Assembly: GCF_009739515.1 (NCBI RefSeq)
Contig: NZ_CP046535.1
Span: 2,914,001-2,978,000, forward strand
DNA length: 64,000 nt
Source of the DNA: Sphingomonas profundi
GTDB taxonomy: Bacteria; Pseudomonadota; Alphaproteobacteria; Sphingomonadales; Sphingomonadaceae
Reading direction: 5' to 3'
Part shown: positions 1-64,000 of the stretch, piece after piece
Numbering within the stretch: position 1 is the stretch's first letter
Layout: each line of letters starts with the position of its first letter
The notes under the pieces: model-generated
What the model was told of the DNA's origin: nothing
Seen by the model: the letters and a program-made list of their open reading frames with translations, nothing else
The model's database searches: none
Made by a program: the position numbers and the translations under genes

Positions 1-2
1 TT

Positions 3-104
3 TTCGGCCGGTTTCGGATCGACGAGGCCGAGACGACTTGGACGCTCGCAACCGCCGCTTCGGGCGGCGGGAAGCGGGTGACGGAGCTGATCGTCTCCGG
101 CTGA
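3..104 (+). CDS. C-terminal tail of an unidentified protein (5' end outside window)
   Basis: An open frame enters from the left edge and ends at a TGA at 102-104, giving 33 residues that finish in VTELIVSG. It stops 3 bp before the convergent stop codon of the next gene, the tight tail-to-tail packing expected of real genes in a mobile element. The fragment is too short for a family call. It could also be a chance open frame; composition and position are the only support. Confidence 0.35.
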   Translation, partial: FGRFRIDEAETTWTLATAASGGGKRVTELIVSG

Positions 105-107
105 TCG

Positions 108-413
108 TCAGCCGCGGCGCCGACGGATCTCGGCCTTGTGGTCGCGCTCCGTCGGCTCCGGTGGCGGCGGCACGATCGGCACCTTGATCGGTTCGAGCGA
201 AAGGCGCGCCTGGCGCTGGCCACAGGCGTCGCAGCGGAAGCGCGATGGCGCCGCCTCCCATGCCAGGTTCCAGCCACGCGCGAGAAAGTAGCCGACCAGC
301 CCCTTAGCTTCGTAGACGGCTGACCGGCCGCAACCGCGCACCTGGCAGGTGATGCGTAGGTGGGCGTTGAGCTTCACCAGGTCGTGGAGCGTTTTCGGTC
401 GGGCGATCCCCAT
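108..413 (-). CDS. Small zinc-ribbon-like hypothetical protein
   Basis: The 101-residue product starts at ATG 413. It has two cysteine pairs, C23/C28 (CQVRGC) and C61/C64 (CDAC), which could together bind one zinc ion, and a proline-rich, then arginine-rich C-terminus (PPPPEPTE and RRRRG). The N-terminus (MGIARPKTLHDLVKLNAHLR) resembles small uncharacterised proteins I associate with sphingomonad mobile DNA; that is recollection, not a search result. It lies next to the integrase gene, transcribed away from it, with a 132-bp gap that could hold both promoters. Its function is unknown; a nucleic-acid-binding or regulatory role would be a guess. Confidence 0.6.
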   Translation of the reverse strand: MGIARPKTLHDLVKLNAHLRITCQVRGCGRSAVYEAKGLVGYFLARGWNLAWEAAPSRFRCDACGQRQARLSLEPIKVPIVPPPPEPTERDHKAEIRRRRG

Positions 414-545
414 GGTCGCGAATCATCCCTGCCGAGCCGCTCGCGCGAGCGATAGCCAACACGTCGGTGAACTGATCACCGGTCGCGGCGCCGCCTGATC
501 CATAGCCGCGCTTCCTGCGCTGCCGCCCCAACCCACGAGGGAAAC

Positions 546-1766
546 ATGCTCACGAACGCTGCGGTAAAAGCCGCACGGCCGCGCGCGGCCGCCTACAAGC
601 TGTCGGACGCCGGCGGCCTTCATCTCTACGTCGCACCGAACGGCCGCCGATCTTTCCGGATGCGCTTTCGCTGGCAGGGACGCGAGCAGTTGATGACCTT
701 CGGCACCTGGCCGGAGGTCTCGCTCGACACGGCTCGCGCACAATGCGAGGCGGCGCGCACGCAGCTGGCCCGCGGCGAGGATCCGCGTACCGCTCCCGAT
801 CGCTTGAATGCGCAACCCAGCGACTTTGAGACGATTGCCCGACGCTGGCAGGTCCACATGCTGCCGCGCTGGACCGTCGTCCATGCCGGCGATGTTCTGG
901 CAAGCCTCGAGCGTGACATCTTCCCGGCGATCGGCGCAATGCCCGTGGGCGCGATCACGCCTCCTGTGGTGTTGAACGCTCTTAGAGTGATTGAACGACG
1001 CGGTCGGCTGGAGACAGCGCGCCGTGTACGCCAGCGCATCTCGGCCGTATTCCAGCACGCGATCGCCGAGGGCCTGGTCGAGAGCGACCCGGCCGCGCTG
1101 ATCGCTCGCGCGTTGCTGCCGCCAAGGCCGCAGCGCCGCCAGCCAGCGCTGGTCGATATCGACGACGCACGGGCGCTGCTCGCGGCTGTCGGCCGCCTGC
1201 AGGCGGCACCGACTGTGGCGCTCGCCTCGAGGTTCCTGGCGCTGACCGCCGTCCGCATGGCGGCGGTGCGCGGCGCACAATGGGAAGAGATCGAGGATCT
1301 GGAAGGAGAAGCACCAACGTGGCGCGTACCGGCGGCGCGGATGAAGCTCGCCGCGGCCAAGAAGCTTGACGCTGGCAACGATCATCTCGTGCCGCTCAGC
1401 AGGCAGGCGGTGCACCTGCTGCGCGTGGCGCGCAAACTCGGCCATGGCGCTGGACTGATTTTCCCCGGCAGCGATACGGCCTCGCCGATCGGCGAGGCGG
1501 CGATCGGCGCACTCTACACCCGCGCGGGTTTCGCCGGTCGTCATGTGCCGCACGGCTGGCGTGCTACCTTTTCGACGATCCTAAACGAGCGCTTTCCGGA
1601 AGAGCGCGGTGCAATCGATCGAGCGCTGGGCCATGTTGGCGGCGGGCGTGACGAGCGCGAGGAAGGAATCAATCGCAAGGTGGAAGGCGCCTACAACCGG
1701 GCCATGCACCTGCCACGGCGCCGGCGGCTGTTCCAAGCCTGGGCTGACGAGCTGGACGCAGCCTGA
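546..1766 (+). CDS. P4-type tyrosine recombinase / integrase
   Basis: This 406-residue protein should catalyse site-specific integration and excision of the surrounding element. Residues 1-85 match the arm-type DNA-binding domain of P4-like integrases (LSDAGGLHLYVAPNG, then FGTWPEVSLDTAR). Residues 90-190 form the core-binding domain. The catalytic set is readable: R237 (LTAVRMAAVRGAQWEEI), K267, H336-x-x-R339 (PHGWRATFSTILNE), H363 and the tyrosine nucleophile Y383 (EGAYNRA). Length is normal for the family and nothing is truncated, so it looks active. The start follows GAGGG at a suitable distance. Its 3' end points to the tRNA-Pro half copy at 2646-2690, its likely attachment site. Confidence 0.93.
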   Translation: MLTNAAVKAARPRAAAYKLSDAGGLHLYVAPNGRRSFRMRFRWQGREQLMTFGTWPEVSLDTARAQCEAARTQLARGEDPRTAPDRLNAQPSDFETIARRWQVHMLPRWTVVHAGDVLASLERDIFPAIGAMPVGAITPPVVLNALRVIERRGRLETARRVRQRISAVFQHAIAEGLVESDPAALIARALLPPRPQRRQPALVDIDDARALLAAVGRLQAAPTVALASRFLALTAVRMAAVRGAQWEEIEDLEGEAPTWRVPAARMKLAAAKKLDAGNDHLVPLSRQAVHLLRVARKLGHGAGLIFPGSDTASPIGEAAIGALYTRAGFAGRHVPHGWRATFSTILNERFPEERGAIDRALGHVGGGRDEREEGINRKVEGAYNRAMHLPRRRRLFQAWADELDAA

Positions 1767-2037
1767 TCGGCTCAGCCGTATCTCGACGGCTCGGCCGCGA
1801 CATATCCCGAACCTCTACGAGCGTGCGTCCGCCACGCTCGACTCGCCGGGACAACCCGGCCTCAGTCGCGGGGCATGCTGCCGCGACCAAGATCCACGCC
1901 GGCACGGTCATGTAGAAATGCCGGCTGATCGGATCGAAACTCCCCACCCCCCGATCAACCGCGTCTTGTTCTGCCTCAGCCTTACTCGCGCGCCATGGCG
2001 CGAGCGGCTTTCCGAACGACATGACGCGATAACGCAT
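1669..2037 (-). CDS. Possible small hypothetical protein antisense to the integrase end
   Basis: A minus-strand frame of about 122 residues begins MRYRVMSFGKPLAPWRASKA and continues with an acidic, protein-like stretch (EAEQDAVDRGVGSFDP). The reverse strand carries GGGAGG about 14 bases upstream of the ATG at 2037; an ATG at 2052 sits too close to it. The first 50 residues look like a genuine small mobile-element protein. The C-terminal part overlaps the integrase gene and is arginine- and proline-rich, as shadow frames of GC-rich genes usually are. The real protein may end early or the whole frame may be spurious. Confidence 0.3.
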   Translation of the reverse strand: MRYRVMSFGKPLAPWRASKAEAEQDAVDRGVGSFDPISRHFYMTVPAWILVAAACPATEAGLSRRVERGGRTLVEVRDMSRPSRRDTAEPIRLRPARQPRLGTAAGAVAGAWPGCRRLPPCD

Positions 2038-2645
2038 TTGCTTCGACACCATCCCTCCCGACTCGCCGCAACGAGAACATAGTTGGAACATTAGCCGTTG
2101 AGCGAGTCCGAAAGTGGACGGGCTTGCGCGCAGACCGGAAGGCATCTCGGGAAAACTCTTACATCCCTAACCTGCGAGGCAACTTACATCTTATCCCTCT
2201 GAAAACACGCCACAATTGATGTAAGGGTGCAATGCATATCCGGGCTAATGTGACGCGCCTCCTTCCCCTATCTCTTCGTAAACACGAGATATTTTCAATC
2301 AGAATATTAGGTTCTGGCGCCGTAATCTGGTTAGGGTGAGATTAGGCGCTTGGTTAGCCGAAAAGTGGCGGAAATCAGCCAAAGTTAGGGATGTTAGGCA
2401 ATCCCCGCGACACCCCACGACCTAAGCCGTCATACAGCCTGCGCACATGGCCGCCCCTCTCGATCTGCAATCGCCATGTCAGCGACGCCGGCAAAGGTCT
2501 GAGTGGACGTAGGCGGCGTGGACAGGGGTCCAAGGTTCACTTTGAACCTTGGGGGGTGAACGCCATAGCAACCTATGAGAACGTATGGTGCCCGGAGGGT
2601 ACGCTATAGTACGGGAAAGCGCCGTATGCGCCGAGGTGCGGCGTC
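2038..2645. other. Non-coding attachment region of the element
   Basis: No convincing gene lies here. Positions 2150-2400 are clearly richer in A and T than the rest of the window and hold repeated TTACATC/CCCTAAC-like words in both orientations (listed separately). The stretch joins the integrase gene to the tRNA-Pro half copy and fits the attP-derived regulatory DNA of an integrating element, where integrase and an excisionase or host factors bind. Confidence 0.5.
2159..2397. repeat. Candidate arm-type integrase binding repeats
   Basis: TTACATCCCTAAC lies at 2159-2171 and its reverse complement occurs within GTTAGGGATGTTAG at 2384-2397. Related words are TTACATCTTATCCCT at 2184-2198, GATGTAAGGGTG at 2218-2229 and GGTTAGGGTGAGATTAGG at 2329-2346. 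P4-type integrases bind short repeated arm sites flanking the core site through their N-terminal domain, which this integrase has. The repeats are seen directly; the assignment as arm sites is inferred. Confidence 0.45.
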
Positions 2646-2690
2646 TTCGGGAGGCAGGGGCCGGAGGTTCGAATCCTCTCTCCCCGACCA
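2646..2690 (+). other. Attachment site: 3' half of tRNA-Pro(CGG)
   Basis: The stretch reads as the anticodon loop TTCGGGA (2646-2652, anticodon CGG at 2648-2650), the 3' anticodon-stem strand GGCAG, a 5-base variable loop, the T-arm GGAGG-TTCGAAT-CCTCT (2663-2679), the acceptor strand CTCCCCG (2680-2686), discriminator A and encoded CCA (2688-2690). A C-G first acceptor pair is typical of tRNA-Pro. Upstream bases (GCGTC) do not pair with GGCAG and no D-arm or 5' acceptor strand is present, so this is not a working tRNA gene. It is best read as attR; the intact tRNA should lie at the far end of the element. Confidence 0.8.
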
Positions 2691-2788
2691 ACGTCATGAT
2701 GGACGCAAGAGCGCGCCGATGCGCGGCGTATCCGTGAAAAATGCAGTGGGCGGCGCGCGACGCGAGCTGCCTTGGCATGAGTCGGCCG

Positions 2789-2821
2789 GCGTCACCCCGG
2801 GGACGGCTCCCGGGGTGACGC
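2789..2821. terminator. 13-bp hairpin, likely terminator or boundary palindrome
   Basis: A perfect 13-bp inverted repeat (GCGTCACCCCGGG at 2789-2801 and its complement at 2809-2821) encloses a 7-base loop. It lies 22 bp beyond the stop codon of the large minus-strand gene and just right of the attachment site. There is no T tract on either side, so intrinsic termination is uncertain; a dispersed palindromic repeat is the alternative. Confidence 0.45.
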
Positions 2822-2843
2822 GATATGGCGCGGTGGAAACGCC

Positions 2844-5800
2844 TCAGACCAGCAGGTCGATCGCCATCGGCGCCGGATCGTCGGCGAAGGTATCGCGGCC
2901 TTCCAGCCGGCCGTAGAGCAGGTAATGTTCCAGCGGGTCCATGCCGCTCGCGGCGACGTCGGCATAGGCGGCCAGATAGTCCGACGTGTCGAAATCGGCC
3001 GAGGGATCGCGTCCCTCCTTCCAGCCGAACACCTCATAATGTTCGAGCGGGTTGACCCCCGCCGCCGCCACGTCCGGATTCTGCGCCAGATAGTAGCTGG
3101 TGTCGAAATAGGCGTTCGGATCACGCCCCTCGGCCGCGCCGAACACCAGATAATGCTGGAACGGATCGACGCCGGCGGCCGCCACGTCCGGGTTGGTCAG
3201 CAGATAATATTCGGGATCGAAATCGTCGATCAGCGTGGCGCCCACGGCGGCGTAGATCGCCCGGCCCTCCGCCTGGCCGTAGGTGAGATAATGCACCAGC
3301 GGATCGACGCCGGCCGCCGCCACGTCCGGGTTGCGCGCCAGATACTGCTCGCCATCGAACAGGGCGGAGGGGTCGCGCCCCTCGTTCGCGCCGAACACCA
3401 GATAATGCAGCACCGGATCGACACCGGCGCGCGCCACGTCCGCATTGGCGGCCAGATAGTCGCTGGTGTCGAAGAAGGCGTTGGGATCGCGCCCCTCGAA
3501 CCGGCCGACGGTGGCATAGTGGTTCTCCGGATAGGCGCCCGATGCCGCCACGTCCGGGTTGGTCGCCAGGTAGAAGGCGTCGTCCACCAGCGCGCGATAC
3601 TCGTCGCCGCCGGCGCGCGTGGTGGCGGCGTAGGCGGTGATCGTGCCGCTGACCTCGTTGGCGGAGAGGACGAGCGCGACGCCGGTCGGGCTGTCCGCCG
3701 CCGAGACGAACGTCACCACCTCGGGCGCCGAATCCTGCGCGGTGGCCGGAATGTAGTTCGTCAGGCTGGCGCGCGCGGGATCGCTGATGTCGTACACCAT
3801 CACGCCGCCCTGCCGCTCCAGCGTGACGAAGGCGTAGAGCCGGTCGCCGACCTGGCCGACAGCAACGCCCTCCGGCTCCGGCCCCTTGTTGTCTGAACGG
3901 TCGTCGGCCGTGGTGCCGCCGCTGTCGATGTTGAAGATCGACGGATATTTGGTCGACAGGAAGCTCTCGAACTCGCCGCCGGTCTCGCGCACCTTCTCGA
4001 TCGTGCCGTCCGCATTCTGGCGGAAGATGGAGATGCCGCGCCCGCCGAAGGTGTAGATCTGGTCAAAGTCGCCGTCGCCGTCCGTGTCGCCGATGTTGGT
4101 CAGCACGTTCAGCCGGCCCAGCGCGGTGTTGGCCTTCAGCGCGGCGGCATCCGGATAGGCGGCGGGATCGAGCACGTAGGAGGAGGCGCCCAGCCGCACC
4201 TCGTCGGTGAGGCCGCCGACGCGCGCGTCGCCTTCGTTCGCGGTGACGAAGTAGGTGGTGCCGGCCACCGCGAAGCTGGCGATCGCATCGGGCTGCAACA
4301 GGCTGCGGACGTCGAAATTCTCAAGGCTGATGCCGTCGCGGTCGCTGGCGTCGAAGGCGTTGCCGGGAAGCGTGCGATCGATGCTGCCCAGCGGCAGGAT
4401 GGAGAGCGGGCGATCGGCAGCGGGATCGGTGAGATCGATCACCGCGACGGCGTTCACCTCCTGCAGCGTCACATAGGCGCGCGTGCCATCGGGCGAGACG
4501 CTGATATATTCGGGCTCCACGTCGGTGCCGGCGGCCTGGCCCGGAAACAGGGAGAGGCCGCCCGCCTTCAGCAGCGCCTCGCCGCCGGTGAGGAAGCCGA
4601 AGCCGATCGTGTTCGCCACCACCGCGTTCGCCGCCCCGCCCGACACGTCGATGATGCTCACGCTGCCGGCCGGATTGTTCGTCGGCGTGATCGCCTGCCC
4701 TTCGTTCGCGACGAGGATCTTCGTGCCGTCCGGCGAGAAGGTCAGTTCGTCCGGCAGGTTGCCCACCTCGATCAGCTTCGCCAGCGTGCCGGTGGCCGCG
4801 TCGAACAGGGCGACGTGGCCGTTGTTCGCCGCCACCGGCGCCTCGTAGGCGACGGCGAGGATGCCGTTGGCGACCGCGACCGAGTTCACCGCGCCATAGC
4901 CCGCGAGCGTCTTCAGATCGATGCTGGCCACGGCCGAGAGCGTGCCGCTGGCGGAGAGGGCGGTGATGTCGACGACGCCCTGGGCCAGGTTGCTGGTGAA
5001 GATGTTCTTCGTCGCGGCATCGAACGCGATCGATTCGGCGCGCCCGGCCGCCTGGGCGCCGCTTCCCTCGATCGAGCCGAGCCGCACCAGCCGCAGGCTG
5101 TCGGTGGCGACGGGCGTGGTGGCGGAGCCGGCGAGCGAGGCCGCCTCGGCCAGCAGCACGGTGCCGCCCAGCGGTGCGCCGGCATCGTCGTTGACGATGA
5201 TGCCGGTGGCCGCCGCCCGCGCGGAGTCGATGCCGGCATCGACTCCGGCCGCGCCGCTGACGGTCGCGAGGGTCAGGCCGAAGCGCTCGTCCGTCTCGGC
5301 CACGGTATCGCCGCTGACGGCGATGGAGACGGTGGTGCTCGCCGCGCCGTCGGCAATGGTCGCGGTGAAGCCGGCGGGCGCGGCACCGCCGAAATCGGCC
5401 GCGTCGGTGGTGCCGGCGGCGAAGCTGCCGTTCACCGTCAGCGCGCCGGTGGCGCCGCCGGTGCGAACCAGCGTGAAGGTCAGCAGGCTCTGCCCGGCAT
5501 CGCCCTCCGCCTGGGAGACCGTGAGGCCGTCGGCGGCGAAGCCCACGCGCTGGCTCTCGCCGGGCGCGCCGCCCAGGGTGAAGCCGTCGGTCGGGAACGG
5601 CGCGTCGGGGGTGATGCCGTCGATGCTCTGGTCGCCGCCGGCATTCTGGGTGGTGAAGTTGGCGGCGGTGTTCAGCGCCGCGACATAGGCGGCATAGCTC
5701 GCCAGGCCGCTGCGCGGGCCGGTGTAGCCGGCGATGTCGATGCCGCCGGTGAACTCCAGCGCGGTGCTGCCCACCGCCAGGCCGGTGCCGGCCAGGGTCG

Positions 5801-6182
5801 CGCTGTCGGCGGTGAAGCCGTCGCTGGCGACGGCGGCGAGGAAGGCGGTCGGCACCGTCGCCGTGCCGGTATAGGCATAGACGATCTCGCCCCCGTTCGA
5901 GAGGCCCTTGTTGGTGCCGTCGACGTAGCTGACGCTGCCGATGTTGGTGGTCGGGTTGCCGTTGACCGTATCGATGCGGATCACCGTGCCGGCGGCGACG
6001 GCGTCCGACGCCGTCCAAGAAAAGCTGCTCTCGCCCGTGTTGAAGGCGGTGCCGGTCCACTCATTGTCGGTGAAGTAGATGGTCGTGCCCGCCTCCAGCG
6101 CCTCGGCGGCCAGGAAGGCGATGTTGTCGTTGCCGTCCGAATTGAAGCCGGTAAATGCGATCGATCCCGCGCCGAGTGCCAT
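2844..6182 (-). CDS. Large secreted choice-of-anchor-I protein with C-terminal repeats
   Basis: The 1112-residue product is probably extracellular and exported by a type I system: it has no signal peptide, is acidic and rich in G, A, D and T, and ends in a short hydrophobic tail (AIDLLV). In order: an N-terminal beta-rich domain (1-215, with IYFTDNEWTG); a Calx-beta-like domain (about 220-335, ending GIIVNDD); a choice-of-anchor-I propeller (about 340-860, with ANEGDARVGG and DNKGPEPEGVAVG); and six repeats of about 38 residues (865-1105) of the form YLaxNPDVAAAGVDPxxHYxxFGxxEGRDP. ATG 6182 has AAGGA 8 bases upstream, better than ATG 6191. Esterase- or phosphatase-like activity is suggested for the family but no active site is evident. 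No transporter gene lies nearby. Confidence 0.85.
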   Translation of the reverse strand: MALGAGSIAFTGFNSDGNDNIAFLAAEALEAGTTIYFTDNEWTGTAFNTGESSFSWTASDAVAAGTVIRIDTVNGNPTTNIGSVSYVDGTNKGLSNGGEIVYAYTGTATVPTAFLAAVASDGFTADSATLAGTGLAVGSTALEFTGGIDIAGYTGPRSGLASYAAYVAALNTAANFTTQNAGGDQSIDGITPDAPFPTDGFTLGGAPGESQRVGFAADGLTVSQAEGDAGQSLLTFTLVRTGGATGALTVNGSFAAGTTDAADFGGAAPAGFTATIADGAASTTVSIAVSGDTVAETDERFGLTLATVSGAAGVDAGIDSARAAATGIIVNDDAGAPLGGTVLLAEAASLAGSATTPVATDSLRLVRLGSIEGSGAQAAGRAESIAFDAATKNIFTSNLAQGVVDITALSASGTLSAVASIDLKTLAGYGAVNSVAVANGILAVAYEAPVAANNGHVALFDAATGTLAKLIEVGNLPDELTFSPDGTKILVANEGQAITPTNNPAGSVSIIDVSGGAANAVVANTIGFGFLTGGEALLKAGGLSLFPGQAAGTDVEPEYISVSPDGTRAYVTLQEVNAVAVIDLTDPAADRPLSILPLGSIDRTLPGNAFDASDRDGISLENFDVRSLLQPDAIASFAVAGTTYFVTANEGDARVGGLTDEVRLGASSYVLDPAAYPDAAALKANTALGRLNVLTNIGDTDGDGDFDQIYTFGGRGISIFRQNADGTIEKVRETGGEFESFLSTKYPSIFNIDSGGTTADDRSDNKGPEPEGVAVGQVGDRLYAFVTLERQGGVMVYDISDPARASLTNYIPATAQDSAPEVVTFVSAADSPTGVALVLSANEVSGTITAYAATTRAGGDEYRALVDDAFYLATNPDVAASGAYPENHYATVGRFEGRDPNAFFDTSDYLAANADVARAGVDPVLHYLVFGANEGRDPSALFDGEQYLARNPDVAAAGVDPLVHYLTYGQAEGRAIYAAVGATLIDDFDPEYYLLTNPDVAAAGVDPFQHYLVFGAAEGRDPNAYFDTSYYLAQNPDVAAAGVNPLEHYEVFGWKEGRDPSADFDTSDYLAAYADVAASGMDPLEHYLLYGRLEGRDTFADDPAPMAIDLLV
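2870..3590 (-). repeat. Six tandem coding repeats in the secreted protein
   Basis: Six units of about 115 bp encode FDTSDYLAANADVA-like openings, a GVDPxxHY centre and an FGxxEGRDP close. The third unit carries an extra segment of about 8 residues (IYAAVGATLID). Some units are nearly identical at the DNA level (GCCGCCACGTCCGG recurs), which points to recent duplication and makes copy-number change between strains likely. Confidence 0.75.
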
Positions 6183-6225
6183 GCCGGTCATCCTTGCCTG
6201 AGCGTGTACCGGCCGGGGCCTATCG

Positions 6226-6792
6226 GTGGCGAAAGATGCTTTTGTGAACGATATCTTGCAGGAACATTACGTCACGGACAGGAATGACGGCAGTCGGCCC
6301 GAAGTCGCCTTCGTCGTGGCGCGGGCCGACAATGGCGTGATCGGGCGCGCGGGCGGCCTGCCGTGGCACCTGCCGGCCGACCTGCGCCACTTCAAGGCGA
6401 TGACGGCGGGGCTGCCGATGATCATGGGCCGGCGCACCTTCGCCAGCCTGCCGGGCCTACTGCCGGGCCGCCGCCACATCGTGCTGACACGGGATGCCGG
6501 CTGGCGCGCGCCCGGCGCGGAACCCGTCGCCGACGTGGCGGCGGCGATCGCCGCCGTCGCCGGGCCGCGCGTCGCGGTGATCGGCGGGGCGGAGATCTTC
6601 GCCCTGTTCCTGCCCCTGGCCGACCGGATCGAGCTGACCGAGATCCACGCCGCGCCGGCGGGCGACACACTGCTGCCGCCGTTCACCGGCTGGGCCGAGG
6701 CGGCGCGAGCGGACCATGCGGCCGAAGGCGACCGCCCGGCCCACAGCTTCGTCACCCTCGTCCGCCCCACGGCACAGGCGGCGAGGCCGTGA
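6226..6792 (+). CDS. folA: Dihydrofolate reductase
   Basis: The enzyme reduces dihydrofolate to tetrahydrofolate with NADPH in the cytoplasm. The core is clear: ADNGVIG, GLPWHLPADLRHFK with the active-site acid in ADL, MGRRTFASLPGLLPGR, IVLTR, VIGGAEIF and GDTLLP near the C-terminus. From GTG 6226 the protein has about 26 residues before the first conserved beta strand (EVAFVVARAD), longer than usual; GTG 6244 and a TTG shortly after are alternative starts, and none has a strong ribosome-binding site. It heads a plus-strand run with ribF, ileS and lspA. Confidence 0.93.
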   Translation: MAKDAFVNDILQEHYVTDRNDGSRPEVAFVVARADNGVIGRAGGLPWHLPADLRHFKAMTAGLPMIMGRRTFASLPGLLPGRRHIVLTRDAGWRAPGAEPVADVAAAIAAVAGPRVAVIGGAEIFALFLPLADRIELTEIHAAPAGDTLLPPFTGWAEAARADHAAEGDRPAHSFVTLVRPTAQAARP

Positions 6793-6829
6793 TTGGCTTC
6801 CCCGCCCCACGCGCCTATAGCCGGCGGCG

Positions 6830-7774
6830 ATGGAGCGGTTGACGAGCGACCAGCGCCTGCCCGCGCACCTGCGCGGCGGCGTGGTGGCACTGGGCAATTT
6901 CGATGGATTCCACCGGGGCCACCAGGCGGTGGTCGGCCGGGCGAGGGCGCTTGCCGAGGGCGCCGGGCGGCCGCTGGTGGTCGCCACCTTCGATCCGCAT
7001 CCGGTGCGTTTCTTCCGCCCCGATGCGCCGCCGTTCCGCCTGACGACGCTGGACCAGCGCGCCCGCCTGCTGGCGGCGGCGGGCGCCGATGCGATGCTGG
7101 TGTTCCGCTTCGACGCCGAACTCGCCGCAGAGAGCGCGGCGGACTTCATCGCCCGCCGCATCGTGGAGCAGGCGGGCGCGACGGCGGTGGTCACGGGCCG
7201 CGACTTCACCTTCGGTCGCGGCCGCGAGGGGGATGTGGCGCGGCTGGCGGAGATCGGCGCGCGCATCGGCCTCGCCACCCACGCCGTCGATGCGGTGGCG
7301 GAGGGCGACGCCGCCGTCTCCTCCAGCCGCATCCGCGCGGCGCTGGCCGAGGGCGACTGCGCCGCCGCGACCGCGCTCCTCACCCGCCCGTTCGCGATCG
7401 AGGGCGTGGTGGAGCATGGCGCCAAACTGGGCCGCACGCTCGGCTACCCCACCGCCAACCTGTCGCTCGGCGACTATCAGCGGCCGGCCTACGGCATCTA
7501 TGCGGTGCGCGGCGACCTTGGCGACGGGCGGATCGTGGGCGGCGCCGCCAATCTCGGCATCCGGCCGACGATCGAGGGGCAGGCGATCGAGCTGCTCGAA
7601 CCCTTCTTCTTCGATTTCGCCGGGGATCTCTACGGCCGCACGATCGAGGTGGCGCTGATCGAGCGGCTGCGGCCGGAGGCGAGGTTCGACGGGCTGGACG
7701 CGCTGAAGGCGCAGATGGCGGTGGACTGCGACCGCGCCCGCGCGATCCTTGCGGGCGAAGCGCCCGTCGCGTAG
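6830..7774 (+). CDS. ribF: Bifunctional riboflavin kinase / FAD synthetase
   Basis: The 314-residue protein phosphorylates riboflavin to FMN and adenylates FMN to FAD. The N-terminal nucleotidyltransferase domain has GNFDGFHRGHQ (HxGH-like) near residues 22-32 and the later VSSSRIRAAL motif. The C-terminal kinase domain shows GRTLGYPTANLSL and a conserved NLGIRPT segment. It begins 37 bp after folA and ends 10 bp before the ileS start. The ribF-ileS-lspA order is widely conserved in proteobacteria and points to co-transcription. Confidence 0.96.
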   Translation: MERLTSDQRLPAHLRGGVVALGNFDGFHRGHQAVVGRARALAEGAGRPLVVATFDPHPVRFFRPDAPPFRLTTLDQRARLLAAAGADAMLVFRFDAELAAESAADFIARRIVEQAGATAVVTGRDFTFGRGREGDVARLAEIGARIGLATHAVDAVAEGDAAVSSSRIRAALAEGDCAAATALLTRPFAIEGVVEHGAKLGRTLGYPTANLSLGDYQRPAYGIYAVRGDLGDGRIVGGAANLGIRPTIEGQAIELLEPFFFDFAGDLYGRTIEVALIERLRPEARFDGLDALKAQMAVDCDRARAILAGEAPVA

Positions 7775-7784
7775 GGCGCCAGCC

Positions 7785-10700
7785 ATGTCCGATCAGCCCG
7801 CAACGACGCCGAAAGACTGGCGCGACACCGTCTTCCTGCCGAAGACCGACTTCCCGATGAAGGCGGGCCTGGCCGCCAGGGAGCCGGCCATCCTGGCGCA
7901 GTGGGAGGCGGACGACCTCTACGGCCGCCTGCGCGTCGCCCGCAAGGGGCGCGAGCGCTTCATCCTGCACGACGGCCCGCCCTACGCCAATGGCGACATC
8001 CACATGGGCCATGCGATGAACAAGGTGCTGAAGGACATCATCGTCCGCAGCCAGTCCCTGCTGGGCAAGGATGCGCCCTACGTGCCCGGATGGGACTGCC
8101 ACGGCCTGCCGATCGAGTGGAAGGTGGAGGAGCAGTATCGCGCCAAGAAGCTGAACAAGGACGAGGTCGACCCCGTCCAGTTCCGCGCCGAATGCCGCGC
8201 CTATGCGAGCAAGTGGGTGGACGTGCAGCGTGCGCAGTTCCAGCGGCTGGGCGTGATGGGCGACTGGGCCGATCCCTATTTGACGATGAAATATGAGGCG
8301 GAGGCGGCGATCGTCGCCGAGCTGCTGAAGTTCGCCGAGAGCGGCCAGCTGTATCGCGGCGCGAAGCCCGTGATGTGGAGCCCGGTGGAGAAGACCGCGC
8401 TGGCCGAGGCCGAGGTGGAATATGAGGACATCACCTCCACCCAGATCGACGTGGCGTTCGAGATCACGGACTCGCCGATCAAGGAACTGATCGGCGCGTG
8501 CGCGGTGATCTGGACGACGACGCCGTGGACGATCCCGGTCAACCAGGCGATCGCCTATGGGCCGGAGGTGGAGTATGTGCTGCTGGAGCTTCGCTTCGAC
8601 AGTGACTCCACGGACGCAGCCAGTCCTGCGCGCGGCCCAGTTGAACTTCGTGAACGTCTTGATGAGAGCGGGTTCTACGTGGGACCGACAGCCGTTCTCG
8701 TCGCAGCCGATCTTCAAGCCGCCTTCGAAGCCCGCACGGGTTTGATCGACGAGCTTAACCGAAGGCTTGATGCCGTTGATCTCGTCGGGACTGCATCTGC
8801 GAACCCGCACGCACTTTGGTTGCCTGTGCGCTCGATCAGAGGCTCCGACCTCGCCGGCACCGTCGCCCGCCACCCAATCTACAACCTCCTTCGTCATTCC
8901 CGCGAAGGCGGGAACCCAGATGCGCTGTCGGAATTGGGGTCCCGCCTTCGCGGGAATGACGGGGGGGAGGCAGCGAATGACGACAAGGCGGATGCGGCGC
9001 TGGCTTTCTTCGCCCGCCCGCGCCCGTTCCTGCCCGGCGATTTCGTCACCACCGATGCGGGCACCGGCCTCGTCCACATGGCGCCCGATCATGGCGAGGA
9101 CGATTTCGACCTCTGCAAGGCGAACGGCATCGATCCCGTCTTCGCGGTGGAGGGTGATGGCAAGTATCGCGCGGACTGGGCGTGGCTCGGCGGGCAGGGC
9201 AGCGTCATCAACCCGAAGTTCAACGCGCCCGACGGCCCGATCTGCGCCGACCTGCACGCGGCCGGCGCGCTGCTGGCCGCCAGCGCCGACTATCGGCACA
9301 GCTACCCGCACAGCTGGCGCAGCAAGGCCAAGGTGATCTTCCGCGCCACCCCGCAATGGTTCATCCCGATGGACGCGCCCGGCGGCGACGGTGAACATGC
9401 CTCGACTTCGCTCGGCACAAGGGGCCACCATCCGGACCTCCATGTGTCGAGCGAAGTCGAGACGCCGGACGATCCCTCCCCCGAACAAGAGGGGCTCACC
9501 AACGGCGAGACCCTGCGCGAGACCGCGCTCGACGCGATCGGGCGGACGCGCTGGGTGCCGGAGAAGGCGCGCAACCGCATCCACGCGATGGTCGCCGGCC
9601 GGCCGGACTGGGTGATCTCCCGCCAGCGCGCGTGGGGCGTGCCGATCGCGCTGTACCTCAACCGCGCGACCGGCGCGTATCTGAACGACGCCCACGTCAA
9701 CGCCCGCATCGTCGAGGCCTTCCGGCAGGGCGGCGCGGACGCGTGGTTCACCGCCGACCACCAGGCCCTGCTCGGCGCCGAGCACGACGTGGCCGAGTGG
9801 CAGCCGATCAACGACATCCTCGACGTGTGGTTCGACAGCGGCAGCACCCACGCCTTCGTGATCGAGCAGCGCTACGGCGCCGGCGTGCGCGCCAGCCTGT
9901 ACCTCGAAGGATCGGATCAGCATCGCGGCTGGTTCCAGTCCTCGCTGCTGGAGAGCTGCGGCACGCGCGGGCGGGCGCCCTACGATGCCGTCCTCACCCA
10001 CGGCTTCGCGCTTGACGGGCAGGGCCGCAAGATGAGCAAGTCGATCGGCAACGTCGTCGATCCGCTGAAGATCATCGGCGAGAGCGGAGCCGACATCCTG
10101 CGCCTGTGGGTCGCGAGCGTCGACTATTTCGAGGATGTCCGCATCGGCAAGGAGATCCTCTCCGGCACGTCGGACACCTATCGCAAGCTGCGCAACACCT
10201 TCCGCTACCTGCTGGGCGCGCTGGACGGGTTCGACGAGGCCGAGCGCGTCGATCCGGCCGACATGCCGGAGCTGGAACGCTACATCCTCCACCTGCTCAG
10301 CCTGCTGGACGACAGGCTGCGGGCGGCGACGGCGGCGTTCGACTTCACCCGCTACGTCACCGAGCTGACGACCTTCGCGAACACCGACCTGTCGGCCTTC
10401 TTCTTCGATATCCGCAAGGACAGCCTCTACTGCGACGCGGCCGACGCGCCCAAGCGCCGCGCGTACCGCACGGTGCTAGATATCCTGTTCCACGCGCTCG
10501 TGCGCTACGCCGCGCCCATCCTGTGCTTCACCGCCGAGGAGGTGTGGGGCACGCGCTACCCGCAAGGCGGCTCCGTCCACCTGCTCGAATGGCCGGAGAT
10601 CGGCGACTGGGCGGACGTGCGGCTGGGCGAGAGCTGGGCCGAGATCCGCACCCTGCGCCTGCTCGTCAGCGGCGAGATCGAGCCGAAGCGGCGCGCCAAG

Positions 10701-10970
10701 GAGCTCGGCTCCAGCCTTGAGGCCAAGGTGACGATCGGCCTGGCCGACCAGCGCGACCGGCCGCTCGCCAACTCGGCCGATCTGGCGGAGATCTTCATCG
10801 TCTCAGACGTCGGCATCGCCGAGGCGACGCAGCATGCCGTCGCCGTGGTCCACCGCACCGACTATCTGAAATGCGGCCGCTGCTGGCGCCATCTGCCGGA
10901 AGTGGCGGCGGACGGCGATCTGTGCGCGCGCTGCGACGAGGTCACAGGCGGGGACGCCGCGCTTGGCTAA
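7785..10970 (+). CDS. ileS: Isoleucyl-tRNA synthetase with in-frame palindrome insertions
   Basis: The enzyme charges tRNA-Ile. It has the class I signatures HMGH (residues 73-76) and KMSKS (about 749-753), a CP1 editing domain (TDAGTGLVHMAPDHGEDDF) and a C-terminal zinc site (CGRCWRH ... CARC). At 1061 residues it is over 100 longer than typical bacterial enzymes. The excess lies in three places: a lower-GC segment at 8590-8875, a palindrome at 8892-8961 translated as HSREGGNPD ... SRLRGNDG, and a second at 9399-9464 translated as ASTSLGTRG ... SSEVETPDD. Reading frame and catalytic motifs are intact, so the gene is probably functional. ATG 7785 is preferred over an upstream start inside ribF. 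The stop overlaps the lspA start. Confidence 0.95.
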   Translation: MSDQPATTPKDWRDTVFLPKTDFPMKAGLAAREPAILAQWEADDLYGRLRVARKGRERFILHDGPPYANGDIHMGHAMNKVLKDIIVRSQSLLGKDAPYVPGWDCHGLPIEWKVEEQYRAKKLNKDEVDPVQFRAECRAYASKWVDVQRAQFQRLGVMGDWADPYLTMKYEAEAAIVAELLKFAESGQLYRGAKPVMWSPVEKTALAEAEVEYEDITSTQIDVAFEITDSPIKELIGACAVIWTTTPWTIPVNQAIAYGPEVEYVLLELRFDSDSTDAASPARGPVELRERLDESGFYVGPTAVLVAADLQAAFEARTGLIDELNRRLDAVDLVGTASANPHALWLPVRSIRGSDLAGTVARHPIYNLLRHSREGGNPDALSELGSRLRGNDGGEAANDDKADAALAFFARPRPFLPGDFVTTDAGTGLVHMAPDHGEDDFDLCKANGIDPVFAVEGDGKYRADWAWLGGQGSVINPKFNAPDGPICADLHAAGALLAASADYRHSYPHSWRSKAKVIFRATPQWFIPMDAPGGDGEHASTSLGTRGHHPDLHVSSEVETPDDPSPEQEGLTNGETLRETALDAIGRTRWVPEKARNRIHAMVAGRPDWVISRQRAWGVPIALYLNRATGAYLNDAHVNARIVEAFRQGGADAWFTADHQALLGAEHDVAEWQPINDILDVWFDSGSTHAFVIEQRYGAGVRASLYLEGSDQHRGWFQSSLLESCGTRGRAPYDAVLTHGFALDGQGRKMSKSIGNVVDPLKIIGESGADILRLWVASVDYFEDVRIGKEILSGTSDTYRKLRNTFRYLLGALDGFDEAERVDPADMPELERYILHLLSLLDDRLRAATAAFDFTRYVTELTTFANTDLSAFFFDIRKDSLYCDAADAPKRRAYRTVLDILFHALVRYAAPILCFTAEEVWGTRYPQGGSVHLLEWPEIGDWADVRLGESWAEIRTLRLLVSGEIEPKRRAKELGSSLEAKVTIGLADQRDRPLANSADLAEIFIVSDVGIAEATQHAVAVVHRTDYLKCGRCWRHLPEVAADGDLCARCDEVTGGDAALG
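8892..8961. repeat. Dispersed palindrome inside ileS (HSREGGNP type)
   Basis: Two 27-base arms, 8892-8918 and 8935-8961, match as an inverted repeat with one mismatch around a 16-base loop; each contains CATTCCCGCGAAGGCGGGA or its complement. This is the widely dispersed proteobacterial intergenic palindrome whose translation gives HSREGGNP. Here it sits in frame inside the ileS editing domain, adding roughly 24 residues without a stop codon. Confidence 0.9.
9399..9464. repeat. Second dispersed palindrome inside ileS (CTCGACTTCGCTCG type)
   Basis: The arms 9399-9420 and 9443-9464 share CTCGACTTCGCTCG and its complement CGAGCGAAGTCGAG with a few mismatches outside. A related palindrome lies between queF and the next gene at 19110-19148 and a degenerate relative near 21794. 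It is a different family from the palindrome at 8892-8961, and it too is read through in frame, lengthening the loop just before the segment TLRETALDAIGRTRWVP. Confidence 0.85.
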
Positions 10971-11499
10971 GGTGAAGATCCTGCGCGCGGGCGCGGTGCC
11001 GAACCACCGCGCGATCGGCTTCGCCGCGGCGGGCCTCGTCTTCCTCGCCGATCAGCTGAGCAAATGGGCCGTCGCCCATCCGCTGCGGCTGCAGCAGCGC
11101 GGCGTGATCGAGCTGCTGCCCATATTCGACCTGAAGTGGGTCGAGAATTACGGCGTGTCGATGGGCTTCCTCACCGCCGATGGCGAGGTCGGCCGCTGGC
11201 TGCTGGTGCTGCTGACGGCGGCGATCGCCGGCGGCGTGGTCGTGTGGCTGTGGCGGGAACGGCAGCGGCCGGATGCGGTCGCGCTCGGGCTGGTGCTGGG
11301 CGGCGCGTTCGGCAACATCCTCGATCGCGTGCGCTTCGGCCATGTCGTCGATTTCGCCGATCTGCATTTCGGCGAATGGCACCCCTTTTTGGTCTTCAAT
11401 GTGGCGGATGCGGCGATTACGGTCGGCGTCCTGCTTCTCGTCCTCCGCGCGCTGCTGACGCGGGAGAAGAATGATCCGGCGGAGAATGTGAATGCGTAA
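10963..11499 (+). CDS. lspA: Lipoprotein signal peptidase (signal peptidase II)
   Basis: This inner-membrane aspartic peptidase removes signal peptides of prolipoproteins. Its 178 residues form four membrane segments. The catalytic pair is D121 (FGNILDRV) and D149 (FNVADAAIT), and the ENYGVSMGFL segment corresponds to the conserved NxGxxFG region. The TTG start at 10963 overlaps the end of ileS by 8 bases; a GTG at 10972 is an alternative. The next gene, a lipoprotein that would be a substrate, overlaps by 8 bases. Confidence 0.95.
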   Translation: MAKVKILRAGAVPNHRAIGFAAAGLVFLADQLSKWAVAHPLRLQQRGVIELLPIFDLKWVENYGVSMGFLTADGEVGRWLLVLLTAAIAGGVVVWLWRERQRPDAVALGLVLGGAFGNILDRVRFGHVVDFADLHFGEWHPFLVFNVADAAITVGVLLLVLRALLTREKNDPAENVNA

Positions 11500-11920
11500 G
11501 GCTGTTATCACGGGCGTTGCCGCCACCGCGCTGCTGGCGCTCTCCGCCTGCGGCGGCGGCGCCAAGGGCGTCACCGGCCATGCCGGCAAGGGGCCGGACG
11601 AGTTCGCCGTCCAGCGCCAGGCGCCGCTGGTGATCCCGCCCGATTTCGCGCTGGTGCCGCCCCGCCCCGGCGCGCCGCGCCCGCAGGAGGCGGACAGTTC
11701 CACCCAGGCGCTGCAGGCCATGTTCGGCGGCCAGGCGCAGCGCAGCGCCTCCGAAACGGGCGCGCTGGGCAAGGCGGGCGCGGCCGGCGCCGCCGCCGGC
11801 ATCCGCTCCAACGCCGCCGATCCGGGCACCACGGTGGTGGACAAGGGATCGGTGACGCGCGACATCATCGCCGCCCCCACCGGCAACGGCCCGGACGCGA
11901 CCGTCTCCACCCCGCAGTAA
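11492..11920 (+). CDS. bamF: DUF3035 lipoprotein, BamF-like outer-membrane assembly subunit
   Basis: The 142-residue product has a lipoprotein signal peptide with lipobox LSAC (cysteine at about residue 20), followed by PDEFAVQRQAPLVIPPDF and LVPPRPGAPRPQ, the hallmark of DUF3035. In Caulobacter, DUF3035 proteins are the BamF subunit of the beta-barrel assembly machine. The C-terminal half is low-complexity and rich in A, G and S. It overlaps lspA by 8 bp and is probably co-transcribed. The subunit role here is inferred from family membership. Confidence 0.8.
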   Translation: MRKAVITGVAATALLALSACGGGAKGVTGHAGKGPDEFAVQRQAPLVIPPDFALVPPRPGAPRPQEADSSTQALQAMFGGQAQRSASETGALGKAGAAGAAAGIRSNAADPGTTVVDKGSVTRDIIAAPTGNGPDATVSTPQ

Positions 11921-12011
11921 AGCCGGCCGGGCGCCCGCCATCCGCGCCCTGCTGCTCCGCCGCCTACTCACGGCGCTGCCCACCCTGGCGGCGGTCGTCC
12001 TCCTCTCGTTC

Positions 12012-12860
12012 GTGCTCATGCGGGTGGCGCCGGGCGGTCCGTTCGATGGCGAGCGGGCGCTCGATCCGGCGACGCAGGCGGCGCTCGCCCGCGCCTACGG
12101 CCTCGATCTGCCGCTGTGGCGGCAGGTGCTGCTCTACGCGTGGCGGCTGGCGCACGGCGATTTCGGCCCGTCGCTGGTCTATCGCGACTTCTCCGTCACC
12201 GATCTGGTGGCGGGGGGATTGCCGGTCTCGCTCACCCTCGGCGGCCTGGCGCTGCTGCTGGCGCTGGCGCTGGGCATCGCCACCGGGCTGGTCGCCGCCG
12301 CCCGCGCCGGGCGCGGCGCGGATGCGGGGCTGATGCTGGCTGCGACCCTGCTCACCGCCTTCCCCACCTTCGTCACCGGGCCGCTGCTGGTGCTGCTGTT
12401 CGCCCTCGGCCTCGGCTGGCTGCCCGTCTCCGGCTGGGGCGGCGGCGATGCGGCGCATCTGGCGCTGCCGGTGGTCGCGCTGGCGCTGCCGGTGGCGGGC
12501 GCGATCGCCAAGCTCACCCGCGCCGGCCTCGCCGCCGCGCTGGCGCAGGATCATGTCCGCACCGCCCGCGCGCGGGGGCTGGCGCCGGTGCGCGTGCTGC
12601 TGGTCCACGCGCTGCGGCCGGCGCTGGTGCCGGTGGCCTCCTATCTCGGCCCGGCGGCGGCGGGGCTGCTGACCGGCGCCGTGGTGATCGAAACGGTGTT
12701 CGCCCTGCCCGGCCTCGGCCGCCACTTCGTGCAAGGCGCGCTCAACCGCGACTATCCGCTCGTCCTCGGCGTGGTGACGCTCTACGCGGCGCTGATCGTG
12801 CTGTTCAATCTCGCCGCCGACCTGGCTTATGGCTGGCTCGATCCGCGGATGCGGGGATGA
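12012..12860 (+). CDS. Peptide/oligopeptide ABC transporter permease, OppB-like
   Basis: A BPD_transp_1 permease with five or six membrane segments and an EAA-type ATPase-contact loop ([20 protein letters not shown]). GTG 12012 is the first ordinary start codon in frame, but the frame is open further upstream and encodes a typical OppB start, roughly IRALLLRRLLTALPTLAAVV (11940-11999), including membrane segment 1. No ATG, GTG or TTG precedes that segment within the open frame, so translation either uses ATC or CTG near 11940-11952, loses segment 1, or the start has been mutated. It overlaps the next permease by 4 bp (ATGA). Confidence 0.8.
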
Positions 12861-13654
12861 GGCGGCCGCTGCCCTCCACCGCCCTGCTGCTGCTGGCGGC
12901 GATCCTGCTGGCCGCCCTGCTGCTGCCGCCGCTGCTGCCGTGGCGCTACGACGCGATCGACTGGGCGGCGGTGCGCGCGCCTTTGCTCTCGCCCGAGCAT
13001 CCGCTCGGCACCGACTCGGTCGGCCGCGATCTCCTCGCCCGCGCGATGACGGGGACGCGGATCACGGTGGCGGTGGCGCTGGCGGCGGCGATCGTCTCGC
13101 TGCTGATCGGCGTCGCGTGGGGCGCCACCGCCGGCTGGATCGGCGGCCGCACGGACGAGGCGATGATGCGCGTGGTGGATGCGCTCTACGCGCTGCCCTT
13201 CATGTTCGTTGTCATCCTGCTGATGGTGCTGTTCGGCCGATCGATCCTGCTCGTGTTCCTCGGCATCGGCGCGGTCGAGTGGCTGACGATGGCGCGGGTG
13301 GTGCGCGGGCAGGTGCTGGCGCTGCGCGATCGCCCGTTCGTGATCGCGGCGGAAGCGGCCGGCGCGCCAGCGCGCACGATCGTGATCCGCCACCTGCTGC
13401 CCAACCTCGCCGGCGTCGCCATCGCCTATCTGCTGCTCACGATCCCGCAGGTGGTGATGATCGAGAGCTTCCTCTCCTTCCTCGGCCTCGGCGTGCAGGA
13501 GCCGCTGACCTCGCTCGGCATCCTGGTGAAGGAGGGGGCGGACGACATGGACGTCGCGCCGCACGCATTGCTGCTGCCGGGCGGGCTGCTGGTGACGCTG
13601 CTCGTCTGCCTCACCCTGATCGGCGAGCGGCTGCGCGACCGCTTCGCCGCATGA
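12857..13654 (+). CDS. Peptide/oligopeptide ABC transporter permease, OppC-like
   Basis: The 265-residue product begins with a membrane segment ([19 protein letters not shown]), then [20 protein letters not shown], the standard OppC/DppC hallmark, and an EAA loop ([21 protein letters not shown]). It shares ATGA junctions with both neighbours, giving tight translational coupling across the transporter. It pairs with the OppB-like subunit to form the membrane channel. No periplasmic binding protein gene is present next to it, so the substrate is unknown. Confidence 0.88.
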
Positions 13655-15107
13655 CCGTCTACGCCGTCGATCGCCTGCGCGTGGTCGCCGGCGGGCAAGC
13701 GGTGGTGGACGGCGTGTCGTTCGAGATCGCGCGCGGCGCCTGCGTCGCCCTGGTCGGCGCGTCCGGATCGGGCAAGAGCCAGTCCTGCCTCGCGCCGTTC
13801 GGGCTCTCGCCGCTGGCGGCCGCCGGCTCCGCCAATCTGGCCGGCGCGGAGCTTATCGGCGCACCCGAGGCGCGGCTGCGGCGGCTGCGCGGCGGGCGCG
13901 CCGGCTTCGTCTTCCAGCAGCCGTTGACTGCTCTCACGCCGCACCTGAAGATCGGCCGGCAGCTCTCCGAGGCGTGGCGGCAGGCCGGTGCCCCCCGCCC
14001 CTCGCGCGCCGACCTGGCGGCGCTGCTCGATCGGGTGGGGCTCGATCGCGCGGACGAGCGGCTCGATCAATATCCCCATCGCCTCTCCGGCGGGCAGCGG
14101 CAGCGGGTGATGATCGCCGCCGCCATCGCCCACCGCCCGCCGCTGCTGGTGGCGGACGAGCCGACGACGGCGCTGGATGCCGAGCTGCGCCGGGCGATGC
14201 TGGCGATGCTCGGCTCGCTGCGCGCAGACGGCATGGCGCTGCTGCTGGTGAGCCACGATCTGCCCGCCGTCGCCGATCATGCCGACCATGTCGTCGTGCT
14301 GGACGGGGGGCGCACGGTGGAGGCCGGGCCGGCGGCCGGCGTCTTCGCCCGCCCGCAGGCGGACTATACCCGCGCCCTGATCGCGGCCAGCCCACGCCTC
14401 GCCGACCCGCCGCCCGCGCCGCCGCCGCCCGGCGGGCCGCTGCTGGCGGCGACGGACATCGCCGTCTCCTTCCCCCGGCCCGGCTGGCGGCGCGGGCGGA
14501 TCGCGGCGGTGGCCGACGCCTCGCTCCGTGTCGCGCAGGGCGAGGGGCTGGCGATCGTGGGCGGATCGGGCAGCGGCAAGTCCACCCTCGCGCGCGCCGT
14601 CGCCCGCCTCGGCCCGGCCGACGCCGGCATCGTGCGCTGGCGCGGCGCCGAGCTGCCGCCACGGCACCGGATGCGGCCGGTCGAGCGACGGCTGATCCAG
14701 CCCGTGTTCCAGGATCCCGTCGCCAGCCTCGATCCGCGCTGGCGGGTCGCGGATATCGTCGCGGAGCCGCTGCACCACCTGCGGCCCGACGTGCCGGCGG
14801 GCAGGCGCAGCGCGTCGCGATCGCCCGCGCGCTGGTCTCCGGCCCCGATCTGCTGCTGCTCGACGAGGCGACGTCGGCGCTGGACGTGCTCGTCGCCGGG
14901 CGGGTGATCGCGCTGATCGCCCGATTGCAGCGCGAGCGCGGCCTGGCGCTGCTGTTCATCACCCACGACCTCGCCGTCGCCCGCCGCCTGTGCCACCGCA
15001 TCGCGGTGATGGCCGACGGCCGGATCGTGGAGGAGGGCGAGACGGAGGCGGTGATCGCCGCGCCCGCCCACCCCGTCACGCAGCGGCTGGTGGCGGCCAG
15101 CGCCTGA
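13651..15107 (+). pseudogene. Fused OppD-OppF ATPase, second domain deleted and frameshifted
   Basis: Two ABC ATPase domains are fused. The first (residues 1-250) is complete: Walker [10 protein letters not shown]-loop FVFQQP, signature LSGGQRQR, Walker B LLVADEP and H-loop VSHD. The second has Walker [10 protein letters not shown] and Q-loop QPVFQDP, but at about 14790-14805 the text jumps from HHLRPDVP straight to the tail of its signature motif ([13 protein letters not shown]) in another frame. About 30 residues of helical domain are missing as well as the frame. Read in the original frame the product ends at 14907 after 418 residues; Walker B ([12 protein letters not shown]) and ITHD lie out of frame up to 15107. 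It is either a true decay event, leaving the transporter possibly inactive, or an assembly error. Confidence 0.75.
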
Positions 15108-15178
15108 GGCAGCCGGCCGCGCGGAAAGGCGGGGATCGCGACCATCGCCGCGCCCCCGCCCCGCCACGCAACGATCGA

Positions 15179-15946
15179 TCAGAAGGAGACGGCGACCGAT
15201 CCCAGCACGCCGGCCTTGGCGATGTGGCGGCCGTTCAGCCCCACGGCCTCGCGGTCCTTCATGTCGGTATCGACGTAGGAGACGCCGAACGTCAGGTTCT
15301 TCCACACATAGGCCGCGCCCACGTTCCAGTCCCAATAGTCCTTGAGGCCGAAGGTGAGCAGGCTGCGGCCATTATTGTGGCCGACATGGGCGCTGACGGT
15401 GAAGGGCGTGTTCGGCACCGCCACCGATCCCTCGCCATAGAGGTAGAGATTGTCCTCGCGATTGTTGCGGCCGAAGGCGATGGCGTGCTGCTTGGGCGCA
15501 TAGGCCGCACCCACCTTGGCCGACACCGGACCGAAGGTGTGCGACAGCGAGGCATAGGGCTCGAAGAAGTCGCTATTGTAGCCGGGGATGATCTCGCTCG
15601 ATCCCGGATAGTAATAATAGAGCAGGCCGACATCCACCGTCGTGCCGTTGAACGTCTTCTTGTAGCCGCCGTAGAGATCGACTTCGGCATCGCCGCCGGC
15701 CGCGACATAATCGTCGATCGAGCTGCCCCACGTGCCGACGTAGAAGCCCGAGGAGTGGCTCACGCCCAGCGTGCCCTGCACCGCGAACCGCTTGTTCGAC
15801 TGGGAGATGCCACGGAAGCGATAGTCGCTGGTGAGGGTGGCGCCGCCGGTGATCGTGAAGTCGCTGGCCGGTGCGTCCTGCGCCAGGGCCGGGCCGGCGA
15901 TCGCGGTCAACGCCGTGGCGGCGAGACCGAGGAGGATGGTGCGCAT
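15179..15946 (-). CDS. TorF-family putative outer-membrane porin
   Basis: The 255-residue protein has a signal peptide cleaved after ALA (near residue 22), then alternating beta-barrel strands rich in Y, G and aromatic residues (TSDYRFRGISQS, VDLYGGYKKTF, LLYYYYPGSS) and a terminal phenylalanine (SVAVSF), the outer-membrane targeting signal. TSDYRFRGxSxS is characteristic of the TIGR02001/TorF family. It should form a small barrel; the solute is not known. It is transcribed alone, facing the broken transporter gene tail to tail. Confidence 0.85.
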   Translation of the reverse strand: MRTILLGLAATALTAIAGPALAQDAPASDFTITGGATLTSDYRFRGISQSNKRFAVQGTLGVSHSSGFYVGTWGSSIDDYVAAGGDAEVDLYGGYKKTFNGTTVDVGLLYYYYPGSSEIIPGYNSDFFEPYASLSHTFGPVSAKVGAAYAPKQHAIAFGRNNREDNLYLYGEGSVAVPNTPFTVSAHVGHNNGRSLLTFGLKDYWDWNVGAAYVWKNLTFGVSYVDTDMKDREAVGLNGRHIAKAGVLGSVAVSF

Positions 15947-16368
15947 GAAGATGGTCCCCTTGTGTTGCTGGGCTTCCGTTCTCCTGCGGTGTCCGTGTCG
16001 TGCCTCTCCTCGTGCGAGTGGGCGTGACTGCGTCGGACGGGCGGGTTATTGCCGAACCTTGCGCAACGCACAACAAAGCATGGCTGTATCGTTTCTTTTC
16101 GTTTCTCGACTGTTGCTGCATCGCAACAGAACTGACCATGGTCTTGCGACGAGAGCCGGGCGGGATTGAGGAAGCCGCATGATGGCCAGACGCATGGCAG
16201 CCCACCGAAAGACCGCCGCGCGCACCTGATCGGGCTGCCGGATCAGTCGTTACGCGTCTCGATCGGCGAAGGCGGACCGGCCTCGACCGTTCGGTTGGCG
16301 GCTATCGCCACGATTACCGGAACGAAGCGAGCAGCACGCTGCCGGCGCGCGTCACTCGTGCCCGCGCG
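15947..16368. other. Intergenic region upstream of the porin gene
   Basis: No credible gene is seen. The stretch should contain the porin promoter. It holds a 20-bp interrupted palindrome at 16110-16129 (CTGTTGC, six bases, GCAACAG), which could be an operator. A plus-strand frame at 16166-16387 has no ribosome-binding site and arginine-rich composition and is not accepted. Confidence 0.4.
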
Positions 16369-17586
16369 TCACCCCGCCGCGGCGTAGCGATCGAGCCCGC
16401 GCGCCAGATCGGCGATCAGGTCCGCGGGATCCTCCAGGCCGATGTGCAGCCGCACCGCCGGCCCCTCGGCCTGCCAGCGCGTCGCCGTGCGCAGGCCGGC
16501 GGGGTCGATCGGCAGCGCCAGGCTCTCGAACCCGCCCCATGAATAGCCGATGCCGAAATGCGCGAGCCCGTCGATCAGCGCGGCCCGCGCGGCATCGTCG
16601 CCGCCGGCCAGCACGAACGAGAACAGGCCCGAGGCGCCGGCGAAATCACGCACGAACGCCGCGTGGCCGGGGCAGGATGGCAGCGCCGGGTGCAGCACCC
16701 GCGCCACCTCCGCCCGCGTCTCCAGCCAGCGCGCCACGGCCAGGCCGCCCTCGCCATGCGCCTTCAGCCGCACGCCCAGGGTGCGCAGGCCGCGGCTGGC
16801 GAGGAACGCGTCGTCCGGGCTCACGCAGTGGCCGAGCGCGTGCGTCGTCCGCCGCAGCGCCTCCCACCGCGCGGGCGCGGCGGTGACGGAGCCGAGCATC
16901 GCATCGGAATGGCCGACGACATATTTGGTGCAGGCGAGGATGCTCAGATCCACCCCTAGCGCCAGCGCGGGCAGCAGCAGCGGCGTCGCCCAGGTATTGT
17001 CCAGCAAGGTGACGATGCCCCGCGCCTGCGCCACCGCGACGATCGCCGGTATGTCCTGCACCTCGAAGGTGAGGCTGCCGGGGCTTTCCAGGAAGATCGC
17101 CGCCGTCCGCTCGCCGATCAGCTCGGCGATGCCGGCGCCGGCCAGCGGATCGTAGAAGCGGGTGGCGATGCCCATCGGCGCCAGGATATTGCGGCAGAAG
17201 GCGCGGGTCGGCTCATAGGCCGAATCGACCATCAGCAGCTCGTCGCCGGGCTTCAATACGGAGAGCAGCGCCGTCGTCACCGCCGCCACGCCGGAGGGGT
17301 AGAGCATCGTGCCGGCGGCGCCGGGCTCCAGCTCGGTCAGCGCCTCCGCCAGCGCCCACTGCGTCGGCGTGCCGCGCCGGCCGTAATAGAGCCCGTCATT
17401 CGGGTCGCGGCCGGCCGCGCGCAGCTCCGCCACGCTGTCGAACAGGATCGTCGAGGCGCGCCACACCGGCGGGCTGACGATGCCGCGCCCGCCGGCCATG
17501 TGGGTGTATCGCGGGCTGCGGCCCGCGCCGACGAGGCGCGTGCCGGCGCCGATCGCTTGCCCGCCCCCCTCGGTCGGATCGCTCAC
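16369..17586 (-). CDS. metC: Cystathionine beta-lyase (PLP-dependent)
   Basis: A 405-residue Cys/Met-metabolism PLP enzyme, expected to cleave cystathionine to homocysteine, pyruvate and ammonia. Visible motifs are YGRRGTPTQWALAEALTELE, YPSGVAAVT, LLDNTWATP and the PLP-lysine region CTKYVVGHSD. The GTG start at 17586 overlaps the TGA of the upstream sulfurtransferase (GTGA), which fixes the start and shows coupling. Cystathionine gamma-lyase or another trans-sulfuration enzyme is possible, but the NTWATP and TKYVVGHSD pattern favours MetC. Confidence 0.9.
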   Translation of the reverse strand: MSDPTEGGGQAIGAGTRLVGAGRSPRYTHMAGGRGIVSPPVWRASTILFDSVAELRAAGRDPNDGLYYGRRGTPTQWALAEALTELEPGAAGTMLYPSGVAAVTTALLSVLKPGDELLMVDSAYEPTRAFCRNILAPMGIATRFYDPLAGAGIAELIGERTAAIFLESPGSLTFEVQDIPAIVAVAQARGIVTLLDNTWATPLLLPALALGVDLSILACTKYVVGHSDAMLGSVTAAPARWEALRRTTHALGHCVSPDDAFLASRGLRTLGVRLKAHGEGGLAVARWLETRAEVARVLHPALPSCPGHAAFVRDFAGASGLFSFVLAGGDDAARAALIDGLAHFGIGYSWGGFESLALPIDPAGLRTATRWQAEGPAVRLHIGLEDPADLIADLARGLDRYAAAG

Positions 17587-18422
17587 GCCGCGCCGGTGGC
17601 CTTTTCCGTGTCGGGCAGGCTGCCCCACTCGCTCCACGATCCGTCGTAGAGCGCGACATCCTTCTTGCCGAGCAGGCTGGCGGCGAACAGCAGCACGGCG
17701 GCGGTGATGCCGGATCCGCAGGTCGTCACCAGCGGCTTCGTCAGATCGACGCCGGACGCATCGAACGCCGCCTTCAGCGCGTCGCCCGTCTTCCACGTGC
17801 CGTCGGCGTTGAACAGCGTGTCGTAGGGCAGGTTTTTGGCGCCCGGGATGTGGCCGGCGGCCAGGCCGCGCGGATCGGCCTCCTCGCCGGTGAAGCGGGC
17901 GGCGCTGCGCGCATCGAGCACCTGCTCCGCGCCGCTCGCGACGTTCGCCTTCATCTGGTCGAGCGAGCGGACGGCCGCCTCGTCCTTCCACACCGTGAAG
18001 TGGCGGTGGCGCAGCTTCTCCTTGCCGGTCGCCACGTCGCGCCCCTCCGCCTTCCACTTGGCGAGGCCGCCGTCGAGGATCGCCACCTCGTTCGAGCCGA
18101 AGGTGCGGAACATCCACCAGGCGCGCGCCGCCGTATGGTGCGGCGTGTTGTCGTAGATTACGATGCGGCTGCCGTCGCCCAGGCCAAGCGCCTGCATGCG
18201 GCTGGCGAACATCTCCGGCGACGGCAGCATCGACGGCAGATCGCTCGCCGGATCGGCGAGGTTGGCCAGATCCATGAACACGGCGCCGGGGATATGCTCT
18301 GCCTCATAGTCGGCCTGCGGATCGCGCGCGGGATCGAGCGCGAAATAGCTCGCATCGACGATGCGGAGGTCGAACGCCCCCAGTTCGTTCGCCAGCCATT
18401 CGGTCGAAACCAGTGCATCCAT
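17583..18422 (-). CDS. sseA: 3-mercaptopyruvate / thiosulfate sulfurtransferase
   Basis: A 279-residue tandem-rhodanese protein. The N-terminal rhodanese domain (1-130) is non-catalytic with conserved DNTPHHTAARAWW; the C-terminal domain has active-site C235 in TCGSGITAAV, the CGSG(I/V)T loop typical of mercaptopyruvate sulfurtransferases. It transfers sulfane sulfur to thiols or cyanide. It is translationally coupled to metC, so both likely serve sulfur amino-acid turnover. ATG 18422 gives the expected N-terminus (ALVSTEWLA). Confidence 0.93.
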   Translation of the reverse strand: MDALVSTEWLANELGAFDLRIVDASYFALDPARDPQADYEAEHIPGAVFMDLANLADPASDLPSMLPSPEMFASRMQALGLGDGSRIVIYDNTPHHTAARAWWMFRTFGSNEVAILDGGLAKWKAEGRDVATGKEKLRHRHFTVWKDEAAVRSLDQMKANVASGAEQVLDARSAARFTGEEADPRGLAAGHIPGAKNLPYDTLFNADGTWKTGDALKAAFDASGVDLTKPLVTTCGSGITAAVLLFAASLLGKKDVALYDGSWSEWGSLPDTEKATGAA

Positions 18423-18452
18423 CTGTCGGCTCCCTCTGTGCGTCCTGCGCTT

Positions 18453-18561
18453 CTAGAGCGGTTTCGAGACGGGTGGAATCACCCGCCGGCTCGGCAACCG
18501 CGACATATAACGGAAAATATCGGGCGGTGATCCGGTGCAACCGGATCGGGCACCGCTCTAG
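18453..18561. repeat. Long intergenic palindrome with CTAGAGCGGT ends
   Basis: Perfect terminal inverted repeats CTAGAGCGGT (18453-18462) and ACCGCTCTAG (18552-18561) enclose about 90 bp containing further complementary parts (GGGTGGAATCACCCG and GATCCGGTGCAACCGGATC). It fills the gap between the divergent sseA and queF genes. It looks like a mobile or dispersed palindromic element of alphaproteobacteria and may affect both promoters. Confidence 0.75.
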
Positions 18562-18635
18562 TCGGCGCCGTCGCCCGCGTCGAGGGAGGCCGTGGCGCGA
18601 TTGCGGCGGGCGCCGCCGCATCCTAGATGCGGCGC

Positions 18636-19082
18636 ATGACCCCCAAGCATCTCGGCCAGGCGAGCAGCCTGCCCCCGTCGCCGGAGGCGGCGACGCTCGA
18701 CTATGTCGCCAATCCGCGCCCCGGCCGGCCCTATCTGGTGCGCTTCACCGCGCCCGAATTCACCTCGCTCTGCCCGGTGACGGGCCAGCCGGACTTCGCC
18801 CATCTGGTGATCGACTATGCGCCGGCGGCGACGATCGTCGAATCGAAGTCGCTGAAGCTGTTCCTCGGCGCCTTCCGCAACCACGCCGCCTTCCACGAGG
18901 ACTGCACCGTTGGCATCGGCGAGCGGCTGACGGCGGAGATGGCGCCGCTGTGGCTGCGCATCGGCGGCTACTGGTATCCGCGCGGCGGCATGCCGATCGA
19001 CGTGTTCTGGCAATCCGGCCCGCCGCCCGAAGGCCTGTGGCTGCCGGACCAGGGCGTACCGGGCTATCGCGGCCGGGGGTGA
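18636..19082 (+). CDS. queF: NADPH-dependent preQ0 reductase
   Basis: QueF reduces 7-cyano-7-deazaguanine to preQ1 in queuosine synthesis. This 148-residue product is the short unimodular type. C46 ([11 protein letters not shown]) forms the thioimide, D53 is the general acid, and the QueF motif ESKSLKL lies at 69-75; CTVGIGERL follows. ATG 18627 is an alternative start three codons upstream. It is transcribed alone; no other queuosine genes are nearby and no preQ1 riboswitch was recognised. Confidence 0.95.
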
Positions 19083-19109
19083 ACCGGACCTCCCCCTTCT
19101 GCTTGCCCC

Positions 19110-19148
19110 GAGCGAAGTCGAGGGGGGCGACGCGTCTCGACTGCGCTC
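19110..19148. repeat. Intergenic palindrome, same family as the second ileS insertion
   Basis: GAGCGAAGTCGAG (19110-19122) pairs with CTCGACTGCGCTC (19136-19148) with one mismatch. It lies between queF and the convergent oxygenase gene and may act as a terminator, though no T tract is present. Confidence 0.7.
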
Positions 19149-19186
19149 GACATAAGGGTGTCTGATGGGGAAAGGCCCGGACCCTC

Positions 19187-20110
19187 TCAGATCAGCCTGA
19201 TCTCCCGCAACCGCTGCTGGAGATAGTCGTGAGCGGTGATCGGCGGCTCGCTTACGGCGCCATCGCCGATGCAGCCGGGAAGCGGATCGATCACGAAATC
19301 GGGGCGGAAGTGGAGGAAGAAGGGCATCGAGTAGCGGGAGTGGCCGCGCCGCGCCGGCGCCGGGTTGCGCACGCGGTGGGTCGTCGATCGCAGCCGCCCG
19401 GCGGTGAGCCGCTGGAGCATGTCGCCCACATTCACCACCAGCGCGCCCGGCGGCGGCGCCACCTCCAGCCAGTCGCCGTCGCGGGTCAGCAGTTCCAGCC
19501 CGGCCTCCTCGGCGCCCAGCAGCAGGGTGATCGTATTGATATCCTCGTGCGCGCCGGCCCGGATGCCCGGCGCCTCGGCAGGCACCGGCGGGTAGTGGAG
19601 CAGGCGGAGCACCGAATTGCCGTCCGCCACGCTGTCCTCGAACCAGTCGGGCACCAGGCCGAGATGGCGCGCGATCGCCCGCAGGATGCGCGCCCCGGCG
19701 ACGTCCAGCGCGGCGAACAGGGCGAGTTCCGCCGCGCGGAAGGCCGGCACCTCCGCCGGCCAGAGGTTCGCCGCCATCACATCGGCGAAGCGGTGGCCCG
19801 GCGGCAGTTCGCGCCCGACGTGCCAGAACTCCTTGAGGTCGACCAGCGCCGCATCCTTGGCCGCCTCGGTGCCGAACGGGGTGTAGCCGCGCGCGCCGCC
19901 GCTGCCGAGCACGTGGTAACGCCGCTTCACCGCGTCCGGCAGGGCGAAGAAGGCGCGCGCCTGCGCGTCGGCGGCGGCGATGGTGGCGGGATCGATGCCG
20001 TGATCGGCGACCACGGCGAAGCCGAAACGCTCGAACGATGCGCCGATGCGGGCGGCGAAGCCGGCGGGATCGGCGTCGCCATCGGCCAGCGAAAGCGTGG
20101 GGATGCTCAT
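19187..20110 (-). CDS. 2-oxoglutarate/Fe(II) oxygenase, isopenicillin N synthase-like
   Basis: The 307-residue protein has the N-terminal DIOX_N region (RFGFAVVADHGI) and a C-terminal jelly roll with iron ligands H187, D189 (GAHEDINTITLLL) and H244 (STTHRVRNP), plus R258-x-S260 (SRYSMPFF) for 2-oxoglutarate. Such proteins oxidise diverse small molecules; the substrate cannot be read from the sequence or neighbours. It ends near a palindromic repeat and starts 19 bp downstream of the stop of the ATPase gene upstream on the same strand, so the two may be co-transcribed. Confidence 0.88.
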   Translation of the reverse strand: MSIPTLSLADGDADPAGFAARIGASFERFGFAVVADHGIDPATIAAADAQARAFFALPDAVKRRYHVLGSGGARGYTPFGTEAAKDAALVDLKEFWHVGRELPPGHRFADVMAANLWPAEVPAFRAAELALFAALDVAGARILRAIARHLGLVPDWFEDSVADGNSVLRLLHYPPVPAEAPGIRAGAHEDINTITLLLGAEEAGLELLTRDGDWLEVAPPPGALVVNVGDMLQRLTAGRLRSTTHRVRNPAPARRGHSRYSMPFFLHFRPDFVIDPLPGCIGDGAVSEPPITAHDYLQQRLREIRLI

Positions 20111-20129
20111 CGCCCGACGCTAGCGGATT

Positions 20130-21764
20130 TCAGCGCGCCTTGAACAGCCCGCCGAGCAGCCCGCGCAGCAGCTGCCCGCCCAGCTGCCCCGCCACCTGCC
20201 GGCCGACCGAGGATGCCGCCGATCGCGCGGCGGACTGGATCATCTTCTCCGTCATCGACGGTTTGGCCGCCTCCCGCGCGGCGGCGATGCGGGCGCGCTC
20301 CTCCGCCTTCTCCTGCGCGGCGGCGGCGCGCGCGGCCTCGCGATCGGCGGCGGCGCGCTGCCTGGCGTCGAGCGCGGACTGGGCGGCGGCGGCCTTGGCC
20401 TGCGCCGCCTGCACCTTGGCGGCCTCGGCCTCCGCCTTCGCGCGGGCCGCCGCGGCGGCGCTGTCGCCGGCCTTCGCGGCCAGCACCTCCTGCGCCGACT
20501 CACGGTTGATCGCCGCCTCATACCTCCCCTCGATCGGGGAGAGCGATCGGAGCAGCGCGCGCTCCTTGATCGTCAGCGGCCCGACGCGGGAGCGGGGCGG
20601 CTTGATCAGCGTCCGCGCGACGGGCGACGGCGCGCCGTCCGGCTGGAGCAGGGAGACGAGCGCCTCGCCCACCTTCAGCTCGGTGATCGCCGCCGCCACG
20701 TCCAGCCCCGGCGCGGCGCGGAACGTCTCGGCCGCCGCCCGGATCGCCTTCTGGTCGCGCGGGGTGAAGGCGCGCAGGGCGTGCTGCACGCGATTGCCGA
20801 GCTGCCCGGCAATGTCCTCGGGAATGTCGATCGGGTTCTGCGTGACGAAGTAGACGCCGACCCCCTTCGATCGGATCAGTCGCACCACCTGCTCCACCTT
20901 GTCGGTCAGCGCCTTCGGCGCCTCATCGAACAGCAGGTGCGCCTCGTCGAAGAAGAAGACGAGCACCGGCTTGTCGGGGTCGCCCACCTCGGGCAGCGTC
21001 TCGAACAGTTCGGAGAGCAGCCACAGCAGGAAGGTGGCGTAGAGCTTCGGGCTCGCCATCAGCTTGTCGGCGGCCAGGATGTTGACGTAGCCGCGGCCCG
21101 CCTCGTCCGTGCCGATGAAGTCGTGGATGTCCAGCGCCGGCTCGCCGAAGAAGGCGTCGCCGCCCTGCGCCTCAAGCTGGAGCAGCTGGCGCTGGATCGC
21201 GCCGACGCTCTGCTTCGAGACGTTGCCGTAGCGCGTCGTGAGATCCGCGGCGTTGGCGGCGCAATGCGCGAGCATCGCCTGCAAGTCCGGCAGGTCGAGC
21301 AGCAGCAGCCCCTGCTCATCGGCGAAGCGGAAGGCGATCTGCAGCACGCCCTCCTGCACCTCGTTCAGCCCCATCAGCCGGGCGAGCAGCAGCGGCCCCA
21401 TCTCCGACACGGTGGTGCGGATCGGATGGCCCGCCTGGCCGAACAGATCCCAGAAGATCGCGGGCGTATCGGCATAGGCCCAGTCCGCCTCGCCCACCTC
21501 GGCCGCGCGCGCGGCCCACATGGCGTGCATTTTGTCGGTCGGCGATCCGGCCATGGCGATGCCGGCGAGATCGCCCTTCACGTCGGCCAGGAACACGGGC
21601 ACGCCGCGTGCGGAGAAATCCTCTGCGATGCCCTGCAACGTCACCGTCTTGCCGGTGCCGGTGGCGCCGGCGATCAGGCCGTGGCGATTGGCGCGGCGCA
21701 GGTCCAGCGTCTGCGGCCGGCCATCGGCGGTGGCGCCGATGAAGATACCCGCTTCGTCCGCCAC
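20130..21764 (-). CDS. HerA-like helicase/ATPase, DUF853 (YjgR-like)
   Basis: A 544-residue P-loop ATPase of the HerA/FtsK-like superfamily: Walker A GATGTGKT (residues 33-40), Walker B-like [26 protein letters not shown] and [19 protein letters not shown], all typical of the DUF853 family. Residues about 430-505 form an alanine- and charge-rich, probably coiled-coil segment ([20 protein letters not shown]), and the C-terminus is glycine/leucine-rich. The cellular role of this family is poorly defined; no NurA-type nuclease partner is adjacent. Confidence 0.88.
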
Positions 21765-22065
21765 ATGTTCCTCCCGCAGAGCCCCCGCTTCTATCGAGCG
21801 AAGCGCGGGCGAAGTCGAGATCGCCGGTGCGGGATCGGAACACGTGCCGCAGGCATCCGCTCCCGCCCTCCCGAGAGAAGCGACACGGTCTTTGCCCGGC
21901 TCCCACCTCTCTACGCCTCCGCGTCTCTGCGCGAACCATGTGTGCGCGCCAGAGCGGTATCAGATCATTCGCGCAGAGACGCGGAGACGCAGAGAGGGCC
22001 GATGTGCCGAGACGGTGCGGCCACTACACACCGGCCAAAGCTTGATGCGGCTCTGCCGCTCGCCC
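21765..22065. other. Repeat-filled intergenic region
   Basis: The 301-bp gap between two minus-strand genes holds a degenerate CGAGCGAAG/CGAAGTCGAG palindrome near 21794 and the strong inverted repeat at 21906-21997. No gene is seen. It must contain the terminator of degP and any promoter of the ATPase gene. Confidence 0.5.
21906..21997. repeat. Intergenic inverted repeat with 30-bp arms
   Basis: The arms 21906-21935 and 21968-21997 match with two mismatches; both contain CCGCGTCTCTGCGCGAA or its complement. The 32-bp loop includes AGAGCGGTATCAGATCATT. It differs from the other palindrome families in this window. Confidence 0.85.
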
Positions 22066-23640
22066 CTACTTCGCGCCGATCTTTACGCCGATGTAGCGCG
22101 GGCTGCCGGCGCCGCGCTGGACGAACAGCAGCACCGTGCCGCGTCCGGCGGCCCGCGCCGCGTTGATCGCGCCGGTGGCGTCGGCGACGCTGATCGTCGG
22201 CCGCTGGTTGATCGAGAGGATCACGTCGCCGCGCTGGATGCCCTCGGACGCGGCATCGCTCGATCCGTCGACGGAGGACACGACGAGGCCGCGCACCGTG
22301 GCGGGGATGCCGAGCTGGCGAGCGATGTCCGGGGTCAGCGCCTGAACGCCCAGGCCGATCGAGTCGCGGGTGGACTGCGCCCCCTGCGACGGCGTGCCAT
22401 TCGGGCCGTCATCGTCGTCGCCACCGGCGGCGGCGGCGAGCTGGTCTTCCGGCGGGCGCTCGCCCACCACGGCGGTCAGCGTCTGGCGCTTGCCGTCGCG
22501 GATCAGCTCGATCGGCACGCGCGAGCCGACCGCCGTGTTCGCGACGATGTAGCTCAGCGTGTTGTCCGGCGTGATGTCCTTGTTGTTCACCTTCACGATC
22601 ACGTCGCCCTGGCGGATGCCGGCGCGCGCGGCGGCCTCGCCGGGCTCCACCCGCGCGACGATCTCGCCGATGTCCTTGGGCAGGCCCAGGCCGGCCGCGA
22701 TATCGTCCGTCATCGGCTGGATGCCGACGCCCAGATAGCCGCGCTTGATCTTGCCGCCGCTCTTCAGCGTCTCGATCACCGGGCGCGCCTGCTCGGCGGG
22801 GATGGCAAAGCCGATGCCGACATTGCCGCCGGTGGGCGAGAAGATCGCCGTGTTGATCCCGATCACATTGCCCTTCAGATCGAACATCGGGCCGCCGGAA
22901 TTGCCCTGGTTGATCGAGGCGTCCGTCTGGATGTAGCGGTCATAAGCGTTGCCCAGACCGATGCTGCGGTGGATCGCCGAGACGATGCCGGCGGTCACGG
23001 TGCCGCCGAGGCCGAACGGATTGCCGATCGCCACCACCCAGTCGCCGACGCGGGCGGAGGTGGAATCGCCGAACTGAACGAACGGCAGGTTCGTCGCGTC
23101 GATCTTCAGCAGCGCCAGATCGGAGACGACGTCGCGGCCGACGAGGCGCGCCTTGTACTCCTTGCGATCCGGCAGGGTGACGGTGATCGAGTCGACCGTC
23201 GGCGCGTTGCGGCCCTGCTGCTCCGGCCCGCCGGAGATCACATGGTTGTTGGTGACGACATAGCCGTCCGCCGAGATGATGAAGCCGGAGCCGAGCGATG
23301 TCGCCTCGCGCGTAGCCGGGCGCCCGCCATTATTATTGTTGTTGTTGGGATCGCGCAGGCCGAACTGGCCAAACAGATCGCCGAACGGGGTGCCGGCGAA
23401 CGGGTTGCCGCCGCCTTGCGCCACGGGCACGCGCGATGTGGTGGAGATGTTTACGACGGCCGGCTGCAGCTTGGCGGCGAGATCCGCGAAGCTCAGCGGC
23501 GCGCCGGCGCGGGGGGTGGCGGCGGCGATGGTGCCGGGCGCGTTCTGGGCGACCTGTGCTCCCACCGGCTGCTGCATCACCATCGTGGCGGTGGCGCCGC
23601 TGGCGAGCATGGCGGCGGTAATGGCGTAGGCATAACGCAC
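22066..23640 (-). CDS. degP: Periplasmic serine protease, Do/DegP-HtrA family
   Basis: A 524-residue periplasmic protease and chaperone for misfolded envelope proteins. GTG 23640 has AAGGAG about 10 bases upstream and gives a normal signal peptide (AYAITAAMLASGATATMVM). The catalytic triad is H133 (VVTNNHVI), D174 (VSDLALLKID) and S248 (QGNSGGPMF). Two PDZ domains follow (about 300-395 and 430-520), making it DegP/DegQ-like rather than DegS-like. An asparagine run (DPNNNNNNGG) sits in the LA-loop region. HflC and HflK, which act in membrane-protein quality control, are encoded just upstream. Confidence 0.93.
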   Translation of the reverse strand: MRYAYAITAAMLASGATATMVMQQPVGAQVAQNAPGTIAAATPRAGAPLSFADLAAKLQPAVVNISTTSRVPVAQGGGNPFAGTPFGDLFGQFGLRDPNNNNNNGGRPATREATSLGSGFIISADGYVVTNNHVISGGPEQQGRNAPTVDSITVTLPDRKEYKARLVGRDVVSDLALLKIDATNLPFVQFGDSTSARVGDWVVAIGNPFGLGGTVTAGIVSAIHRSIGLGNAYDRYIQTDASINQGNSGGPMFDLKGNVIGINTAIFSPTGGNVGIGFAIPAEQARPVIETLKSGGKIKRGYLGVGIQPMTDDIAAGLGLPKDIGEIVARVEPGEAAARAGIRQGDVIVKVNNKDITPDNTLSYIVANTAVGSRVPIELIRDGKRQTLTAVVGERPPEDQLAAAAGGDDDDGPNGTPSQGAQSTRDSIGLGVQALTPDIARQLGIPATVRGLVVSSVDGSSDAASEGIQRGDVILSINQRPTISVADATGAINAARAAGRGTVLLFVQRGAGSPRYIGVKIGAK

Positions 23641-23747
23641 GATGGCACAACTCCTTGGGGGGACTGGGTTCGGCCCTGATCTTGTAGTTCGGCCCTGCCG
23701 ATGCACGGCTTAACGCGCGTTGAATAAGCGGGGGTCCATGCCGCGGC

Positions 23748-24614
23748 TCAACGACGGCCGCGAAACTCCTTCAGATATTCGTTGTCCGGCGAGAGGATGA
23801 CGGTGGAGGCGCCGGGCGCCTCCATGCCATCGGTGCCGAAGCTGACGCGATAGGACTGCATCGCCCGATAGAAATCGTAGAAGTCCGGGTCCTTGCCGAA
23901 GCTGTCGGCATAGACGCGGGCCGCCTCGGCATCGGCGTCGGCGCGGATCAGCTGGGCCTGCTTGGCGCCTTCCGCCAGGATGGAGCGCGCCTCCTGCTGG
24001 CGCGCGGTGCGCATCCGCTCGAACGCGCTCTCCAGCGGGGTGCCGTCGGGCAGGTCGGCGCGCTTGATCCGCACGTCGACGATCTCGGCGCCATATTGGC
24101 GCGCGACCCGGGCCAAGGCGCGCTGGATATTGTCCATCACCTCGCCCCGCTCCGGGCTGAGCAGGGCGGCGAACGGGCGCTTGCCCAGCTCGTTGCGCAG
24201 CGACGAGCCCAGGATCGGCTTCAGCGCCTCGCCCACCCGCCGCTCGCTGCCCGCCGCCACGAACATGCGCCGCGGATCGACGATGCGGTAGCGGGCGAAG
24301 GCGTCCACCTCCAGCCGCAGCTGATCGGTGGAGAGCACCGCCTGCCGCTGCATGTCGAAATCGAGCACCCGCTTGTCGACCCAGACGATCGATTCGAGGA
24401 AGGGGATGCGCGCGATCAGGCCGGCCCCGGTGCGGCCGAACTCCTCGTTAGGGCGATACTGGTTGACCACCCGGTTGGGCTTGCCCAGCTGCACGATCAG
24501 CGCCTGCTTGGTCTCCGGCACCACCGCGAACACGCTGGCGGCGATCAGCACCACGAAGATGGCGAGCAGCGCCCAGGCGATCGGGTTGCGGCCCAGTTTC
24601 TCGACGAGGCTCAT
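23748..24614 (-). CDS. hflC: HflC, SPFH-domain modulator of FtsH
   Basis: The 288-residue protein has one N-terminal membrane anchor (AWALLAIFVVLIAASVFAVV) and a periplasmic SPFH/band 7 domain (DQLRLEVDAFARYRIVDP, then RVARQYGAEIVDVRIKRADLP). It forms a large complex with HflK around the FtsH protease. Its ATG overlaps the TGA of hflK (ATGA), so the pair is co-translated. degP lies just downstream. Confidence 0.95.
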   Translation of the reverse strand: MSLVEKLGRNPIAWALLAIFVVLIAASVFAVVPETKQALIVQLGKPNRVVNQYRPNEEFGRTGAGLIARIPFLESIVWVDKRVLDFDMQRQAVLSTDQLRLEVDAFARYRIVDPRRMFVAAGSERRVGEALKPILGSSLRNELGKRPFAALLSPERGEVMDNIQRALARVARQYGAEIVDVRIKRADLPDGTPLESAFERMRTARQQEARSILAEGAKQAQLIRADADAEAARVYADSFGKDPDFYDFYRAMQSYRVSFGTDGMEAPGASTVILSPDNEYLKEFRGRR

Positions 24615-25699
24615 TTGCCCGCTCCGGTGCTGGCGGCGGCCGGCGCCTGCGCCCCGCGCAACTGGCCCAGCGGCAGATAGGGCGTCACGCCCGGCGCCTC
24701 GACCACGGTCTTGTCGGTCTTGGCCAGCACCTTCTCCATCGTCTCATAGTACATGCGCTTGCGCGTCACCTCCGGCGCGAGCCGATACTCGGCATAGACC
24801 TTGTCGAACGCCGTCGCCTCGCCCTGGCTCTTGGCGGTCAGCTGCAGCGCGTAGGCGCGCGCCTCGTTCAGATAGGATTGCGCCTGCTGCTGGGCGGCCG
24901 AGACCTCCTTGAAGGCGTCGTTCACCGCCGCCGGCGGATCGGCCTGCTTGATCGCGACGCCCTGCACCGCCACGCCCGCGCGGTAGCTGTCCAGCAGCTC
25001 CTGCATCCGCTCCGCCACGCGCGCCTCGATCTGGCTGCGCTGCGGGCCGATGGCGTCATTCAGGGTCACGCGGGCCAGCTGCTCGCGCATGGCGCTCTCG
25101 GCCACCTCGCGGATCGTGTCGTCCGGATCGGCGAGCTCGAACATGTAGAGTTCCGGATCGCGGATGTTCCAGCGCACCGAATAAGCGAGATCGACGATGT
25201 TCTGGTCGCCGGTCAGCACCAGGTTCTGCGCGCTCTCCGCGGTGGAGCCGATGTCGATGTTGCGGATGTCGTCCACGTCGATCCGCTGCACGAAGTCGAT
25301 CGGCGCCGGCAGGGTGAAGCGCAGGCCGGGCGTCAGCGTGTCGGCATAGCTGCCCAGCCGCGTGACGACGCCGCGCTGCTGCGGGCCGATCGTGTGGAAG
25401 CTGGTGAACACGATCCAGAGCAGGACGAACCCGCCGACCGCCCATTTCCAGATCGCCGGATTGGGCGCGGACGGGAAGCCGCCACCGCCACCGCCGAAAC
25501 GCTGCCGGCTGCGGCGGATCAGCTCGTCCAGCGCGGTCGGCCCGCCGCCGCCCGTCGGCCGCTTGCGCGGCGGCTGGCTCCACGGATTGCGCGGGCCGAG
25601 ACCGCCGCCGCCGCCCGAGCCGTCGCCGGAACCGCCGCCGCCGCCGCCCTGGCCGCCGCCGGAGCCGCCCCACGGGCCGCCGCCGCTCTCGTTCAACAT
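24611..25699 (-). CDS. hflK: HflK, SPFH-domain modulator of FtsH
   Basis: The 362-residue partner of HflC. It has a glycine-rich N-terminal tail (GGSGGGQGGGGGGSGDGSG), a single membrane segment (WAVGGFVLLWIVFTSF) and an SPFH domain (RNIDIGSTAESAQNLVLTGD, then VQGVAIKQADPPAAVNDAF). ATG 25699 gives the expected MLNESGGGPWGG start; ATG 25738 is in frame but its GGGAGG touches the start codon. It is divergent from apbC with a 110-bp shared upstream region. Confidence 0.93.
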   Translation of the reverse strand: MLNESGGGPWGGSGGGQGGGGGGSGDGSGGGGGLGPRNPWSQPPRKRPTGGGGPTALDELIRRSRQRFGGGGGGFPSAPNPAIWKWAVGGFVLLWIVFTSFHTIGPQQRGVVTRLGSYADTLTPGLRFTLPAPIDFVQRIDVDDIRNIDIGSTAESAQNLVLTGDQNIVDLAYSVRWNIRDPELYMFELADPDDTIREVAESAMREQLARVTLNDAIGPQRSQIEARVAERMQELLDSYRAGVAVQGVAIKQADPPAAVNDAFKEVSAAQQQAQSYLNEARAYALQLTAKSQGEATAFDKVYAEYRLAPEVTRKRMYYETMEKVLAKTDKTVVEAPGVTPYLPLGQLRGAQAPAAASTGAGK

Positions 25700-25809
25700 C
25701 GCGATGACTGCCGCTGTCCGCCCGGATTTCGTCTGCATCCTCCCTTTATAGGGGGCGGCGGACGGAAAAACAGTGTCATTGCCCGGTCGCGGGGATATGC
25801 GCGGCGGCG

Positions 25810-26817
25810 ATGAGCAGCACCGAAGCCCTCGCCGCGGCACTCGACTCGGTCAAGGATCCGATCTCCGGCCTTGGCCTGATCGCCAGCGGCCGCGCCGCCC
25901 CGCCCCGCATGGCCGACGACATGGCGAGCGTGATCCTCGACGTGACCGGCCTCTCGGCCAGGGCGCGCGAGGCGCTGGAGGGATCGATCAAGGCCGCGCT
26001 CGGCGCGATCGCGGGCGTCGCCGGCGTGCGCGTGGCGATGACGGCGGAGAAGCGCGCCCGCCGGCTGATCGCCATCGGCAGCGGCAAGGGCGGCGTCGGC
26101 AAGTCCACCGTCTCCGCCAATGTGGCGATCGCGCTCCAGCGGCTGGGCGTGAAGGTGGGCCTGATCGACGCCGACATCTACGGCCCCTCGCAGGCGCGGC
26201 TGATGGCGACGGAGGGGATGCGGCCCGAGGCGGAGGATCAGAAGATGATCCCGGTGCCCTCCCGCTTCGGCGTGCCGATGCTCTCGATGGCGCATCTGGT
26301 GCGCGGCGGCCAGGCGATCGCGTGGCGCGGGCCGATGGCGGGCAACGCGCTGGGCCAGCTGATCGACGCGCACTGGGGCGAGGTGGATACGCTGATCGTA
26401 GATCTGCCGCCCGGCACCGGCGACATCCAGCTCTCGCTGATCCAGAAGCACAAGCCCAAGGGCGCGATCATCGTCTCCACCCCGCAGGATCTCGCGCTGA
26501 TCGACGCCGCCCGCGCCATCGACCTGTTCAATCAGTCGACCGTGCCGATCGTCGGCCTGGTCGAGAACATGGCCGGCTACCAGTGCCCGCACTGCGGCGA
26601 GGTCAGCGATCCGTTCGGTGCGGGCGGGGCGGAAGCGGCGGCGGCGACGCTGGGCCTGCCGTTCCTCGGCCGCGTGCCGCTGGAGATCGCGATCCGCAAG
26701 GCATCGGATGCCGGCGAGCCGCCGGCCGCCGGCGGCGACGCGCACGCCCAGCCTTTCCTGGATATCGCCGGCCGCCTGCTCGAATGGCTGAACCCCGGCG
26801 TCGTTCGGCAGTTCTGA
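25810..26817 (+). CDS. apbC: Iron-sulfur cluster carrier ATPase, Mrp/ApbC family
   Basis: A 335-residue P-loop NTPase that binds and transfers Fe-S clusters. Residues 1-75 form a short N-terminal domain of the MIP18/DUF59 type; the deviant Walker A GKGGVGKST lies at about 92-100, followed by DADIYGPSQ, VDLPPGTGD and a cysteine pair CPHC (YQCPHCGEVSD) that coordinates the bridging cluster in dimers. It faces hflK divergently. Confidence 0.93.
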   Translation: MSSTEALAAALDSVKDPISGLGLIASGRAAPPRMADDMASVILDVTGLSARAREALEGSIKAALGAIAGVAGVRVAMTAEKRARRLIAIGSGKGGVGKSTVSANVAIALQRLGVKVGLIDADIYGPSQARLMATEGMRPEAEDQKMIPVPSRFGVPMLSMAHLVRGGQAIAWRGPMAGNALGQLIDAHWGEVDTLIVDLPPGTGDIQLSLIQKHKPKGAIIVSTPQDLALIDAARAIDLFNQSTVPIVGLVENMAGYQCPHCGEVSDPFGAGGAEAAAATLGLPFLGRVPLEIAIRKASDAGEPPAAGGDAHAQPFLDIAGRLLEWLNPGVVRQF

Positions 26818-26845
26818 TGCCGTAGGCGGCGTGCGTGAAACCACA

Positions 26846-26962
26846 CCGCTCATCCTGAGGAGCCGTCGAGCACGGGCGAAATGGCGTCTCGAAGGAACAG
26901 CCGGCGCGCTTGCCCTTCGAGACGGGCCTTCGCCGGGCTCAGTCCCTCCTCAGGATGAGCGG
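26846..26962. repeat. Nested intergenic palindrome (CTCATCCTGAGGAG family)
   Basis: The outer arms CCGCTCATCCTGAGGAG (26846-26862) and complement (26946-26962) are perfect. Inner arms CGTCTCGAAGG (26885-26895) and CCTTCGAGACG (26914-26924) nest inside. A relative with the same outer and inner words lies at 52853-52953. It separates apbC from the CoA-binding gene. Confidence 0.88.
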
Positions 26963-27006
26963 AGCGGGTAAGGCAATATGTCGCGATCCGTTCAGGAGAA
27001 AAGACC

Positions 27007-27435
27007 ATGCCGATCACGTCCGATGCCGAAATCGCCGCACTGCTGGCCGAAACCCGCACGATCGCGATGGTCGGCGCGTCGGACCGGCCCGACCGGCCGA
27101 GCTTCGGCGTGATGCGCTTCCTGCAGGATCGCGGCTATCGCGTGCTGCCGGTCAACCCGCAGATCACCGGCGAGCATGTCCACGGCGAATATGTCTGGCG
27201 GGAGCTGGCGCAGATCGGCGAGCCGATCGACATGGTCGATATCTTCCGCCGCCCGCAGGCCGCCGGCGAGGCGGTGGACGAGGCGATCGCGGCGGGTGCG
27301 AAATCGGTGTGGATGCAGCTGGGCGTGATCAACGAGGCGGCGGCGGCGCGGGCCGAGGCGGCCGGGCTGAAGGTGGTGGTCGATCGCTGCCCGGTGATCG
27401 AGTTCCGCCGGATGCGGCTGCCGGATGTCGCGTGA
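27007..27435 (+). CDS. CoA-binding domain protein (CoA_binding_2)
   Basis: A 142-residue single-domain Rossmann-like protein of the YccU type: TIAMVGASDRPDRPSFGVMRFL, YRVLPVNPQ, DMVDIFRRP and SVWMQLGVINEAAAARAEAAG are characteristic. Family members bind CoA; a catalytic role is not established. AGGAG lies about 8 bases before ATG 27007. It ends 43 bp before a small convergent gene. Confidence 0.9.
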   Translation: MPITSDAEIAALLAETRTIAMVGASDRPDRPSFGVMRFLQDRGYRVLPVNPQITGEHVHGEYVWRELAQIGEPIDMVDIFRRPQAAGEAVDEAIAAGAKSVWMQLGVINEAAAARAEAAGLKVVVDRCPVIEFRRMRLPDVA

Positions 27436-27478
27436 GGACTAAAGATCGAGGATCAGGGACTGAGGCTCGGGCAGGCTC

Positions 27479-27631
27479 TCAGTCGAGACCGCGCGCCGCG
27501 CGGCGTAGCGAGGTCATCTCCAGCCAGCCCTCCAGCCGATCCAGCAGGGCGTCGACCTCGGCCGGCGTCACCCGCGTCGGGCCGACATAGGCGTCGCGCA
27601 GCAGCGTGTTGAAGATCGCGTCGTCGTCCAT
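27479..27631 (-). CDS. 50-residue small hypothetical protein
   Basis: ATG 27631 is preceded by GGAGG at a 6-base spacing, an excellent ribosome-binding site. The product starts MDDDAIFNTLLRDAYVGPTR and continues with a helical, amphipathic region (VDALLDRLEGWLEMTSLRRA). Acidic at the front and basic at the end, it has a natural protein-like composition with little of the shadow-frame arginine/proline bias. No family is recognised. It may be a small regulator or an uncharacterised conserved sphingomonad protein. Confidence 0.6.
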   Translation of the reverse strand: MDDDAIFNTLLRDAYVGPTRVTPAEVDALLDRLEGWLEMTSLRRAARGLD

Positions 27632-27693
27632 CCCGGGCCTCCGCAGCAGCATCGTCACGTCCCAAGCCGTCCGGCGCCGTGCTGTTTCGCGAA

Positions 27694-27722
27694 ATCCCGG
27701 CGGCTGCCCCAGCCGCCGGGAT
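27694..27722 (-). terminator. 12-bp hairpin downstream of cysQ-like gene
   Basis: ATCCCGGCGGCT (27694-27705) and its perfect complement (27711-27722) enclose a 5-base loop. It lies about 105 bp past the cysQ-like stop and is followed on the minus strand by TTTCG, a weak U tract. It is a plausible terminator for the pmbA-cysQ transcript. Confidence 0.45.
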
Positions 27723-27827
27723 CCCGGTGCGCGACCCCGTTGCAGGCGGGATAGGCTGCATCCGCCGGATCGGACAATTAGACGTTCGTCGCGGGATCGC
27801 GCTTTGATGGTTAGCGAAAGGTTGCGC

Positions 27828-28607
27828 TCAGCGCACTACGGCCGCCGCCGCCCGCCCGGCCAGCCGTTCCACCGCCGCATGGTGGATGCCGGGGGCCGTG
27901 GCCAGCACGCCGAACATCTCGCCGCGCGTGGAATTGTAGCGCAGCGGCTGGCCGCGCGCGTCCGTCACGGTCGCGCCCGCCTCCTGCGCGATCAGCGCGG
28001 CGGCGGCGATGTCCCACTCATGGCCCCAGCGCAGCGAGGCGAGCAGGTCCGCATCGCCGCACGCGACCATCGCCATGCGCAGCGCGATCGAGTTCGGCTT
28101 GGCCACGGCGACGAGATCGGCATCCACCTTCGGCAGCGTATCGGCCGGCACCCGCGCGCCCGGCAGCAGCGATCGATCGCGCACGTGCACGGCCACGCCG
28201 TTGCGGGTCGCGCCACCTCCCGCCTCCGCCCGCCAATGCTCGCCGCGGGCCGGCGCGTCGAGCACGCCGATCAGCGGCCGCCCGCCCTCCGCCAGCGCGA
28301 TCGAGACCGCCCAGCCATCGCGCCCGCGCAGGAAATCGCGTGTGCCGTCGATCGGATCGACCAGCCACACGCGGGTGCGGGTGAGCCGCTCGGCGCTGTC
28401 CAGCGTCTCCTCGGAGAGCCAGCCCGCCTCGGGATCGATCCGGGTCAGCCGCTCCAGCAGCATCGCGTCCGCCTCGATGTCCACGTCGCACACCGGGTGG
28501 CCGGGCTCCTTCTCCCAGCGTCGATACTCGCCGCGGAACCGGGTGTTGACCATCGCGCCCACCTCGCGCGCCACGGCGCTCACCGCATCGAGCAGGCTCT
28601 CAGGCAC
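27828..28607 (-). CDS. cysQ: Inositol-monophosphatase-family phosphatase, CysQ-like
   Basis: A 259-residue Mg-dependent phosphatase. Metal ligands are readable: E66/E67 (WLSEET), D84 and D87 in DPIDGTRDFL, and a C-terminal acidic residue in WGHEWDIAAAALI. The order and FLRG favour the CysQ/3'(2'),5'-bisphosphate nucleotidase branch over inositol monophosphatase, but the substrate is not proven. GTG 28607 overlaps the end of pmbA by 8 bp. Confidence 0.82.
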   Translation of the reverse strand: MPESLLDAVSAVAREVGAMVNTRFRGEYRRWEKEPGHPVCDVDIEADAMLLERLTRIDPEAGWLSEETLDSAERLTRTRVWLVDPIDGTRDFLRGRDGWAVSIALAEGGRPLIGVLDAPARGEHWRAEAGGGATRNGVAVHVRDRSLLPGARVPADTLPKVDADLVAVAKPNSIALRMAMVACGDADLLASLRWGHEWDIAAAALIAQEAGATVTDARGQPLRYNSTRGEMFGVLATAPGIHHAAVERLAGRAAAAVVR

Positions 28608-29946
28608 CGGCGACCATCATCCCTTCGATGCGGATCGTCGGCACGTCGGTAGCGCGGCGGAATTCCAGATCGTTGGCCGGCGTGAGATTCAGGAACATGT
28701 CCTTCAGATTGCCGGCGATCGTGATCTCGGCGACGGGTTCGGCGATCCGGCCGTCGCGGATCACGAAGCCGGATGCGCCGCGGCTATAGTCGCCGGTCAC
28801 GCCGTTCACACCCTGGCCGATCAGCTCGGTGACGTAGAGGCCGAGCCGGATGTCGGCGATCAGATCCTCCGGCAGCAGGGTGCCGGCCGCCATGTAGAGG
28901 TTGCTGGTGCCGGCGCCGGGCGGCCCGCCGACGCCGCGCACGGCATGGCCGGTGGGCGAAAGGCCGAGCTGGCGGGCGGAGGCCGAATCGAGCAGCCAGC
29001 CGGTCAGCACGCCGTCGGCGACGATCTCGCTGGGCGCGGTCGGCAGCCCCTCGCCGTCGAACGGTTTGGAGCGGAGGCCGCGCGGCCGGTGCGGATCGTC
29101 CCGCACCACGATGCCCTCGGCGAAGATCCGCTGGCCGAGCTTCTCCAGCAGGAAGCTGGTGCGCCGGGCGATGGCCGCGCCGGTGATCGCCCCGGTCAGG
29201 TGGCCCAGCAGCCCCGATCCCACGCGCGGATCGTAGACCACCGGCATCTGCCCGGAGGCGAGCTTGCCGGGGTTCAGCCGGGCGACGGCGCGGTCGGCGG
29301 CGCGCCGGCCGATCGCCTCCGGCGCTTCCAGCAAGGCGGCGTGGCGGGCGCTGTGGAAGCTGTAGTCGCGCTGCATGGCGGCGCCCTCACCGGCGATGAC
29401 GCTGGCCGAAACGCTGTAGCCGCTCGTCGCATAGCCGCCGGCGAAGCCGTGGCTGGTGCCCAGCGCGAACACCGCGCGGCTGGCGCTGGCGGACGCGCCC
29501 TCGCTGTTGGTGACGCCGGCCACGCCGCGCGCCGCATCCTCCGCCGCCAGCGCGCGGGCGCGCAGATCGGCCGGTGCGGGATCGGCGCCGTCGTCCGCAT
29601 CCACGTCGCGCGGCGGGCCGGCGAGCAGCCGGTCGGCGGGCGCGAGGCCGGACCATCTGTCCTCCGGCGCCTCCCGCGCCATCGCCAGCGCGCGATCGAC
29701 GAGCGCCGCCAGCGCCTCGCCCGACAGATCGGACGAGGAGACGCTGGCCGAGCGCGAGCCGACGAACAGCCGCAGGTCGATCTCCTCGCCCTCCGAACGC
29801 TCGACATCCTCGAGCGCGCCGAGCCGCACCTGCACCTGGGTGGAGGCGTTGCACACGTAGATGGCGTCGGCGGCGTCGGCCCCGGCGCGGGTTGCCCGGG
29901 CGATGAGGGCGGCGACCTGGTCCTGGGCGGCTGGGGGGCTTAGCAT
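28600..29946 (-). CDS. pmbA: PmbA/TldE metallopeptidase-family protein
   Basis: The 448-residue protein matches the TldD/PmbA family: VTNSEGASAS, GTSHGFAGGYATSGY, PVVYDPRVGSGLLGHL, VAEITIAGNLKDMFLNL and a C-terminal PTIRIEGMMVAG. PmbA partners with TldD, which carries the metal site; together they process small modified peptides and affect antitoxin or microcin turnover in E. coli. tldD is not in this window. It forms a unit with the overlapping cysQ-like gene. Confidence 0.92.
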   Translation of the reverse strand: MLSPPAAQDQVAALIARATRAGADAADAIYVCNASTQVQVRLGALEDVERSEGEEIDLRLFVGSRSASVSSSDLSGEALAALVDRALAMAREAPEDRWSGLAPADRLLAGPPRDVDADDGADPAPADLRARALAAEDAARGVAGVTNSEGASASASRAVFALGTSHGFAGGYATSGYSVSASVIAGEGAAMQRDYSFHSARHAALLEAPEAIGRRAADRAVARLNPGKLASGQMPVVYDPRVGSGLLGHLTGAITGAAIARRTSFLLEKLGQRIFAEGIVVRDDPHRPRGLRSKPFDGEGLPTAPSEIVADGVLTGWLLDSASARQLGLSPTGHAVRGVGGPPGAGTSNLYMAAGTLLPEDLIADIRLGLYVTELIGQGVNGVTGDYSRGASGFVIRDGRIAEPVAEITIAGNLKDMFLNLTPANDLEFRRATDVPTIRIEGMMVAGA

Positions 29947-30022
29947 CTGCCGGACTTAGGAGCGCGACCGGGCAACGTCATCCCTTTTGTGACGACCTTT
30001 TGCGCCGACCGACGCCGGCCCG

Positions 30023-30967
30023 TCAGGCAGACTGGCCGATCACCAGGCAGGCGAGCGCCATCAGCAGCCCGGCAAAGCGGTTGGTGCGGAACTTCGCGAG
30101 TGCGTCGGCGCCGTCCGCCGGGCGCAGCGCCGTCACCTGCCAGGCGAGGTGGAGCGCCACCGGCAGCAGCGCCGCCAGCGCCAGCGGCTGCGGCCGCACC
30201 GCCCAGATCGCAGCCCCCCACAGCCCAACCGCGCCGGCATAGAAGCAGGCGACGCCGCCCCGCGCCCGCGACCCCAGCGCGCGGGCCGAGGATCGGACGC
30301 CGGCCAGCGCATCGTCCTCCACATCCTGCAGCGCGTAGATCGTGTCGTAGCCGATCACCCACAGCACCGATCCGGCGTAGAGCAGCAGCGCCGGCGCCGG
30401 CAGCGTGCCCGTCACCGCCGGCCAGCCGACCAGCGCCGCCCACGAGAAGACGAGGCCCAGCCACGCCTGCGGCCACCAGGTGATCCGCTTCATGAACGGA
30501 TAGGCGGCGACCAGGGCCAGGCTGGCGAGCGCGACGATCCGCGCCACCGGCGCCAGCCGCAGCAGCACGACGAGCCCGACGAGACAGAGGGCGACGAGCC
30601 AGATCCACGCCGCCGTCAGGCTCACCCGCTTGCTCGCCAGCGGACGCAGGCGGGTGCGCGCCACCTGCGCGTCGAGATCGCGATCGACGATGTCGTTGTA
30701 GACGCAGCCCGCCGCCCGCATCACGAACGCGCCCAGGGCGAACCACAGCAGCAGATCCCACCGCCGCACCGCCCCGCCCGCCAGCGCGATCGCCCACGCG
30801 CCCGGCCAGTACAGCAGCCACGCGCCGATCGGCCGATCCACCCGCGCCAGCGAGAGGAACGGCCGCGCCGCCGCCGGCATCGCCGCGATCAGCCCGCGCC
30901 GCTCGCTATCTGGCACGATCTCGGCCGGCACGGCTTCGGCCGGTTCGCTGACGGGTTGAGGGTCCAT
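30023..30967 (-). CDS. ubiA: 4-hydroxybenzoate polyprenyltransferase
   Basis: An integral membrane prenyltransferase of ubiquinone synthesis. From ATG 30967 the product has 314 residues and about eight membrane segments. The first Asp-rich motif NDIVDRDLD lies at 91-99 and the second in YALQDVEDD; RPIGAWLLYWPGAWA is typical of bacterial UbiA. An upstream in-frame start (31066) would extend into the dedA promoter with an arginine-rich sequence and is not preferred. Confidence 0.94.
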   Translation of the reverse strand: MDPQPVSEPAEAVPAEIVPDSERRGLIAAMPAAARPFLSLARVDRPIGAWLLYWPGAWAIALAGGAVRRWDLLLWFALGAFVMRAAGCVYNDIVDRDLDAQVARTRLRPLASKRVSLTAAWIWLVALCLVGLVVLLRLAPVARIVALASLALVAAYPFMKRITWWPQAWLGLVFSWAALVGWPAVTGTLPAPALLLYAGSVLWVIGYDTIYALQDVEDDALAGVRSSARALGSRARGGVACFYAGAVGLWGAAIWAVRPQPLALAALLPVALHLAWQVTALRPADGADALAKFRTNRFAGLLMALACLVIGQSA

Positions 30968-31086
30968 GGCGCCGGCCTTTAGGCCGATCGGGCACCGCTC
31001 GTCATCCGCGGCCGTGACGGGAATTAGTAGCCTTTCGCCCGCCGGCAGGGCATCCCTGCGCCGCACGCCACAGCCGGAGCCACCGC

Positions 31087-31728
31087 TTGAACCTGTTCGA
31101 ACATATTCTCGGCTGGGTCGCCGGGCTCATCGTCGGCTTCATCTCGGCCACGGGCTATCTCGGCATCGTGCTGCTGATGGCGATCGAATCGGCCTGCATT
31201 CCGCTGCCGTCGGAGGTCATCATGCCCTTCTCCGGCTACCTCGTCTCGACCGGGCGGTTCGATCTGTGGGCGGTGGCGACGGCGGGCGCGATCGGCTGCA
31301 ATCTCGGCTCGATCCTGCCCTATGAGGCGGGCAAGCGCGGCGGCCGGCCGGTGGTGGAGCGGTGGGGCAAATATTTCCTCGTCGATCTGCACGATCTCGA
31401 TCGGGCCGAGCGGTTCTTCGCACGCTTCGGCAGCATCGCCACGCTGATCGGACGGCTGCTGCCGGTGGTCCGCTCGTTCATCGCGCTGCCGGCGGGCGTG
31501 GCGCGGATGCCGCTCGTCAAGTTCCACGTCTACACCTTCGTCGGCTCGTGGCCGTGGTGCTTCGGCCTGGCCTGGGTGGGCCGCGAACTGGGCGAACACT
31601 GGAACAGCGATCCGCGGATCAAGGCGCTGTTCCATCGCGCCGATCTGATCATCGGCATCGCCATCGTGCTGGCGGTCGGCTACTTCCTCTACCGCCGCCT
31701 CGCCAAGCGCCGCGCCGCCCGCCCGTGA
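31087..31728 (+). CDS. DedA-family inner-membrane protein
   Basis: A 213-residue protein with the DedA hallmarks: ESACIPLPSEVIMPFSGYL, GSILPYEAGKRGGRP and FARFGSIATLIGRLLPVVRS with the conserved basic residue, then IALPAGVARMPL. DedA proteins affect membrane homeostasis, and some act as undecaprenyl-phosphate or phospholipid translocases. TTG 31087 is used, with GGAG upstream. The stop overlaps the next gene start (GTGA). Confidence 0.92.
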   Translation: MNLFEHILGWVAGLIVGFISATGYLGIVLLMAIESACIPLPSEVIMPFSGYLVSTGRFDLWAVATAGAIGCNLGSILPYEAGKRGGRPVVERWGKYFLVDLHDLDRAERFFARFGSIATLIGRLLPVVRSFIALPAGVARMPLVKFHVYTFVGSWPWCFGLAWVGRELGEHWNSDPRIKALFHRADLIIGIAIVLAVGYFLYRRLAKRRAARP

Positions 31729-32459
31729 CGGCCTTCCTCGCCCGGCCGGATGGCATGCGCCTGGCGGTGAGCCACCGGCAGGGCAGCGGGCCGACGATCG
31801 TCTTCCTGCCGGGCTACATGTCAGACATGGCCGGCGGCAAGGCGCTCGCCATCGATGCGTGGGCCGCGGCGCGCGGGCGCGCGGTGCTGCGGCTGGACTA
31901 TTCCGGCTGCGGCGCCAGCGAGGGCGCCTTCGCCGACGGCACGCTGGCCGTGTGGCGCGACGACGTGCTGCATGCGGTCGACACGCTGGCCGCCGGGCCG
32001 CTGCTGCTCGTCGGCTCCTCGATGGGCGGATGGCTGATGCTGCTGGTGGCGCTCGCGAGGGCGGATCGGATCGCCGGGCTGGTCGGCATCGCCGCCGCGC
32101 CCGACTTCACCGAATGGGGCTTCGACGCGGTCGCCAAGGCCTGCCTCGCCCGCGACGGCCGCCTCTCGCAACCCTCCGCTTATGCCGAGGAGCCCACCGT
32201 CACCACCCTCGCCTTCTGGCAGAGCGGGCAGGCGAACCTGCTGCTGGATCGTCCGATCGCGCTCGATTGCCCGGTGCGGCTGCTGCACGGGCAGGCCGAC
32301 GCCGACGTGCCGTGGCAGGTCGCGCCGCGCCTTGCCGCGGCGCTGCGTTCAGCCGACGTGCAGACCATCCTCGTCAAGGACGGCGATCATCGCCTCTCGC
32401 GCCCGCAGGATATCGCCCTGCTGATCGCCACCTTGGAGAGCCTGCCGGAGCATCCATGA
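31725..32459 (+). CDS. Alpha/beta hydrolase
   Basis: A 244-residue single-domain hydrolase. The nucleophile is S99 in GSSMGG, the acid D194 (GQADADVPW) and the base H222 (DGDHRL); LDYSGCGASEG is the oxyanion-side loop. It resembles the BAAT/ABHD10-type carboxylesterases. The GTG start overlaps the dedA stop and its own stop overlaps the TPR gene start, so the three are translationally coupled. The substrate is unknown. Confidence 0.88.
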   Translation: MTAFLARPDGMRLAVSHRQGSGPTIVFLPGYMSDMAGGKALAIDAWAAARGRAVLRLDYSGCGASEGAFADGTLAVWRDDVLHAVDTLAAGPLLLVGSSMGGWLMLLVALARADRIAGLVGIAAAPDFTEWGFDAVAKACLARDGRLSQPSAYAEEPTVTTLAFWQSGQANLLLDRPIALDCPVRLLHGQADADVPWQVAPRLAAALRSADVQTILVKDGDHRLSRPQDIALLIATLESLPEHP

Positions 32460-33214
32460 TCCCGCTGCTGTTCGCACTTGCCACCACTGTCGCCGGACCC
32501 GCCACGCCGGTCGATCCGACGATCGCCCGCTTCGACAGGTGCGCCGCACTGGCCAAGGCCGATCCGGCGAAGGCGGCGGCGGAGGCCGATGCGTGGCGGC
32601 TCGGCGGCGGCGGCCTGCCGGCGCGCATGTGCCTGGGCCTCGCCTATGCCGCGCAGGAGCGGTTCGGCCCGGCCGCCGTGGCGTTCGAGCAGGCCGCGCG
32701 TGAGGCCGAGATCCAGCGCGACGGCCGCGCCGCCACGCTGTGGGTGCAGGCCGGCAACGCCGCGCTGGCCGATGGCGACGCCGGCAAGGCGCGCGGCTTT
32801 CTCGATCGCGCGCTGGCGCTGCCCGTGCTGTCCTCCGCCCAGCGCGGCGAGGCGTTCCTCGATCACGCCCGCGCGCAGGTGGCGGTCGGCTATCTCGATG
32901 CGGCGCGCACCGATATCGATCAGGCGCTGGCGCTGGTGCCGCGCGATCCGATGGCGTGGTTGCTCTCCGCCACCCTCGCCCGCCGCCAGAGCGAGGGGCC
33001 GCGCGCCGCCAAGGACATCGCCGAGGCCGCCCGCCTGGCACCGGACGAGGCGGCGATCGCCTATGAGGAGGGCAATGTCGCCAGCCTGCTCGGCAAACCG
33101 GAGGAGGCGCGGGCCGCCTGGGCGCGCGCCGCCGGCAGGGATGCCGACAGCCCGGCGGGCCGCGCCGCGGCGATGGCGCTGGCCGGCAAGGCGGACGCGC
33201 CGCCCGCACCCTGA
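32456..33214 (+). CDS. Exported tetratricopeptide-repeat protein
   Basis: The 252-residue product has a short hydrophobic N-terminus (MIPLLFALATTVAGPATP) that could be a signal peptide and three to four TPR-like helical pairs (AALWVQAGNAALADGDAGKA-like, DIDQALALVPRDPMAWLL, EEGNVASLLGKPEEARAAWA). It should act as a protein-interaction scaffold, probably periplasmic. It overlaps the hydrolase gene by 4 bp (ATGA). Confidence 0.8.
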   Translation: MIPLLFALATTVAGPATPVDPTIARFDRCAALAKADPAKAAAEADAWRLGGGGLPARMCLGLAYAAQERFGPAAVAFEQAAREAEIQRDGRAATLWVQAGNAALADGDAGKARGFLDRALALPVLSSAQRGEAFLDHARAQVAVGYLDAARTDIDQALALVPRDPMAWLLSATLARRQSEGPRAAKDIAEAARLAPDEAAIAYEEGNVASLLGKPEEARAAWARAAGRDADSPAGRAAAMALAGKADAPPAP

Positions 33215-33252
33215 CCCTTCCGCTCGCCCGGCCGTGCGCCTAGATAGCGATC

Positions 33253-33666
33253 ATGAAATATCTCCACACGATGATCCGCGTGTCCGATCCGGACGCCACC
33301 GTGCGCTTCTTCGAGCTGCTGGGCCTGCGGGAGGTGCGCCGCTTCGACAACGAGGCCGGCAAGTTCACCCTCATCTTCCTCGCCGCCCCCGGCGACGAGG
33401 AGGCGCAGGTGGAGCTCACGCATAATTGGGGCGAGGAGGGCTATGGCGGCGGTCGCAACTTCGGCCACCTCGCCTACCGCGTCGACGATATCTACGAGAC
33501 GTGCCAGCGGCTGCTGGATGCCGGCGTGACGATCAACCGCCCGCCGCGCGACGGCCACATGGCCTTCGTCCGCACGCCCGACGGCATTTCAATCGAGCTG
33601 CTGCAGGAGGGCCGTCTTGAGCCGGCCGAGCCGTGGCTCTCGATGCCGAACAGCGGCAGCTGGTAG
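33253..33666 (+). CDS. gloA: Lactoylglutathione lyase (glyoxalase I)
   Basis: A 137-residue VOC-fold metalloenzyme that isomerises the methylglyoxal-glutathione hemithioacetal. Metal ligands H5, E54 (QVELTHN), H72 (FGHLAY) and E115 (ISIELLQ) occupy the expected places, and NEAGKFTLIFLA is typical. The product goes to GloB, encoded two genes downstream. Confidence 0.95.
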   Translation: MKYLHTMIRVSDPDATVRFFELLGLREVRRFDNEAGKFTLIFLAAPGDEEAQVELTHNWGEEGYGGGRNFGHLAYRVDDIYETCQRLLDAGVTINRPPRDGHMAFVRTPDGISIELLQEGRLEPAEPWLSMPNSGSW

Positions 33667-33674
33667 GCCGCGCC

Positions 33675-34082
33675 GTGCCGGGCCTGCTCGTCAATGTGGA
33701 CGTGCCCGATCTGGCGGCGGGCGAAGCGTTCTACACAGGCGGCCTCGGCCTGGTCGCCGGCCGCCGCTTCGGCGGTGACGTCGTCGAACTGCTCGGCGGG
33801 GATGCGCCGCTCTACCTGATCGCCCGCCCGGCGGGCCGGCGGGAAGAGGCCTACGGCGCCGTGACGCGCGATTACGCGCGGCACTGGACGCCGGTCCACC
33901 TCGACTTCGTCGTCGACGATCTCGATGCGGCCGTAGCGCGCGTCACAGCGGCCGGCGCCACGCCGCAGGGTGGCGTGCGCCCGGCCGGCTATGGCCGCAT
34001 CGCCACCTTCGCCGATCCGTTCGGCCACGGCCTGTGCCTCATCCAGTTCAACGCGGAGGGCTATGATGCCATCGCCGACTGA
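33675..34082 (+). CDS. VOC-family (glyoxalase-like) protein
   Basis: A single-domain VOC protein of about 135 residues (VNVDVPDLAAGEAFYTGGLG, VVELLGGDAPLYLIAR, HLDFVVDDLDAAVARVTAAG, TFADPFGHGLCLIQF). GTG 33675, 8 bp after gloA, gives the natural N-terminus; GTG 33633 would overlap gloA. It keeps H and D/E positions that could bind metal. Its place between gloA and gloB suggests aldehyde detoxification or resistance, but the substrate is unknown. Confidence 0.82.
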   Translation: MPGLLVNVDVPDLAAGEAFYTGGLGLVAGRRFGGDVVELLGGDAPLYLIARPAGRREEAYGAVTRDYARHWTPVHLDFVVDDLDAAVARVTAAGATPQGGVRPAGYGRIATFADPFGHGLCLIQFNAEGYDAIAD

Positions 34083-34818
34083 CGTGCCGCCGCTGGAAAT
34101 CCTGCGCGTACCCGTTCTCAGCGACAATTATGTCTGGCTGATGCACGATCCGGCGAGCGGCGAGACGGTGGCGATCGATCCCGCCGTGGCGGAGCCGGTG
34201 CTGGCCGCGGCGGCGGCGAAGGGCTGGCGCATCGGCCAGATCTGGAACACCCACTGGCACCCCGATCACACCGGCGGCAACGAGGCGATCAGGGCGGCGA
34301 CCGGCTGCGCCATCACCGGCCCCGCCGCCGAGGCCGCCCGCATCCCCACGCTCGATCGGCTGGTGGCGGAAGGGGACGTCGTCCGCATCGGCGATCATGC
34401 CGCCCGCGTGATCGAGGTGCCGGCCCACACCGCCGGCCACATCGCCTACCATCTGGCGCAGGACGCGATCGTGTTCGTCGGCGACACGCTGTTCGCGATG
34501 GGCTGCGGCCGGCTGTTCGAGGGCACGGCGGCGCAGATGTTCGGCAACATGCGGCGGCTGGCGGCGCTGCCGCCCGAGACGACAGTCTACTGCGCGCACG
34601 AATATACCGAGAGCAACGGCCGCTACGCGCTGGCCGCCGAGCCGGACAATGCCGCCATCGCCGGCCGCATGGCCCAGGTCCGCGCCGCCCGCGCCGCCGG
34701 CGAGGCGACGGTGCCCACGACGATCGCGCTGGAACTGGCGACCAACCCGTTCATGCGCGCCGCGAGCGCGGAGGAACTCGCCGGTCGCCGCGCCGCCAAG
34801 GACGCGTTCGCCGGCTGA
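34066..34818 (+). CDS. gloB: Hydroxyacylglutathione hydrolase (glyoxalase II)
   Basis: A 250-residue metallo-beta-lactamase-fold hydrolase that splits S-lactoylglutathione to lactate and glutathione. The metal motif THWHPDHTGG (H63, H65, D67, H68), VPAHTAGH, VGDTLFAMGCGRLFEG and CAHEYTESN are all present, the last three being GloB-specific. ATG 34066 has GGAGGG at a suitable distance and overlaps the VOC gene end. Confidence 0.95.
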   Translation: MPSPTDVPPLEILRVPVLSDNYVWLMHDPASGETVAIDPAVAEPVLAAAAAKGWRIGQIWNTHWHPDHTGGNEAIRAATGCAITGPAAEAARIPTLDRLVAEGDVVRIGDHAARVIEVPAHTAGHIAYHLAQDAIVFVGDTLFAMGCGRLFEGTAAQMFGNMRRLAALPPETTVYCAHEYTESNGRYALAAEPDNAAIAGRMAQVRAARAAGEATVPTTIALELATNPFMRAASAEELAGRRAAKDAFAG

Positions 34819-34829
34819 CGATGGGGGCC

Positions 34830-35004
34830 GATCCTCCCCGGCACGGGGAGGAGGACCATCCGCAGGATGGTGGAGGGGAGCGCGGCCGAAGACCCGGGTG
34901 AGATGATCCGCCTTGGGATTGGCCTACGGATCGCATCCTCGCACCGGCCGCCGGCCCCCTCCACCGCGCTGCGCGCGGTTCCCCTCCCCGTTCCGGGGAG
35001 GATC
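34830..35004. repeat. Intergenic palindrome with GATCCTCCCC ends
   Basis: GATCCTCCCC at 34830 and GGGGAGGATC ending near 35004 form the outer arms; each end also contains its own small hairpin (CTCCCCGGCACGGGGAG and CTCCCCGTTCCGGGGAG). The middle includes GTGGAGGGG and CCCCTCCAC as further complementary words. It fills the 250-bp gap between gloB and the next gene. Confidence 0.75.
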
Positions 35005-35069
35005 TTCGGTGGTCGTAGCTCGCGGGGGCGGAGCCATGATATGCTACAGGCAGCAAGAAGGAGGCCGTG

Positions 35070-35453
35070 ATGCGCCGTGCTCTGTTCGCCCTCGCTCTTC
35101 TCGCCGTCGCGCTCCCCGCAGCCGCCCCGGCCGCATCCGTCCTCAGCGACAAGGCGCAGGCGGCGCTGAAGGGGCGCACCGCCGGCGCGCCGGTCGATTG
35201 CATCAGCCTGCCGCGCATCCGCTCGTCCACGATCGTCGATGGCACCGCGATCATCTACAAGGAGGGCAACCACCGCTGGTACGTGAACGTGCCGGATCCA
35301 GCCTGCCCGATGCTGGAGAGCCGGCGCTCGCTCATCACCCGCATTCCCAGCACGCGGCTGTGCCGGCTCGATCTCGTCACCGTGGTCGATCTGCCGATCG
35401 GCTTCGATTACGGCGCCTGCGCGCTCGGGTCGTTCGTCCCCTATACGCGCTGA
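35070..35453 (+). CDS. Small exported hypothetical protein
   Basis: The product has about 127 residues with a clear signal peptide (RRALFALALLAVALPAAAPA). Mature residues include four cysteines (VDCIS, DPACPM, TRLCRL, YGACAL) that could form two disulfides in the periplasm. AAGGAGG lies 5 bases before ATG 35070, fixing the start over the adjacent GTG. No family is recognised. Confidence 0.78.
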   Translation: MRRALFALALLAVALPAAAPAASVLSDKAQAALKGRTAGAPVDCISLPRIRSSTIVDGTAIIYKEGNHRWYVNVPDPACPMLESRRSLITRIPSTRLCRLDLVTVVDLPIGFDYGACALGSFVPYTR

Positions 35454-35456
35454 CGG

Positions 35457-37274
35457 CTATCTGCCGGCGCGGTAAAGCGCGTCCAGCCGCTCGCCATATT
35501 CCTGCCGGATCATGTGGCGGCGGATCTTCAGCGACGGCGTAAGCTGCTCGTTCTCGATCGTGAACGGCGCGTCGGCGATCAGGATGCGGCGCACCTTCTC
35601 GATCACCGAGAGGCTGGCATTCACCCGGTCCACCGCCGCCATCAGCGCGCGGGCGAAGCGCGGCTCGTCGCGCAGGGCGGCGAGATCGGCGGGCAGGCCC
35701 TCGGCGGCCGCCCACTCGCGCATCCACTCGGGATCGGGCACCACCAGGCCGACCAGATAGGGTCGCCTGTCCCCCGCCACCATCGCCTGCAAGATCTCGG
35801 GCTCCAGGGTCAGCATCCCCTCCACCCGCTGCGGCGCGACGTTGTCGCCCTTGTCGTTGACGATCAGATCCTTCTTGCGATCGGTGATGACCAGCCGGCC
35901 CGCCGCATCGACATGGCCGATATCGCCCGTGTGCAGCCACGCGCCGCCGCCGGCGGGATCGGGCCGCAGCACGCGCGCGGTCTCCTCGTCGTTGCGCCAA
36001 TAGCCGTGCATCACCAGCTCGCCGCGCACCAGTATCTCGCCGTCTTCGGCGATGCGGATCTCGGTATCGTTCAGCGGCGGGCCGACCGAATCCATGCGGA
36101 TGCCGGCGCGCGGCCGGTTGCACGAGATGATCGGCGCCGCCTCCGTCTGCCCATATCCCTGCAACAGGGTGAGGCCGAGCGCGTGGAAGAAGGTGCCCAC
36201 ATCCGGGTTCAGCGGCGCGCCGCCCGCCACCATCGCCTTCAGCCGCCCGCCGAACTTCGCGCCGATCTGCGGCCGCAGCGTGCGCGAGAGGATCAGGTCC
36301 ATCGGCCGATCCCACAGCGGCATGCGGCCGCGGGCATAAGCGCGGGCGCCGATCGCCAGCGCGCGGGCGAGCAGATAGTTGGGCAGTCGGCCCTGCTTGC
36401 CGATCGCCTTCAGCACCCGCGCGCGCAGCACTTCGAACAGGCGCGGCACCACCACCATGATCGTCGGGCGCACCTCCTCGATGTTCGCCGCCAGCTTCTC
36501 CAGCCCCTCCGCATAGTAGATCTGCGCGCCGAGCCCGATCGGCAGGAACTGGCCGCCCGTATGCTCATAGGCGTGGGATGCCGGCAGGAAGCTCAGGAAC
36601 ACCTCCTCCCCCCAGCCGAAATCCTCGGCGATCACGGCGGAGGCGCCGGCCACGTTTTGCAGGATGGCGCCGTGATGCTGGCGCACGCCGCGCGGCGCGC
36701 CGCCGGTGCCGCTGGTGTAGATGATGCACGCCAGATCCTCGCGCGCGAAGGTGGCGCCGGCGGCGCAGGCGGCGATGTCGCCGGGATGCTCCGCCAGCAG
36801 CGCCGCCCAGTCGTGCACGCGCGCGGCGCTGGTCTGGCCGATGCGCAGCGGCTCGATGCCGATCACCGCCTCGCACGCGCTGGATCGCATCACGGCGGGC
36901 ATCAGCGTGCGGGCGAGCTTGGGCGTGGAGACGATCACCGCCCGCGCGCCGCTATTCTCCAGGATGTGGGCGTGGTCGCGCTCGGTATTGGTGGTGTAGG
37001 TCGGCACGGTGATGCAGCCGGCGGCCATGATCGCCAGATCGGCGATGCACCATTCCGGCCGGTTCTCCGACACCAGCATCACCCGGTCGCCGGGCATCAG
37101 CCCGATCGAGCGTAGCCCTGCGGCCAGCGAGGCGACCTGCCCGCCGGCCCGCCGCCAGCTGGTCGCCTGCCATTCCCCGTCGCGCTTGGCCCACAGGAAC
37201 GGGGCGTCGCCTTTCTCCTGCACGCGCGTGAAGAACATCGTCACCAGATCGGTAAAATGCTCGAGCGTGCGCAT
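35457..37274 (-). CDS. Long-chain acyl-CoA synthetase (AMP-forming ligase)
   Basis: A 605-residue adenylate-forming enzyme that should activate fatty acids to acyl-CoA. The P-loop YTSGTGGAPRG departs from the usual TSGTTGxPKG at two places, glycine for the second threonine and arginine for lysine. A5 region GYGQTEAAP, HTGDIGHVD and DRKKDLIVNDKGDNVAP are present. It is of the FAA1/FadD15-like type (TFFHALGL). ATG 37274 has GGAGAGG upstream. Activity should be checked given the P-loop change. Confidence 0.9.
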   Translation of the reverse strand: MRTLEHFTDLVTMFFTRVQEKGDAPFLWAKRDGEWQATSWRRAGGQVASLAAGLRSIGLMPGDRVMLVSENRPEWCIADLAIMAAGCITVPTYTTNTERDHAHILENSGARAVIVSTPKLARTLMPAVMRSSACEAVIGIEPLRIGQTSAARVHDWAALLAEHPGDIAACAAGATFAREDLACIIYTSGTGGAPRGVRQHHGAILQNVAGASAVIAEDFGWGEEVFLSFLPASHAYEHTGGQFLPIGLGAQIYYAEGLEKLAANIEEVRPTIMVVVPRLFEVLRARVLKAIGKQGRLPNYLLARALAIGARAYARGRMPLWDRPMDLILSRTLRPQIGAKFGGRLKAMVAGGAPLNPDVGTFFHALGLTLLQGYGQTEAAPIISCNRPRAGIRMDSVGPPLNDTEIRIAEDGEILVRGELVMHGYWRNDEETARVLRPDPAGGGAWLHTGDIGHVDAAGRLVITDRKKDLIVNDKGDNVAPQRVEGMLTLEPEILQAMVAGDRRPYLVGLVVPDPEWMREWAAAEGLPADLAALRDEPRFARALMAAVDRVNASLSVIEKVRRILIADAPFTIENEQLTPSLKIRRHMIRQEYGERLDALYRAGR

Positions 37275-37306
37275 CGCCTCTCCTGCCTCCGTCGGTCGTC
37301 GCCCGG

Positions 37307-38977
37307 CTATTCGCCCAGCGCGACGCCTTCGCTGCGCGGATCGGCGGCGCCGCGCCAGCCGGCCGGCGTCCACTCGATCGCGTTCACCTTGGAGGTGAGG
37401 TCCGATGGCGTCACCGGCTGGCCCAGCTTCGCCAGCGCCGGCACCATCACCGCCATCTCCGGGCTCTTCTCGACGAGCAGCGCGCCGCCGCCGAAATAGA
37501 TGTTGGGCAGCGCGATCGCCGCCTGCACCGGCAGGCCCCAGTCGATCACGCCCACCAGCGTCTTCAGCACGTGCATCGGGATGCGCTTGCCGCCGCCCGA
37601 TCCCAGCGCCAGCACCGCACGGCCCTGCGGATCGTAGACGATCGTCGGCGCCATGGAGGAGAGCGGCCGCTTGCCCGCCTGCACCCGGTTGGCCACGGGT
37701 GCGCCATCCTGCTCGGGCGCGAAGGTGAAGTCGGTCAGCTCGTTGTTCAGCATCATGCCCTGGCTCAGGATCTGGCTGCCGAACGGCCCCTCCACCGTCG
37801 ACGTCATCGTCACCACCTCGCCCGCGCCGTCCGTCACCACGAAGTGGGTGGTGCCGGACACTTCGGACGATGCGGCGGCGGTGCGCGCCGGCGCGCCGGG
37901 CGGGCTGCCGGCCGGATAGGCGGGCAGCGAGGATGCCGGCGAGATCAGCAGCGCCCGCCGCGCCAGATAGTCGCGGTCCAGCAGCCCGGCGAGCGGCACG
38001 GCGACGAAATCGGCATCGGCGAGATATTTGTCGCGATCGGCATAGGCCAGCTGCATCGCCTCGCCGATCAGGTGCCACGAGACGGGGTTGGCCGGCCCCA
38101 GCGCCTTCAGGTTGAAGCGTTCGAGCATCCCGAGGATCTGCAGCACCGTCATCGCCCCGGCGGAGGGCGGCCCCATGCCGCACAGCCGGTAGCCGCGATA
38201 GGCGGCGCACACGGCGGGCCGGTCCTTCGCCTCATAGCCTGCCAGGTCGGCGACGGTCAGCGCGGCGGGGTTGCGCCGCGCCGATGCCACGGCGGTGGCG
38301 ATGCCGGCGGCGATCGGCCCCTTGTAGAAGGCGTCCGGCCCTTGCCTGGCGATGCGCCGCAGCGTGGCGGCAAGGGCCGGGTTGCGGATGACGGTGCCCA
38401 CCACCGGCCGCCTGCCGCCGGGATGGTAGAGCGCCGCGGTCGCCGGAAAGTCCGCCCAGTTGCGATCGACATAGCCCATGAACATCAGGAAGCGCGGCGT
38501 CACCGCGAAGCCGCCCTCGGCCAGCCGGATCGCCGGATCGAACAGCCTGGCCCATGGCAGCCGACCCCAGCGCGCATGCGCCTTGGCCATCAGCCGGATA
38601 TTGCCCGGCACGCCGACGGAGAGGCCGCCGGGCATCGCCTCGGCATAGCCCATCGGCGTGCCGTCCCGCTTCAGGAAGCGGTCGGGCGCGCCGGCCGCCG
38701 GCGCCGTCTCGCGCCCGTCGATCGTGGCGATGCCGCCCTGCGGATCGCTGTGCAGCAGGAAGCCGCCGCCGCCGATGCCGGAGGATTGCGGCTCCACCAC
38801 GCCCAGCGCCAGCATAACCGCCATCGCCGCATCGGTGGCGGTGCCGCCGGCGCGCAGGATCGCCTGACCGGCCGCCGCCGCCCGGGGATCGCCGGCCGAA
38901 ACGACGCCGCCCTTCGCCTCTGCGGCGGCCGGCAGCGCGATCAGGAGGGAGAGCAGGAGCAGGAGGCGCTGGATCAT
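37307..38977 (-). CDS. ggt: Gamma-glutamyltransferase
   Basis: A 556-residue periplasmic enzyme that matures by self-cleavage into two subunits and hydrolyses or transfers gamma-glutamyl groups, chiefly from glutathione. The signal peptide is IQRLLLLLSLLIALPAAAEA; the autoprocessing threonine lies in SGTTHFVVTD, with SSGIGGGGFLL and PLSSMAPTIV as substrate-binding motifs. It lies 32 bp upstream of the acyl-CoA synthetase on the same strand. Confidence 0.94.
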   Translation of the reverse strand: MIQRLLLLLSLLIALPAAAEAKGGVVSAGDPRAAAAGQAILRAGGTATDAAMAVMLALGVVEPQSSGIGGGGFLLHSDPQGGIATIDGRETAPAAGAPDRFLKRDGTPMGYAEAMPGGLSVGVPGNIRLMAKAHARWGRLPWARLFDPAIRLAEGGFAVTPRFLMFMGYVDRNWADFPATAALYHPGGRRPVVGTVIRNPALAATLRRIARQGPDAFYKGPIAAGIATAVASARRNPAALTVADLAGYEAKDRPAVCAAYRGYRLCGMGPPSAGAMTVLQILGMLERFNLKALGPANPVSWHLIGEAMQLAYADRDKYLADADFVAVPLAGLLDRDYLARRALLISPASSLPAYPAGSPPGAPARTAAASSEVSGTTHFVVTDGAGEVVTMTSTVEGPFGSQILSQGMMLNNELTDFTFAPEQDGAPVANRVQAGKRPLSSMAPTIVYDPQGRAVLALGSGGGKRIPMHVLKTLVGVIDWGLPVQAAIALPNIYFGGGALLVEKSPEMAVMVPALAKLGQPVTPSDLTSKVNAIEWTPAGWRGAADPRSEGVALGE

Positions 38978-39030
38978 GGCGGCGACACTATCGCCTGCGG
39001 CCCGCGCGGCAACCCCCGGCCGCCGCGACG

Positions 39031-40065
39031 TCAACCGCGTCCCACCGCGTCCGCCACGGTGGCGAAGCCGTCGCGCGCCAGCAGCCGCGCCAGATCGTCG
39101 GCGATGCGCCGGGCGAGGCCCGGCCCTTCGTAGACGAGCGCGCTGTAGAGCTGCACCAGGCTGGCGCCCGCCAGGATGCGGGCATAGGCCTGATCGGCGG
39201 TGGCGATGCCGCCGGCGGCGATCAGCGGCAGGTGCCCGGCCGTCGCCGCGCGGAAATCGATCAGCCGCCGCAGCGCCAGATCGTGCAGCGGCGCGCCCGA
39301 GAGGCCGCCCGCCTCCGCCCCCAGCGGCGAGAGCAGGGGCGGCCGCGCCACGGTGGTGTTGCTGACGATCAGCGCGTCGATGCCCCGCCGCAGCGACACC
39401 TCGGCGATGTCGTCGATATCGGCGGGCGCGAGATCGGGCGCGACCTTCAGGAACAGCGGCGGCCCCGCCCTGCCCCGCGCCTCCAGCACCGCCGCCAGCA
39501 ACTCGTCCAGCGCGGCGCGCGATTGCAGCGCCCGCAGCCCCGGCGTGTTCGGCGAGGAGATGTTGACCGTCAGGTAGCTGGCCACGCCGCGCATCACCGT
39601 CACGCCCGTCGCATAATCGGCGATCCGGTCTCGCGCATCCTTGTTGGCGCCGATGTTCACCCCCACCACGCCCGGCCGCCCGCGCCGGCGCAGCAGCCGC
39701 TCCAGCGCCGCCGCCTGCCCGCCATTGTTGAACCCCATGCGGTTCACCACCGCCTTGTCCTCCGCCAGGCGGAACAGGCGCGGGCGGGGATTGCCGGGCT
39801 GGCCGTGCGGCGTCAGCGTGCCGACCTCGACGAAGCCGAAGCCCAGGCCCAGCATCGCATCCGGCACCTGCGCATCCTTGTCGAACCCGGCGGCGAGCCC
39901 GATCGGCGTCGGGAAGTCGAGGCCGGCGACGCGACTCGCCAGCACCGGCGAGGGTGACGGCGGCGTGCGCGCGGGCCGCAGGCGCAGCGCGGCGATCGTC
40001 GCGCGATGCGCCCGCTCCGCATCGAGTCGAAAGATCAGCGGGCGGACGAGACTGTAGGCACTCAT
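39031..40065 (-). CDS. pyrD: Dihydroorotate dehydrogenase (quinone), class 2
   Basis: The 344-residue membrane-associated flavoenzyme oxidises dihydroorotate to orotate in pyrimidine synthesis, passing electrons to quinone. The N-terminal membrane-binding helices and YSLVRPLIFRLDAERAH are typical of class 2. FMN and active-site motifs include GLAAGFDKDA, NRMGFNNGG, VNISSPNTPGL with the catalytic serine, and IAAGGIATADQAY. It lies upstream of ggt on the same strand. Confidence 0.96.
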   Translation of the reverse strand: MSAYSLVRPLIFRLDAERAHRATIAALRLRPARTPPSPSPVLASRVAGLDFPTPIGLAAGFDKDAQVPDAMLGLGFGFVEVGTLTPHGQPGNPRPRLFRLAEDKAVVNRMGFNNGGQAAALERLLRRRGRPGVVGVNIGANKDARDRIADYATGVTVMRGVASYLTVNISSPNTPGLRALQSRAALDELLAAVLEARGRAGPPLFLKVAPDLAPADIDDIAEVSLRRGIDALIVSNTTVARPPLLSPLGAEAGGLSGAPLHDLALRRLIDFRAATAGHLPLIAAGGIATADQAYARILAGASLVQLYSALVYEGPGLARRIADDLARLLARDGFATVADAVGRG

Positions 40066-40194
40066 GCGCGCGCCTATGGCCCAGCAGCCCCGGCAAAGCG
40101 ACCCCGCCGATCGCCCGCCAGATCACGCCAAATCGGCGCAAACCCGAAAATCGCACAATGCTGTGTCGATTTTATCCAATGCAATCGGGGCGCC

Positions 40195-40290
40195 CGGGCA
40201 TAGAAGGCCGCTGCGACCCGAAGGGCCTCCATGAACTTGGAGGACCTTTAACTCTTGGCCCGGCCGATCTGATCGGCCGGGCCATTTTTT
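40195..40290 (+). ncRNA. Candidate small RNA with CCUCC motif and strong terminator
   Basis: A plus-strand stretch of about 100 bases folds into two hairpins: a first with AAGG(40221-40224)/CCTT and CCTCCA (40226-40231)/TGGAGG (40238-40243), then the terminator at 40257-40290. The CCTCC word could pair with ribosome-binding sites, as in known alphaproteobacterial CUCC-type sRNAs. No open reading frame precedes the terminator. The 5' end and promoter are not defined. A short attenuator leader of the AraC-type gene is the alternative, since the T tract ends 4 bp before its first possible ATG. Confidence 0.5.
40257..40290 (+). terminator. Strong intrinsic terminator
   Basis: A perfect 12-bp GC-rich stem (GGCCCGGCCGAT and complement, 40257-40268 and 40272-40283) with a 3-base loop is followed by ATTTTTTT. 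It is the clearest rho-independent terminator in the window. It ends right before the AraC-type coding region, so it must end a short upstream transcript. Confidence 0.85.
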
Positions 40291-40294
40291 TCGC

Positions 40295-41230
40295 ATGACA
40301 GCGCGCCCGATCGATGCGACCGATCCCGCGGATCACATGTCGAACGGGGATTTGGTGGTCATGCGCATCAGACCGCCCAAGGCCGCAACCAGCATCGGCC
40401 TGCGCTATTTCGAGCCGGCGGCGGATCTGCGCGCGCTGGTGTCCTCCTACTATGTCTTCCGCGCCGACATGCCGCGCTTCGCCGATGTGATGCGCGCCGA
40501 TATCGGCCAGCTGCGCTTCCTGCTGCGCGGCCAGGGCAGCTACTTCCTGGGCGGCGATCCGGTCCCCAGCCCGGAGGTGTGCCTGCTCGGCCCCAGCTTC
40601 GCCGCCACCCGCTTCGAGGTGGCCGGCCCGCTGCTCGTCTTCGGCATCGGCCTGCACCCGGCCGGCTGGGCCGCGCTGGTGCGCGACGATGCCAGCCTGC
40701 ACGCCGATCGCGTCAGCTGCGCGATCGAGCGGTTCGGCTCGATGCTGGCCGATGCGCTCGATGCGATGCGCGCCGTCCACGATGCGCGCACGATGGTGGG
40801 GATCGCCGATGTGGTGATGCGCGCCCTCAAGTCCCGCGCGACCGAGCCGCCGACCAACTTCACGCGGGTGACGGATGCGTGGCTGACGGGGGCCACCGAT
40901 CCCAGCGTCGACGCGCTCGTGGCCGAGCTCGGCATCTCGGCGCGGCAGGTGGAGCGGCTCGCCAAGCGCATCTACGGTGCGCCGCCCAAGCTGCTCGCGC
41001 GCAAATATCGCTGCCTGCGCGCCGCCTCGCTGATCGGCACCAGCGCGGTGCACTGGTCTGACGCGGCCGGCGACGCCTTCTTCGACCAGTCCCACTTCAT
41101 CCGCGATTTCAAGCGTTTCACTGGCCTCACCCCCAGCCAGTTCCAGCGCGATCCGCCGCCCGTCACCCGGCTGACGCTGCAGCGCCGGGAGCTGAGCGGC
41201 GAGATCGCGTCCCTCGCGCGGGTGAGCTGA
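40295..41230 (+). CDS. AraC-family transcriptional regulator
   Basis: The C-terminal third is a double helix-turn-helix of AraC type (VDALVAELGISARQVERLAK, then FFDQSHFIRDFKRFTGLTPS QFQ). The N-terminal sensor domain (SSYYVFRADMP, GHPAGW-like GLHPAGWAALV) resembles the DUF6597-type domain. ATG 40295 lies 4 bp after a terminator T tract and lacks a ribosome-binding site; ATG 40337 or 40361 is more likely. It reads towards ppc, but a link is not shown. Confidence 0.85.
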   Translation: MTARPIDATDPADHMSNGDLVVMRIRPPKAATSIGLRYFEPAADLRALVSSYYVFRADMPRFADVMRADIGQLRFLLRGQGSYFLGGDPVPSPEVCLLGPSFAATRFEVAGPLLVFGIGLHPAGWAALVRDDASLHADRVSCAIERFGSMLADALDAMRAVHDARTMVGIADVVMRALKSRATEPPTNFTRVTDAWLTGATDPSVDALVAELGISARQVERLAKRIYGAPPKLLARKYRCLRAASLIGTSAVHWSDAAGDAFFDQSHFIRDFKRFTGLTPSQFQRDPPPVTRLTLQRRELSGEIASLARVS

Positions 41231-41302
41231 ACCGGCATTTCGCCGGCGAAATCGCCACATTATGGCTTGAGCGGGATCAAGCTGCGGTGCAGCATCGGCG
41301 GC

Positions 41303-43984
41303 ATGAGCAAGTCCCCAATCGCGCAGAATCCCGACATCCGCTATCTCGGCCGCCAGCTGGGCGACGTGATCCGCGCCTATGGCGGCGAGGCGCTGTTCCG
41401 GCGAATCGAATATATCCGCTCCACCTCGGTCGATCGCCATCGCGGCATCGTGGCGGCGGATGCGATCGATCCGGGGCTGGAGGCGCTGACCCTGGACGAT
41501 ACGCTCGCCTTCGTGCGCGGCTTCATGCTGTTCTCGATGCTGGCGAACCTGGCCGAGGATCGCCAGGGCGTGGCGACCGAGCCCGGCGCCGATCTCGCCG
41601 CCGCCGTGGCGCGGCTGGGCAAGGAGGGCGTCGGCCGCGATCAGGTGATCGCGCTGCTGGAACGCGCCCTCGTCGTGCCGGTGCTCACCGCCCACCCCAC
41701 CGAGGTGCGGCGCAAGAGCATGATCGATCACCGCAACCACATCGCCGCGCTGATGGCGCTGAAGGATCAGGGGCACGACGAGACGCCGGACGGCGAGATG
41801 GTGGACGATTCGATCCGCCGCCAGATCGCCCTGCTGTGGCAGACCCGGCCGCTGCGGCGCGAGCGGCTGTACGTGGCCGACGAGATCGAGACCGCGCTGG
41901 CCTATATGCGCGACATCTTCCTGCCGGTGATCCCCGCGCTACACGGCCGCTGGAAGCGCGCGCTCGGCACCCGCGCGCCCAGCTTCCTGCGGCTGGGCAA
42001 CTGGATCGGCGGCGATCGCGACGGCAACCCCAACGTCAATGCCGATACGCTGCGCTACGCGCTGCGCCGCCAGTCGGAAGTGCTGCTCGGCCATTATCTG
42101 GAGATGCTGCACGGCCTTGGCGCCGAGCTCTCGATCTCCACCGAATTGTCCGAGGTGACGCCCGAGGTGATGGCGCTGGCGGAGGCCAGCCACGATCCGT
42201 CCGCCGCCCGCCGCGACGAGCCCTATCGCCGCGCGCTCAGCGGCATGTACGCGCGGCTGGCCGCGAATTATGAGGCGATCGCCGGTCGCAAGCCGGCCCG
42301 ACCCGGCGCGGTGGCGGCCGAGCCCTATCCCGGGCCGGAGGCGTTGCGCGCCGACCTGGTGGAGATCGGCCACGCGGTGAAGAAGGGCGGCGGCGGCGCG
42401 CTGGCGAACGGCGGCGCGATCGGCCGGCTGATCCGCGCGGTGGACACGTTCGGCTTCCACCTCGCCACGCTCGACCTGCGGCAGAATGCCGACGTGCACG
42501 AGCGGGTGGTGGCGGAGCTGCTGAAGGTCGCCGGCGTCGCGCCCGACTATCTGTCGCTGGACGAGGAAGCGCGCGTCGCCCTGCTCCGCGCGTCGCTGGC
42601 CGACGGCCGGCTGCTCTCCATCCCCTATGCCGACTATTCGGACGAGACGACGTCGGAGATGGCGATCGTGCGCGCCGCCGCCGAGGCGCACGCCCGCTAC
42701 GGCCCGCAATCGATCACCACCTACAACATCTCCAAGGCGGAGAGCGTATCGGACCTGCTGGAGGTCCACGTCATGCTGAAGGAGGCGGGCCTGTTCCGTC
42801 CGGGCACCGGCGACGGGGCGCCCACCGCCGCCATCATGGTGGTGCCGCTGTTCGAGACGATCGGCGATCTGGAGAATGCGCCGAAGGTGATGACCGACTG
42901 GTTCGCGCTGCCCGAGGGCGCCGCCATCACCCGCACACGCGGCCATCAGGAGGTGATGGTCGGCTACTCCGATTCGAACAAGGATGGCGGCTATCTCACC
43001 TCTGTCTGGTCGCTGCACCGCGCCAGCCGCGCGCTGGCACCGGTGTTCGCCAAGGCCGGCGTCGCGATGCAGCTGTTCCATGGCCGCGGCGGCGCCGTGG
43101 GGCGTGGCGGCGGATCGTCCTTTGCCGCGATTCGCGCGCAGCCGCCCGGCACCGTCGCCGGCCGCATCCGCATCACCGAGCAGGGCGAGGTGATCGCCGC
43201 CAAATACGGCACGCGGGAGAGCGCGATCGCCAATCTGGAGGCGATGGCGTCCGCCACCCTCCTCGCCTCGCTGGAGGCGCCGTCGCTGCCGCAGGCCGAT
43301 TTCGAGCGCTACTCCGTGGCGATGGACGCCATCTCGCAGGCCGCCTTCACCGCCTATCGCGATCTCGTCTACGGTACGGAGGGGTTCCGCACCTTCTTCC
43401 GCCAGATGACGCCGATCGCGGAGATCGCCACCCTGAAGATCGGCTCCCGCCCGGCCAGCCGCACCAAGAGCGACCGCATCGAGGATCTGCGCGCCATTCC
43501 GTGGGTGTTCAGCTGGGCGCAGGCGCGGGTGATGCTGCCCGGCTGGTACGGCGTCGGCCAGGCGCTGAAGGGCTTCGCCGATCAGGCGCTGCTGCGCGAG
43601 ATGCTGGATGCCTGGCCGTTCCTGCAGGCGACGCTCGCCAATCTGGAGATGGTGCTGGCGAAATCGGACATGGGCATCGCCAGCCACTATGTGCCGCTGG
43701 TCGAGGATCAGGCGATGGCGCAGGCCACGTTCGGCCGCATCCGCGACGGCTGGCAGACGACGCGGGACTGTCTGCTCTCGATCACCCGCCAGACGCGCCT
43801 GCTGGAGAAGAGCCCCTCGCTCGACAATTCGATCCGGCTGCGGCTGCCCTATATCGAGCCGCTCAACCACCTCCAGATCGAGCTGCTCAAGCGCCACCGC
43901 GCCGGCGAGGAGGACGAGCGCATCCGCGAGGGCATCCAGCTCTCGATCAACGCCATCGCCACGGCGCTGCGGAACAGCGGGTGA
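41303..43984 (+). CDS. ppc: Phosphoenolpyruvate carboxylase
   Basis: The 893-residue anaplerotic enzyme carboxylates PEP to oxaloacetate. Catalytic motifs are readable: the first histidine in TAHPTEVRRKSM, the second region GYSDSNKDGGYL, and the glycine-rich loop FHGRGGAVGRGGG. The C-terminus ends RNSG in place of the common QNTG. ATG 41303 gives the standard N-terminal helix; upstream in-frame starts add a poorly conserved stretch. Confidence 0.96.
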   Translation: MSKSPIAQNPDIRYLGRQLGDVIRAYGGEALFRRIEYIRSTSVDRHRGIVAADAIDPGLEALTLDDTLAFVRGFMLFSMLANLAEDRQGVATEPGADLAAAVARLGKEGVGRDQVIALLERALVVPVLTAHPTEVRRKSMIDHRNHIAALMALKDQGHDETPDGEMVDDSIRRQIALLWQTRPLRRERLYVADEIETALAYMRDIFLPVIPALHGRWKRALGTRAPSFLRLGNWIGGDRDGNPNVNADTLRYALRRQSEVLLGHYLEMLHGLGAELSISTELSEVTPEVMALAEASHDPSAARRDEPYRRALSGMYARLAANYEAIAGRKPARPGAVAAEPYPGPEALRADLVEIGHAVKKGGGGALANGGAIGRLIRAVDTFGFHLATLDLRQNADVHERVVAELLKVAGVAPDYLSLDEEARVALLRASLADGRLLSIPYADYSDETTSEMAIVRAAAEAHARYGPQSITTYNISKAESVSDLLEVHVMLKEAGLFRPGTGDGAPTAAIMVVPLFETIGDLENAPKVMTDWFALPEGAAITRTRGHQEVMVGYSDSNKDGGYLTSVWSLHRASRALAPVFAKAGVAMQLFHGRGGAVGRGGGSSFAAIRAQPPGTVAGRIRITEQGEVIAAKYGTRESAIANLEAMASATLLASLEAPSLPQADFERYSVAMDAISQAAFTAYRDLVYGTEGFRTFFRQMTPIAEIATLKIGSRPASRTKSDRIEDLRAIPWVFSWAQARVMLPGWYGVGQALKGFADQALLREMLDAWPFLQATLANLEMVLAKSDMGIASHYVPLVEDQAMAQATFGRIRDGWQTTRDCLLSITRQTRLLEKSPSLDNSIRLRLPYIEPLNHLQIELLKRHRAGEEDERIREGIQLSINAIATALRNSG

Positions 43985-43988
43985 AGCC

Positions 43989-44597
43989 CTATCGCGCCGG
44001 CTTCGCGGCCGGCGCCAGCGTGGCGGTGGCGACGATGCTCCGCGCCGCCGCGATGCCCGCATCGAAGAAGTGCAGCGCCGGCGCCTCGAACGCGATCATG
44101 TAGAGGCGGCCGCCGACGATGGCGGCCCACGCCTCGCCCCGGCGGACGACATCCTCCTCCGGGCGGGTGAAGCGGTAGGCGAAGTGGACGCCGTCGACGC
44201 CCGCGAACGGCACCGGCTCGATCAGGCCGACCTCCACCAGCGGCGTATCCAGTGCGATGCGGTAGCTCCGCTCCAGCAGCCCCGGCACATCGCTCAGCAG
44301 CATCGTCGCGGAAAAGGTGGGCAGCGGCTTCTGCTTCTTCGATACCTCGCGGATGATCGGCCGGCCGCTCTCGATGCCACCGTAGAAGGTCAGGTCGTTC
44401 AGCGTGTCGCCGTCCAGCGTCCACGTCTCGGCGGCACGGCCGGGTCGCGCGCCCAGCCGGTTCCACTCGGCGGCGGGCGTCACCGTCAGACCCGATTTCG
44501 CGACGGCCACGGCGCTGCCCGGCGTGACCAGCGTGTTGCCGGCGACGGCGGGGCAGGCGAACGCCAGCGCGGCGGCGAGAAGGACCAGGCGGAGCAT
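43989..44597 (-). CDS. Exported hypothetical protein
   Basis: The product has about 202 residues with a signal peptide (LRLVLLAAALAFACPAVA) and an otherwise beta-rich mature part (AEWNRLGARPGRAAETWTLD, GVDGVHFAYRFTRPEEDVV, AIVGGRLYMIAFEAPALHFF). AAGGAG lies before two adjacent ATG codons (44600 and 44597). No family is recognised. It is last of three consecutive exported-protein genes, after the M48 peptidase. Confidence 0.78.
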   Translation of the reverse strand: MLRLVLLAAALAFACPAVAGNTLVTPGSAVAVAKSGLTVTPAAEWNRLGARPGRAAETWTLDGDTLNDLTFYGGIESGRPIIREVSKKQKPLPTFSATMLLSDVPGLLERSYRIALDTPLVEVGLIEPVPFAGVDGVHFAYRFTRPEEDVVRRGEAWAAIVGGRLYMIAFEAPALHFFDAGIAAARSIVATATLAPAAKPAR

Positions 44598-44608
44598 CAT
44601 CCTCTCCT

Positions 44609-45802
44609 TCACTGCTGCTGGACGAGGCTGCGCAGCATCGGCGCATCCTCGCAGTCGGGCTTGAGCTTCAGATATTCGGCGAGCGCCGCGCGCCCCTCGC
44701 CCGGCTGGCCGGAGCGGATCAGCGCGAGGCCGAGGCCCTTGTGCGCCAGCGGCTCGGCCGAGCCCTTCGCGATCGCCTCCCGGTAGAAACCGGCGGCGGC
44801 GACGAGATCGCGCGGGTTGCCGCGCATGCGGTAGAGCTCGGCGCGCGCGAACAGCAGGTCGGGCGACCAGCCGTCGGCGGCCAGCTGGTGCAGCAGATAC
44901 TCGCTGCCGCCGAAGTCGTTGCGCTTCAGCTGATCGGCCAGGAACAGCGGACGCCATTGCGCCATCGCCGTGGCATAGGCGTCCGCCGCGTCCTCGCCGC
45001 CCTCGCCATTCTTCACCGCCAGCGCGCGCAGCGTCGTCTCCCGCTCCAGGTTCGTCGGGTGGGAGGCGAAGAACGAGACGCGATCGTAGCGCCGGCTCCG
45101 CTGTCCGCGCTGGGCGGCGGTGGCGTCCGCCTCGTCCATCATGCGCGCCCACACGTCCGCCGCGGCGCCCGCGCGATAGCGGGAGGCCGCGACATATTCG
45201 AACGCGCGGCGATCGGCGGCGCTCTCCTGATCGCGGTTGAAGGCGAAGAGGCCGCCGATCATCGATCCGGTCGTGGCGCGTGTATCGACGCCGGTATAGG
45301 CGCCGGCCAGGCCGAGCCACATGGCGAAATCGCTGGTGCTGCGCTGCGCCTTGAAGCCCGCGAGCGAGTGCCGCTCCTCGAAATGGCCGAACTCATGGCC
45401 CAGCACGGCGGCCAGCTCCGCCTCGTTGCGCACGCGCAGCAGCATGCCGGTGAAGACGTACATCGTGCCGTTCGGCGCCATCGCCGCGTTGAACTCTGCG
45501 GAACGCACCACGTACAGCCGCACCGCGCCGCAGCGGTCCGCCCCCACGGTGTCGCACAGCACCCGCCGCAGATAGGCGTTGAGTTCGGGATCGGCGATCA
45601 CCGCGGGCGAATCGCGCAGGCTCCGCTCGCCCTCGTCCGCCTCGTTCCACAGGCCGCGCTCGTCCACGCCCTGCGGCTGGTAGGCGCCGGCATAGGGCGG
45701 CAGGGCGGCGAGCCGCGCCTTCGGCGCCGCCTCGGCCGCACCGGCAAGCGCGAGCGGCAGCGCGGCGAGCGCGATCAGGCGCGCAAGCGCGCGGCGCATC
45801 AT
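44609..45802 (-). CDS. M48-family zinc metallopeptidase with TPR tail
   Basis: The 397-residue protein has a signal peptide (ALARLIALAALPLALAGAAEA), the zinc motif HEFGHFEERHS and a downstream glutamate in the FNRDQESAADRRAFEY segment, typical of BepA/LoiP-like M48 peptidases. Residues about 310-395 are TPR-like (AREAIAKGSAEPLAHKGLGL-like). BepA degrades stalled outer-membrane proteins, a plausible but unproven role here. It overlaps the upstream exported protein by 4 bp. Confidence 0.9.
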   Translation of the reverse strand: MMRRALARLIALAALPLALAGAAEAAPKARLAALPPYAGAYQPQGVDERGLWNEADEGERSLRDSPAVIADPELNAYLRRVLCDTVGADRCGAVRLYVVRSAEFNAAMAPNGTMYVFTGMLLRVRNEAELAAVLGHEFGHFEERHSLAGFKAQRSTSDFAMWLGLAGAYTGVDTRATTGSMIGGLFAFNRDQESAADRRAFEYVAASRYRAGAAADVWARMMDEADATAAQRGQRSRRYDRVSFFASHPTNLERETTLRALAVKNGEGGEDAADAYATAMAQWRPLFLADQLKRNDFGGSEYLLHQLAADGWSPDLLFARAELYRMRGNPRDLVAAAGFYREAIAKGSAEPLAHKGLGLALIRSGQPGEGRAALAEYLKLKPDCEDAPMLRSLVQQQ

Positions 45803-46569
45803 CGCGCGGCCGTGCCGGCGGACGCCGGGATCGCGGCGGGGGCCGGGGTAGAACCGGGGAAGTCCTCCAGCAGCTGCGTCACGCGCTTGGCCGCCCCGTC
45901 CGCCTCGCGCACGTCTCCGCCCATCTGCCGATCCGCGTTGAGCCAGACGAGATCGCCGGTGCGCGCGTCCACCAGGCCGGCATAGCCGCTGTGGACGCCC
46001 GAGGTGATGCCGACGCCCAGCCCCGCGGCGAAGATCTGCGCCACCTTGCGCCCGGTGGAGCCGAACGCGTCCTGCGTGTCGAGGAACAGGATATAGTCCG
46101 CCCCGTCCGCACCGGGGATGTCGCGCACGCCCTCGCCCAGCGTCCAGTCGAACGCGGCGCCCTTGCGCTTCTTCGTCGGCAGGCGATTGCCGGGAAAGAA
46201 CTGGAAGGTGATGACGGCATCGGCGACGGTGGCGAACAGCGCGCGATAGGATGCCAGGGTCGCCGCCGCCGGACCCACCGGCTCCTCAGCGACGACGATG
46301 CCGTGACCCAGCCGGGCCTGCGCGGTCGCCAGCGCGGTGACGATGTTGCGCTTGGCCTGATCGGTCCAGTCGGCATTCGGCTCGAACATGCCGCCGGTCG
46401 ATTGCGCGCCGACGCGCACCTTCGGCCGGAACAGCAGGATCCGCGCCGAACCCGGCGGCAGCGTGAACCCGTCGCGCAGCGCGGACTTCTCCTGCGCCGA
46501 CGCTGGCGTCGCGACGGAAGCGAGGACCATCGCGCACGCGAGCGCACCATGCCGCAATCCCTGCCTCAC
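45799..46569 (-). CDS. Exported hypothetical protein upstream of M48 peptidase
   Basis: The 256-residue protein has a signal peptide (LACAMVLASVATPASA) and the mature text SARILLFRPKVRVGAQSTGG, ADYILFLDTQDAFGSTGRKV and GLVDARTGDLVWLNADRQMG, typical of a periplasmic protein related to lipoproteins that sense or line the envelope, though no family is named. GTG 46569 has GGGGGA upstream. The ATGA-type overlap with the M48 gene suggests a joint task. Confidence 0.78.
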   Translation of the reverse strand: MRQGLRHGALACAMVLASVATPASAQEKSALRDGFTLPPGSARILLFRPKVRVGAQSTGGMFEPNADWTDQAKRNIVTALATAQARLGHGIVVAEEPVGPAAATLASYRALFATVADAVITFQFFPGNRLPTKKRKGAAFDWTLGEGVRDIPGADGADYILFLDTQDAFGSTGRKVAQIFAAGLGVGITSGVHSGYAGLVDARTGDLVWLNADRQMGGDVREADGAAKRVTQLLEDFPGSTPAPAAIPASAGTAAR

Positions 46570-46662
46570 CGCATCCCCCCAGGAACGGCTGCCCCCAGCC
46601 GCGTATGTAGAAGGCTATCCGGATCGCCGGCCGCCCGCAAGCCGGACGGCCGCGTCGACGGC

Positions 46663-48660
46663 CTACTCGAACTCCAGGATCACCGCGTCCACCGCCAGGC
46701 TCTCGCCCGGCTTGGCGGCGACCGTCTTCACCGTGCCGGTCTTCTCCGCGCGCAAGATGTTCTCCATCTTCATCGCCTCGACCACGGCGAGCGGCTGGCC
46801 GGCCTCCACCTTGTCGCCGGCGGCCACGTTGATCGCGGTGACGAGGCCCGGCATCGGGCACAGCAGGAAGCGCGAGAGATCGGGCGGCACCTTCTCGATC
46901 ATGTGGTGGGACAGTTCCGCCACGCGCGGCGCCAGCACGCGCAGCGTGTGCGATGCGCCGCGCGTGGTGAAGCGCCAGGATGAACGCTGCCGCACGACGC
47001 GGATCGCCAGCGGCTCGCCGTCGATCGTCGCCTCGATCAGCCGCTGGCCGGGCCGGTAGGGCGCATCGACCACCACCGCCTGCCCGTCCACCGTCACCGC
47101 CTCGCCGCCGATCACCACGCGGTGCTCGGCCCCGTCCAGCGCGACGACCCACTCGGCCACCGCCGTGGCGGTGTCGCTGAACGCGGTGGGCGCCAGCTGG
47201 CCGTCGATCAGGCTCGCCCGCGCCGCCTCCGCCGTGGCGATGACGCCGGCCACCGCCGCCAGCCGGGCGGTCAGCGCCGCATCGGCGGGAGCGCCCTGGA
47301 ACCCCTCCGGATATTCCTCGGCGATGAAGCCGGTCGTCAGCTCGCCAGAGCGGAAGCGCGGATGCTGCATCAGCGCCGAGAGGAAATCGACATTGTGGCC
47401 GATGCCGTCGATCTCGAAGCTGTCGAGCGCCGCGACCTGCCGGTCGATCGCCTGGCTCCGCGTGGCGCCGTAGGTGACGAGCTTGGCGATCATCGGATCG
47501 TAGAACATCGAGATTTCGGAGCCCTCGTAGACGCCGTCGTCCACCCGCACGTCGGCCGTCTCGGCCGGCGGCCGGTAGCGCGCGAGGCGGCCGGTGGAGG
47601 GCAGGAAGCCGCGATAGGGATCCTCGGCATAGACCCGGTTCTCGACCGACCAGCCCTCCAGCTTCACCTGATCCTGGGTGAAAGCCAGCCTCTCGCCATA
47701 GGCCACGCGGATCATCTGCTCCACCAGGTCCAGCCCGGTGATATATTCGGTGACGGGATGCTCCACCTGCAGGCGGGTGTTCATCTCCAGGAAGTAGAAG
47801 CCCTTGCCCGTCTTGTCCGCGCCGGAGACGATCAGCTCCACCGTGCCGGCGCTGTAATAGCCGACGGCGCGGGCCAGAGCGACCGCCTGCTCGCCCATAG
47901 CCCGCCGCATCTCGGGCGTCACGAACGGCGAGGGCGCCTCCTCCACCACCTTCTGGTGGCGGCGTTGCACCGAACATTCCCGCTCGTTCAGGTAGAGGAT
48001 GTTGCCGTGCTTGTCGCCGAGCACCTGGATCTCGATGTGACGCGGGCTCTCGATGAACTTCTCGATGAACACGCGGTCGTCGCCGAAACTGGCGAGGCCC
48101 TCGCGCTTCGTCGCCTCGAAGCCCTCGCGCACGTCGCGCTCGGAATAAGCGAGGCGCATCCCCTTGCCGCCACCGCCGGCGGACGCCTTCATCATCACCG
48201 GATAGCCGATGTCGCCGGCGATCCGCACCGCCTCGTCGGTATCGGCGATCTCGCCCAGAAAGCCGGGGACGACGTTGACGCCGGCGGCCTTGGCCAGCTT
48301 CTTCGATTCGATCTTGTCGCCCATCGCGGCGATGGCGCCCACCGGCGGGCCGATGAAGGCGATGCCCGCCTCCTCCAGCGCCTTGGCGAAGCTGGTCCGT
48401 TCGGAAAGGAAGCCGTAGCCGGGGTGGACGGCCTCCGCCCCGGTCTCCTTGCAGGCGAGAATGATCGCCTCGGCCAGCAGATAGCTTTCGGACGCGGGCG
48501 GCGGCCCGAGCCGCACCTTCTCGTCCGCCATCTCGACATGCTTGGCGCGCGCGTCCGCATCCGAATAGACGGCGACCGTCTTGATGCCCATGCGCCTGGC
48601 CGTCTTGATCACGCGACAGGCGATCTCGCCACGATTGGCGATCAGGATCTTCTTGAACAT
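46663..48660 (-). CDS. pccA: Propionyl-CoA carboxylase, biotin-carrying alpha subunit
   Basis: A 665-residue subunit: biotin carboxylase N-terminal domain (LIANRGEIACRVIKTARRMGI), ATP-grasp (ASAGGGGKGMR), carboxylase C-terminal domain, a BT linker and a C-terminal biotinyl domain whose lysine lies in EAMKMEN. It carboxylates biotin, and PccB transfers the group to propionyl-CoA. It is the last gene of the minus-strand propionate run. The acetyl-CoA/methylcrotonyl-CoA alternatives are less likely given the mutase and epimerase neighbours. Confidence 0.94.
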   Translation of the reverse strand: MFKKILIANRGEIACRVIKTARRMGIKTVAVYSDADARAKHVEMADEKVRLGPPPASESYLLAEAIILACKETGAEAVHPGYGFLSERTSFAKALEEAGIAFIGPPVGAIAAMGDKIESKKLAKAAGVNVVPGFLGEIADTDEAVRIAGDIGYPVMMKASAGGGGKGMRLAYSERDVREGFEATKREGLASFGDDRVFIEKFIESPRHIEIQVLGDKHGNILYLNERECSVQRRHQKVVEEAPSPFVTPEMRRAMGEQAVALARAVGYYSAGTVELIVSGADKTGKGFYFLEMNTRLQVEHPVTEYITGLDLVEQMIRVAYGERLAFTQDQVKLEGWSVENRVYAEDPYRGFLPSTGRLARYRPPAETADVRVDDGVYEGSEISMFYDPMIAKLVTYGATRSQAIDRQVAALDSFEIDGIGHNVDFLSALMQHPRFRSGELTTGFIAEEYPEGFQGAPADAALTARLAAVAGVIATAEAARASLIDGQLAPTAFSDTATAVAEWVVALDGAEHRVVIGGEAVTVDGQAVVVDAPYRPGQRLIEATIDGEPLAIRVVRQRSSWRFTTRGASHTLRVLAPRVAELSHHMIEKVPPDLSRFLLCPMPGLVTAINVAAGDKVEAGQPLAVVEAMKMENILRAEKTGTVKTVAAKPGESLAVDAVILEFE

Positions 48661-48680
48661 GCTTTCATCCCCGCAAACCT

Positions 48681-48776
48681 TCAGTCGCCGTGCATGAAGA
48701 AGCCGGCGTTAAACATCCACGACAACAGGACCACCACGATCACTGTCGCTAATAAAGGCGGCCCGAAGGCTTTCAC
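48681..48776 (-). CDS. Possible 31-residue membrane peptide
   Basis: A short frame starting at GTG 48776 reads VKAFGPPLLATVIVVVLLSW and ends MFNAGFFMHGD: one clean transmembrane helix with a short polar tail. It overlaps the DUF2442 gene by 4 bp (GTGA-like junction), matching the coupling seen elsewhere in this run, and precedes pccA. Such tiny frames arise by chance, so the call is tentative. Confidence 0.35.
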   Translation of the reverse strand: MKAFGPPLLATVIVVVLLSWMFNAGFFMHGD

Positions 48777-49036
48777 CTCGCCGCTATCGTCGCCGGTGCG
48801 CCCCGCAACAGACCCTCGGTACTCAGGTCTTCGTCCAGTGCCGGCCAGTGGATGCCATAGCCGCCGCCGGCCTTCTCCCAATCGAGACGCTGCTCGGCCG
48901 TGGCGCGAAGCAGCCGCGGATACCAGGCGAGCGGAGCCGAGATCGTGCGTCCGTCCATCAGGTCGACGATCAGGCTGGCCTCGTCGAAGCGCACGTCGAG
49001 CACGCGCTCGTCGGTTACTCTAGCCGAAATGTTCAT
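48773..49036 (-). CDS. DUF2442 domain protein
   Basis: The 87-residue product has the DUF2442 pattern: a beta hairpin (VLDVRFDEASLIVDLMDGRTIS) then PLAWYPRLLRATAEQRLDWE and HWPALDEDLSTEGLL. It overlaps the DUF4160 gene by 17 bp. DUF4160-DUF2442 pairs recur in bacteria and have been proposed as toxin-antitoxin-like modules; that role is not established here. Confidence 0.85.
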   Translation of the reverse strand: MNISARVTDERVLDVRFDEASLIVDLMDGRTISAPLAWYPRLLRATAEQRLDWEKAGGGYGIHWPALDEDLSTEGLLRGAPATIAAR

Positions 49037-49253
49037 GCCACGCCTCCAGCAGCAACGCGCGATGCTCCGTCACGAGCAGGACGATGCCACCGATCTCGTG
49101 CGCCCGGAGCCCGCGGCTCCGCGCCACCTCGATGGGCTCCAGCCATATCTTTATCGTCGCCTCGCCCCGGTCGACATGGACGTGCGGAGGTTCGTTCGGC
49201 TCGTGGCTGTAGAAGTAGAAGCGGAAGGCGCCGATCCGCAGCACCGTAGGCAT
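49020..49253 (-). CDS. DUF4160 domain protein
   Basis: The 77-residue product begins PTVLRIGAFRFYFYSHEPNE and continues with HVHVDRGEATIKIWLEP and the helical tail TEHRALLLEAWHEHFG, the classic DUF4160 layout with the PPHVHV motif. Its ATG shares one base with the bioB stop (TAATG), so it is translationally coupled to bioB, and it overlaps DUF2442. This places an accessory pair inside a metabolic operon. Confidence 0.87.
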   Translation of the reverse strand: MPTVLRIGAFRFYFYSHEPNEPPHVHVDRGEATIKIWLEPIEVARSRGLRAHEIGGIVLLVTEHRALLLEAWHEHFG

Positions 49254-50254
49254 TACTCCGCCGCCACACGCGCCGGTTCCTCGCTGTGCATCGGCTTCAG
49301 CCCCAGCGCCTCGAACAGCGCCGCGTCGGCGTTGTCGCCGGCATTGCCGGTCGTCAGCAGCCGGTCGCCGGTGAAGATCGAGTTCGCGCCGGCGAGGAAG
49401 CAGAGCGCCTGCGTCGCGACCGACATGCTCTCCCTCCCGGCCGACAGGCGCACGATCGCGCGCGGCATCGTGATCCGCGCCGCCGCCACGGTGCGGACGA
49501 ACTCCACGTCGTCGATACGCGCGGGCACGTCCCGCAGCATGTCGCCCAGCACGGTGCCGGCGATCGGCACCAGCGCGTTGATCGGCACGCTCTCCGGATG
49601 GCGCGGCAGGGTGGCGAGCGCGTGGACGAAGCCGACGCGGTCGGCGCGCGTCTCGCCCATCCCCATGATCCCGCCGCAACAGACGGAGATGCCGGCCGCC
49701 CGCACCTCGGCCAAGGTGTCGAGCCGGTCGGCATAGGTGCGGGTGGTGACGACCTCGGCATAATGTTCCGGCGAGGTATCAAGATTATGGTTGTAGTAGT
49801 CGAGCCCCGCCGCCTTCAGCCGCCGCGCCTGGTCGCCGGTCAGCATGCCCAGGGTCATGCATGTCTCCAGGCCGAAGCCTTTCACTTGGCCGACCATGTC
49901 GCACAGCGCGTCCATGTCGCGATCCTTGGGGGATCGCCACGCGGCGCCCATGCAGAAACGATCGGAGCCGCCGTCCGCCGCCGCCCGCGCCGCCGCGACC
50001 ACGGCCTCCACGTCCATCAGCTTGCTGGCCGGCAGGCCGCTGTCGGCGGAGGCGGACTGGCTGCAATAGCCGCAATCCTCCGGACACCCGCCCGTCTTGA
50101 TCGAGAGCAGGGTGGAGAGCTGCACCTCGTTGGCCGCATGGTGGGCGCGGTGCACGCCCTGCGCCCGCCACAGCAGATCCATGAACGGCAGGTCGAACAG
50201 CGCGGCGATCTCGCCACGCGACCAGTCGGTGCGGGAGGAGGCACCGGGCGTCAC
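49253..50254 (-). CDS. bioB: Biotin synthase
   Basis: The 333-residue radical-SAM enzyme inserts sulfur into dethiobiotin. The cluster motif is [11 protein letters not shown] (CxxxCxxC), with [27 protein letters not shown] and [12 protein letters not shown]. The GTG start at 50254 overlaps the stop of the LprI-like gene. No bioA, bioD or bioF lies nearby. Its position between the mutase and pccA genes fits supply of biotin to PccA. Confidence 0.95.
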
Positions 50255-50628
50255 CGCCGCCACTCCAGCGTCTTCAGCTGCGCGGTGCGTGCGACGGTCA
50301 GGCGGGCGAGGCAGGCGGCCTGCGCCATCGGCTGGGCCGATCCGCCGGCGAACTCGGCGCCCTCGATCACGCATTCGGCATCGCGGAAGCGCAGCCACGC
50401 GCGCTGGCTGGCGAGCAGGGCCGCCGCATAGCCGAAGCCGCCGCCGCGCGAGGAGTCCGCCGCGTCCCGCCGCTTCATCGCCGCCTGGGTGACGCTCCAC
50501 TGGCGGTTCATCGCGGCGTCCGCGCGGCGCTGATCGGCGCCGGCCGTCTCGTTCATCCGCGCCTGTGTCTGGGCCTGCGCCGAGGCTGGCAGCAGCGCGA
50601 GCGCGACCAGCGCGGCGAGCCGCATCAC
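50251..50628 (-). CDS. LprI-like exported protein (DUF1311)
   Basis: The product has about 125 residues: a signal peptide ([18 protein letters not shown]), then an alpha-helical domain with [19 protein letters not shown] and [17 protein letters not shown], the DUF1311/lysozyme-inhibitor LprI pattern with a conserved cysteine pair. It starts at GTG 50628 or ATG 50625, overlapping the mutase stop. An LprI function is not proven, and its presence in a propionate operon is unexplained. Confidence 0.82.
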
Positions 50629-52835
50629 TCGGCCGCCTCGCTGATCCCTTCGGGCGGCACATTGTGGCCCAGCAGCGCCAGCACCGCGCCCGCCGCCTCC
50701 ACCAGGTTGGTGCCCGGGCCGAAGATGCCCTGCACGCCGGCATCGCGCAGGAACTGATAGTCCTGCGCCGGGATCACGCCGCCGGCGATCACCTTGATGT
50801 CGCTGCGCCCGGCATCGCGCAGCAGGCCGATCAGCTCGGGGATCAGCGTCTTGTGCCCGGCCGCCAGGCTGGAGGCGCCGACCACGTCGACATCGGCCTT
50901 GATCGCCAGCTCGGCCGCTTCCCGCGGCGTCTGGAACAGCGGCCCGGCGACGATCTCGAAGCCCAGGTCGCCGAAGGCGGAGGAGACCAGGTTGGCGCCG
51001 CGATCATGCCCGTCCTGGCCCATCTTGGCGACCAGCATCTTCGGCCGCCGGCCCTTGCGCCGCTCGATCGAGGAGACGCCCTCGATCAGCCCCTGCCAGC
51101 GCGCATCGTCGCCATAGGCGCCGCCGTAGATGCCCTTCACCGGCGTGGGATTGGTGCCGTAGCGGCCGAACACATCCTCCATCGCCAGGCTGATCTCGCC
51201 CAGGGTCGCGCGCTGGCGCGCGCACTCTACCGCCAGCTCCAGCAGGTTGCCCTTGCCCCGCGCACCCTCGCGCAGCGCATCAAGCGCGGCCCGGCACAGG
51301 GCCTCGTCGCGCCCCGCCTTGCTCTTGTTGATGCGGGCGATCTGCGCCTCGCGCACGGCGACGTTGTCGACATCGAGGATGTCGATCGCGTCCTCCTTGT
51401 CCTTGGCATATTTGTTGACGCCGACGACCACCTCCTCGACGCGGTCGACGCGGGCGGCCTTGGCGGCGGAGGCTTCCTCGATCATCGCCTTGGGCCAGCC
51501 GGCGGCGACCGCCTTGGCCATGCCGCCCTCGGCCTCGACCTTCTCGATGATCGCCCACGCGGCGTCGACGAGCTGGCTGGTCAGGCTCTCGACATAATAG
51601 CTGCCGCCCAGCGGATCGACGACATTGCACATGCCGGTCTCCTCCTGGATGACCAGTTGGGTGTTGCGCGCGATACGGGCGGAGAAGTCGGTCGGCAGCG
51701 CGATCGCCTCGTCCAGCGCGTTGGTGTGGAGGCTCTGGGTGCCGCCCAGCATCGCCGCCATCGCCTCGATCGTGGTGCGCATCACGTTGTTGTATGGGTC
51801 CTTCTCGGTCAGCGAGACGCCCGAGGTTTGGCAGTGGGTGCGCAGCATCTTGCTGCGCTCGTCCTTCGCGCCCAGCTGCGTCATCACGCGGTGCCACAGC
51901 ACGCGCGCGGCGCGCAGCTTCGCCACCTCCATGAAGAAGTTCATGCCGATCGCGAAGAAGAAGCTGAGGCGCCCGGCGAACTTGTCGATGTCCAGTCCGC
52001 TCGCGACGCCGTACTTCACATATTCCATGCCGTCGGCAATGGTGAAGGCCAGCTCCTGCACCTGCGTCGCGCCGGCTTCCTGCATGTGATAGCCGCTGAT
52101 CGAGATGCTGTTGAACTTCGGCATCTCCCGGCTGGTATAGCCGAAGATGTCCGAGATGATCCGCATGCTCGGTTCGGGCGGGTAGATGTAGGTGTTGCGG
52201 ACCATGAACTCCTTGAGGATGTCGTTCTGGATGGTCCCGTCCAGCTGCGCGCGCGGCACGCCCTGCTCCTCGCCCGCCACGATGAAGAAGGCCAGGATGG
52301 GGATCACCGCGCCGTTCATCGTCATCGAGACGGACATCTTGTCCAGCGGGATGCCGTCGAACAGGATCTTCATGTCGTCGATCGTGTCGATCGCGACGCC
52401 CGCCTTGCCGACGTCGCCGGTCACGCGCGGATGATCGCTGTCATAGCCGCGATGGGTGGCGAGATCGAAGGCGACCGACAGGCCCTTCTGCCCGGCCTTC
52501 AGGTTGCGATGGTAGAAGGCGTTGGACGCCTCGGCGGTGGAGAAGCCGGCATATTGGCGGATCGTCCACGGCCGCCCGGCATACATCGAGGCGCGCACGC
52601 CGCGGGTGAAGGGGGCGAAGCCGGGCAGGCCGGGCTCTGTCGTCACGTCTTCCGCCGTGTAGAGCGGCTTGACGGCGATGCCTTCCGGCGTGTTCCAGGT
52701 GAGATCCTGCCCCTTCACCTCCTTGGCGGCGGCGGCCTCCCACTTGGCCAGGGTCGGCGCGGCCGAGGGTTCGGGCAGGTCGCGGGCCTTGGGCGCCGCG
52801 CCCGCATCTTCGCCGATATTCTTCTCGATCGTCAT
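50625..52835 (-). CDS. scpA: Methylmalonyl-CoA mutase
   Basis: The 736-residue adenosylcobalamin enzyme converts (R)-methylmalonyl-CoA to succinyl-CoA. The TIM-barrel part has [19 protein letters not shown] and [15 protein letters not shown]; the C-terminal B12-binding domain has the base-off motif DGHDRGANL and [11 protein letters not shown]. This is the single-chain type of the large subunit. ATG 52835 is preferred over TTG 52847. A palindrome lies in the 126-bp gap to the epimerase gene. Confidence 0.96.
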
Positions 52836-52852
52836 AGCCGTTCCCAACCAGT

Positions 52853-52953
52853 CCGCTCATCCTGAGGAGCCATTGAGCCTGTCGCAATGGCGTCTCGAAG
52901 GATCCTTCGAGACGGGTCTCCGCCTCCGCTCAGCCCCTCCTCAGGGAGAGCGG
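52853..52953. repeat. Nested palindrome inside the propionate operon
   Basis: The outer arms 52853-52869 (CCGCTCATCCTGAGGAG) and 52937-52953 match with a few changes. Inside, CGTCTCGAAGGA (52891-52902) and its complement TCCTTCGAGACG (52903-52914) form a perfect 24-bp palindrome. It is the same family as 26846-26962. It separates the epimerase and mutase genes and could affect processing of the shared message. Confidence 0.85.
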
Positions 52954-52960
52954 AGGATTT

Positions 52961-53404
52961 TCAATGTCCCGCCGCATGCTTCGGCGTCTCCATGATCTCG
53001 GTCAGCACGCCGCCCATGTCCCTGGGGTGGACGAAGAAGATCAGCGTGCCGTGCGCGCCGATGCGCGGCTCGCCGAGCACCTTCTTGCCCATCGCCAGGA
53101 ACTCGTCCCGCGCGGCATGGATGTCGGGCACCTCGAAGCAGAGATGGTGCTGCCCGCCGGCCGGGTTCTTCGCCAGGAAGGCGCGGATGCCGGCGGACTC
53201 GCCGATCGGCTCGATCAGCTCGATCTGCGTGCCCTCGGTGCCGCCGGCGCCGGGCGTGTGGACGAAGCACACCTTCACGCCCTGCTCGGCCATGTCGAAC
53301 GGCTCCGTGACCACGCTGGCGCCCATCACGTCGCGGTAGAACGCGATGCTGTCCGCGATCGACGGCGTCGCCACGCCGACATGGTTGAGCCGGCCGAGCT
53401 TCAC
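52961..53404 (-). CDS. mce: Methylmalonyl-CoA epimerase
   Basis: The 147-residue VOC-fold enzyme interconverts (S)- and (R)-methylmalonyl-CoA. Metal ligands include H8 (GRLNHVGVAT) and glutamate/histidine positions in QIELIEPIGE, GQHHLCFEV and the C-terminal VLTEIMETP. GTG 53404 overlaps the thiolase stop (GTGA). Confidence 0.93.
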   Translation of the reverse strand: MKLGRLNHVGVATPSIADSIAFYRDVMGASVVTEPFDMAEQGVKVCFVHTPGAGGTEGTQIELIEPIGESAGIRAFLAKNPAGGQHHLCFEVPDIHAARDEFLAMGKKVLGEPRIGAHGTLIFFVHPRDMGGVLTEIMETPKHAAGH

Positions 53405-54609
53405 GCCGCCGCCTTCCGCTCGGCCGCGCCCAGCCGCTCCACCACCAGCGCGATGCCTTGGCCGCCGCCGATGCACATCGTGACGAGGCCGTAGCGCGCA
53501 TCCTGGCGGTCGAGCTCGGCCAGCAGCTTCACCGTCAGGATCGCGCCGGTCGCGCCCACCGGATGGCCGAGCGATATGCCCGATCCGTTGACGTTCACCT
53601 TCTCCGGATCGAAGCCCAGGCTGTTGGCGACGGCGCAGGCCTGCGCGGCGAACGCCTCGTTCGATTCGATTACGTCGATCTGGTCGAGCGACAGGCCGGC
53701 CCGCTCCAGCGCGATCGGCACGGCGTGGATCGGCCCGAGGCCCATCACGTCGGGCGAAACGCCGGCATGGCCCCAGCCGAGGATGCGGGCGCGCGGGCTC
53801 AGCCCCTTGGCCGCGGCCGCATCGGCGGAGGCGAGCACCAGCGCGGCGGCGCCGTCGTTGATACCGCTGGCGTTGCCGGGGGTGACGGTGCCGTCCTTCT
53901 TGAACGCGGGTTTCAGCTTGGCCAGCACGTCCACCGTCGTCTCGGCCTTCACATGCTCGTCCGTGTCGAAGGCGACCATGCCCTTGCGCGTCTTCACCTC
54001 GATCGGCACGATCTGGTCCTTGAAGCGACCCTCCGTCTGCGCGGCGGCGGCACGGCGGTGGCTCTCGGCGGCCGCCTCGTCCTGCGCCGCCCGGCCGATC
54101 TGGTGCTGCTCGGCGATGTTCTCAGCCGTGATGCCCATGTGATAATTGTCGATCGGGTCGCTCAGCGTGGCCGTCAGCGCGTCGAGCATCTGCACCGCGC
54201 CCATCTTCTGGCCGAAGCGCGCCGCCGTGACATAGTGGGGCGACTGGCTCATGCTCTCGGCGCCGCCGGCGACGGCGAAGTCCGCCTCGCCCAGGGTAAT
54301 CATCTGCGCCGCCGAGACGATCGCCTGCACCGAGGAGCCGCACAGCCGGTTCAGGGTCAGCGCCGGCGCCTCCACCGGCACGCCGGCATTCAGCGCGGCG
54401 ACGCGGGCGAGGTAGGCGTCCTGCGGCACGGTGGGGATCACCTGCCCCATCACCACATGCTGCACGTCCGCCGCCGCGATGCCCGATCGGGCGATCGCCT
54501 CGCGGATCACGATCTCGCCGAGCCTGGCGGGCGCCACATCCTTCAGCGCGCCGCCGAAGTCGCCGATGGCGGTACGCGCGCCGCCGAGGATCACCACTTC
54601 CTTGTTCAT
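53401..54609 (-). CDS. Acetyl-CoA C-acetyltransferase (thiolase)
   Basis: A 402-residue thiolase. The nucleophile is C90 (NRLCGSSVQAI), with GHPVGATGA and the second cysteine in CIGGGQG near the C-terminus. It makes or splits acetoacetyl-CoA or 3-ketoacyl-CoA; in this setting it may release propionyl-CoA from odd-chain or branched substrates. It overlaps mce by 4 bp. Confidence 0.93.
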   Translation of the reverse strand: MNKEVVILGGARTAIGDFGGALKDVAPARLGEIVIREAIARSGIAAADVQHVVMGQVIPTVPQDAYLARVAALNAGVPVEAPALTLNRLCGSSVQAIVSAAQMITLGEADFAVAGGAESMSQSPHYVTAARFGQKMGAVQMLDALTATLSDPIDNYHMGITAENIAEQHQIGRAAQDEAAAESHRRAAAAQTEGRFKDQIVPIEVKTRKGMVAFDTDEHVKAETTVDVLAKLKPAFKKDGTVTPGNASGINDGAAALVLASADAAAAKGLSPRARILGWGHAGVSPDVMGLGPIHAVPIALERAGLSLDQIDVIESNEAFAAQACAVANSLGFDPEKVNVNGSGISLGHPVGATGAILTVKLLAELDRQDARYGLVTMCIGGGQGIALVVERLGAAERKAAA

Positions 54610-54772
54610 TTCAGGTTCCTAATGTCTGTCGGTGCCGATCTTCCAGGGCAGCATGTCCGTCTTCGATCCGCTGAAATCGGCTAGGTCCACTACGTACCTC
54701 TTCGATCGCTTCAAGCCGAACGAGCCTTCGATCGATGTGGATAACCGATCTCACGATCCGTTTCGCGTCCCC

Positions 54773-56305
<1,533 letters not shown>

Positions 56306-56349
56306 GCGGGCTCCCTCGGTTCACGCGCCTCTCCCTTTCCAAGCCGCGC

Positions 56350-56399
56350 CGGATTGTGCAAATGCGAACTTGCGGAATTGCGAAGAGGTTGTTTGCAGA
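56350..56399. promoter_or_regulatory. Candidate ScfR operator in the pccB-regulator divergent promoter
   Basis: In about 45 bp there are repeated TTGC words: TGTGCAAATGCGAA (56355-56368), TTGCGGAATTGCGAA (56370-56384) and TTTGCAG (56392-56398). The Rhodobacter regulator PccR is reported to bind paired TTTGCAAA elements upstream of propionate genes, and these words resemble them. The repeats are visible; binding is inferred. Confidence 0.5.
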
Positions 56400-57884
56400 A
56401 TGACGATGCCGGACCCCGCCGCGCTGCCCGCGCTGATGCCGCCGTCCGCCCCGGATCAGGCGGTCGCCGCGCCCCGCCGGCGGCTGTTCGCCGGGCCGGT
56501 GCTGCGCGCGCTGCGCCAGCGCCACCGGCTGGGCCAGGCGGCGATGGCGCAGCGGCTCGGCCTCTCGGTCAGCTATCTGTCGCAGCTGGAGAATGACGAT
56601 CGTCCGGTCACACACGCCGTTTCCGCAGCGCTCGCCGCCGCCTTCCCGCTCGACTGGAACCCGGCCGACGTGGGCGGCGCGGCGCATCTGGCCGCGCTGC
56701 GCGATGCGGTGGCCGATCCGCTGTTCGCCAGCCTGCCGCCGGAGCCGCAGGCGCTCGATCGCGCGGCCGAGCAGCAGCCCGGCCTCGCCGAACGCTTCGT
56801 CCGCCTGCACGCCGCCTATCGCCGCAGCGAGGAGCGGCGGCTGATCGCCGACGAGGCGATCGCCAGCGGCGTGCCCGGCGGCGGGCGGCAGCCGTGGGAG
56901 GAGGTGCGGGACTGGTTCCACAATGCCGGCAACTATGTCGACGCGATCGATCGCGCGGCGGAGGCGCTGGCCCATTCGCTGGATGCCGAGCCGATCCCGG
57001 AGGGGCTGCTGGTCCACGCGCTGAAGACGGCGCACGGCGTGGACGTGATCTCCACCAGCGACGAGCGCGACGATACGCCGCCGCTCCGCCGGTTCGATCC
57101 GGCGCGCGGCCTGCTGGCGCTGAACCGGGCGATGCCGCCGGCCACGCGGCGCTTCTTCCTCGCCCACCAGCTGGCCAGCCTGTCGTTCGCCGAGGTGATC
57201 GCCGGCATCGCCAGCGGCGCCGATCTGCGCGCGCCCGAATCGCGCCGATTGCTCTCGATCGGCCTCGGCAACCAGGCGGCCGGCGCGCTGCTGATGCCCT
57301 ATGGCCGCTTTCGCGACAGCGCCCGCGCCTGCCGCCACGACATCGATCGGCTGTGCCAGCGGTTCGACGTGAGCTTCGAGCAGGCGTGCCACCGCCTCTC
57401 CACGCTGCAACGGCCCGGCGCGCGCGGCATCCCCTTCTTCTTCTGCCGGGTGGACATGGCCGGCAACATCACCAAGCGCCACTCCGCCACGCGGCTGCAG
57501 TTCGCCCGCTTCGGCGGCGCCTGCCCGCTGTGGATCGTGCACGAGGCGGTGGCGATCCCCGATCGCATCCTTGTCCAGCTGGCGGAGACGCCGGACGGCC
57601 TGCGCTACGTCTCGATGGCCAAGGGGCTGGTGAAGCCCAGCGGCAGCTATGCGCGCAGCCCCCGCCGCTACGCCGTGGCGCTCGGCTGCGAGATCGAGCA
57701 TGCCGGCGACTTCATCTATGCCGACGGCCTGGATCTGGCGAGCCGCACTGCGGCCGCGCCGATCGGCATCTCCTGCCGCCTGTGCCCGCGCGCCGGCTGC
57801 GACCAGCGCGCCTTCCCGCCGGCCGACCGCGCGATCGTGATCGATCCGAACGTGCGCGAGGTGGTGCCCTATCGCGTGCTGTGA
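56400..57884 (+). CDS. ScfR-family short-chain fatty acyl transcriptional regulator
   Basis: The 494-residue protein has an N-terminal XRE-type helix-turn-helix (LRALRQRHRLGQAAMAQRLG, then SVSYLSQLENDDRPVT), an IrrE/DUF955-like middle (FFLAHQLASLSF, degenerate metallopeptidase motif) and a DUF2083-type C-terminus with cysteines (SCRLCPRAGC). This layout is that of the RamB/PrpC/PccR family that senses short acyl-CoAs. Divergence from pccB supports control of the propionate genes. Confidence 0.92.
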   Translation: MTMPDPAALPALMPPSAPDQAVAAPRRRLFAGPVLRALRQRHRLGQAAMAQRLGLSVSYLSQLENDDRPVTHAVSAALAAAFPLDWNPADVGGAAHLAALRDAVADPLFASLPPEPQALDRAAEQQPGLAERFVRLHAAYRRSEERRLIADEAIASGVPGGGRQPWEEVRDWFHNAGNYVDAIDRAAEALAHSLDAEPIPEGLLVHALKTAHGVDVISTSDERDDTPPLRRFDPARGLLALNRAMPPATRRFFLAHQLASLSFAEVIAGIASGADLRAPESRRLLSIGLGNQAAGALLMPYGRFRDSARACRHDIDRLCQRFDVSFEQACHRLSTLQRPGARGIPFFFCRVDMAGNITKRHSATRLQFARFGGACPLWIVHEAVAIPDRILVQLAETPDGLRYVSMAKGLVKPSGSYARSPRRYAVALGCEIEHAGDFIYADGLDLASRTAAAPIGISCRLCPRAGCDQRAFPPADRAIVIDPNVREVVPYRVL

Positions 57885-57949
57885 CCGGACGACGGCGGTA
57901 CTCGCGGCCGTCTCGGATCACATCATGCCGGGCCAGGCCTTTCGCGCCC

Positions 57950-59296
57950 TCAGAGGCGGACGCCGCGCTGGTTCAGGATCGCCAGCATCTCGTCGCGCAC
58001 CGCCGCCTGCACCGCGCCGCTCTGGTGGATGCCGTCCGGCAGGTGGCGCCACAGGCCGTGCTCGGCGACGATCGCGTCGACATCGACCACGCCGATCCCC
58101 TCCCCGGCGGCCAGACCGTCCAGCATCACGTTCCGTTCCTTCGCACGCACCGTGCTCAGCGTGCGGCCGAGCGGCGCGTCGAACGCGGCATAGTGCAGGA
58201 TGTCCTCGTGGATCTGCGCCGATATGCCGTTGCACATCAGCAGCGCCGCCCCGGTCCGCTCCCGCACCGTCCGCGCGAGCAGGCGCAGGTCGGCGGCGAT
58301 CTCTTCCGTGTCGCGCGCTTCCGCCACGAAGTCGCGTTCCAGCCAGGCGCGCGTCGCGGCGCCCACCTGCGCCAGCCGGAACGGGTGGCAGGCGATCGCA
58401 TAGCCCAGCCGCCGGTGGCGCAGGATGGGCGGCAGCTCGGCGGTGAGCGTCAGGGCGATGGCGGTGGCCGGGCCGGCGCGGCGCAGCCCCTGCCGGCCCA
58501 GCAGCAGATAGTCGTCGGTGATCGGCGTGCGCCGCAGCGCCGCCAGCAGCGCGCCCAGGAACAGCCAGTCACCGGCGGCGGGCGGGGGCGAGAGGGCGGC
58601 GAAGCCCGCCGCGGCATCGGCCTCGATCGCCAGCATGTCCCCCGGCGACCGCGCCAGCTGTTCCAGCAGGATGCGCACGGAGGGGACGAGCGGCTCGTCC
58701 TGCACCACCGCCACCTGCCCGCCGCCGCCACTCGCGGCGAACAGCTCCAGAAAACCGCCCCGCTCGCCGCGCAGCGCCCCGGTCAGCTCGCAGGTGCCGA
58801 GCGCGAGCAGGGTCGCGGTCTCGCCCCCGGCCCTGCCCTCCTCTTCTCCCCACCAGCCGCGCACGCGATCGTGCCAGCCGGTCAGCAGGCCGGATCGGTC
58901 CTCGGCCAGTTCCGTCATGCGCCGGCCGGCCAGCATCAGCAGGCGCGGCAGCGCCGCATCGCCGGGCAGCGGCCGGCCTTCGGGCTCGATGTGCGCGATC
59001 ACGAAATCGTCCGACCAGCGATAATTGCTGAGCCGATCGAGGAAGCCGCCCTGCGTCTCCGCCGCGTGGGCCACCCGCCCGCCGACGCGGGGCGCAAAGG
59101 CGACCTGGAAGTCGCGCGTCTCGCCGGTGAACGGCGTGCCGCCATCGGCATCGGCGGAGAGCCCGAGGGTGCAGTAGGCGATCGGCTCGCCGGCGCGGGC
59201 GACGTGGCCGTCGGGACACAACCACCGCAGCGCCGATCGGACGACCCGATACCCGGCCACCGTGATCGGCCCCAGCCGCAGCGCGATCCCGCTCAC
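57950..59296 (-). CDS. Unrecognised protein with possible SGNH-like C-terminus
   Basis: A 448-residue soluble protein. Residues about 10-100 (DGHVARAGEPIAYC, FAPRVGGRVAHAAETQG) look like a barrel-sandwich or lipoyl-like fold, and the C-terminus has HLPDGIHQSGAVQAAV, similar to the DxxH block of SGNH hydrolases, plus LLMCNGIS that could supply a block III asparagine. No clear GDS nucleophile motif is seen, so hydrolase activity is a hypothesis. GTG 59296 overlaps the stop of the partner gene. No family is recognised. Confidence 0.7.
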   Translation of the reverse strand: MSGIALRLGPITVAGYRVVRSALRWLCPDGHVARAGEPIAYCTLGLSADADGGTPFTGETRDFQVAFAPRVGGRVAHAAETQGGFLDRLSNYRWSDDFVIAHIEPEGRPLPGDAALPRLLMLAGRRMTELAEDRSGLLTGWHDRVRGWWGEEEGRAGGETATLLALGTCELTGALRGERGGFLELFAASGGGGQVAVVQDEPLVPSVRILLEQLARSPGDMLAIEADAAAGFAALSPPPAAGDWLFLGALLAALRRTPITDDYLLLGRQGLRRAGPATAIALTLTAELPPILRHRRLGYAIACHPFRLAQVGAATRAWLERDFVAEARDTEEIAADLRLLARTVRERTGAALLMCNGISAQIHEDILHYAAFDAPLGRTLSTVRAKERNVMLDGLAAGEGIGVVDVDAIVAEHGLWRHLPDGIHQSGAVQAAVRDEMLAILNQRGVRL

Positions 59297-59655
59297 CGCC
59301 CGCCCCAGCCCTCGGCGTGGAAGACGATGCTGGCGACCGTCACGCGGGCCAGGCGCGCGCGCGGATCGTCGGCCGTGTCGCCCGTGTCCGTCGCCAGCAT
59401 GGCCACGGCCACACCGGGCATCAGCGCATCCCCTTGCCCCACGTTCAGCCGGACGAGCCGACCGCGTTCGCGCAGGACGAGGCGATAGTGGGAGATCGGC
59501 GGACAGTCGTGCGCCGCGCCCGCGCTTAGATCGACGCTGAAGTCGAGCAGCTTCGATCCCGGCATCAGCACCGCTCCTGCCGTAGCGTGCAGCAATCGCA
59601 CGCGCGCCGCACCCGCCAAGGTCAGCGCCGGCGGCAGGGCGACGGTCAGCAGCAC
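59293..59655 (-). CDS. Unrecognised small partner protein
   Basis: The 120-residue product starts at GTG 59655. It has a hydrophobic start (LLTVALPPALTLAGAARV) and a beta-rich body (GAVLMPGSKLLDFSVDL, VRLNVGQGDALMPGVAVAML) reminiscent of lipoyl/biotinyl barrel-sandwich domains without a modifiable lysine in the usual place. It is translationally coupled to the larger gene (GTGA). Function is unknown. Confidence 0.6.
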   Translation of the reverse strand: MLLTVALPPALTLAGAARVRLLHATAGAVLMPGSKLLDFSVDLSAGAAHDCPPISHYRLVLRERGRLVRLNVGQGDALMPGVAVAMLATDTGDTADDPRARLARVTVASIVFHAEGWGGR

Positions 59656-59718
59656 GATAAGGCGGGCGGCGGCATGGCCCGATCAAGCACCGGACGCCGC
59701 CCGTTTGGCAAGTGCCGA

Positions 59719-60822
59719 TCAGGCGGGGAGCGTCTCCAGCGACTTCGGCTCGTGCATCGGGCAGCCGTTATGCTGGCCGCGGAAGCCGGACGACATCTCG
59801 TAGGCGGGCTTGCGCGCCCGCATAACCCCGCCGAGCGGCTGATGCGCGGCAAGCCCGTGCCACGGCGAGAAAGCTAGGCTGTCGTCCACCACCTTGGCGC
59901 GCGTCTCGCTCCACGCCGATTGCGGCTCCACCGTGATCCGCGCGACCGGGATGTACGGGCTCTCCTCCTCGTCCCACGGCACGGACGCGTCCTCGACCGG
60001 CATCTTGTCGAGATCGGTGCAGAGCTGCGCGCGCACCTCCCACTGGCCGCCCTCGGCGCCGAAGAATTCGTTCATCGCACCGCGCAATCCGTCCGGATCG
60101 CCGCCGATGTCCACGGTCTCGCCCGCCAGCGCCTTGAAGTTGGGCGAGAGCGGCACGACCGACAGCTTGGCGATATAGTCGCCGTACCGCAGCGGCGCCT
60201 GCGTGAAGTAGCTCTCGCCGGCCGGATGCGTCTGGGCCTGGCCGCCCATGCTCTTCAGCATCGCGCTCTCACCGCCGACAGCCTCCAAGGCGCTCTCAGC
60301 CGCGCGCAGGGTGGCGGAGAGCACCTTCTTCACGCCCTCGACCCGGTCGGTCGTCTTGGCGAGCATCTTGAGGTTGGCGAGGAACTTGGCCGGCGTCGGT
60401 GCCAGGAAGGCGGGGCCGATCGCCATGACGAAATCCTGCGTGGCGTCTCCCTCCGATCCGGGCAGCCGATCGCCATCCACGCCGATCACCTTCACCGCCA
60501 TGCCGCGCGGCAGGGAGACGCTGTCCGGCAGGATGTCGCCGGCGTTGGTCGAGATGCGGAGCACCGTCTGATAGGTGCCGGGCTCTGCGAACAGGCCCTG
60601 CGCCAGCACCGGGGGCAGGCCGCCGAGCACCTCGAACGTGCCTTCCAGCAGCGCGTGGCTCTTGGCGTGGACGCTGCGAACGGCGTGGCCGTAATCCTTG
60701 TAGGTCGTCTCGATGATGCCGTGCAGCGTATCGACCAGCTCCCGCGTGACCTCCGCCTCGTTCGGCTCGGGCTGTTCGACGGCGGGCGTGTAGCGGATCG
60801 GGGCAGTGGGCGCTTGAGTCAT
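59719..60822 (-). CDS. Catalase-like heme protein
   Basis: The 367-residue protein resembles small catalase-family proteins: AVRSVHAKSHALLEGTFEV carries the distal histidine, NAGDILPDSVSLPRGMAVKV the core, and FSPWHGLAAHQPLGGVMRAR with AYEMSSGFR a possible proximal tyrosine. It is shorter than classical catalases and lacks a signal peptide. Peroxidase or SrpA-like activity is plausible. GAAGGA lies 7-8 bases before ATG 60822. Confidence 0.82.
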   Translation of the reverse strand: MTQAPTAPIRYTPAVEQPEPNEAEVTRELVDTLHGIIETTYKDYGHAVRSVHAKSHALLEGTFEVLGGLPPVLAQGLFAEPGTYQTVLRISTNAGDILPDSVSLPRGMAVKVIGVDGDRLPGSEGDATQDFVMAIGPAFLAPTPAKFLANLKMLAKTTDRVEGVKKVLSATLRAAESALEAVGGESAMLKSMGGQAQTHPAGESYFTQAPLRYGDYIAKLSVVPLSPNFKALAGETVDIGGDPDGLRGAMNEFFGAEGGQWEVRAQLCTDLDKMPVEDASVPWDEEESPYIPVARITVEPQSAWSETRAKVVDDSLAFSPWHGLAAHQPLGGVMRARKPAYEMSSGFRGQHNGCPMHEPKSLETLPA

Positions 60823-60865
60823 CGAAAGTCCTTCGTGGTCAGGCATTTGGCCGCCACATAAACCG

Positions 60866-62031
60866 TCAGCCCGGCGCGGTGGTTCCCGGCAGCGCCCTAG
60901 CGACGGCAAGAAAGCGGTCCACGTCGCGCTCATCGTTGTTCAGGCCGGGGCACACGCGCAGCAGATCGTCGCGCGCGTGGACGACAACCTCCTCCGCGGC
61001 GAAGGCGGCCGCCCAGGCGGCGGCCTGTGGCGAGCGGAAGGCGAGGAACCGCGCGCGCGCCCCGGCGCCCGGCGGGTTCAGCAGGTCCGCCGCCGCCAGC
61101 GGCGTGCCCCCGATCCCGTCGAGCAGGCGCGCGTGCAGGGCGGCCACATGGGCGGAGATCGCCGTTGTCGTCAGCCGCTCGCCGGCCAGCATGTCGCGCA
61201 CCGCGACGAAGCGGTAGAGGCCGGAGGGATCGAAGGTGGATCCCATGAAGCGCCTCGCATCGGCCGGATAGCCTACCGTCCCCCGCTCGCTCGCATCGGC
61301 GAACCAGCCGGTCTCCTCGGGGCGCGGGCCGTAGCCGGGGGGCGCGTGCATCAGCCCGGCGCCCTCCCCTGCCATCGCATATTTGTAGCCGCCGGCGATG
61401 TAGAAGACGCGATCGGCCACGGCGGAGAGATCCGTCTCTATCGCCATGAAGCCGTGATAGCCGTCGATCGCCACCCACGGCCCTTCCGGCCGGGCGAGCG
61501 CGGCGAGATCGGCGATGCGATCGAACACCAGGCCGCTGCCGAACATGACCTGGCTGACATAGGCCAGATCGAAGCCGCCGGCCCGCGCCCGCGTGACGAA
61601 GCGATCGGCGAAGGTGGCGCGCGGCTCCATCGCCACCGCCTCCACGATCGCGCGGCCGCTCTCCGCCCAGCGCGCGGCCTGGCGGGCGAAGCTGGCGAAC
61701 TCCCCGTCGCTCGTCAGGATGCGGACCGGCCGCCGATCGATCGCGGAGACCAGGCGGAGCAGCAGTTCGTGCGCGTTGCCGGCGAACGCCACGGTCGCCG
61801 CATCGGGCAGGTTCAGCTCGGCCGCGACATGGGCCTGCGCGCCGGGCCGGATCTCGTCCAGCACCCGCGACCACTTGTCGCCGGCCAGCCGCGCCGCATC
61901 GCTCCACGCGGCGATCTGGCCGACGAAGCTCGCATCGGGCCATAGCGGGTGGCTGTGCGCCGCCAGATGCACGCGATCGGGTGCGGCCGCGATCGCGCGC
62001 TGGAACAGATGCCGATAGCCGCCGCCCGTGC

Positions 62032-62035
<4 letters not shown>
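60866..62035 (-). CDS. Class V aminotransferase-fold PLP enzyme (kynureninase-like)
   Basis: A 389-residue PLP enzyme. The lysine lies in AGGYKYAMAGEG, and AHSHPLWPD and IDGYHGFMA are typical of the class V/kynureninase-like branch. The TTG start at 62035 overlaps the RelA/SpoT stop by 3 bases, so the two are coupled. The substrate is not known; no tryptophan-degradation genes are adjacent. Confidence 0.88.

Positions 62036-64000
<1,965 letters not shown>

Follow-up and report, generated by a model that had tools for sequence, protein, structure and literature searches.

An overlapping gene pair from Sphingomonas profundi, its conserved glycosyltransferase-associated cluster and a possible lipoyl-dependent acyl relay

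Acyl groups bound to lipoyl are intermediates of central catabolism. The 2-oxoacid dehydrogenase complexes (PDH, OGDH and acetoin dehydrogenase) comprise E1, a lipoyl-bearing E2 and E3. Small single lipoyl domains also occur as free-standing proteins outside E2, as in GcvH and LbpA (PMC6067878). SGNH/GDSL hydrolases and O-acyltransferases (PF13472, PF19040), among them AlgX, PatB and OatA, are associated with carbohydrate modification (PMC9487903). The Burkholderia capsule protein WcbI, a putative polysaccharide acyltransferase with a reported novel fold, holds acetyl-CoA between Cys14 and His201 and seemingly needs a partner protein (PMC4104973). The parts of the locus described here are relatives of such known kinds, and their combination is, as far as we have tested, undescribed: searches of open-access full text with combinations of SGNH, lipoyl, transglutaminase-like (TGase-like), 2-oxoacid dehydrogenase and glycosyltransferase found no description of such a cluster.

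The pair lies in a 64,000-nucleotide stretch of the S. profundi genome (the window; NZ_CP046535.1, positions 2,914,001 to 2,978,000). An original prediction made from the DNA letters had reported genes for 120- and 448-residue proteins, here P2small and P1big, that overlap at a GTGA junction, and both reading frames and the overlap are as it described (Table 1). The two genes are coding, as shown by high third-position GC in frame (0.92 for P2small and 0.86 for P1big) and by frames that are preserved in orthologues with 32-49% identity. The junction has a 4-bp overlap in the window and in 7 of the 11 other adjacent pairs, and this recurrence indicates that the coupling is more than chance. The remaining junctions comprise one 1-bp overlap, two gaps of 5-10 bp and one pair in which a start could not be placed.

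Table 1 Positions in the window of the gene pair, its conserved motifs and the surrounding insert, with the second locus of the same genome
Feature	Position	Strand	Remarks
P2small gene, 120 aa, GTG start	59293..59655	-	ORF; lipoyl-domain-like, without lipoyl lysine
P1big gene, 448 aa, GTG start	57950..59296	-	ORF; N-terminal domain ~1-115, conserved linker, SGNH-like C-terminus ~160-448
GTGA junction, P2small stop overlapping P1big start	59293..59296	-	ORF positions; overlap conserved
Cys51-Pro52-Pro53 of P2small	59497..59505	-	Invariant columns in 12 orthologues; also in L079
Gly167-Thr-Cys169, SGNH block I of P1big	58790..58798	-	G167 and C169 invariant in 12 orthologues; also in L079
Asp421-x-x-His424, SGNH block V of P1big	58025..58036	-	H424 invariant, D421 at least 90%
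Four-gene insert	57885..62031	.	Between ScfR-type regulator gene and SpoT gene; ~4.1 kb
Presumed catalase-family-like gene in insert	59719-60933	-	
Aminotransferase V/kynureninase-like gene in insert	60866-61930	-	
Rest of the system, L004	9871-14601 (G000:C1:3164000-3183999)		Second locus of the window genome, ~0.2 Mb from pair

Both proteins had been read as barrel-sandwich-like from short strings that are indeed present, ALMPGVAVAML in P2small and ARAGEPIAYC in P1big. This reading holds for P2small. Its profile, of 12 rows, aligns with lipK, a lysine-bearing lipoyl protein encoded in the cluster described below, along the full lipoyl domain (hhalign 97.3%, E 2e-11), and also matches a solved pyruvate dehydrogenase E2 lipoyl domain in the PDB (E 1.2e-6). 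Judged by these profiles, P2small is a lipoyl-domain relative that has lost the attachment lysine, the lysine hairpin being replaced by a longer stretch with an invariant Cys-Pro-Pro. It resembles GcvH and LbpA (PMC6067878) in being a small, single lipoyl-type domain whose gene is separate from that of E2, and differs from them in the missing lysine; lipK in turn is linked to E1 and glycosyltransferases rather than to glycine-cleavage or Hdr genes. The reading does not extend to the N-terminus of P1big, for which alignments to lipoyl-type domains gave hhalign probabilities of 0.3-13% (12.6% over 19 columns with lipK, 0.3% with P2small) and a PDB search gave no match.

The C-terminus of P1big, as judged by profile comparison, is SGNH-like, in keeping with the original prediction. 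Lipase_GDSL_2 (PF13472) matches residues 327-430 of the window protein at E 0.015 and 16.2 bits, against a cut-off of 32.9, and 7 of the 12 P1big orthologues at E up to 0.1 (best E 1.3e-6). The C-terminal half aligns with a paralogue family from the same cluster, SGNHA (hhalign 99.3%, E 1.6e-20), all 11 members of which are matched by Lipase_GDSL_2 (best E 1e-7). The predicted terminal DxxH block is found as PDGIHQSG at the C-terminus. In block I the invariant Cys169, in the motif G-x-C-[ED], stands where the GDSL serine is expected, and the block III Asn (GxND) is not conserved in the orthologue alignment, LSLxxEP being found in its place. P1big thus resembles SGNH/GDSL enzymes in its C-terminal DxxH and its association with carbohydrate modification, and departs from them in scoring below the Pfam cut-off, in the Cys for Ser of block I, in the loss of the block III Asn and in having an extra N-terminal domain and a lipoyl-like partner. 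Like WcbI, it is a putative acyltransferase in which a Cys and a His may hold the acyl group and for which a partner is presumed. However, WcbI binds CoA and has no known lipoyl-like partner; no sequence relation between the two is shown here, and WcbI is not among the Pfam matches of P1big, even with E allowed up to 1.

Pfam and NCBIfam give P2small no family name and P1big none beyond the sub-threshold Lipase_GDSL_2 match; that the pair belongs to no recognised family therefore agrees with these curated libraries, in which no match to a characterised family was found. Isolated Pfam matches of P2small to PKS_DH_N and UPF0261, which are not common to the orthologues, were discarded, as were matches of P1big to an arginine repressor and an organic hydroperoxide resistance protein, which are isolated and absent in the orthologues. 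PDB sequence searches with the single P2small and P1big sequences yielded nothing, and AlphaFold2 models from two-row alignments are unusable, with pLDDT values of 40 and 36 (the latter for P1big).

P1big has no match among 200 genomes sampled from its family, 400 sampled from its order and its 2 congeners. None turned up in an initial scan of GTDB contigs either, and the viral and phage collections likewise yielded none. The window genome carries a 266-residue paralogue of the P1big C-terminus at 3.176 Mb (31% identity, E 1e-8), which in turn pointed to a single relative among the collected contigs, in a Novosphingobium MAG (locus L008). This locus has genes for SGNHA, E1-alpha and E1-beta, for a lipoyl protein and the glycosyltransferase GT2a, and for an orthologue of P2small (33%, E 3e-21); the same MAG also encodes P1big as a full-length orthologue (42%, E 1e-91), next to a homologue of a further SGNH-like protein, SGNHB. 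Within that genus P1big is present in 12 of 196 genomes. Of the 13 genomes in which both P2small and P1big could be placed, 12 (the window genome and 11 others) have the two genes side by side, so the pair recurs in other genomes; the exception is a fragmented Novosphingobium MAG with the two genes on different contigs. The cluster is sporadic in the genus searched, and these searches sampled only part of the diversity. A weak match in genome G754 was set aside as a classical GDSL protein of another family in a sialic-acid-type cluster, and plasmid relatives of E1 and lipK were set aside as members of catabolic operons.

In most genomes that have the pair it lies inside a cluster of 8-10 genes, which is conserved in some alphaproteobacteria. 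A survey of the gene neighbourhoods of the homologues, as the original prediction had proposed, finds this cluster recurrently around the pair: the two-gene unit that it described is real and conserved, and is only part of a larger set. Cluster members are a TGase-like protein, P2small, P1big, lipK, SGNHA, SGNHB, one or two family-2 glycosyltransferases and, in some cases, E1-alpha and E1-beta. We regard membership of the pair in this conserved cluster as almost certain. Five long loci contain the E1 set (L056, L057, L058, L061 and L065), in the order TGase, P2small and P1big facing lipK, E1b, E1a, SGNHB, GT2a and SGNHA, with the positions of GT2a and TGase varying among some of them. Clusters of a second type (L060, L062, L064 and the window genome) have the glycosyltransferase GT2b and no E1. 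All ten genes are present in a genome of another alphaproteobacterial family (G1311, loci L079/L080). In L058 the cluster adjoins Wzx- (flippase), Wzy- and Wzz-type genes and glycosyltransferases including GT4.

The sequences of the other cluster members retain several functional motifs. The lipoylation motif ET(H/N)KA, with the attachment lysine, is kept in 12 of 12 lipK proteins. lipK matches solved E2 lipoyl domains at E 9e-20, and the window-genome copy matches Biotin_lipoyl of Pfam above its cut-off (E 4e-9). E1a and E1b match E1_dh (E 9e-59) and transketolase domains, E1a retains the thiamine diphosphate motif GDG...NN, and GT2a retains a DGD motif. With its E1-alpha and E1-beta and a lysine-bearing lipoyl domain in an operon-like array, the cluster resembles the 2-oxoacid dehydrogenase complexes. 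Unlike in those complexes, the lipoyl domain stands alone, E1 is sometimes missing and the neighbours are glycosyltransferases and SGNH-like proteins; moreover, no conserved cluster member matches an E2 catalytic domain or an E3 domain, which leaves the acyl-accepting enzyme unaccounted for. SGNHA and SGNHB have no Ser or Cys at block I, and in several of them the His of block V is missing; hydrolytic activity is therefore improbable for both. In SGNHA of the E1-less Novosphingobium-group loci (L060, L062 and L064) the block-V His is replaced by Thr in DP[VA]TL, and other SGNHA proteins keep DxxHL.

In the window genome the system is divided between two loci. The second (L004) has the gene order lipK, SGNHB, GT2a, SGNHA, GT2b and TGase-like, with no E1, and the E1-alpha-like genes of this genome lie near no part of the system. 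Trees of P1big, P2small, lipK, SGNHA, GT2a and TGase agree in their groups, those of P1big, lipK and GT2a placing the window-genome copies in the E1-less group (support 84/89, 97/94 and 96/96). From the concordance of these trees, the pair and the distant locus look like one split system whose parts have travelled together. The pair itself sits in an insert that is absent from both congeners (L081 and L082), where the ScfR-type regulator and SpoT genes are only 6-23 bp apart. Its immediate neighbours are not glycan genes; one of them, which has no Pfam match, we take to be catalase-family-like. Less than 30 kb from L004 are ABC transporter-like and HlyD-type genes with the look of type I secretion (L020 37-1991; G000:C1:3145000-3163999), for which we claim no link to the system.

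The original prediction had proposed a glycan- or acyl-modifying role, and the conserved neighbours of the pair are indeed glycosyltransferases and an acyl-forming module. We propose that P2small and P1big are two subunits of a conserved acyl-relay system associated with glycans, a reading to which we give a probability of roughly 0.42. In the chemistry that we tentatively put forward, E1 would decarboxylate a 2-oxoacid and acylate lipoyl-lipK, P1big (Cys169, His424) would take the acyl group from the dihydrolipoyl thioester of lipK, and would then transfer it to an acceptor that the cluster glycosyltransferases help to make, either a sugar or a glycoconjugate. P1big would thereby fill the role that the CoA-acyltransferase domain of E2 has in a catabolic complex. 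We favour it as the missing transferase because it is the only one of the three SGNH-like paralogues in which all members retain both a nucleophile-like residue (Cys/Ser) in block I and the His of block V. P2small, whose translation is coupled to that of P1big, is its likely partner and may serve as a docking subunit or itself relay the acyl group via Cys51. A glycan is our guess for the acceptor because glycosyltransferases are conserved and because of the flippase/Wzy/Wzz/GT4 context of L058. WcbI and ABHD11, the latter a hydrolase-fold enzyme that acts on acyl-lipoyl (PMC12643935), offer published parallels to such a relay. Since the window genome and three other clusters lack E1, a housekeeping E1 would be needed there to load lipK.

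Several observations count against the acyl relay: the existence of E1-less clusters, the loss of the block-III oxyanion Asn in P1big, a TGase-like protein with no clear role and the absence of glycan genes beside the pair in the window. The broader idea, that acyl groups of surface glycans or glycoconjugates come straight from 2-oxoacids via lipoyl without passing through CoA or ACP, the transferase being a Cys-type SGNH protein together with a lysine-less lipoyl-fold partner, is possible and, in our judgement, somewhat doubtful.

In the aligned loci the TGase-like protein retains a Cys-His-Asp triad and is hard to fit into glycan acylation, and the cluster, found sporadically (12 of 196 genomes) and across families, is distributed like biosynthetic clusters. 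Both features would suit a cluster whose product is a small glycosylated molecule or a modified peptide: the TGase would make or break an amide bond, the glycosyltransferases would add sugars to the product, and the E1, lipoyl and SGNH proteins would supply or trim an acyl group. We consider this unlikely, given that the cluster flanks contain no recurrent precursor peptide, carrier protein, NRPS/PKS or dedicated exporter and that one cluster sits in a polysaccharide export locus.

The lack of a serine in SGNHA and SGNHB, of the block-V His in several of them and of the lysine in P2small could instead mean that these proteins and P1big form a non-catalytic scaffold for E1 and lipK, with lipoyl carrying redox equivalents or sulfur rather than acyl groups. 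A free-standing lipoate-binding protein with a non-acyl role has a precedent in LbpA of the Hdr-like sulfur pathway (PMC6067878). This too seems improbable, as the Cys and His of P1big are invariant, E1-alpha and E1-beta, where present, are acyl-forming, and no sulfur-metabolism gene recurs in the flanks.

SGNH proteins are mostly hydrolases, and a hydrolase-fold enzyme acting on acyl-lipoyl is on record in mitochondrial ABHD11, which strips glutaryl groups from lipoyl (PMC12643935). P1big might by analogy be a thioesterase that frees lipK of incorrect or stalled acyl groups; we rate this as quite improbable, because it leaves the glycosyltransferases, the TGase-like protein and two extra SGNH-like proteins unexplained. 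That the pair is a functionless remnant, stray or in decay, as its separation from the cluster in the window genome and its absence from congeners might suggest, is very hard to reconcile with intact frames, active-site-like residues and an overlap kept at 32-49% identity.

Should the cluster couple a lipoyl module to glycosyltransferases, as the acyl-relay reading holds, lipoyl could donate acyl groups to surface or secondary structures, and the cluster may represent a new way to attach acyl groups to a cell-surface glycan. If true, this would provide first functions for Cys-variant and degenerate SGNH proteins and for a lysine-less lipoyl fold. The gene set is small and testable, and its two natural versions, with and without E1, offer a means of working out the acyl group and its destination.

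Related arrangements occur on plasmids. On Agrobacterium plasmid pAt15955 (L028 6524-10007) an E1-alpha/beta fusion, a stand-alone lipoyl protein and an alpha/beta hydrolase are encoded in a row with lipA near, placing E1, lipoyl and hydrolase-fold proteins side by side as in the cluster. In contrast to the cluster, this unit has an alpha/beta hydrolase instead of an SGNH protein, a sugar-transport and catabolic setting, and no glycosyltransferase or TGase-like gene; it is possibly a parallel E1-lipoyl-hydrolase unit. On a plasmid of the cyanobacterium Planktothrix, an SGNHA homologue (99.7%, E 2e-26) directly precedes a lipoyl-like protein (94.6%) with glycosyltransferase genes near, and the pairing of SGNH and lipoyl proteins is therefore not confined to the proteobacterial group. 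In this locus (plasmid p3, L009 8128-11718) SGNHA is fused to a methyltransferase and the lipoyl-like protein is without the ETDKA motif; the locus also encodes a TPR protein with another SGNH-like N-terminus, and sulfotransferase and glycosyltransferase genes adjoin it.
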